This document shows, piece after piece, positions 1 to 36,171 of a stretch of 36,171 nt of DNA (position 1 is its first letter; every line of letters starts with the position of its first letter). The notes under the pieces were generated by a model. That model did no database searches and was not told where the DNA came from. It worked only from the letters and a program-made list of their open reading frames with translations. Made by a program: the position numbers and the translations under genes. Source of the stretch: Armatimonadota bacterium (GTDB taxonomy: Bacteria; Armatimonadota; Fervidibacteria; Fervidibacterales; Fervidibacteraceae); NCBI GenBank assembly GCA_025060305.1, contig JANXCD010000005.1:1-36171 (forward strand), in the 5' to 3' direction.

Positions 1-554
1 TGTCCAGCGCAAGGTTCTTCCCACAAGTGATGTGCCATGCGAAGCAAAACAACGCAGTTTTCAAAGGCTTTGTCTACATCACCTTCTTGAAGGTGAAACA
101 AAGCCTCTGTCCTTAACAAGCGGGCGATCAAACGAAGTGGTGCAAGATGCCGAAGTTGGATTGAATACGGGTCTGATTGCCATTTTATCCATCGTGAATG
201 GGGGTAGCGACTTGCTCGTTTCACGAGTGCGAGAGCGCTTTGACATCGCTTCAAAATTTGGCGAACTTTTTCCTTGTCTACTGGACGGTTGTTCCAAAGG
301 TCATCCAGCATTTGCTCTTCTGTCCATGAAAGTGTTGGCAACGCACTAATTGCCTTTTGGTAAACTGTCGCAGCATTCAAAGAAGGCGGAATTGGTGGCA
401 CTAAGTCTTCGTAGCGCATTGGTTCACCTGCTGCCTTTATCGCCTGCCACTCTTTTTCTAACTCCACGAAAGGCAACCGATACAGGTGCCAAAACCAATA
501 GCCGAGCAAAATCAGCGCAAGCGCAACGAAGCCTAAAACGATTTTGCGTCGCAT
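1..554 (-). CDS. Membrane-anchored hypothetical protein, 3'-truncated by the window edge
   Basis: Manual reverse-strand translation from ATG (554-552) is open to base 1: MRRKIVLGFVALALILLGYWFWHLYRLPFVELEKEWQAIKAAGEPMRYEDLVPPIPPSLNAATVYQKAI...HHLWEEPCAG. N-terminal TM segment. Absent from the ORF track because no stop lies inside the window. Confidence 0.75.
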   Translation of the reverse strand, partial: MRRKIVLGFVALALILLGYWFWHLYRLPFVELEKEWQAIKAAGEPMRYEDLVPPIPPSLNAATVYQKAISALPTLSWTEEQMLDDLWNNRPVDKEKVRQILKRCQSALALVKRASRYPHSRWIKWQSDPYSIQLRHLAPLRLIARLLRTEALFHLQEGDVDKAFENCVVLLRMAHHLWEEPCAG

Positions 555-688
555 CGCCGTTCACCATCACCGTTTATGCCACATGCGGTTTTTCTCATTT
601 CAGTTGTAGGTTCAGGCAAGCCCGCCCGAAAATTTTTCAGGCAGATTTCATCCATCTTGAGTATAGAGCGATTGCTCTTCTGCAAAAA

Positions 689-1768
689 TCATGAGCCATA
701 TTCGGCATACCATTTAGGCGACTTGCCCTTCAGTTCAATTTCGCATTTGCCACCAAATTTGGGATGTTCATACCAAGGTCTTGCTTTTTCGGCATAAGCG
801 TTTGCTCTAATGAAGTTGTAAGCACCAACAGTTGATAACCACTCTTCCATCTTGGCTTCGTCAGGGAAGTAATCAAGGACACCTTTCCAAATTGCACGAC
901 CGCAGAGGAATCCGCTGGCTCCAGCCTCGCAAGCCATCTCAACTTGGATGAGGAACTCTTCAATGTCAACACCAGCACTCAAGATGACCCAAGGTGAGTT
1001 AGCAACATCATTCAGGTCACTGCAGAACTTTTCAACTTCTTTAAGGGCATAAACTGCTGGTCGTTCTTTCCCATCAAAAGCGCCGTTGGCAAACTCTTTG
1101 ACGAATTTCAAATCTGCTGGGAACTCAACTTTAAGGATGTCAACGCCATATTCAGGTTTGCTGAACTCTTTGACACTTTCAATGACGACCCAAGGTTTCT
1201 TTTTGGCATATTCAGGGGTTTTTGATTCGCCGGTGACCAGGTCATAGCCAGTGAATTCCAACAGGAAAGGCAAATCATATTTGGCGCATTCTTCTCCGAC
1301 TTTTTTAACGACTTCTTGTTGATGTCGGCAAGTTTCTTCTGAAGCATCGGGGCGATAATGGATAAGCAACTTGACGGCATCTGCTCCTGATCTGAGTGCT
1401 TTTTCAACTGACCAACCTTCAATTAAAGTTGCCCTTCTTTCTCGCTTGCCGTTGACTTCAACTCTCTCAGGCGGTGACTCTTCGTAAGCAAGCAACAGAC
1501 CAACACGAGGTGGCAAATGCTGGATTGAATAAGGATAGCCATAAACTGGGTCAGTTAAAGTTGCAGTAGAGTAGCAAGACAGATGTTTTGTGACTAACTC
1601 TTTCACTCTTGCCACATGCTTGAACATTTCATCACTTGGGATTTCACCCAACTTCTTTCGGATTGCTTCCCTCATAGAGTCTCTTTGATCAATTGCCATC
1701 ATCTTAAAGCGACCTTTCTCATCCGTCAAAGAACGAATCCTTTGCCACTTACCAGCAGATAACTGCAC
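689..1768 (-). CDS. lacD: Tagatose 1,6-diphosphate aldolase-like (LacD family) class I aldolase
   Basis: LSAGKWQRIRSLTDEKGRFKMMAIDQRDS..., ADAVKLLIHY, VDILKVEFPAD, SPWVILSAGVDIEEF, GASGFLCGRAIWK. GTG start at 1768 preceded by GGAGG is preferred over the tracked start at 1840. Confidence 0.8.
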   Translation of the reverse strand: MQLSAGKWQRIRSLTDEKGRFKMMAIDQRDSMREAIRKKLGEIPSDEMFKHVARVKELVTKHLSCYSTATLTDPVYGYPYSIQHLPPRVGLLLAYEESPPERVEVNGKRERRATLIEGWSVEKALRSGADAVKLLIHYRPDASEETCRHQQEVVKKVGEECAKYDLPFLLEFTGYDLVTGESKTPEYAKKKPWVVIESVKEFSKPEYGVDILKVEFPADLKFVKEFANGAFDGKERPAVYALKEVEKFCSDLNDVANSPWVILSAGVDIEEFLIQVEMACEAGASGFLCGRAIWKGVLDYFPDEAKMEEWLSTVGAYNFIRANAYAEKARPWYEHPKFGGKCEIELKGKSPKWYAEYGS

Positions 1769-2157
1769 TGCATCTTCACCTCCACAACAACATAGTTGAC
1801 TAATCTCTGAGCGCCAGCAAGAAAGAAAAGAATTTCTCAAAAGTCAAGCCTTGAGCCTGCCAAACTTTCTGGTTTGGCAATAGTCCGACCTAAAGCCTCA
1901 ACAAAATTTGAATGTAAACGAAAGATTTTTTCAAAGTAATCATGAAACGATAAGGTCTCAATGTCAATAGTAGTTTACCTGACATCTTTCCTCAGAAATG
2001 CAAAGCGGATGAAATCTGCCTTCATAGTTTCAGGCAAATTTCACCCGCCTTTATCCAAGACAAAATTTCCAGTTCGCTGTTGGTAGCCAAACTTTCAGGA
2101 ATACCAACAAGCCATTAAAGAAGCGTCTCTGTCAAAGATATGACTGACTACAGGTGT

Positions 2158-3024
2158 CTATTGCCACCAGAAATCTGGTCTTGAACAGCGGACATCAGGG
2201 ACTTCATCGCAAATTGTAAAGCGTAGCGAACCGTTAAGCGGTCCGACAGGCGAGACTGGTCTTGCCATTCGGATTTGTCGCCATTGATACCATTTAGCAT
2301 GGCTATCAGCAAAGCCTAAAATTGAGCCTCCACTGTGGCGTGTGGCAATTTCATCCGCTCTAGGGTCTTGGTCAAGTGGAGGTGGATAAAGTTCGGGGAA
2401 AGCGAGCCTTCGGACTATTCCTGATGGTGAAATTCCCCAAGGTTGGTTATAGCCCCATGGGGTGAAGAAGGCTGCTTCACTATCACCCCAGATAACAAAC
2501 TCGGCTGGACGCTTTATTGAGGATATTTTTCCATAGCCCTCACCATCGTTTTGAACGAACTCGTTATAGCCATAGTTGATTATGTAAACCCACTCAAATC
2601 TTCGGATAGAAGGATGAGTTCCGTAGCCAGAACCACATGTCCAACCCCAGCCTGCCCTTCCACCGCCCAAAGGCCAACTCCAATCACGGGCTGTTGATGG
2701 ACATTCGTAAATTTGTCGGTTGCGGACATAAGTGTCCAACTTCGCTGGGACGGGAGCATCATACATTGCCACTGGTCCGCCAACCCAACAAGGAGTCCTC
2801 CAGAAAGGAAAGCGATCATCAAAATCGTTCAAGTATTGAGCGGTTGCCGTCAAAATGTTGCGCATGTTGCTCGTGCACTGAGATTGTCTAGCTTTCTCAC
2901 GGGCACGAGCGAACACAGGGAACAAAACGGCTGCCAATATTGCGATAATGGTAATGACAACGAGCAACTCAATGAGAGTGAACCCTTTCTTTTGTTTTTG
3001 CTTATGGCGATTGAAACACTTCAT
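2158..3024 (-). CDS. Prepilin-type N-terminal cleavage/methylation domain protein, DUF1559/H-X9-DG-like
   Basis: KKGFTLIELLVVITIIAILAAVLFPVFARAREKARQSQCTSNMRNI type IV pilin-like N-terminus; C-terminal RHSGGSILGFADSHAKW. ATG at 3024 preceded by GGAGGG. Confidence 0.88.
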   Translation of the reverse strand: MKCFNRHKQKQKKGFTLIELLVVITIIAILAAVLFPVFARAREKARQSQCTSNMRNILTATAQYLNDFDDRFPFWRTPCWVGGPVAMYDAPVPAKLDTYVRNRQIYECPSTARDWSWPLGGGRAGWGWTCGSGYGTHPSIRRFEWVYIINYGYNEFVQNDGEGYGKISSIKRPAEFVIWGDSEAAFFTPWGYNQPWGISPSGIVRRLAFPELYPPPLDQDPRADEIATRHSGGSILGFADSHAKWYQWRQIRMARPVSPVGPLNGSLRFTICDEVPDVRCSRPDFWWQ

Positions 3025-3127
3025 CGCTATCCCTCCTTCACGAGTTTTTAGCGTTAACAAAAGCAAAGTAATTATGCCACTACAGACAAAGGGCTTTCAA
3101 GTTTGGTCTGTAACGCCTGCCTATCTT

Positions 3128-3643
3128 TCAAAACAACTTCAGCCTAAGCAAAACCCAAAGGAGCAGACACAAAACCAATCCGTTCAAAAGTAAAGTTAAC
3201 AGAAGAAATTTTCGTAACGAATTCATTTGCCTGACGGTGTTGTGTAATTTTTGTGATATGCCTCCTAATTCTTCTCTAAGCGAAGAGATAGAGTGGGCGA
3301 ATTCATCTCTCGTTAATGCACGAGCCAATTTGCTTTCAGTAGCACTCCATTCATGCTTGGTAACAAGTTTGGGCAACATATCAGACAAGCGAACTTCAAG
3401 TTTTTGGAAGTCTTCTTTTGTCGGGTTGCGTTCCATTTGCCTTTCAATTTTGCTGACTTCAATCTTCGTTACAGAATTAATTAGCAAAGTGTCAAGTTTG
3501 CCTGTTAGCCTTTCAACGGCTTCTTTAGTTGCCAAGTCATTTAGCCTCTCTTCAATTCTGTGGATATCTTCTTTTGTGGCAAACTTTTCAAGCGCTTGTC
3601 CAATTTGTTGCCAGAGCCTTTCATTCCACTCCCCTTCTCTCAT
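3128..3643 (-). CDS. Coiled-coil protein with a single C-terminal transmembrane segment
   Basis: Repeated TKEDIxxIEERLxDLATKEA-type segments, then C-terminal FLLLTLLLNGLVLCLLLWVLL; 17 nt downstream of the kdsD-like gene on the same strand. Confidence 0.7.
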   Translation of the reverse strand: MREGEWNERLWQQIGQALEKFATKEDIHRIEERLNDLATKEAVERLTGKLDTLLINSVTKIEVSKIERQMERNPTKEDFQKLEVRLSDMLPKLVTKHEWSATESKLARALTRDEFAHSISSLREELGGISQKLHNTVRQMNSLRKFLLLTLLLNGLVLCLLLWVLLRLKLF

Positions 3644-3660
3644 TTTTTCTCGCCTCCATT

Positions 3661-4674
3661 TTAAAGGATTCCCGCTTGCAACAAATCTTGCACATCAAGC
3701 ATGCCTATTGGACGACCGAAATCGTCAATAACAGGTAGGTCGTCAATTTGATAAGTTTGCATCAAATGAAGGGCTTCAGTTGCTAATGCCTCAGGCTGAA
3801 TAACTTTGGGCGATTTGGTCATAACTTCGGTTACTGGTGAATGGAACAAGTTTACATCTTTAAGCAAAGCCCGACGCAAATCTCCGTCAGTAACTATCCC
3901 ACATAGTTTGCCGTCGTCATCAACCACGACACATGCTCCAGCACGGGCTTTTGTTATGGCTGCGAAAGCAGCCTTTGTTGGCTCATTGAAATGGACGATT
4001 GCAAGCCTTTCTCCCTTCCTCATCAAGTCTTTGACTTTCAAAAGTAACCTTCGTCCCAGTGTGCCCGCTGGATGCAATTTTGCGAAATCTTCTGGCGTGA
4101 ACTTTCTTGCTTTCATAGCAGCCAAAGCCAAGGCATCACCCATAGCAAGCATCGCAGCAGCACTTGCCGTTGGCGCTAAGTTGAGTGGGCAAGCCTCTCG
4201 CTCAACTGAGACATCCAAAACGACATCCGCCGATTTAGCCAAGGTTGAATTTGGGTTACCAGTGATGACAATGAGTGGAAGCCCCAATCGCTTTATTGCT
4301 GGCAGGATAGTCAAAAGTTCATCTGTCTCACCGCTGTAACTTAGTGCGAGCATAACATCTTTGGATGTGATAGCGCCTAAATCTCCATGAACTCCTTCGG
4401 CTGGGTGAAGAAAGAGCGACGGCGTTCCCGTGCTTGATAAGGTAGCAGCAATTTTCTTGCCAATAGAACCAGACTTGCCCATACCAGTGACGACTACGTG
4501 TCCTTTGCAACTCAGGATTATGTGGACTGCTCTCTCAAAATCGTGACCAACTCGCTCTGCAAGTTGCTGTATCGCATTTGCTTCTATCCGAAAAACCTCC
4601 TTTGCAAGGTCGCACAAACCATCAATGTCAAAAATGGCATCAACTTTTTCCTTTGAACTGAGCAATCTCAACAC
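3661..4674 (-). CDS. kdsD: Arabinose-5-phosphate isomerase (KdsD/KpsF family): SIS domain plus two CBS domains
   Basis: GHVVVTGMGKSGSIGKKIAATLSSTGTPSLFLHPAEGVHGDLGAI, ALSYSGETDEL, HPAGTLGRRLLLKVKDLM, C-terminal CBS pair (VTDGDLRRAL, LPVIDDFGRPIGMLDVQDLL). Confidence 0.93.
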   Translation of the reverse strand: MLRLLSSKEKVDAIFDIDGLCDLAKEVFRIEANAIQQLAERVGHDFERAVHIILSCKGHVVVTGMGKSGSIGKKIAATLSSTGTPSLFLHPAEGVHGDLGAITSKDVMLALSYSGETDELLTILPAIKRLGLPLIVITGNPNSTLAKSADVVLDVSVEREACPLNLAPTASAAAMLAMGDALALAAMKARKFTPEDFAKLHPAGTLGRRLLLKVKDLMRKGERLAIVHFNEPTKAAFAAITKARAGACVVVDDDGKLCGIVTDGDLRRALLKDVNLFHSPVTEVMTKSPKVIQPEALATEALHLMQTYQIDDLPVIDDFGRPIGMLDVQDLLQAGIL

Positions 4675-4906
4675 CTCGCTATTGTGCTAAATTTCTGCAA
4701 AGGCATTATTTGCCATAGGAGTTAGACAGTTATAGTATGCTGCACAACAAATTGCAGAAAGAGCAAGTGAACTATGCCTAAAATATGCCCGAAAAAACAG
4801 GGAAGTGCACCGCCTAAATATCCAGTTTCAATCTTTACTCAAAAGTTTGTTGGTGTAACCTCAAGGTCGGACTACTGCTCAACAGAAGAAATCAAGACAG
4901 AAAAAA

Positions 4907-4980
4907 GTCGGCACGCCAGTAGGCGTGCCCTCCGAATTGGCTAAAAATCTCTCGGAGGGCAGGGCTACTGCCCTGCCGAT
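4907..4980. repeat. Composite three-hairpin intergenic element (family A, AGTA/TACT loops, GTAG...CTAC boundaries)
   Basis: GGCACGCC-AGTA-GGCGTGCC (4910-4929, 8/8 bp), CTCCGA...TCGGAG (4930-4957), GGCAGGGC-TACT-GCCCTGCC (4958-4977, 8/8 bp), with outer TCGGCA...TGCCGA. Confidence 0.75.
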
Positions 4981-5433
4981 AAATCTAACGGCATATTACC
5001 AACACACCTTGAAGTAAAGAGCGTCCAGTTCTTTCTGCAATAAGTAGTGATTCCGCTTATTTTCCTCAAGGCTTTCAAGAAACTCAAACTCATCCATGTC
5101 TATTCAACGCTAAACTGCATCAATCATGTTGACAAAAGACTTAGCGTCGGGTTACTCTTTTATGCTGCACGAAAATTTCTGTCATAAGATTTTGTTGTTC
5201 AGTTAGCAAAGTTTTCTACCGAGAAGTTTTTCAGCAAAGAGCGTTAGACATCGCTCTAAAAAGCGGGACAAAATTTTTCAGGTAACTTTAGGTTTGCCAA
5301 AGGTTGACAGCAGTAGTAAAGTATGCTATCCTTTTATGCGATTCAAAAAATAGGGCGAGCAAAAGCGGGTCGTTATAACTGTGTGGTTCGTAGTCGTTCA
5401 GGTGGCAAATTGTGTGAGAAAGGGGGCAATGAG

Positions 5434-5907
5434 GTGCGCTTTCAATGTTGGCTTTGCGGTCTGGTGGGTGCTTTGTTAGCATCTTCTTGTTTCGCTTCGG
5501 AAACTTCGCAATCATCTCATCAAAAGCATCCTTTGGTTGAAAATGCGAGAAAGTATCTTGGAATCCGTTACCGATATGGTGGCTCATCACCTTCTCGTGG
5601 GTTTGATTGTTCAGGATTTGTCTACTACTTGCTTAGCCGTCATGGAATTCGTGCCCCTCATTCTGCAGCAGCGCTTTTCAGAATTGGCAAACCCATTTCA
5701 AAGTCGGAGTTAAAACCTGGTGATTTGGTCTTTTTCAAGAACACAGCAAGAAGGCGTGGAATAACTCATGTTGGCATCTACATCGGCAATGGCAAATTCA
5801 TTCATGCATCAAGCGGTCGTGGTCGTGTAACAATCACAAGTTTGAGGGATTCATATTACGCTGCTCGATTCGTCGGAGCAAGAAGGTTGCCACTGCGTAA
5901 AAAGTAA
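5434..5907 (+). CDS. NlpC/P60-family (C40) secreted cell-wall peptidase
   Basis: KYLGIRYRYGGSSPSRGFDCSGFVYYLLSRHGI (Cys) and RRGITHVGIYIGNGKFIHASSGRGRV (His). GTG at 5434 after AGAAAGGGGG places a signal-peptide-like N-terminus (VRFQCWLCGLVGALLASSCFA). Confidence 0.9.
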   Translation: MRFQCWLCGLVGALLASSCFASETSQSSHQKHPLVENARKYLGIRYRYGGSSPSRGFDCSGFVYYLLSRHGIRAPHSAAALFRIGKPISKSELKPGDLVFFKNTARRRGITHVGIYIGNGKFIHASSGRGRVTITSLRDSYYAARFVGARRLPLRKK

Positions 5908-6162
5908 ATAGGCGCTGTTAGCAACTGACAACAATTTGAAGGAGATTGGTCGGGGCTATTTGAAACTGCCTTTGCCAATCCTTTTCAGGATAAGTTTTCC
6001 TCACGCTCGGCATTTCCCATGGCTAAAGTCAAGCGAGTAAGTTATCTCTGCCTTTTTCGCTGCTGTCTTTCAAACAGGCAATTCGGTGAGAATGGAAAGC
6101 CTCTTCTTTTACAAAAGCGCTTTAGCACAAGTCAGTTTTTCTTCCAGCCACCTTTTGGCGGG

Positions 6163-8079
6163 TTACTTTTTGCTTTCCGGCTTTGTTTCCTTCTTTTGTT
6201 CTGTTGGTGATTTTTCTGGGATTTTTATCAATCTTGCCCTCAAGGGTTCGTCCTTCCAGCGGATAACAGCATCAGCACCTAAAACAACACGAGCCTTGCA
6301 GGCTTCAGGATAAACAATTGCAACTACTGCTTCACCTATATCTTCTTCAAGTCTCACTACTTTTCGTTCAGTTTCAACGATGATTTCACGATGGATTCGG
6401 AAAGTGTCGCCAACCTTAATGCCTTGATTTTGACCGATGTCAATGTAAACGAAAAGGGCGTCTTTTTCGGTTTCAACTCTCCCGACCAATCCTACAACAG
6501 CTTCTGGGACAAAAGGAACCGTAACAGGTGTTGGCAATGCAAATGGGGCAAGCCACTGAATTTCTTCACGCATAGCATTCAAAATTTCAGAAATAGCAGA
6601 AGTTGCAGCAGATGAGAAAAGTTTTTCGTCATTTACGGATGTTGAAACTTGTAGCACAAAAGGCTCAACTCCGTTGTTAAGGGAGGAAATCAGCCCCTCT
6701 TCAAATTTGCGAGTATCTTCAACTATTTCCTTAATTGCCTTTCCAGTCACAACTTTTCTCCATATGACTTCCCCTGTTTGACCGTCATATAGCCATGCTT
6801 GCAACTTTGCAGTTACTGACTCAACACGAATGGTCAAGACTTCCAGAATTGCCTTATCCGTTGATGCTGTTCGCTTCCTTGACAGAACTTGTTGGCGGAC
6901 TGTTTGAGTGTCAAAATCAACCAACCTACCAGATAGAACCAAATTGGCTTCGTTGATTTTTGCTAACTTCGCAATAAGTTGTGGCTCAATATTCCCGTCC
7001 TGAAAAGGAGACCAATCACGAAAAGGATCAAGAGGCTTTATTGGCATGACTGTTTCAGCGGAAAATCCTGCATTCTGAAAGGCTCTGTAAACTTGAGCGG
7101 CGAAATTTCCAACCTGATTGCGATAATAAGCGATATCGCCAAAAGGAACAACGAGCAACTTCTTAACAGAACCAATAACAGGATGAGTGATAACAACTGG
7201 TTCTTGAGGGACACTTAAGATGTCAGGGTAGCGCCTTATAAGCCCTTCCAATGCCTTCGGAAATGAACCGTAAAACAAAACTTGCCAATAGTTTCCACCT
7301 TTGGTTCTTCTAACAGCGACACTTTGATTGGGTGCCAGCAAGTTCAAATTAAAGGGAATCCTTTCACGAACCAAAGAAGGCACAGGTGGAATCAAAAGGT
7401 AGATTTCAGTTTCAGTCAAAAGCAAATCCTGAACCTGAGACAAATTTTCTGGTGTAGTCCAAACGAAATTGAAACTTACTCGCTCTTCAAAGGCATGGAT
7501 AATTTCCTGACCGGCATTTGTGATGACGACGAAAATTGGGACAGGAATCACTTCTTGGAATTTCATGTCAATTGGTGCACGAACTAATCTTCGGGAAAAT
7601 TCTTCAATTGCTTGCTTCAAACCTGAATAGGAAGGTGCAGAGAAGAAAATCCTGTAATAAATGCCCCTTAAGTCTTGCACTGCCTCTGAGGCAATCACAA
7701 CATCCCGATGGCGAATGAGTTTCAAATCAAAAGGAACAATTTGGCTATGCTCAACTGCCAAATCGCTTCTCGCACGGTCAATAAGGACAACTATGCTCCT
7801 TCCAGCAGTTGTCAACTCATTTATGCGTAAGGGCAACTCTTTTAAAGGCACAAACTCAGCAATGTGGAAGGGCGGTAGATAAGTTCGGAACAAATTGAAA
7901 AGAGTCTCATCATTGGCTATAACAAACATAGGTGTTTGAGCCAAAAACTCAATAGCAGGTCTCGGCTCTTTCAAGGCTTTCCCAATGTCTTTAAAAAAGA
8001 TGTCTTGCTGGGCTGAGGATAAAAATGTTAGCGACAAAGTCCAAAGTGCAACCACACCTAAGCAAACTCTTCGTCTCAT
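6163..8079 (-). CDS. Secreted protein of unknown function, paralogue A of a tandem pair
   Basis: Signal peptide MRRRVCLGVVALWTLSLTFLSSA; ATG at 8079 preceded by GGAGGTGG; C-terminal GLVGRVETEKDALFVYIDIGQNQGIKVGDTFRIHREI. Similar along its whole length to 8296..10242. Confidence 0.85.
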   Translation of the reverse strand: MRRRVCLGVVALWTLSLTFLSSAQQDIFFKDIGKALKEPRPAIEFLAQTPMFVIANDETLFNLFRTYLPPFHIAEFVPLKELPLRINELTTAGRSIVVLIDRARSDLAVEHSQIVPFDLKLIRHRDVVIASEAVQDLRGIYYRIFFSAPSYSGLKQAIEEFSRRLVRAPIDMKFQEVIPVPIFVVITNAGQEIIHAFEERVSFNFVWTTPENLSQVQDLLLTETEIYLLIPPVPSLVRERIPFNLNLLAPNQSVAVRRTKGGNYWQVLFYGSFPKALEGLIRRYPDILSVPQEPVVITHPVIGSVKKLLVVPFGDIAYYRNQVGNFAAQVYRAFQNAGFSAETVMPIKPLDPFRDWSPFQDGNIEPQLIAKLAKINEANLVLSGRLVDFDTQTVRQQVLSRKRTASTDKAILEVLTIRVESVTAKLQAWLYDGQTGEVIWRKVVTGKAIKEIVEDTRKFEEGLISSLNNGVEPFVLQVSTSVNDEKLFSSAATSAISEILNAMREEIQWLAPFALPTPVTVPFVPEAVVGLVGRVETEKDALFVYIDIGQNQGIKVGDTFRIHREIIVETERKVVRLEEDIGEAVVAIVYPEACKARVVLGADAVIRWKDEPLRARLIKIPEKSPTEQKKETKPESKK

Positions 8080-8295
8080 TAACAAGCCACCTCCAAAAAT
8101 TTGAGCAACGCTCTTCAATTTGTTTAGCGCACCTTGAGATCAAACTCCTAACCGAAAGAAAAATTAACGCTACGCTAATAGCGCTTTCAAATTTATCAGC
8201 AAATACAAGTTAATGCTTGCCAGGCAAATTTACCGTGTTTAACTATATCGTAAGTTTAAGGCAAAAGTTTAAGGCAAAGGAAAGACTAAAACTTG

Positions 8296-10242
8296 CTATT
8301 GCTTGCCTTCATCAGGAGCGGGCAAGATTGGTGGAGAAGATTTTTGCTCAGTTTGCTTTTCACTTTCAGGCTGAGTTCCCTTTAGCCTTTCTGAAGGCAT
8401 TTTTTCTGGCGTCTTTGTTAGTCTTGCCCTCAAGGCGACGTCCTTCCATCGGGCAACGGCATCAGCGCCAATAATCACACGAGCCTTACAGGCTTCAGGG
8501 TAAACATTCACCACTATTGCTTCACCTAAGTCTTCTTCCAGCCTTACTGCTTTTCGCCCAGTCTTAACGATGACCTCACGGTAAATGCGAAAATTGTCGC
8601 CGATTTTTATTCCCTGATTTTGCCCAATGTCAATATAGACAAAGACCGAATCTTTGTCAACCTCAACAGCGCCGATCAAACCTTCAATGATAGTCGGTGC
8701 TACCTTGACAACTAAGGGTGAAGTGGGTTGGGAGAGCCAGTGAATTTCTTCTCTCATTGTTGTCAAAAGTTCAACGATGGCAGCAGTTGCTGCCGAAGGG
8801 TAAAGTTTTTCGTCGGAGATAAACATGGAAATTCGGTCAGGCTGGAGTGTTGGTGGTTTCGCTGCTTCAACCTGACGGGTGCTTTCAACAGATTCCTTCG
8901 TTGCTGTGGCTGTGGTTGTTTTTGACCAAATGAGTTCACCTGTTTGACCTTCATAGAGCCAAACTTGCAAGCGGGCAGTTGCGCTTTCAATTCTGATAGT
9001 CTTGATTTCCCAGATTTTCATGTCTGCTGCAGGACTTGGTCTGCTTGACAACCTTTGAGTCCGAACTGATTGAGTATCAAAGCCACTCAATTTACCAGTC
9101 AAAATCAAATCTGCTTTGTTGGCTTTCGCTAACTCAAGGATATACTTTCGCTCAACTGTGCCATCTTGGAAAGGAGACCAATCATAGAGCGGTTCTGGAG
9201 GTTTAGTGGGCATTAGGGTTTCGTTGGCGAACCTTTCGTTTTGAACTGCATTGAACACTTGAGCAGCGAAATCGCCCACTCGGTCACGGTAATAAACGAT
9301 GTCGCCGAAAGGAACGACAATCAAACGCTCAACATTACCGATGACAGGGTGAGTTATCACCAAAGGTTCTTCAGGGACATTTGAAATGTCAGAGTATCGT
9401 CTCAAAAGCCCATTCAAAGCCTGAGGAAAGGCTCCATAAAACAAAACCTGCCAATAGTTACCGCCCTTGTTTTTCCGAACAGCAACACTCTGATTGGGAG
9501 CAAGGAGTTTCAAGTTGAAGGGTAATCGTTCCTGAATTGAAACAGGTGCAGGAGGAAGCAAAAGGTAGATTTCGGTTTCAGTTACAAGCAAATCTTGAAC
9601 TCGTGAAATTGTTTCTGGAGTAGCCCAAACGAAGTTGACATTTGTTCGCTCAGCAAAAGCATTGACAATTTCTTGTCCGCCATTTGTTATGACAACACAA
9701 ATCGGAATAGGGGTTGCTTCCCTCATCCTCATGTCTCTCGGCTCACGGACTAATCGCATGCAAAATCGTTCAATAGCGTTCTTCAAGCCAGCATAGGAAG
9801 GGGCGGAGATGAAAACTCGGTAACGAGTGCCTTTTGAATCTCGCAAAACATCGCAAGCGATGATAACATCTTGGCGACGAATGAGGGTCAAGTCATAAGG
9901 GACAACATGTCTTTGCTCAATTGTCAAGTCGCCTCGTGAACGGTCAACGATGACTACAACGCTCCGCTCAGTGGCAATTAACTCTTCAATCCGAAAACTT
10001 AAGTCTTTCAATGACACGAATTCGGCTGCATGGACTGGTGGCATATAGGTGCGGAAAAGGTTAAAAAGAGTTTCGTCGTTAGTCACAATGAACATAGGTG
10101 TTTGAGCCAAAAGTCCCGCTGCAGGGCGTGGCTCTTTTAAGGCTCTTGCAATGTCTCTTAAGATGTCCCTTTGCGCAGCAGAAAAGGAAAGTAACGAGAT
10201 CGCAATGAATGTTAGCGCTGTCAACTGAATCCATCGCTTCAT
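8296..10242 (-). CDS. Secreted protein of unknown function, paralogue B of a tandem pair
   Basis: Signal peptide MKRWIQLTALTFIAISLLSFSAA; ATG at 10242 preceded by GGAGGTGG; shared blocks with 6163..8079 (TPMFxxxNDETLFNLFRTYxPPxHxAEFVxLK; LLAPNQSVAVRxxKGGNYWQVLFYGxFPxAL; VFVYIDIGQNQGIKIGDxFRIxRE). Confidence 0.85.
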   Translation of the reverse strand: MKRWIQLTALTFIAISLLSFSAAQRDILRDIARALKEPRPAAGLLAQTPMFIVTNDETLFNLFRTYMPPVHAAEFVSLKDLSFRIEELIATERSVVVIVDRSRGDLTIEQRHVVPYDLTLIRRQDVIIACDVLRDSKGTRYRVFISAPSYAGLKNAIERFCMRLVREPRDMRMREATPIPICVVITNGGQEIVNAFAERTNVNFVWATPETISRVQDLLVTETEIYLLLPPAPVSIQERLPFNLKLLAPNQSVAVRKNKGGNYWQVLFYGAFPQALNGLLRRYSDISNVPEEPLVITHPVIGNVERLIVVPFGDIVYYRDRVGDFAAQVFNAVQNERFANETLMPTKPPEPLYDWSPFQDGTVERKYILELAKANKADLILTGKLSGFDTQSVRTQRLSSRPSPAADMKIWEIKTIRIESATARLQVWLYEGQTGELIWSKTTTATATKESVESTRQVEAAKPPTLQPDRISMFISDEKLYPSAATAAIVELLTTMREEIHWLSQPTSPLVVKVAPTIIEGLIGAVEVDKDSVFVYIDIGQNQGIKIGDNFRIYREVIVKTGRKAVRLEEDLGEAIVVNVYPEACKARVIIGADAVARWKDVALRARLTKTPEKMPSERLKGTQPESEKQTEQKSSPPILPAPDEGKQ

Positions 10243-10468
10243 TGACAAACCACCTCCGTCATGAAAGAAAAAAGCCAACTACCAATCTTTGACTATACCG
10301 CAGGCTTAAAGCAAAGGCAACAAAGAAAAGGGGAACAAATTTGACATTAGTGAACCTACCGAAGGTCAAGTTGATATGCCTAAAAAACCGTTGCCATTTG
10401 TTACAAATTTTGTTGGTAGCCATTTTCTCCAAACATGCTATAGGCTTCAGCCCATATTCGCTGATAAA

Positions 10469-10515
10469 GGGCAGGTGAAACCTGCCCAAAATTTGCAAGC
10501 GTATTTCATCCGTCC
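10469..10515. repeat. Intergenic hairpin pair (family B: GAA-loop unit followed by inverted TTC-loop unit)
   Basis: GGGCAGGT-GAA-ACCTGCCC (10469-10487, 8/8 bp) then GCGTAT-TTC-ATCCGTCC (10499-10515). Confidence 0.6.
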
Positions 10516-10664
10516 TTACAACACAAATTTTCGCCAAATAAATTCGGCGCTTATAAATCCGTTATCAATCACCAGATAAAGCCAATGGCATATGCAAAAG
10601 AGCACCCGAAAACTTTTTGTAGTGAAGAGCGAAACACTGGTTATCCGGTGACAAAATTCCATCG

Positions 10665-12530
10665 GTGAATAAAGACATGTTTCGGAAGGTTGTTTTCATG
10701 TTGATTTTTGCCCTCACTTATTGCACTTTCGCTGTTAGCATTAGCGAAAAGTTCTCGTTACCGAAGGTTAGTCAAATCACCATTGTAATTTGCGATGCTT
10801 TGACGCTGCAGTCATTGATGCAGATGGGAGAACCGATGAAAATGCTACTCCAAAGTTCTGCCGTAGGGTTACTTAGCGGTTCATCGTTGGAACTTAGAGG
10901 TCGCAAAGGGGTTTTCGTCACTTTGGGCAGCGGAAAGAGAGCGAAAGCAAAGGAAAAGGCTGATTTGGGTAAATGGTTGCAACAAAATGACAAATCTTTT
11001 AGCCTTGTCGGAAATGGAATTTTGGAAGCCATTGTCGGTGTTAAGGCTTACAGTAAAGCAAAACTCATCCGTCAACCTGATGTCACTTTCGTTGCTGCTA
11101 CAAAAGCGTCGTTGCTTCCAACCCTTGAAAATTTTTTGAAGCGACTTAGTGAAAACTCTTGCCTTTGGCTTATCGTTCCTAACTCGCCTCAAACGGACTG
11201 GTCAACTCGCCACTTAACTCCGATTTTGGTCTTCGGCAAAAAAGTGCCCTATGGTCTGCTGACCTCAACGACAACGAGAAAAATCGGTTTGGTCTCATCC
11301 GTTGATTTTACTCCGACATTACTTGCTCAACTGGGGATTGAAAAACCTGCAACAGTGACAGGAAGCGAAATCAAAGTTGTCAGTTTTGAAGGTGACCGAT
11401 TGGCTTACTTGAAATGGCTTGACGAAAGAAGCATTAGACCGTTGAAAGACTTGAAAGCGCTCGTTGTTGTGATTGTGCTTATCGTTGCCATTGCTGTTGC
11501 CTTTACTGGCTATCTTGTGAAACTTTACCTAAAAGGGATGAGAAATTTGTTCAGCATTTTCGCTCCAATGACGACTTTTGTTATTCTTGCAGGCATGTCA
11601 ATTCCAGTGTCGCTATTTTTCGTCGGTCAACTGCCCAGCCAAAGCGGCGTAACAAGCGCTTTGCAACTTCTGATATGCATTAGCCTTTTAAGCATGCTTG
11701 CTCTATGGTCGGCGAAGCGAATTGACAAAATTGCTGGTTCTCTTTTTCCTGTCTCCCTTCGGGCAGCGAGTTTAATTTGTGCTTTGTCAGCGTTTGTAGC
11801 CTTGTTTGGTGTTCCGCTTTATTGGGCAACTCCTCTTGGACACTACCCAACAACTGGATGGCGTTACTTTGGCATCACAAACTCAGGCATAGGGATAGTT
11901 TTGGTAGGGACAATTTTTTCGTGGCAATTGCTCAATTTGCCTTCACGATTCGTTGCCGTGTGGCTTGCGACTGGAACGCTACTGATGGGCTTTTCACTCT
12001 GGGGAGCAAACTTTGGGGGAGCGCTGACTTTGGCTTTTGGATTTGCTGTCGCTTGGCAACTGCTCGCCCGACAAGTTCGCTCGTGGCAGAAAATTGCAGT
12101 TTCAATCGTGGGCGCTGTGCTCTTGACATCGCTCTTTCTTTTTGCCATTGAAAGTTTCGTGCCAACAGGACAAAAATCTCACATAGGGCAACTTTTGCAA
12201 CGAGTAGAATTTGTCGGCATCTCCGCTTTGACAGAAGCCGTTCAGCGCAAATTGATGATTCTACTGGAATTTTTCCTGAGGACGCCCTTAAATTTTTTCA
12301 TTCTTTTGACTTTTGTCGCTTTCCACTATGCAGTCGCTTATTTGGCGAAAGGATTTGATTTGTTCGCTCAGTTGAAGTCAGCATTTGTCGCCACATTTGT
12401 AGGAGCGTGGTCAGGTCTGTTTCTGAACGATAGCGGAATAGAAGTTGTTGGAATGGCATTGGTCAACATTGGTGGCATGTTTCTCTTAGTGTTAATTGAA
12501 TCAATTCGTTTGATTGTTAATCAGAGGTGA
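10665..12530 (+). CDS. Polytopic membrane protein with an N-terminal alkaline-phosphatase/sulfatase-superfamily-like domain
   Basis: SQITIVICDALTLQSLMQMG and HLTPILVFGKKVPYGLLTSTTTRKIGLVSSVDFTPTLLAQLGIEKP resemble AlkP-superfamily segments; followed by several TM helices. Exact start uncertain (10665 is a non-ATG start; ATG at 10677 is also possible). Confidence 0.75.
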   Translation: MNKDMFRKVVFMLIFALTYCTFAVSISEKFSLPKVSQITIVICDALTLQSLMQMGEPMKMLLQSSAVGLLSGSSLELRGRKGVFVTLGSGKRAKAKEKADLGKWLQQNDKSFSLVGNGILEAIVGVKAYSKAKLIRQPDVTFVAATKASLLPTLENFLKRLSENSCLWLIVPNSPQTDWSTRHLTPILVFGKKVPYGLLTSTTTRKIGLVSSVDFTPTLLAQLGIEKPATVTGSEIKVVSFEGDRLAYLKWLDERSIRPLKDLKALVVVIVLIVAIAVAFTGYLVKLYLKGMRNLFSIFAPMTTFVILAGMSIPVSLFFVGQLPSQSGVTSALQLLICISLLSMLALWSAKRIDKIAGSLFPVSLRAASLICALSAFVALFGVPLYWATPLGHYPTTGWRYFGITNSGIGIVLVGTIFSWQLLNLPSRFVAVWLATGTLLMGFSLWGANFGGALTLAFGFAVAWQLLARQVRSWQKIAVSIVGAVLLTSLFLFAIESFVPTGQKSHIGQLLQRVEFVGISALTEAVQRKLMILLEFFLRTPLNFFILLTFVAFHYAVAYLAKGFDLFAQLKSAFVATFVGAWSGLFLNDSGIEVVGMALVNIGGMFLLVLIESIRLIVNQR

Positions 12531-12967
12531 TGAAGTTGCCATCAGGGAGAGTCCATGAGACTGTCAATTTGTTAACTTTGCCAGCAGCAGTTTACTTCTT
12601 GCCTGACCAATTGCCTAAAATTCCTTTTGCTGCAGGATACCTTGTTGGCACTTTTTGGCTTACACCTGATTTGGATTTGACGACCAGCAGACCTGCGAGG
12701 CGATGGGGAATTTTGAGAATTTTTTGGCTGCCTTACGCTTGGCTCTTTACCCATCGTGGTCTATCGCACAGACCTTTTTTGGGTGCTTTGACGAGAGTGC
12801 TTTATTTGGCAGCCTTAGCGGGCATCGGGCTTTTTCTCCTTGACCTTTTAGGCTATAAGTTGCAATTTGAAATTTCGCTGAGTGATGGATGGCTAAGTTT
12901 CTTTGCAGGTGTCCTTGTTGCCGATGCTATTCACCTTGTCCTTGACACTGTTTTTCGGAGCAAGTAG
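12527..12967 (+). CDS. DUF2227-like putative metal-binding membrane protein
   Basis: MKLPSGRVHETVNLLTLP...GTFWLTPDLDLTTSRPARRWGILRIFWLPYAWLFTHRGLSHRPFLG...VADAIHLVLDT. GTG at 12527 or ATG at 12530; overlaps the upstream stop codon. Confidence 0.8.
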   Translation: MMKLPSGRVHETVNLLTLPAAVYFLPDQLPKIPFAAGYLVGTFWLTPDLDLTTSRPARRWGILRIFWLPYAWLFTHRGLSHRPFLGALTRVLYLAALAGIGLFLLDLLGYKLQFEISLSDGWLSFFAGVLVADAIHLVLDTVFRSK

Positions 12968-13101
12968 GCAAATTAGAAAATGCGAACACGAAACGACATA
13001 ACAACTAAGGCAACTGTCCGAAGAGCCAGAACTAAGTTAATGTGTCTTATGCCAAATTTTCATTTAGCATCAGGGTTAAATCTATCGCTTTTTCGTGTTG
13101 G

Positions 13102-13992
13102 CTAAAGTTGATGGTGCCATTTCGGGTTTCTATTAGTTGACATCGTTTCCCAATTTTCAATGAGAACTTGCAAATCGTAAGCCTCTCGCCTTGCCCTAAG
13201 GTCAAAATAAAGCAAAGTCATGAATACGCCCCAATAGGGCATGATTAGAGCGTTAGTCAATTGTTGCCAGATTTGACCTGCGACTAAAAGGCTTACTCGG
13301 GTTGGCAAAGGCAAAACCTCACGCCCAATCTCTACTCCGAGAACCGAAACCATACCACCCCATCCAATCAGCATGGAAACTATTGTTATGAATAATGATG
13401 AAGCCAAGTAATAGATGAGAACCCTCAACCATTCCCAGTTTGGGAGCACCAATTGAATATGCCTTTTTATGGCTCGCAAGTATGAAAGTCCTTCAAGCAA
13501 GATGATTTGCTCAAGGACGGCGAAAAAAATGACGACAGTGAACAAAATGCCAATGCAGCAAAGGGCTAAACCCGCAATCATAGGGAAAAAGGCAATAAGC
13601 ATCGTCAAAATTAGTGCACCCAAGCGCTTTAAAACAGCCATCCAAGCCTCTCCAAAACCTATGGGTTTGCCCATTATAGCCTGACCAGCAGCCCAAATTT
13701 GAGCGCCATAACCGACGACGGAAGTGAATAGGAGCAGTAAGTAAGCGAGAACCATAAGGGCGATATAGATGGGTTCAGTCGGCAACATTTGTGGTAAACT
13801 TGCGATCATCCCGAAGACAGTGCCAAACAAAGCAGGGACAAGCGCCAAACCAAATAGTATTGCAAAATTTCGCCTGTAAATTTCCAATGACTCTTCAAGC
13901 ATTTCAACAAGCCCCATTGGATAGGGCAAATTCAATTTCTGTCCCAACTCCCGAATAAGCAAATCTCGTTGTGCTGGAGTCATCGCCTTCAT
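13102..13992 (-). CDS. Multi-pass membrane protein of unknown function
   Basis: 296 aa with about six hydrophobic segments; cytosolic-looking N-terminus MKAMTPAQRDLLIRELGQKLNLPYPMG. Confidence 0.75.
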   Translation of the reverse strand: MKAMTPAQRDLLIRELGQKLNLPYPMGLVEMLEESLEIYRRNFAILFGLALVPALFGTVFGMIASLPQMLPTEPIYIALMVLAYLLLLFTSVVGYGAQIWAAGQAIMGKPIGFGEAWMAVLKRLGALILTMLIAFFPMIAGLALCCIGILFTVVIFFAVLEQIILLEGLSYLRAIKRHIQLVLPNWEWLRVLIYYLASSLFITIVSMLIGWGGMVSVLGVEIGREVLPLPTRVSLLVAGQIWQQLTNALIMPYWGVFMTLLYFDLRARREAYDLQVLIENWETMSTNRNPKWHHQL

Positions 13993-14229
13993 CCTTCTTT
14001 TGCCTTAGTGTCTCAAGTTAACATTTTGACACATCTGCTATGGCTGAAAAATTGGATTTTAGTTTTGGCATAAATTCTGTAGAAGCCAAAGCAAAAGATA
14101 AACTGGCAAATTTTTGAGCAAAGAACTCTGGATCTTAAAGCACCTTTGCCTAACTGAAAGAAAATTTGCATACTTTATGTCAGTGTGGCTTTCTGTCAAT
14201 GCGTTGAATAGGGAAAGGAGGCGGTTAAA

Positions 14230-15063
14230 TTGACAAGATATCAATTGCATATTCCGGCACAAAAGGGAACAGGTTGGCACATCATTGCCTCGCCTCAACA
14301 GGGTCAAACAAAGCAAATTACTTTCTCGCTTTTGAGGCTTGAAATGGAGAACGAATATGAAGGTCAATCAAATGGTGAAACTGTTGCTGTTCTTCTGTTT
14401 GGATTGATTGATGCTGAAGTTGATGGTAAAAGGTGGTGCTTCATAGGGCAAAGGAGGGATGTTTTTAGTGGCAAAGCCTTTGCCCTTTATATTCCACCCA
14501 ATGCCCGTTTTAGAATTCATGCCCACTCCTTTGTTGAAATGGCTTTTGGCAGTGTGCTTGCACCTTTGGGCGGAGAACCTAAACTGATAACTCCAGACCA
14601 AGTGAAAAGTCGCAGCGTGGGAATTTTCAACTGGAGGCGAGATATTGATGACATCGTTGATGCATCTTTTCCAGCAAAGCGTTTGCTTGTTGGTGAGACA
14701 CGAAATCCACCTGGCAATTGGTCATCCTATCCACCTCACAAACATGAAGAGGAAAATCCGCCCTTTGAAACGAAAATGGAAGAAGTCTATCATTTTCGTA
14801 TCTTTCCACCGACTGGCTTTGCAATTCAAACTATTTACACTGAAGATGGGGAATTGAACGAAGCAATTATTGTCAAAGATGGCGATACAGTTGTCATCCC
14901 AAAAGGTTATCATCCTGTTGCTGCCCCTCCTGGCTATGCTGTTTACTACCTTTGGTTTCTCGCCAGCGAGGTAAGACGAATGTTTGTCAAGTTTGATCCA
15001 AACCACGAATGGGTCAATGCTGCAGAAGGCACAATGAAGGAGTATCAGCGATGGCTCAGTTGA
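14230..15063 (+). CDS. iolB: 5-deoxy-glucuronate isomerase (IolB/KduI family)
   Basis: GWHIIASPQQGQTKQITFSLLRLE, VGETRNPPGNWSSYPPHKHEEENPPFETKMEEVYHFRIFPPTGFAIQTIYTEDGELNEAIIVKDGDTVVIPKGYHPVAAPPGYAVYYLWFLA. TTG start after AAAGGAGG. Confidence 0.92.
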   Translation: MTRYQLHIPAQKGTGWHIIASPQQGQTKQITFSLLRLEMENEYEGQSNGETVAVLLFGLIDAEVDGKRWCFIGQRRDVFSGKAFALYIPPNARFRIHAHSFVEMAFGSVLAPLGGEPKLITPDQVKSRSVGIFNWRRDIDDIVDASFPAKRLLVGETRNPPGNWSSYPPHKHEEENPPFETKMEEVYHFRIFPPTGFAIQTIYTEDGELNEAIIVKDGDTVVIPKGYHPVAAPPGYAVYYLWFLASEVRRMFVKFDPNHEWVNAAEGTMKEYQRWLS

Positions 15064-15088
15064 GTTTGCAAGCGACGGTGATTTAGCC

Positions 15089-16021
15089 ATGAAAGTAGTA
15101 ACTTTCAAACTTGGCGTCGTTCAATTCATGGCTTTCCCAAACACTGATCAAAATCCAAAGGCTTTGCTCGCTTCCTTGAAGTTGCTTGCTGTTGACTCTG
15201 ACTTTGGTCTGGTTGAATTGACAAAAATGCCTGACCAAAAGACACTTGCGCAAGTCCGCTCTTTACTTGAAACAGCCTACTTGGATTGTGGCTTTGCAGC
15301 AACGCCTTTGATTTTGAGACAAGGCTTAAACCCTTCAGCCATTGACGAAGCAATTCGTAAAACTGCGGTAACCAAACTGAAATCTTGCGTTGATGAAGCC
15401 ATTGCTTTAGGAGCGAAAAATTTTACTCTAATGAGCGGACCTTTTAATGGTAACGAAGTTGCTGAATTGAAAGCCTTCATTCAAACTCTTGACGAAATTT
15501 GCACCTATGCTGCTGACAAGTCTCCAGACGAACCACTTTTGGTTCTGGTTGAACTTTTTGACCGCAATGTTGACAAGAAAGCACTTATCGGTCCAAGTCG
15601 TCTCGCTGGTCTGTTAGCATCAGAAATGCTTGATCGTCACGAAAACTTTGGGCTTTTGGTTGACTTAAGCCACTTGCCCTTGCTTAAGGAAACTATTGAC
15701 GAATGTTTAGTTTCACTTCCGCCTAATTCAATCCGTCATGTTCACATCGGCAATTGCGTCACTGTTACTGATGACCCGCTTTTTGGCGATCAACATCCGC
15801 CTTTCGGTTACCCTCGCAGCGAAAACGGAGTTGAACAAGTCCGCAAGTTTTTGAGTGCTTTACACAAAATCGGATATTTTGAGCGTCCTTCACCATATAA
15901 GTTGCCTACCCTGACCTTTGAAATTAAGCCTTTACCTGAGCAAGAGCCAGTTGTTGTGCTTGCCAATGCAAAACGAATCTTGAAAGAGGCTCTGATTGAA
16001 TGGGTCAATCCTTTATCCTGA
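15089..16021 (+). CDS. Sugar phosphate isomerase/epimerase-like TIM-barrel protein
   Basis: AP-endonuclease-2/xylose-isomerase-like layout: NFTLMSGPFNGNEV, PLLVLVELFDRNVDKKALIGPS, NFGLLVDLSHLPLLKET, IRHVHIGNC; 25 nt downstream of iolB. Confidence 0.75.
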   Translation: MKVVTFKLGVVQFMAFPNTDQNPKALLASLKLLAVDSDFGLVELTKMPDQKTLAQVRSLLETAYLDCGFAATPLILRQGLNPSAIDEAIRKTAVTKLKSCVDEAIALGAKNFTLMSGPFNGNEVAELKAFIQTLDEICTYAADKSPDEPLLVLVELFDRNVDKKALIGPSRLAGLLASEMLDRHENFGLLVDLSHLPLLKETIDECLVSLPPNSIRHVHIGNCVTVTDDPLFGDQHPPFGYPRSENGVEQVRKFLSALHKIGYFERPSPYKLPTLTFEIKPLPEQEPVVVLANAKRILKEALIEWVNPLS

Positions 16022-16041
16022 AAATTAGTGCGGAAAATCTG

Positions 16042-17358
16042 TCACTTAACTTTTTTCCAGTTCACTGCAGTGAAGGCTTTGCGACCAGCGTAAATGGCTT
16101 TATCGCTCAGTTCTTCCTCAATCCGAATAAGTTGGTTGTATTTCGCTACCCGTTCGCTCCGTGAAGGTGCACCAGTTTTGATTTGACCTGCATCGGTTCC
16201 GACAGCCAAATCAGCAATGAAAGTGTCTTCGGTTTCACCGCTTCGGTGACTGATGATGCAAGCGTAGTCCGCCTCTTTAGCAATTCGCATCGTTTCAAGG
16301 GTTTCAGAGAGCGTCCCAATTTGATTGACCTTGATGAGAATTGCATTTGCAATGCCCAACTTAATTCCACGCTTCAGCCTTTGTGGGTTAGTAACGAACA
16401 GGTCATCGCCAACAAGTTGAATTCGGTTGCCCAATGCTTTAGTCAACATCTCCCAACCTTTCCAATCGTTTTCTGCCATCCCGTCTTCAAGCGAGATGAT
16501 AGGGAAGCGGTCAACAACTTCCGTCCAGAAACCAACCATGTCTTCTGCGTTCATTCTTTTGCCTTCACGCTGCCAAACATAAACTTTCTTCTTGGCGTCG
16601 TAAAGTTCTGAGACTGCAGGGTCCATTGCCAAGCATACATCTTTGCCAGTTGTATAGCCTGATTTTTCAATGGCTTCCATGAGCAGTTGCAAAGCCTCAA
16701 TGCTGCCTCCGTCAAGAATTGGTGCGAACCCGCCTTCGTCGCCTACGCCGACATTTCGCCCCATTGAAATGAGGACTTTGCGCAGCGTGTGATAAATCTC
16801 AGAGCACATCCTCAAGGCATCGGCAAAAGTTAATGCACCAACTGGGACAATCATGAACTCTTGTAAGTCAAGGTTGTTTTGAGCGTGAGCGCCACCGTTA
16901 ATGATGTTCATGAGTGGGACAGGCAAAGTTACACCTTTGCTGCCAAAGAGTTCGGCAATGTGCCTGTAAAGCGGAACGCCCTTAGCAGCAGCGGCAGCAC
17001 GAGCAGCAGCAAGTGAAAGGCTTAGAATCGCATTTGCACCCAACTTTGACTTATTTTTTGTCCCGTCAAGTTTCAACATCGTTTTGTCAATTTTGCCCTG
17101 TTCAATTGGGTCAAGTCCTTTGACCGCTTCGGCAATAATTTCGTTGACATGTTTGACTGCAGTCAAAACTCCTTTCCCACCATAACGGGATTTGTCGCCA
17201 TCTCGCAACTCCAAAGCCTCGTGTTCACCTGTTGATGCGCCCGATGGGACAGCAGCCCAACCCTTGCAACCATTGTCCAAAAGTACCTCTGCCTCAACTG
17301 TCGGATTACCTCGTGAGTCCAAAATCTCTCTCGCCTTGACCTCAACAATCGCAGCCAT
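16042..17358 (-). CDS. eno: Enolase
   Basis: [159 protein letters not shown]. Confidence 0.98.
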
Positions 17359-17547
17359 CTCAAATCCCTCCTTAAATTTCGTTCGTCAGTGCAAAATCAA
17401 TTCAATTTTTTCCACGCTTGAGCATGTCAGGCAAATTCAAATTTGGCACAAAACCCTTCAAGCCGATGCAGGGCAATTAACCTTGACAATTTTCAAGTTT
17501 GTTACAACTTGGCTTGCAATTCGGCAAATTTCCGCAGTTGAAACGGC

Positions 17548-17932
17548 TCAAATTGGCTGAGCCTCAACGACAAGGTAATCCTTTACTTCCATTGCACTGT
17601 AAAACCTTGCCTTTTCGCTGAGCGCCTCACCAAGCGACTTGGTGCTGACTGCAACTTCAACGATGACATCAGGCGTTGGACTATCTTCGTGAACTTTGTA
17701 AATCATTCCGATACGCTCCAAAGGTGGTGAACCTTGAATAACGGTAGCAATGTCAGGTGCATATCTTTTTCCCCCGAATTCAAAAAAGATGTCACGGATA
17801 ACTTTTGCATCAGGAAAACCTTTTGATCGCTTCCTTTAGAAACTCTTTCAACTCGTTAACTTTTTCGCTATGCCATGCATTTTCTGGCATTTTCTCTTCA
17901 AGCACCTTCGTAACAGTAGCAGGGTTGATCAT
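17548..17932 (-). pseudogene. Uma2/DUF820-like endonuclease-family gene broken by a +1 frameshift
   Basis: Frame 1: MINPATVTKVLEEKMPENAWHSEKVNELKEFLKEAIKRFS*. Removing one T from GGTTTTCC restores ...KRFPDAKVIRDIFFEFGGKRYAPDIATVIQGSPPLERIGMIYKVHEDSPTPDVIVEVAVSTKSLGEALSEKARFYSAMEVKDYLVVEAQPI*. Span 385 nt = 3x128+1. Confidence 0.75.
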
Positions 17933-18302
17933 ATCAAACGCTTCCTTTGAACATCTTTTTCATCAAAAAAACAAACTTCAGAAATTCTCATCAACTTAGT
18001 CCTTACCGTAGCCCCTTTTGCCACCAAATTCCTTTCTTGCTATTCTTTACTCTTGTCTTTCTGACAGAAAGTCTTTCTCTGGAAACTCATCCCTTTTCTA
18101 TTTCTTGTAGCGTGATGGAACTAAATTGACCTTTGGCAAGGGGAGTTAGGCTAACACTGAGCCAAGAAAATTCTGGAGAGAAATTATCTTTCTGAAGGCA
18201 GATTTCTGCCAAAATTTTTTCAGGAAGAATATTAGCCCTGTCTCTGAGCAGGGACATGTGAAAAAATGATTATCCGACGGATGAGGAAGGAAGTGAATTT
18301 TC

Positions 18303-19592
18303 ATGGAAAAGATTGAAATTGTTCGTTTGCCTAACAATTTGAGAATCGCTTATCATCTCATACCTTGGGCTCATACCATCTCCATAGGAGTTTGGATAAG
18401 TGTTGGAACAAAGGATGAAAAAAAGGGAGAGGAGGGAATGGCACATTTTGTTGAGCATGTTTTATTCAAAGGAACAAAGGAACGAACAGGTCGGCAAGTG
18501 GCTCAGTTGATTGATTCTCTTGGTGGAAATATTGATGCTTTCACGGAAAAGGAACTAACTTGCTTTTACATGCGAATTTTGCCAGAGCATTTATCACAAG
18601 GTTTGGGACTGCTTAAGGAGATGCTCACTCAACCCCTTTTGAGACCCAAAGACATTGAGATTGAAAAAGGCATCATTTTGGCTGAAATTCAAAACATTGA
18701 AGACACACCAGAGGAATTTGTTAGCGAAATCTTTTTTGAAGCCCTGTGGGATGGTCATCCGCTCAGTCGTCCCATTTTAGGAACGAAGGAAACTGTCCAA
18801 AAATTCCGACGCTCCCATTTGCTCCATTTTTTGAAGCGCCACTATGTCCCCGAAAAGACAGTGATCGCTGGTGCAGGCTCTGTTGAGCCTTCAAAGTTCA
18901 TTGATTTAGTTTCTCAACATTTTGGGAACTGGAAAAGAAACTCAGAAATTGATATAGATCCAGAACAACCTCCCCCTAACCCTTCGCCTTCACTCCGATT
19001 TATTCAGCGTCAAACTGAGCATTTTTACTTTACTTTCGGCGTTCAAGGTTCTCCAATTACTGAATTCGCTTATTACCCAACATTGGTTCTGGACATAATC
19101 GTTGGTGGCGGAGCCAGTTCCAGACTTTTTATGGAAATTCGTGAAAAGAGAGGGTTGGCTTACACCATAGGCTCCTTCTCCGTTGCTTTCAAGCGAGCAG
19201 GTTTCTTCGCCATTGGTGGAAGTTGTTCTCTCTTTGATGCCGAAAAGGTCATCCGTATCATTGCAAGGGAGTTAAAGCGGATAGGCGAAAAGGGAGTTGG
19301 AAAGAATGAAATAGAGCGAGCCAAAAATCAACTCAAACTGAACATTGTCATGGCTCAAGAAAGTTTAACAGGGTTGATGATGCGGCTTGGTAGGCAAATT
19401 TACTACTTTGGTAACCCAATCCCTATCGCTCATATTACTCAACGAATTGAGCAAGTCACAACGGATGAAGTTGTTGAAATAGCACAAAAACTTTTCTTTG
19501 GGAAAAAATTTGCCAGCGCACTTCTCGGTCCGATTAAAGACAATGAGGCTGAAAGATTGCATTTCATCTTTAACGATTCCCTTCAGGCTTAA
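18303..19592 (+). CDS. M16-family zinc peptidase (pitrilysin/processing-peptidase-like)
   Basis: Zn motif HFVEH in GMAHFVEHVLFKGTKER; LGGNIDAFTEKELTCFYMRILPEHL; GGGASSRLFMEIREKRGLAYTIGSF. Confidence 0.95.
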   Translation: MEKIEIVRLPNNLRIAYHLIPWAHTISIGVWISVGTKDEKKGEEGMAHFVEHVLFKGTKERTGRQVAQLIDSLGGNIDAFTEKELTCFYMRILPEHLSQGLGLLKEMLTQPLLRPKDIEIEKGIILAEIQNIEDTPEEFVSEIFFEALWDGHPLSRPILGTKETVQKFRRSHLLHFLKRHYVPEKTVIAGAGSVEPSKFIDLVSQHFGNWKRNSEIDIDPEQPPPNPSPSLRFIQRQTEHFYFTFGVQGSPITEFAYYPTLVLDIIVGGGASSRLFMEIREKRGLAYTIGSFSVAFKRAGFFAIGGSCSLFDAEKVIRIIARELKRIGEKGVGKNEIERAKNQLKLNIVMAQESLTGLMMRLGRQIYYFGNPIPIAHITQRIEQVTTDEVVEIAQKLFFGKKFASALLGPIKDNEAERLHFIFNDSLQA

Positions 19593-19810
19593 CCTAAATT
19601 TTTGTCTTTCCACAATCTTTTCGGCTTAGGCTAAAAGACAACGCTAAATCTTTATCATTATGCTTCAGGTTTTGTCAACGACGAATTTAGGTTTCCCTAA
19701 AAGGCGCATCTTCTATGCAGTGATTTTTGTGAAAGTCAGCGTCATTAGTCCTGATAGCATGCAACAATCCTTTGTCGTAAACTTGACGAATTGGGAAAGG
19801 GTGTTCAAAG

Positions 19811-21910
19811 ATGTTTCGTCTGTCCATTGTCTTTTGCCTATTGTTGACAATTATTGCTAACGCTCATGAGCGACCATCTATTGAAGTTTATGGTGTCAAT
19901 GAACGATATGAAGTTGTTGTCCCATTGGTTGAAGAAAAAGAGTCTCCTATCATTGATGGCAAACTTGATGAACCTATTTGGGAAAAAGCGGCAAAGGTTT
20001 GGGGCTTTAGGCAAATTTCGCCCCATTTGGGTCAACCAGCAACTCAACCTACAACCGTTTTCATTCTGACAACGAAGGAAAAACTTTATTTCGGTTTCCA
20101 ATGCAAAATACGAAACAAAAACTCAATTCTCGCCTATGAAACTCGTTACGACGCTCCAATGAAGCGAGACGAGAGGGTATCTGTTTTTTTGGACACTTTG
20201 CACACTCACGACCGTGCTTACTCTTTCACTGTCAATGCTCGTGGGACTAAAGCCGATGAAAGGTTTGGCAACATTGATTGGGACAGCCAATGGGAAGCAG
20301 CAATCCAAGTGGACGAAAATGAATGGAGAGTTGAAATTGCAATTCCATACTCAATTTTGACCTTTGACCCTAACAGACCTACTTGGGGTTTCAATTTTGG
20401 AAGATACATAAGTGAGACCGACGAGTGGACTTCTTGGGCTTTTGAGCCAGAAAGACCTTTTGATATGCGATACAGGCCCCACTTAGTTGGTTTGCCATTG
20501 AAAGAACAAAAAGGCGTTGCTAACAATCTCTCTCAGCGTTGGACTTTGAAAACCTTTTCAGTCGCTGAACATCAGTTTGACAAAGGCAAAGGCTTCGGAA
20601 ACAACTATGGCTTGGATGGCGAATGGACAATTAGACAAAACCTTGCCTTGCGCTTCGTCTTCAAACCTGATTTCAGCGAAATTGAAGAAGCCTTTGAAAG
20701 CATTGATGTCAGTTATGTTGAGCAGTTCATACCAGACAGAAGGGAATTTTTCGTGCAAGGTAACGAATTCTTTAGCGAAGTCGCCGTAGCCAGCGAAGGC
20801 TGGCGACGAGGCAACGAACCCAGCCTTTTCTATTCACGCAGAATTGACAAATTTGACTTAGGCACAAAACTGACAGGTGCTATCAGCAACAGCAGGCTCG
20901 GTTTTTTGAGCACTCACGACCTTGAAAATGACGAGCACACTTTCGTCTTGAATTTTGCTCAAAGTTTTGGAACGCAAGGAAGAGCATACTTGGGCTATGT
21001 TGATGCTCTCAGAAGCAATAATTTCAATCGTGGTTTTGTGATTGGTGGTGAAACCAGTTTCGGAAACCGAAACCGATTCTGGCTGAGAGGCAGTTATGCC
21101 CGACACTTCTCTTCGCAAGAAAACAGAGATGGCGGAGCGGGGATAATTCGTTTCGGATATAACGACGAAAATTGGTTCATTTCTTTAGGCTACACAACCT
21201 TTAGTCCCAACTTTCGCCCTTTGCTCAGTTATACTCCCAGAACTGACTTCAAGCGTCGTTCGGTTTTTGTAAACAGGAACTTTACTTCAAAGGGCACAGA
21301 ATTTTACAGAAACGCGGGCTTTCATGTCACTTTCGCCGATGGCGAAACTTTTGATGGCAGGTTCTTTGAGCGAAGTTACGGTTTAAATTTCTGGTTAGAG
21401 TTAAAAGACCAAACGGAAATTAGCGTCGCTTGGAATCAAAATAAGCATGCCGAATATCACATCCGTCAAGAACCTTTCAGTGACCGTTCACTTTCAATCT
21501 CCTTAGACTTAGGTGGCAACAAACCCTTAAGGGCTGATTTATCTTACAGGTTCGGACGAGCCTTTGACGGAAGATACACTCAACCAAGAATTGCAATTCG
21601 TTGGGATAAACCTGACGGTTCATGGCGACTTCGGCTTGATTGGAGCCAAAGGCATCAAACTTATAGCGGTGGGAGAAAGCAAAAAATTAATTCTCACGAA
21701 ATCAACATCGTAAGAGTTTTAAGTCCACACAAGTGGCTGGTGCTGCGTTATTACAATCGCAGCGGCGATTATAGCGTTAAGAACTTTGCCCTCTCCTTTA
21801 GAATTCGTCGTGAAACTGGCGAAGAATTCTTCCTAATCTTGGGTGACCCAAGGGCTAATCAGACAAGAAGTCGCATCGCCGTCAAATGGATTTTACCTTT
21901 CAAGTTTTGA
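19811..21910 (+). CDS. Secreted protein with CBM9-like N-terminal domain and DUF5916-like C-terminal beta-barrel region
   Basis: Signal peptide MFRLSIVFCLLLTIIANA; SPIIDGKLDEPIWEKAAKVWGFRQ; WEVEIAIPYSIL-type segment (EWRVEIAIPYSILTFDP); QFIPDRREFFVQGNEFF; repeated amphipathic strands to the C-terminus. Confidence 0.85.
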   Translation: MFRLSIVFCLLLTIIANAHERPSIEVYGVNERYEVVVPLVEEKESPIIDGKLDEPIWEKAAKVWGFRQISPHLGQPATQPTTVFILTTKEKLYFGFQCKIRNKNSILAYETRYDAPMKRDERVSVFLDTLHTHDRAYSFTVNARGTKADERFGNIDWDSQWEAAIQVDENEWRVEIAIPYSILTFDPNRPTWGFNFGRYISETDEWTSWAFEPERPFDMRYRPHLVGLPLKEQKGVANNLSQRWTLKTFSVAEHQFDKGKGFGNNYGLDGEWTIRQNLALRFVFKPDFSEIEEAFESIDVSYVEQFIPDRREFFVQGNEFFSEVAVASEGWRRGNEPSLFYSRRIDKFDLGTKLTGAISNSRLGFLSTHDLENDEHTFVLNFAQSFGTQGRAYLGYVDALRSNNFNRGFVIGGETSFGNRNRFWLRGSYARHFSSQENRDGGAGIIRFGYNDENWFISLGYTTFSPNFRPLLSYTPRTDFKRRSVFVNRNFTSKGTEFYRNAGFHVTFADGETFDGRFFERSYGLNFWLELKDQTEISVAWNQNKHAEYHIRQEPFSDRSLSISLDLGGNKPLRADLSYRFGRAFDGRYTQPRIAIRWDKPDGSWRLRLDWSQRHQTYSGGRKQKINSHEINIVRVLSPHKWLVLRYYNRSGDYSVKNFALSFRIRRETGEEFFLILGDPRANQTRSRIAVKWILPFKF

Positions 21911-21981
21911 AGTGAACTTTTATGGCAATGAACTTGACTTTGGCATCAAAGTTTCAAAATTTGACAAGGAGGTTGATCAAA

Positions 21982-23070
21982 ATGCGTTGGTTGGCATTAC
22001 TTGGTTTGATGCTCTTGACTTCACCTATTGCTGCTCAAAGCCTTCCTAAAGACGAAGACTTTGTGCCACTTTTCAATGGCGAAAACTTTGATGGCTGGAG
22101 TATCATAGGCGATAAAAATGCATGGCAAGTTAGAGATGGTTTGATAGTTTGCACTGGCGAAGGGAGTGGCTGGTTGAAAACTAACTGGGAATTTGATGAC
22201 TTCATCTTTCGTGTTGAGTGGCGCATTAAAAGCGGAGGCAACAGCGGAGTCTTTTTCCGAGCCTTGCCTGTCGCTGACCCATGGGTCAATGGCTTTGAAA
22301 TTCAAATCCTTGACGACAAAGGCAAAATCGGTCCTACCAACTGCGGCGCTGTTTATGGGCTTGCTGCACCGAAAGCCAATCTCGTCAAATCTGGCGAATG
22401 GAACACTTACGAAATTCACGCAATTGGAGACCGACTTCAGGTTTACTTCAATGGCATTTTGGTTCACGACCTTGACTTAAACTCCAATCCCGAAATGGCT
22501 AAAAGACCAAAGCGTGGCTATATTGGTTTGCAAAATCACGGAGATTATGTTGAGTTTCGCAATCCTCGCATCAAAGAGGTTGGGTTTAAGTGGCTTTTCA
22601 ACGGTAAAGATTTGTCGGAATGGAAAACTGAGGGCGCTGGTGAGTGGAAAATTTTGCCCAACGGAATCTTGCACTACACTGGCAAAGGCTCTCACCTTTG
22701 GACAAAGGAAAGTTTTCGCAATTTTGTCTTGCGAGTAGAGTGGCGAATTGAAAAAGGCGGTGATAGTGGAATTTACTTGAGGGGCGATGTAACAGGACGA
22801 GCGCAAGCCAACATCTGGGAAAACCCTATGGGTTCAGGTCAAATTTGGGGCTACAACATTTCGCCTAAAAAACGAATGGATGCTCCAACAGGTGAATGGA
22901 ACTATATGGAAATCCGAATGGTCGGAAACAAAGTGAGCGTTTGGCTTAACGGTGAATGGGTCATTGAAGATGCAGAACTAAAGGGCATCGCTGAAGAAGG
23001 TCCGATTGCACTTCAACATCACGGAACACCTTTGTGGTTCAGGAACATAAGAGTCAAAGTGCTGCCCTAA
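21982..23070 (+). CDS. Secreted protein with two tandem DUF1080 (3-keto-disaccharide hydrolase-like) domains
   Basis: Two copies of the pattern: FVPLFNGENFDGWSIIG...FRVEWRIKSGGNSGVFFRA...NGFEIQILDD and FKWLFNGKDLSEWKTEG...LRVEWRIEKGGDSGIYLRG. ATG at 21982 after AAGGAGG. Confidence 0.9.
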   Translation: MRWLALLGLMLLTSPIAAQSLPKDEDFVPLFNGENFDGWSIIGDKNAWQVRDGLIVCTGEGSGWLKTNWEFDDFIFRVEWRIKSGGNSGVFFRALPVADPWVNGFEIQILDDKGKIGPTNCGAVYGLAAPKANLVKSGEWNTYEIHAIGDRLQVYFNGILVHDLDLNSNPEMAKRPKRGYIGLQNHGDYVEFRNPRIKEVGFKWLFNGKDLSEWKTEGAGEWKILPNGILHYTGKGSHLWTKESFRNFVLRVEWRIEKGGDSGIYLRGDVTGRAQANIWENPMGSGQIWGYNISPKKRMDAPTGEWNYMEIRMVGNKVSVWLNGEWVIEDAELKGIAEEGPIALQHHGTPLWFRNIRVKVLP

Positions 23071-23126
23071 AGCCACTTTAGTGAGACATTACGAATTTTT
23101 TCCGACGCCCTTTAATGCAGAGCCTC

Positions 23127-24056
23127 TTAAGGTTGCGATTTGAGTAAACTTTCAACTTCGTTACGAGTTGGCATTGAAGGTTGAGCGCCAACTTTGGTGC
23201 AAGCAATCGCTCCAGCAGCATTAGCGAAAAGGACCGCATCTTCAATTGGAGCGCCTTCAGCCAAGCGAACTGTCAACGCTGCTGCAAACGCATCGCCAGC
23301 AGCAGTTGCGTCAACGGCTTGAACTTTGAAGGCAGGGAAATGACGGACAAAATCTGGTGTTGCAAGCAGAGAGCCGTTCGCTCCCAAAGTCAAAACGACG
23401 GCTTTCGCTCCTTTGTCAAGCAAAGCCTTTGCAGCCTTTTCAGCGCTCTCAAGGTCGGTAACTTGAATTCCAGTCAAGCCTTCAATTTCTCGTTCGTTGG
23501 GCGTCCAAACATCAACCAATCCAAACCACTCTTCAGGAAAAGTTTCTTTCGGCGACGGTGCTGGATTGACAATGACTAATGCTCCGTGCCTGCTGGCTTC
23601 ACCGATTGCGTAGCCTACTGTTGGCAAAGGGATTTCAAATTGAACCAGCAACGCTTTCGCATTTTCCCAAACAGGCGATGCAACTTCAATGTCCTTTCGG
23701 CTCACTCTACCGTTTGCCCCTGGGGCGACGACAATTTCATTTTGTCCAGTTTCGTCAACGAAAATGAGAGCCACTCCCGAAGAAACTTCAGGGTCTCGCT
23801 GAAGGAAATCGGTTTTGACACCTGCTTCTTGAAAACTTTGCAACAGAATATCGCCGAATGTGTCTTTGCCCACTCGTCCTATAAACCAAGTTTCCGCTCC
23901 GAGCCTTGAGCAAGCGACAGCCTGATTTGCTCCTTTGCCTCCGCAAGCCATTTCAAACTTAGTGCCCAAAACCGTTTCACCTGGCGCTGGCAATTTAGGG
24001 GCGAAAGCAACCATGTCCATGTTGGCACTTCCGACCACGACCACCTTGACACTCAT
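23127..24056 (-). CDS. rbsK: Ribokinase (PfkB family)
   Basis: VVVGSANMDMVAFAPKLPAPGETVLGTKFEMACGGKGANQAVACSRLG and VDATAAGDAFAAALTVRLAEG. Confidence 0.93.
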   Translation of the reverse strand: MSVKVVVVGSANMDMVAFAPKLPAPGETVLGTKFEMACGGKGANQAVACSRLGAETWFIGRVGKDTFGDILLQSFQEAGVKTDFLQRDPEVSSGVALIFVDETGQNEIVVAPGANGRVSRKDIEVASPVWENAKALLVQFEIPLPTVGYAIGEASRHGALVIVNPAPSPKETFPEEWFGLVDVWTPNEREIEGLTGIQVTDLESAEKAAKALLDKGAKAVVLTLGANGSLLATPDFVRHFPAFKVQAVDATAAGDAFAAALTVRLAEGAPIEDAVLFANAAGAIACTKVGAQPSMPTRNEVESLLKSQP

Positions 24057-24072
24057 CTAACTCACCTCCCAG

Positions 24073-24801
24073 TCATTGTTTTGATTCGTCGCTCTTTCTG
24101 CTCTTGCTATCATCTTCGCCTGAAGGCTTTTCTTGCTCAGGTTGCTTTTCCTGTTGTGACTTTTCTGGCATAGGTTTGACTTGTGGCATTTTCTCGCTGC
24201 TTGAAGGAGTTGAAGGTGTAGGTGGTTCTGGCTTCATCAAGAAGGTAGTCAATAGCCAAAGGGTTGTGCCAATATCAACTTCACCTTGAGTTCTGATGGC
24301 GACAACTCTTATGTTGCCAGAATTTTCATTTAGGCGAGCCGTAAGGACGAACAAACCTTTTTTCGGTGGCTCAACCATGAGCATCGTTTCACGATGACCG
24401 CTGCTACTCCTGTTCCAAAAAACTCGCCTCCAGCCTTGAGCCTCAAGCAAACTCTGGTTCATCTGCACCAAATCAGAAGTGGTTGCTCCTTTTTTCCGGA
24501 AATCGTATTCAACGAGCCAAAGGGCTTCCATGCTCGTTATCAAATCACGCAATTGCTCACCTGAGATTACCTGCCCTCCTGAATGCTGAAGACTAAAGTA
24601 AGCGAAAACTTGAGCGACAACGGGCAACAAATCTTCTTTCGTCAACTGGAGTTCGGTCAACAATGTTGCTCCCGCTGGCACGAAGATAATGGGTTTGAGT
24701 GGCGGTTTGGTGGCAGTCGGTTCACTCGTCGGTTGAGTTTGTGCGCAAGCGAAGGCAAGGAAAAAGGCAAGTGTAAAACTGACAAGCACTTTACTCATCA
24801 T
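24073..24801 (-). CDS. Secreted hypothetical protein with Pro/Lys/Ser/Glu-rich C-terminus
   Basis: Signal peptide MSKVLVSFTLAFFLAFACA; low-complexity tail KPEPPTPSTPSSSEKMPQVKPMPEKSQQEKQPEQEKPSGEDDSKSRKSDESKQ; 4-nt start/stop overlap with the rhomboid gene. Confidence 0.75.
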   Translation of the reverse strand: MMSKVLVSFTLAFFLAFACAQTQPTSEPTATKPPLKPIIFVPAGATLLTELQLTKEDLLPVVAQVFAYFSLQHSGGQVISGEQLRDLITSMEALWLVEYDFRKKGATTSDLVQMNQSLLEAQGWRRVFWNRSSSGHRETMLMVEPPKKGLFVLTARLNENSGNIRVVAIRTQGEVDIGTTLWLLTTFLMKPEPPTPSTPSSSEKMPQVKPMPEKSQQEKQPEQEKPSGEDDSKSRKSDESKQ

Positions 24802-25997
24802 CTTTCACCTCGCTTTCGGAATTGAGCAGCCAAACTTGACGCTTCTTGCCTCCAATGAGTTTGACTGTATTTGAGCCAAAAAAGGTGAAGGCATTGGCTC
24901 GCCTTGTCTTCGTAGCCCAACCTCCAAAAAAGTTCAGCCGCTTTCAAAAGGGCTTGTGGCGACTTAGGAAAATCAAGTGCTTCGGACGAAAGTTGAAAAA
25001 GCCTCAACGCTTCACGATAACAACGATGCCTTTCAAGTTGCTCTGCAAGCGTAAAAACGATTTCGGCTGACAAGTTTTGAACTTCGTCCATAAGAGCGAT
25101 TTTGCATGCTTCTTGAATTGCTTTCTCATCCCAAAGGAAATGTTTGATGGCTTCCTGAAAATTTCTTTCAGCCATTGCAAGATTTCCACCTGCCAAAAAA
25201 TTTCTGGCAGCAGCCAAGAAGGCAAAAATTTCTTTTGTTTTCAATTTGGCTAATTGCGACCAAAACTCTGCTGCTTCAAGCCAATGCCTTTCGCTTTCAG
25301 CCTTCATAGCCTTTCGCTCCAGTTGCTCCAGTTTCGCTTGATTGTGCCAATTGAACCCAAATGCTGTCAAGATGCCGATAGCGAAACTCGCTATATGGGC
25401 GATGGCAGTTTTGTCAGCCCCGTAGGAAAGGAGAGCAAATTGACCTGCAAGCCAAAAAGCAGCGAGCCACCAAACTGGCGTGGTGAATTCTCGCTTTCGC
25501 CAATGCCGACCGTAAAACATTAGCCACTTGACTCCGACATTTCTAAATCGGATGCAAAAAGCGCCAGCGCAAAAAGCCACTATCGCTGATGAGCCAACTA
25601 AAATTGGCGGTTCAAATTGACCTTGCCAAAGCCAAAACCAAGTTTGAGCCTTGAGAGCAACGAAGTGAGCGAGCGAAGCGAAAGCCAAAAACCGCTTCCA
25701 GCCCATCTCCAACTCAACGAACCAACCAAAAAGCCAAAGCCCTAAAAGATTAACAGCAAAATGCGAAAAATTGGCGTGAACAAGTAAACCTGTAAAAGCG
25801 CTCCACCAATTGGGCTTTTCAGGATCATAGCCGAACATTTCAAACCAAATTTCTTTTGCCGTCGGCGCAAACTCTTGTCGGCTGAGAAACACAAATTGAG
25901 CCAAAAACATCGTTGCAACGGCGAGCGTGAACGAGACTATCGTCAAAGGCAATCTTTTGGGGCGCTCCGTTAGACCTACTGGAAAAATCAAAATCAT
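24798..25997 (-). CDS. Rhomboid-family intramembrane protease with C-terminal TPR-like region
   Basis: FTGLLVHANFSHFAVNLLGLWLFGWFVELEMG, VGSSAIVAFCAGAF (GxS), KTAIAHIASFAIGI (His); helical-repeat-like C-terminal half (WLEAAEFWSQLAKL..., CYREALRLFQLSSEAL...). Confidence 0.85.
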   Translation of the reverse strand: MILIFPVGLTERPKRLPLTIVSFTLAVATMFLAQFVFLSRQEFAPTAKEIWFEMFGYDPEKPNWWSAFTGLLVHANFSHFAVNLLGLWLFGWFVELEMGWKRFLAFASLAHFVALKAQTWFWLWQGQFEPPILVGSSAIVAFCAGAFCIRFRNVGVKWLMFYGRHWRKREFTTPVWWLAAFWLAGQFALLSYGADKTAIAHIASFAIGILTAFGFNWHNQAKLEQLERKAMKAESERHWLEAAEFWSQLAKLKTKEIFAFLAAARNFLAGGNLAMAERNFQEAIKHFLWDEKAIQEACKIALMDEVQNLSAEIVFTLAEQLERHRCYREALRLFQLSSEALDFPKSPQALLKAAELFWRLGYEDKASQCLHLFWLKYSQTHWRQEASSLAAQFRKRGER

Positions 25998-26137
25998 CTT
26001 TGCTCTTCACCTCTTCGTCATCCCATAGCAAATTATGGCAGGAAGGAATGAAGGAGTGAAAAGGATGGACAAGAAAATGACAGTTTTGCTGGCACAAATT
26101 TGACCCTTTCATGTCATAATTGCATTCGGTGAGGGCA

Positions 26138-27076
26138 ATGGGCATAAAAGGTCGTGACTTTTTGTCAGCAGCGGACATTAATGCTGAAGAAGCATTGGCT
26201 CTGTTTGAGTTGGCTAAGCGATACAAAGAGCAAAGGCATGCGAAAATTGAGCACGATGAGCCACTAAAAGGCAAAAAGGTTGCTATGCTTTTCCAAAAGC
26301 CATCGCTGCGAACGAGAGTGACTTTTGAACTTGCAGTGCATGAACTTGGTGGCTACCCTGTCATCTTGACTCAATCAGAAGTTGGGTTGGGACAGCGTGA
26401 GGCTGTCAAGGATGTAGCCAGAAACCTTGATAGGTGGGTTGATGCCATTGTTGCCCGTGTTTTTGAACACGAAACTCTCGTGGAGATGGCAGAATGGGCG
26501 AAAGCGCCAGTGATAAATGCCCTCTCCGATTTGGAGCATCCTTGTCAAGCCGTCGCCGATTTGTTCACCCTTTGGGAAATCTGGGGCGATGTTCGCAATC
26601 GCAATTTGACATTTGTTGGCGACGGTTTCAATGTGGCTCATTCCCTTTTGCTACTTTGCGCAACTTTGGGCGTGAATTGCACTGTGGCGACGCCAAAAGG
26701 CTACGAGCCTAAAGAGGCAATTGTCCTCAAAGCGAAAGAGATAGCATCAAAAAGCAACGCTCAAATTGTCATCACTAACGACCCAATTGAAGCAGTCCGA
26801 AACGCCGAAGCCCTTTACACTGATGTTTGGGCGAGCATGGGTCAAGAAGCGGAAGCAGAAAAGCGAAAGCGTGACTTTGCCAGATTTCAGGTCAACACTC
26901 AACTTCTAAAGCATGCACCAAGTGGCGTTTTTGTGATGCATTGTTTGCCTGCTCACAGAGGTGAAGAAATCACTGACGAAGTTTTGGATGCAACTTTTAG
27001 CCTTGCTTGGGAGCAAGCGGAAAATCGCTTGCACGCACAAAAGGCATTGTTGGCGAAAATTTTGGGAGGGGATTGA
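26138..27076 (+). CDS. argF: Ornithine carbamoyltransferase
   Basis: FQKPSLRTRVTFELAVHELGGYPV, ALSDLEHPCQAVADLFTLWE, FVGDGFNVAHSLLLL, YTDVWASMGQE, VMHCLPAHRGEEITDEVLD. Confidence 0.94.
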   Translation: MGIKGRDFLSAADINAEEALALFELAKRYKEQRHAKIEHDEPLKGKKVAMLFQKPSLRTRVTFELAVHELGGYPVILTQSEVGLGQREAVKDVARNLDRWVDAIVARVFEHETLVEMAEWAKAPVINALSDLEHPCQAVADLFTLWEIWGDVRNRNLTFVGDGFNVAHSLLLLCATLGVNCTVATPKGYEPKEAIVLKAKEIASKSNAQIVITNDPIEAVRNAEALYTDVWASMGQEAEAEKRKRDFARFQVNTQLLKHAPSGVFVMHCLPAHRGEEITDEVLDATFSLAWEQAENRLHAQKALLAKILGGD

Positions 27077-27077
27077 A

Positions 27078-27530
27078 ATGAACGCCGAGAGACCGCCAGA
27101 CACTTTGGCGAAATTCACAAAAGTTTTCGTTTACCGTCAGTCGGCGGTTAGACCATACTGGCTTGCTTGTGCTGCTGTCGTAGTCATGATGGTCTTTTTC
27201 CTTTGGGTTTTCGCTCAGTGGGAAAGTTTGACCTTTTCTGTTTTGGTCTTGCTTTCGTTGCCAGTGGCTTTGGTTTTCGCTTTCACTGTCTACCTTTGGC
27301 TCTTGAGCAAAACAGCGATGTTGGTCGTTACCGAACACGGAGTAGTTTACAGCGACCGATGGGTCAAGCGAGCCCTTTTGTGGAGCGAAATTGATGCCAT
27401 CACCAACTACTCAATTCGCAGCAAAATTGGCAAGAACATTGCCCTTAGACTTGGTCTCAAAGCCATTGAAAACTGGCAAGAATTGGTCAACATAGCCCGT
27501 GAGTTTAGCGATGCGAGAATTTTGGTTTGA
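27078..27530 (+). CDS. Small two-TM membrane protein, possibly PH-like
   Basis: ATG at 27078, 1 nt after the argF stop; VRPYWLACAAVVVMMVFFLWVFAQWESLTFSVLVLLSLPVALVFAFTVYLWLL followed by a VVTEHGVVYSDRWVKRALLWSEIDAI strand-rich region. The tracked start at 26961 lies inside argF. Confidence 0.7.
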   Translation: MNAERPPDTLAKFTKVFVYRQSAVRPYWLACAAVVVMMVFFLWVFAQWESLTFSVLVLLSLPVALVFAFTVYLWLLSKTAMLVVTEHGVVYSDRWVKRALLWSEIDAITNYSIRSKIGKNIALRLGLKAIENWQELVNIAREFSDARILV

Positions 27531-27580
27531 TGCCGTCATAAATTCTCGTTCAAGCCTGCCTGAAATTTTTCGTGCTGATT

Positions 27581-28582
27581 TCATCCGCCAAACTTTGAAT
27601 ATAAAGCGAGGTCAAACTTGGCTTCAACTTTCATTTGGAAAGAGGGAGCAGGCATTTGAGTTGAAGGTGGCGGTTGTTGACTTTGATTTTGTTGTTGCGC
27701 TTGTTGCTGATTTTGTTGACCTTCTTCGCCCTGTTCACCTTCTTCATTTTGACTTTGTTCTTGCTTTGAGTTTGCATCTTGGTTTGTTTGAGTGACAGGA
27801 ATTTTTGTCCCCACTTCCAACTTGATTGAGCCTGAAGCGGAAATTGTCCGTCCCTCTGCGATGCTGAAGACCACTTCGCTTTCGGCACTGTAACGAGCAG
27901 TGAAGTTCCATTGAGAACGCAAAGTCGGGTCAACTAAAGCATCAATAGGCAATAGGTAACGGAGTCGCAATTTAATAGGCTGAAGTCTTGGTGGAAGGTT
28001 AGCAGGTTGTTCAACGCACTGGACTGTCGCCAAAGTTATCGTCGCACCCAATTGGTGAACACCTTGCCAAGCATCACCAATTTGCACGCCTTCTTTAGGG
28101 AACGGAACGACAAGGGCAGCAAGGGCTATCGCCATAAGGTCAAAGTTGGCAACAAGTTCGTCAAGGGAACGAGCACCTCCACCCATGATGTCAAGGATTT
28201 CGCCTGTCGGAGTCGTAACGAAAGTTAATTGAACCCATCCGAGTTTTTGAATTTGCTCGCCTACGGAAGAGAAAACTCTCAATTTACCGCCTTTGATGGT
28301 CAAATCGCATTTCAACTTATCGCCTAACTTTTGCCATTTTTGCTCAATTTCAATTGCTGCGCCCAACTGTGCGAACCAGAAAAATCCGCTCGCTTCCATT
28401 TGAATTTCGCCGTTAATGAGCAGTCGGTAAGAAGACACTTGACCAACTGCTGGCAAGTAAGAGGGTTTATGCAAAGGCTTTTGGGTTATGCCGAGCGCAA
28501 CTGATAAATTCAAGCAAGTCACAAATGCCAATAAACGCTGCAAAATAAGCAACCTCCTTGCCTTCTTGAAGGACGAAGGCAT
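27581..28582 (-). CDS. Secreted protein of unknown function with Gln/Asn-rich C-terminal segment
   Basis: Hydrophobic N-terminus (LLAFVTCLNLSVALG); EEGEQGEEGQQNQQQAQQQNQSQQPPPSTQ low-complexity segment; start overlaps the upstream stop (TAATG). Confidence 0.75.
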   Translation of the reverse strand: MPSSFKKARRLLILQRLLAFVTCLNLSVALGITQKPLHKPSYLPAVGQVSSYRLLINGEIQMEASGFFWFAQLGAAIEIEQKWQKLGDKLKCDLTIKGGKLRVFSSVGEQIQKLGWVQLTFVTTPTGEILDIMGGGARSLDELVANFDLMAIALAALVVPFPKEGVQIGDAWQGVHQLGATITLATVQCVEQPANLPPRLQPIKLRLRYLLPIDALVDPTLRSQWNFTARYSAESEVVFSIAEGRTISASGSIKLEVGTKIPVTQTNQDANSKQEQSQNEEGEQGEEGQQNQQQAQQQNQSQQPPPSTQMPAPSFQMKVEAKFDLALYSKFGG

Positions 28583-29511
28583 TAGGACTTGATAGAAACC
28601 AATTCGGTGACGCTTTTGACCTGAGTTTGCGCTTGTAAACTCATGATACCGCCACCAACATTTTCAGGCATTTGAATGACGACGCTCATTTTTGTCTCAG
28701 TGTTGACCTCGCTTTTAGAGATTAGCCCTTTTGCTAAATCAAACCAATATTTGGTGTTGGCTTTCGTTCCGCCTTTCGCTTGAAGGTCAATGCCCATTTC
28801 CTTTAACATCGGAAGTTTGCTCACAAGTTCGCCAATTTCAGGGACTTCGCTTTGGACTTCAACAACAGCAAGTTCATCGTTTCCCTTCCGTTCAATACAA
28901 GTCAACTTGCCTTTGTTGGAAATTTTTGCCGAAGCAGGTTGAGAGCCGGGCAAAGGCACAGGGACAGTTCCTGTTGACTCCCAATTCTCTCCGACTTTAA
29001 CTGACTTTGGCGGCAAGTTAGGTTGGAACAAAGCCCATGCATTTGCGCTAAAGACAAGGGCTTGCAACGGGTCTTGTAGAAACTCAAATTGCTCAATTGG
29101 TTTTTCGCCTTCCAATTTCAACGGTTTAATCTCGGCGATTTGCCCATCGGGTTTCAATTTCATCAAGAGCCTAACTGTCGGAACCTTTTGCTCATTCGTT
29201 TGCGAACCACTTGTGGACATCAAAAGCCCCATCTTCCCGCTCACTGTTACGATTAAAGTTGCGGTCCCATCATCAGCAACTTCTTTGATGACTTCCTCTT
29301 TGGTCAACTCGCCCTTGAATTGCAAATCGGTAGCGACACCGATTTCGCTGATCAAATTAACTTTGCCCTCAAGATTGACTTTGTAATTTACGGTTTGACC
29401 TTGTTGATAACGAAGCCTCAAGGAAAACTCCTGCTGCTCATCAGCGAAAATCAAACCGCCCAACAATGCAAGCAACCCTAACAAAAAGAATTTGCCTAAC
29501 TTCATGTTCAT
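28582..29511 (-). CDS. Secreted protein, DUF6263-like
   Basis: Signal peptide KFFLLGLLALLGGLIFA; FSLRLRYQQGQTVNYKVNLEGKVNL; KYWFDLAKGLISKSEVNTETKMSVVI. Confidence 0.75.
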   Translation of the reverse strand: MNMKLGKFFLLGLLALLGGLIFADEQQEFSLRLRYQQGQTVNYKVNLEGKVNLISEIGVATDLQFKGELTKEEVIKEVADDGTATLIVTVSGKMGLLMSTSGSQTNEQKVPTVRLLMKLKPDGQIAEIKPLKLEGEKPIEQFEFLQDPLQALVFSANAWALFQPNLPPKSVKVGENWESTGTVPVPLPGSQPASAKISNKGKLTCIERKGNDELAVVEVQSEVPEIGELVSKLPMLKEMGIDLQAKGGTKANTKYWFDLAKGLISKSEVNTETKMSVVIQMPENVGGGIMSLQAQTQVKSVTELVSIKS

Positions 29512-29619
29512 CCCTCCAACGAAGTTCTTAGGTTTTTCAATCCACCTTGAAAATTTTTTCGTGCCGAAAATTTAGACGCAAGATTGTCATCTGCGACAAA
29601 CTTGCTTTGGTGATGAAGG

Positions 29620-30402
29620 ATGCTTCTCCGCAGGCTCAAGCAAATTCTTGAGCAAGTTCAACAAGGTCAGTTGAGCGTTGACGATGCTTTGCGAGAACTG
29701 CGAAATTTGCCCTTTCAAGAACTTGGTTTCGCCAAGATTGACCATCATAGACTGTTGCGTCGTGGCTTTCCTGAAGCCGTCTTTTGCCTCAACAAAACTC
29801 CAGAACAGGTGGCAAAAATCGTTAATGCTATGAGCCAGACAGGTGTGACTGTTTTGGCTACAAAAGCCAGCGAAACTCACTACAATGCTGTCAAGGAATT
29901 AGTCCCGCAAGCCCATTACTATCGGCTCGCTAAACTCATCGTGGTAGAAGGTCAAGAGCCAACAAAAGTTCCTACAGAAAAACAACCCAAAATCGCTGTT
30001 GTGGCAGCGGGAACAGCGGATTTGCCTATCGCTGAAGAGGCAGCCCTTACAGCAGAATATGCTGGCTGCAAAGTTGAACGCATCACTGATGTAGGCGTTG
30101 CTGGCATTCACAGGCTTGTTGAGCATTTACCTACATTGGAAAAAGCCGATGCCATCATTGTCGTTGCCGGCATGGAAGGTGCATTGCCAAGCGTCATCGC
30201 TGGTTTGATGTGGCAACCCGTCATCGCTGTCCCAACGAGTGTAGGCTACGGGGCGAGTTTTCACGGATTATCGGCTCTTTTGACAATGTTGAATTCATGC
30301 TCACCAGGAATTGCTGTCGTCAACATAGACAATGGCTTCGGTGCAGGTTACCTCGCTGCATTGATAGGGCGAATGGCAAAAGGTTTGCTAACACAAATTT
30401 GA
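29620..30402 (+). CDS. larB: LarB-family protein (nickel pincer cofactor biosynthesis; AIR-carboxylase-like)
   Basis: FAKIDHHRLLRRGFPEAVFCLNKTPEQV, VVAAGTADLPIAEEAALTAEYAGCKVERITDVGVAGIHRL, IIVVAGMEGALPSVIAGLMWQPVIAVPTSVGYGASFHGLSALLTMLNSCSPGIAVVNIDNGFGAGYLA. Confidence 0.95.
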   Translation: MLLRRLKQILEQVQQGQLSVDDALRELRNLPFQELGFAKIDHHRLLRRGFPEAVFCLNKTPEQVAKIVNAMSQTGVTVLATKASETHYNAVKELVPQAHYYRLAKLIVVEGQEPTKVPTEKQPKIAVVAAGTADLPIAEEAALTAEYAGCKVERITDVGVAGIHRLVEHLPTLEKADAIIVVAGMEGALPSVIAGLMWQPVIAVPTSVGYGASFHGLSALLTMLNSCSPGIAVVNIDNGFGAGYLAALIGRMAKGLLTQI

Positions 30403-30661
30403 GTTAGGACTTAGGCAATCGCAACAAGAACTGCAATTATGCGTAGGCGAATGAAATGGAAGGTGAAAAGATAAGGCAGAAATTCCTGCACTTTACGAAA
30501 ATTGACGAGAATTGAGTTGCAGAATTGGGGGAAAGGAAGGGGTTGGTTTTGTCGGGATTTGATGGAATTTTGAGCGATTTTGAAGGGATGGTGAATTTCG
30601 GACACCTTCCCAAAACTACGGCAACTGTTCCCTGAACTTCTTGAGATGTTGAAAGAGGGTA

Positions 30662-30859
30662 ATGACAATGAGGCGAAAAGGGAGAAGGGGCGATGAAAGG
30701 TTCGTAGCGTTGTTGAAATCTATGAGGGCTAATGGTGCTACTTCTGCAGAATTAGGTAAAGTCGCATTGGAGGCGATTGATAGCGGTTGGGAAATAGCAA
30801 CTTTGGCTCGTGCAATCGGTGTTTATCATAGAATGGTAGGTTTGAGTTGCAGCCATTAA
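30662..30859 (+). CDS. Small HTH-like ORF, possibly a fragment
   Basis: MRANGATSAELGKVALEAIDSGWEIATLARAIGVYHRM resembles a helix-turn-helix; 65 aa, start of the phage-like segment. Confidence 0.35.
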   Translation: MTMRRKGRRGDERFVALLKSMRANGATSAELGKVALEAIDSGWEIATLARAIGVYHRMVGLSCSH

Positions 30860-31040
30860 GGTGGAAGCCGAAGGGTTTGAAACTGGTTGAGCAACAAAAA
30901 TGTCGCCGCTGCCAAACGACAATTTGCTTGTGGTCATCGGAAAAACTTTCCCTTGTCTTGGCTAAAGCAACGAGAAAATGTTGCTTTGGTCAAATTTCCA
31001 TCACGGTCAAGTTGAGTCAAAATCATTGCAGGTGATAGTG

Positions 31041-32108
31041 ATGGCAATTACGAGTTGGGAAGAACTTCGCAAGATAATGGAGGGTAAAAGGAACGCTCCT
31101 TTGATTGCGGGCATCAATGTTTCCGTCACATCTGCGATAAGGCTTGGTGCCCTTGAAGCCCTTGACCCAAAGAAGTTTCCTCTCGCTCAAATCAAGGCAA
31201 GAGAGGATGCTTGTCCTTTTTGTAGGGCTATGCACAACAAGGTTTTGAGGATTGACCAACATCACGCTTACCTTCCGCCTTTTCACATCAACTGCCGATG
31301 TGTCGTTGTTAGATTGTCGGAAGGTGCTGCACCTGTTGATTTTGACCCTGAGGATGAAGAGATTAAGCGTAATTTGCACCACGCCCATTTTGTTGCCGAT
31401 TTGGTCAAAGGTAGGCAAGTTCGTTATGAGGCGTTGAGAGTTCCAGCAAGGGTTGAAGGTAGAGATTTCATTTTTCGTAGGTTCAAAGACAAAGCGACAG
31501 GCAGATGGCTAAGCAAGTTGGAGTTTAGGCAAGGAAAGCCTACATGGCTCAAGTTTGAGGGGTTTGAAAACTTGTTGCCTGAAAAGGGGCAAGAGCCAGT
31601 GTTTGACCTGCAAAGGATTGGGAGGGCAATCAGGCAACTTAGGCAAGCCTACCCAGAACTTTTCCATCGTGCTGACCTTAGAAGGGTTGTTATTCGCCCT
31701 CGTTTGCCTAAACCTTATGAGACAGAAAGAGGTTTTACCCGTCCTCCCAGTGGGATTGTTTGGTTGGGCGCAACCGAGATATCTCAGAGAAAGTTGCCAC
31801 TTGGAAACATCACTGCAACTGACCAGTTCCTTTTGACTTTGGTTGAAGAACTTTTGCATCCTAAAGCGAGAACCTACAAAATCAATCATACGAAAAGGTG
31901 GTCAAGGAAGCGTGACTCTCTTATGGGGCGAGATTGGCTTTTGCCAATTCTTTACAAAGATTTGTCTCTGGAGCAACAAAGAGAGATTTTGAAAGATTTT
32001 GAAGATTGGGTTTGCAAAGGGATTGCTGCTTTGTTGGTGGGGCAAAGTAGGTTAATCAACGACGAGGTTGAACACATACTTCGTTCCCTTTGGGGGGAAT
32101 TGAAATGA
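31041..32108 (+). CDS. Phage head morphogenesis (MuF/SPP1 gp7-like) protein with extra C-terminal domain
   Basis: FPLAQIKAREDACPFCRAMHNKVLRIDQHHAYLPPFHINCRCVVV (CPFC...PPxHxNCRC) is characteristic of the MuF family. ATG at 31041. Confidence 0.8.
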   Translation: MAITSWEELRKIMEGKRNAPLIAGINVSVTSAIRLGALEALDPKKFPLAQIKAREDACPFCRAMHNKVLRIDQHHAYLPPFHINCRCVVVRLSEGAAPVDFDPEDEEIKRNLHHAHFVADLVKGRQVRYEALRVPARVEGRDFIFRRFKDKATGRWLSKLEFRQGKPTWLKFEGFENLLPEKGQEPVFDLQRIGRAIRQLRQAYPELFHRADLRRVVIRPRLPKPYETERGFTRPPSGIVWLGATEISQRKLPLGNITATDQFLLTLVEELLHPKARTYKINHTKRWSRKRDSLMGRDWLLPILYKDLSLEQQREILKDFEDWVCKGIAALLVGQSRLINDEVEHILRSLWGELK

Positions 32109-32545
32109 TAATTGAAGGCAGGAAACGCTTTCGCTATCTTATTCTCAAAAAATCAGAAGATGAAATCGTTGCCTTTTACAGACCAGAGCAAATTCTTTAT
32201 TTGGGCGAGGCAAAAGATGACCCTGAGTTGATGGAGATAGTGGCGCCTTTGGATGTCGTGGTTGAATACTACCCTGCTGAATTGGCTGTCAAGCCCCTTG
32301 AGGGTGAAGAAAAGGAAAGCCTCAAAAGGGTTCTGATTTGGCTTGACGAGAATTTGCCGAAAGAAAAAGTTGAGAAAGAAGGTTGGTTGATTGTCCCTGA
32401 AACTTATGCCAAACCCGATATTGGTCATTTAGCGGAGCCAGAAGATTACGAGCGCATAAAGCGAGGCGGAAGGCGTAGGATAACTGAAATTCCTGAGTGG
32501 CAAGTTTACTTTGGCGAAACTACTGACGACGATGTTCAGTTATAA
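32105..32545 (+). CDS. Small acidic protein, ATGA-overlapped with the MuF-like gene
   Basis: MIIEGRKRFRYLILKKSEDEIVAFYRPEQILYLGEAKDDPELMEIVAPLD...FGETTDDDVQL; start codon overlaps the upstream stop (32105-32108). Confidence 0.7.
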   Translation: MIIEGRKRFRYLILKKSEDEIVAFYRPEQILYLGEAKDDPELMEIVAPLDVVVEYYPAELAVKPLEGEEKESLKRVLIWLDENLPKEKVEKEGWLIVPETYAKPDIGHLAEPEDYERIKRGGRRRITEIPEWQVYFGETTDDDVQL

Positions 32546-32975
32546 CCGTGAACCTTATCCTTGAAACTCTCAAGAGCGCATTTTGAAACCTGACGGTAGG
32601 TGAAAAGTCAACTTCGGTGACTTGCAAAATTAAAGCCAAGCCTCCTGCTTGGACATCCGTTGCCAAAACTTCTGCAACGCAATCGGTGTAGTCGTGAAGT
32701 AACTTAGCCGTTTCTTCTTTATCGCTTCCTGCCACTGCTATCCAAACTTCGCCTTCCATCTTTTGTCTCAATTTGCCTTGAACTCCCAAAGTTGCTTGTT
32801 GTTGTGGGTAGCGGTTGATGTCAACGGAAAGGCGTGGCAAAACGGTTGGCGAAGTTATCACCAAATCGCCATACTCAATTTCTGTTGGCAAAGCCAAGTT
32901 GGCTTGAGCAAGTTTTGTTGGCAAGTTGGTATTTAAGTGATTGATGATTTGCTCAACGATTTGTCTCGTCTTCAT
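32520..32975 (-). CDS. Phage tail terminator/tail-completion-like protein
   Basis: Size and pattern (RQIVEQIINHLNTNLP..., KLLHDYTDCVAEVLATDVQAGGLALILQVTEVDFSPTVRFQNALLRVSRIRFTVITEH) resemble tail-terminator proteins; lies in phage context. Confidence 0.5.
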   Translation of the reverse strand: MKTRQIVEQIINHLNTNLPTKLAQANLALPTEIEYGDLVITSPTVLPRLSVDINRYPQQQATLGVQGKLRQKMEGEVWIAVAGSDKEETAKLLHDYTDCVAEVLATDVQAGGLALILQVTEVDFSPTVRFQNALLRVSRIRFTVITEHRRQ

Positions 32976-33029
32976 TCACCATCACCTTGTAGCGGAAACT
33001 GAGGCTGTTGTCTAAAACCAATCCATGCT

Positions 33030-33051
33030 ACGGGCTAAAGCCTGTTCCTAC
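33030..33051. repeat. Hairpin repeat family C: ACGGGCT-AA-AGCCTGT-TCCTAC
   Basis: Stem at 33030-33045 followed by TCCTAC; related copies at 33178-33199 (ATAGGCT-TG-TGCCTGT-CCCTAC) and 10440-10455. Confidence 0.5.
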
Positions 33052-33061
33052 ATGGCAATTT

Positions 33062-33125
33062 TTCGGTCGGGCGGTAGCCTGACCTTCCGAAAGAATTCGG
33101 AGGGCAAGCCTACTGGCTTGCCGAA
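33062..33125. repeat. Second copy of the family A composite three-hairpin element
   Basis: GGTCGGGC-GGTA-GCCTGACC (33065-33084), TCCGAA-AGAA-TTCGGA (33086-33101), GGCAAGCC-TACT-GGCTTGCC (33103-33122), outer TTCGG...CCGAA. Confidence 0.7.
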
Positions 33126-33144
33126 TTTTTCCGTCTTGATTTTC

Positions 33145-33170
33145 GGTTCGTCAGTAGCCGAACCCTCTGA
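33145..33170. repeat. Half-copy of the family A element
   Basis: GGTTCGTC-AGTA-GCCGAACC (7/8 bp) followed by CTCTGA, matching the left hairpin plus the start of the middle hairpin. Confidence 0.55.
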
Positions 33171-33359
33171 TTTGCGAATAGGCTTGTGCCTGTCCCTACT
33201 TGCTTTTTACGGCGTCCGAAATGGTTTGTTGCAAAATTGGTGACAGTGGTAGACTACGGTGCCCAATTTTGCGAAAACTTTTGCCCTACAATCGCCTAAA
33301 AAGGGGCACCCCTATATTAGAGCCCAGATTTTTCCCAAAGAGGAAGTCAAAAAGCGGGA

Positions 33360-33629
33360 ATGGAACTTGAGAGGTTGCAAATTCAGTTTCGCATTCTAAC
33401 AGGTTCATCGGATAAAGCAGCGAAAATGATGGCTCAAATAAGACAAATTTCCCAAACTTCTGTCTTTGATTACAAGACCTTATCCGAAGCAGCAGCAAAA
33501 CTTGGCAACACAATTTCTGCTGTTGGTGGCGATGTAAATCAAACCCTACCTCTTTTGCAAAGGATTCAAACTCTCGCTTTAGCCTTTGATCAAACTACAC
33601 CTGAAGCCCTTAGCGGAAAGTGTCCTTAG
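33360..33629 (+). pseudogene. Truncated phage tape-measure protein fragment
   Basis: LERLQIQFRILTGSSDKAAKMMAQIRQISQTSVFDYKTLSEAAAKLGNTISAVGGDVNQTLPLLQRIQTLALAF matches the tape-measure N-terminal domain pattern; 89 aa, ends next to the fabH 3' end. Confidence 0.7.
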
Positions 33630-33677
33630 CCACTTGAGGCAAATAGAAAAGGAAAGCAACACAAAAAATCTTTGTGC

Positions 33678-34667
33678 CTACAATCTCATGACGAAACTTG
33701 CCCACGATAAACCTGCGCCAAAACTGACGGCAACGATAACGCTTCCTTCTTTCAGCAGACCATTTTGCTTTGCTTCTTTCATTGCGATTGGAATAGAAGC
33801 GGCGGAAGTGTTGCCATATTTGTCAACATTGATGATGATCTTTTCCATTGGAACTCCGAGCCTTCTTGCTGCAGCGTCAATAATTCGGATGTTGGCTTGG
33901 TGCGGGACAATCAAGTCAACATCATCAATTGTCAAACCAGCATTTTGAACGGCAGCGAGAGTGCTATCAGCCATGACTTTAACAGCAAACTTGAAAACTT
34001 CATTGCCATTCATGTAGATAGTTGAGCGGCTGTTAATTCCGATTTTTGATGGTGTCACGCAGTAACTTTGAATTGCTTCAGCCTTTAGGAGCGAACCGCC
34101 ACTACCATCGCTACCTAAATCAAATCCCAGTAAACCTTTACCTTCAGGCACGGGAGCGATAACAGCAGCGCCAGCGCCATCTCCGAAAAGAACACAAGTT
34201 TTTCGGTCAGTCCAATCAACGATACGAGTTAGTGTTTCCGAACCAATAACCAAAGCGCAATTTGATGCACCATTTTGAACGAATTGGCAAGCGGTCACGA
34301 TACCATAAACGAAGCCTGTGCAGCCAACAAGCAAATCAAAGGCTGCCGCTTTCGGCGAGCCAATAGCATTTTGAACCAGACAGGCTGTTGAAGGGAAAAA
34401 GTAATCAGGCGTAACAGTCGCAACGATGATTAGGTCAATTTCGTTGGCAGAAATATTTGCGTCGGCGATAGCCGCTTTTGCTGCTTCAACAGCCATAGTC
34501 GTTGTCGTCTCGTGAGAAGCGGCAACTCGCCTTTCCTTTATGCCTGTTCTGGTCTTAATCCAATCGTCGCTTGTCTCAACGAGTTTTTCAAGGTCAAAAT
34601 TAGTCAACACCTTCTCAGGCACATATGAGCCAAGCCCAATAATCCCAGCAGCCCTCATTGCTTTCAC
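33678..34667 (-). CDS. fabH: Beta-ketoacyl-ACP synthase III
   Basis: GLGSYVPEKVLTNFDLEKLVETSDDWIKTRTGIKERRVA, FDLLVGCTGFVYGI (active-site Cys), LIVPHQANIRIIDAAARRL, KYGNTSAASIPIAM. Confidence 0.96.
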   Translation of the reverse strand: MKAMRAAGIIGLGSYVPEKVLTNFDLEKLVETSDDWIKTRTGIKERRVAASHETTTTMAVEAAKAAIADANISANEIDLIIVATVTPDYFFPSTACLVQNAIGSPKAAAFDLLVGCTGFVYGIVTACQFVQNGASNCALVIGSETLTRIVDWTDRKTCVLFGDGAGAAVIAPVPEGKGLLGFDLGSDGSGGSLLKAEAIQSYCVTPSKIGINSRSTIYMNGNEVFKFAVKVMADSTLAAVQNAGLTIDDVDLIVPHQANIRIIDAAARRLGVPMEKIIINVDKYGNTSAASIPIAMKEAKQNGLLKEGSVIVAVSFGAGLSWASFVMRL

Positions 34668-34703
34668 CTCGGCAAGAGTTTTTGTTTGTTAGTGTAGGTA
34701 GGA

Positions 34704-34720
34704 GCGGATTTCATCCGTCC
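34704..34720. repeat. Family B hairpin GCGGAT-TTC-ATCCGTCC preceded by GTAGGTAGGA
   Basis: Stem CGGAT/ATCCG with TTC loop; near-identical motif at 10499-10515 and related copies at 640-656, 2005-2019, 2033-2049 and 27574-27589. Confidence 0.55.
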
Positions 34721-34817
34721 TTAAAATTTGGTCGGCTTCGCTTGCCAATATAATTGGACAAAATTTCTCAGTTTTTTACCGCCGAAATTTGTCAGTGAAT
34801 TTTAGAGCCTATGACTT

Positions 34818-36171
34818 TTATAAAACCCCGTGTTGATTTAAAGAAGTGTCGGATGATTTTTCCAACAGGCTACATTTGCGAATGAGCGAGGCAGCGATAA
34901 GGTAGCAAACTGCACCGAAAACAATTGCTTTGCTGTAGCCTGCAAACTTGCCTATTAAAACAGCGCTAACTGAACCGACCACGCTCATAACACCATTAAC
35001 GCCCCAAAGGTAAGCGACGCTAACTGCCCACAAAACTGGCGCTATCCTCATAGCCGAAGGGAAAGGCATTCCCATCGGAATGCCCAAAGCAACCGTCATA
35101 GCAAAAAGAGCAAATGCTCTGGCGAAAAGTGGCAAACCTTGCAATGCGTTGACGACAGGCGTAATTAAAAGACCAAGCAAAGCAGCCGAAGCAGCCACAA
35201 CGATGCACGCTGTCATAGCCCAATTGCCAAGTCCTTCGTTCTTTTGCCTTTGCGTCAAAACGCTGCCGATAGCGCCACCAAGCAAAAGCGCTCCAACAAA
35301 CAAAGCGAGTGTGTGAGTTGGGCTTCCAAGTAAAAGCATAGTCCTTTGCATCAAGCCAATTTCAACCAACATGAAGCCAATTCCCAGCAAAGCGACATAA
35401 AGGGTCGGCATCCAAAAAGTTTGCAAAGTGAACACTTTGCTTGAGCGCCTTTTGGTTTCCGTCAATCCAGCCAAAATCCCAAACGCCAAAACAATAACGA
35501 TAGCAGAAATGACAAATTGCCACATTATCGGCGGAACTGTAGGTGAAAGGTCTACGAAGAAGGGCGAATCATCAGTGACTGCTCGGACATTGATTTGGTA
35601 GCGCCAAAGAGTGTCTGAGACCACATCATTAGCGGAGTAGTCACCCATAGCGACCGAACGCAGCGGTTCATCGGCAGCAACGAAGGGAACGAAAATAGGA
35701 ATGATTTGCCATCGCTCAGTGACGGTCTTCAAAAGTTGGGCATCTTCTTTGCCAAAGGGCTTGCGAGCCATTATGACCAGTTGTCTATAAGGTGTTGCAC
35801 CCCAAAATTCTTTTGGAAACTCCCACCATGCGAGATGAAAAACAGCATTTTTGTGTTCTTTTCCAGTTTGCTCTTGAACAACTTCCAAGCAAGTTAGCCA
35901 CCAACGCAAGGCAAGGGATGGCTCTTGAGTTATCAGCGCCACCATCCCCTTTTCGCTCAAAACTTTCCAGTAATCATGGCAAGCATCTTTCGTGTGCACA
36001 TAACTTTCAACCAAAGCCAAGCCCGCTTTGCCCATTGTTGCTGTCTGAGTTAAAGCCATGATGACCAAATCGTAACGCTTGCGTGTTTGCTTGACGAAGG
36101 CTCTCGCTTCTGCAATGTAGAACTTAACTCCTTGTTTTTCGTAAATTCCGCCATTAAAGTCACGAAACTTT
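34818..36171 (-). CDS. Membrane protein of spermidine-synthase-like (methyltransferase plus TM) type, 5'-truncated by the window edge
   Basis: Reading frame stays open from the tracked start (36068) to the window end: ...KFRDFNGGIYEKQGVKFYIAEARAFVKQTRKRYDLVIMALTQTATMG; C-terminal multi-TM region with LLGIGFMLVEIGLMQRTMLLLGSPTHTLALFVGALLLGGAIGSVL. Confidence 0.75.
   Translation of the reverse strand, partial: KFRDFNGGIYEKQGVKFYIAEARAFVKQTRKRYDLVIMALTQTATMGKAGLALVESYVHTKDACHDYWKVLSEKGMVALITQEPSLALRWWLTCLEVVQEQTGKEHKNAVFHLAWWEFPKEFWGATPYRQLVIMARKPFGKEDAQLLKTVTERWQIIPIFVPFVAADEPLRSVAMGDYSANDVVSDTLWRYQINVRAVTDDSPFFVDLSPTVPPIMWQFVISAIVIVLAFGILAGLTETKRRSSKVFTLQTFWMPTLYVALLGIGFMLVEIGLMQRTMLLLGSPTHTLALFVGALLLGGAIGSVLTQRQKNEGLGNWAMTACIVVAASAALLGLLITPVVNALQGLPLFARAFALFAMTVALGIPMGMPFPSAMRIAPVLWAVSVAYLWGVNGVMSVVGSVSAVLIGKFAGYSKAIVFGAVCYLIAASLIRKCSLLEKSSDTSLNQHGVL

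Follow-up and report, generated by a model that had tools for sequence, protein, structure and literature searches.

The closest described counterparts of the gene pair analysed here are the MuF polymorphic toxins of temperate phages, reported mainly from Firmicutes, in which a portal-adjacent muf gene encodes an N-terminal MuF domain and an extension of more than 100 aa, the C-terminus varies over the conserved N-terminus, and an ORF of less than 150 aa lies downstream (Jamet et al., 2017; PMC5576092). Such a small ORF comes directly after 89.4% of the MuF toxin genes, compared with 25.5% of the short MuF genes (PMC5576092). Activity has been shown for Bxa and Apk2, MuF fusions that carry, respectively, an ADP-ribosyltransferase and an alarmone synthetase (PMC11699363; PMC12226406), and in the case of Bxa both toxicity and immunity proteins have been demonstrated (PMC11699363). 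The window, that is, the whole stretch of 36,171 nucleotides of Armatimonadota DNA that was analysed, contains a comparable arrangement in a decayed prophage: a MuF gene with a long C-terminal extension, followed by a small ORF. The pair resembles the MuF polymorphic toxins in its domain layout, in the length of its downstream ORF, in its association with a temperate phage and in the variation of its C-terminus over a conserved N-terminal part, and it shares with Bxa and Apk2 the fusion of MuF to a putative effector next to a small putative immunity gene. Unlike in these systems, the C-terminus carries no known toxin domain, the gene lies outside the portal–MuF head operon, and the phage is of the Mu-like transposing type. 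On balance, we regard it as somewhat probable that the pair constitutes an allelic effector/immunity cassette which belonged to a Mu-like transposable phage and survives in a decayed prophage.

The gene for the MuF-type minor head protein (31041–32108, plus strand; 355 aa) is intact, and in the alignment it begins at the same place as its relatives. As claimed in the initial annotation, the N-terminal half carries the MuF Cys/His motif, with C58PFC61 and PPFHINCRC at residues 79–87, which is invariant in the relatives. Matches to Pfam, PHROG and NCBIfam models agree with this assignment: residues 55–89 give a hit to Phage_Mu_F (E = 6e-6; 27.4 bits, a little below the curated cut-off of 29.6), the PHROG minor head protein family phrog_115 is matched with E = 3.5e-6, and TIGR01641 yields 28.3 bits against a cut-off of 39.65. 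The constant part (residues 1–165; 31041–31535, plus strand), which includes the CPFC/PPFHINCRC and YEALRVPARVEGRDFIFRR blocks, is 69–70% identical to the phage relatives; conservation ends around residue 160–165. The variable C-terminus (residues 166–355; 31536–32105, plus strand) is basic (pI 9.74, net charge +8) and extends ~190 aa past the constant part, in line with the extensions of at least 100 aa of the MuF polymorphic toxins. The initial annotation had seen no recognisable head-morphogenesis extension in the C-terminal ~200 aa; a linker up to residue ~200 is, however, still recognisable in relatives.

Downstream, an acidic protein of 146 aa, the putative immunity protein or partner, is encoded at 32105–32545 on the plus strand (pI 4.67, 23% Asp/Glu, net charge −12). 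The ATGA overlap between the MuF gene and this small Asp/Glu-rich gene, pointed out initially, is indeed present, and a ribosome-binding-like G-run, ggggggaa (32092–32099, plus strand), precedes the ATG. Homologues of both genes occur in the same order in the viral contig L063, so that both are real genes. The MuF protein of L063 (350 aa) has a C-terminus homologous to that of the window (43.5% identity) in which TDQFLLTLVEEL[LV]HPK is conserved, and its small protein (139 aa, 38% identity) is encoded 1 nt after MuF. A 376-aa open frame antisense to this MuF gene (L063:7552–8682, minus strand) is probably a by-product of codon bias and no gene candidate; because this frame hides the MuF gene, longest-ORF annotation misses it. 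Further homologues of the small protein were found in L083–L085, where contig ends truncate the cassette, as they do at the locus of the sister genome G001; these three independent contigs begin no more than 12 bases apart at one point inside the small gene, which fits the behaviour of assemblies at strain variation. The MuF gene is also followed by an ORF of less than 150 aa in L063, L064, L065, L049 and L066, the gap between the two genes ranges from −4 to +10 nt across the window and the relatives, and basic MuF C-termini (pI 9.7–10.2) are paired with acidic partners (pI 4.7–5.3).

The surrounding sequence bears out the earlier statement that the prophage is decayed. Upstream of MuF lies the N-terminal remnant of a Mu-type transposase (30662–30832, plus strand; residues 1–57 of ~612, 54–55% identity in a tblastn search with the L063 transposase), joined by deletion to the remnant of a four-Cys gene (30832–31035, plus strand; tblastn identity of 44–49% to residues 20–84) which in relatives precedes MuF and encodes 94–98 aa, and of which an 80-aa version is present in G001. 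On the other side, the small ORF is overlapped by a convergent, intact gene (32520–32975, minus strand) that is 71–75% identical over its full length to the genes of L063–L066 (151 aa compared with 152–157 aa) and matches phrog_8346 with E = 0.001; its position suggests a function in tail completion. About 400 bases farther, an N-terminal fragment of a tape-measure protein is found (33360–33629, plus strand; Pfam TMP_3, E = 3.4e-9, 37.1 bits against a cut-off of 41). The intervening segment holds a dispersed short repeat with terminator-like hairpins (33057–33173), of which another copy lies at 4867–4984 of the window; this genome has ~20 more copies, one genome of the same order gives ~48 hits, and G001–G003 have none. 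The full-length transposase belongs to phrog_310 (E = 1.8e-29), and L063 carries both this MuA-type gene and a MuB-type ATPase gene (phrog_296), which identifies the phage group as Mu-like transposing, with the MuA stub as its trace in the window; the same genes, together with the integration of the remnant between host genes, mark the phage as temperate. Portal and terminase genes and the varied host insertion loci are likewise as in Mu-like phages, from which the group differs in that the gpF-like gene lies among the early-side genes, on the strand opposite to the head genes in most relatives.

Relatives of the pair were recovered by a profile search with the constant part of MuF, which yielded six close viral contigs, whereas the single queries P0001 and P0002 recovered none among the viral and genome contigs. 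The most informative comparison is that of L063 and L064, each of which has one MuF gene and no other. Eleven other genes of these phages, among them those for the transposase, MuB-type ATPase, portal, capsid, terminase and connectors, are 87–98% identical, and MuF residues 1–160 are 98.1% identical, whereas beyond residue 160 identity drops to 31%, mostly confined to the linker up to residue ~200, and the two follower genes show no relation to each other. In the BLAST comparison, DNA identity ends at L063:8084 (MuF codon 160) and returns at position 9070 inside the tail-completion gene, and a 60-base identity profile places the same two edges. The C-terminus and the follower gene thus constitute one exchangeable block over a common N-terminus. 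The pairing recurs: L049, L064, L065 and L066 combine a MuF part like that of the window (61–64% identity) with a C-terminus ~150 aa longer, which contains HEIGH and a conserved downstream Glu, and with a follower of 78–87 aa (79 aa in L064) unrelated to the small protein of the window; the other pair is common to the window and L063. The HExxH signature of zincin-like metallopeptidases, in the form HEIGH, is invariant in L049, L064 and L065.

The substitution rates across relatives, proposed initially as a dN/dS comparison, are given here as pN and pS only, because dS is saturated between the window and L063. For this pair, pN is 0.434 in the C-terminus and 0.418 in the small protein, compared with 0.217 in MuF residues 1–165 and 0.215 in the tail-completion gene; between L064 and L065, the values are 0.221 for the C-terminus and 0.197 for the follower, compared with 0.056 and 0.054 for the flanks. 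Hence, the two parts of the block diverge at matching rates, ~2–4 times those of their neighbours, and all remain under constraint. Synonymous divergence between L064 and L065 is also higher in the block (0.76–0.78) than in the flanks (0.56–0.62), which suggests that the block has had a history of its own. A second swappable block was observed in L083 (522–1415), L084 (528–1418), L085 (534–1433) and L109 (5112–6026), where an inserted DNA methyltransferase gene separates the adaptor gene from the tail-completion gene; its two very different alleles (37% identity, L083 compared with L085) share the protein ends, MAKRVVD near the start and DGEDEGVD at the end.

Neither the MuF C-terminus nor the small protein matched any family in Pfam, NCBIfam, PADLOC or PDB sequences, PHROGs gave nothing beyond chance, and no known toxin domain was found in the extension with the same collections. 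A known structural capsid domain, which the initial annotation had named as one of the outcomes that would speak against its reading, was likewise not encountered among Pfam, PHROG or PDB families. The AlphaFold prediction suggested at the same time gave no confident fold: the models of the full MuF protein (pLDDT 45) and of its C-terminus (pLDDT 57, pTM 0.51) were too poor, and Foldseek with the latter model returned only matches with E above 0.7. A plasmid search found none, a search of phage records returned only weak MuF or chance matches, and a scan of the viral contigs for the motif L-V-E-E-L-x-H-P-K recovered L063 only, plus chance matches. A phylum-wide search with the C-terminus and the small protein gave hits in G125 and G218 that were due to chance, the encoded proteins being unrelated on inspection, and those in G118 and elsewhere in the phylum were judged likewise (short, weak in score or with internal stops). 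Within the viral and genome contigs searched, the C-terminal family therefore has two members, those of the window and L063.

The gene order also departs from that of the published toxins. The muf gene is not adjacent to the portal gene; in L063–L066 and L049 it adjoins the tail-completion gene on the strand opposite to the head genes, so that in the window and these five relatives it is convergent to the head operon. Two diverged relatives, L048 (3053–4205) and L105 (5998–6630), the contigs of which both end inside MuF, have the MuF gene after the tail-completion gene with both on one strand, the reverse of the arrangement in every other relative; in L048 and L105 the cassette may have been inverted or moved. 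No long inverted repeats were found flanking the cassette in the other relatives. That the cassette is a mobile or invertible effector module which has left the head operon, is swapped as a block and lies one way round to the head genes in L048 and L105 and the other way round in all others, with switchable expression or choice of the injected effector and with a C-terminus and an immunity protein that represent new families, strikes us as a long shot.

Several explanations have to be weighed against an effector/immunity cassette. The joint swap alone would also fit a non-toxic host-specific or anti-defence function, and the main rival is an injected protein of the polyvalent type, which would disarm host defences or process injected proteins during early takeover, with no inhibition of growth, while the small protein would act as a chaperone or inhibitor that silences the C-terminus until packaging. 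Polyvalent MuF fusions and processing by zincin-like peptidases have been described (Iyer et al., 2017; PMC5512222), and the alternative allele of L049 and L064–L066 likewise combines MuF with a zincin-like domain: for its C-terminus, with HEIGH and the downstream Glu, the PHROG search gave phrog_4529 ('minor head protein and DNA pilot') with E between 3.5e-9 and 8e-13, and there is a weak match to LPD1 (E = 0.0025). Its Pfam ATLF match is very weak (E = 0.008–0.2) and was taken as a shared superfamily signal only. More distant MuF C-termini from the same phylum carry HEYMH (L015) and HDLAH (L016). The window allele, however, lacks HExxH, its C-terminus having EELLH (EELVH in L063) at the place comparable to HEIGH; the weak LPD1 and zincin-like matches are restricted to the alternative allele, to which hhalign finds no detectable relation (probability 0.2%). 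A degenerate zincin, suggested by EELLH following a strand as HEIGH does, is without profile support and is retained as a lead only. The basic charge of the C-terminus would, moreover, be more typical of an effector acting on nucleic acids. Considering both sides, an anti-defence role appears unlikely for the window allele, although it deserves to be taken seriously.

A structural role is less probable. MuF proteins are virion components, the MuF gene is the sole one in L063 and in L064, and a head-morphogenesis module with an assembly partner would also be expected to be exchanged and to coevolve jointly, since the two must fit each other. Yet a MuF protein of the same phylum (L014) consists of 160 aa with no C-terminal domain, which indicates that the extension is dispensable for this class, and because L063 and L064 are 87–98% identical in capsid, portal and connectors, no feature of the head demands two unrelated extensions; we therefore find this explanation improbable. 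A different issue is whether the pair is a mere relic in this genome, with ORFs not yet broken, and here we see an even chance, compatible with either function in live phages. The initial annotation had suggested that the retention of two intact ORFs would fit selection, an argument that does not hold, because the tail-completion gene is full length as well; the survival of MuF and its partner is, by itself, no evidence of host selection, and the three adjacent intact phage genes look like a contiguous left-over of a prophage with both ends deleted. Consistently, another, independent remnant of this type of phage occupies a different host site in the sister genome (L018, G001:C12, 1–1742), truncated and next to a permease-like gene and nuoE/nuoF; over 333 bases, its DNA is 92% identical to that of the window. 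Its MuF gene, which the contig end interrupts at codon 42, differs from that of the window by eight synonymous and one non-synonymous codons, which argues against a mere relic but may reflect constraint in the phage and not in the host.

Returning to the effector/immunity cassette, its earlier formulation loses the argument from retention, but gains strong comparative support from the joint swap and the jointly elevated substitution rates, and it also agrees with the small ORF of less than 150 aa, the pairing of basic and acidic proteins and the coupling of the two genes; against it stand the lack of a known toxin domain and of a confident fold and the single homologue of the C-terminus. Judging by its sequence and context, the window protein joins a MuF part to a new C-terminal domain and belongs to a polymorphic cassette, and toxin and immunity roles for the C-terminus and the small protein are likely. 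Because no toxin domain is recognised and muf is not portal-adjacent, we refrain from classifying it as a MuF toxin and consider it a MuF protein with an unrecognised extension, which together with the small protein probably functions as a MuF toxin and its immunity protein do. In the proposed scheme, the N-terminal ~165 residues would place the polypeptide in the virion head, and the basic C-terminal ~170–190 residues would, by analogy with the published MuF systems, enter the next cell with the phage DNA as an effector directed at this new host or at rival elements. In the producing lysogen, the translationally coupled 146-aa acidic protein would bind and neutralise the C-terminus. The phages of this group replace the C-terminus and its partner jointly, whereas the MuF part and the genes around it are retained. 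In the genome studied here, such delivery is no longer possible, because the phage is dead.

Collectively, these observations show that polymorphic arrangements of the MuF type also occur in Mu-like transposing phages, here from a bacterial lineage that has been little studied, and they add a C-terminal domain and a partner without known relatives. The L063/L064 pair illustrates cleanly, in nature, how a putative effector is swapped as one block with its presumed antidote, and the near identity of these two phages makes the effector/immunity reading directly testable.
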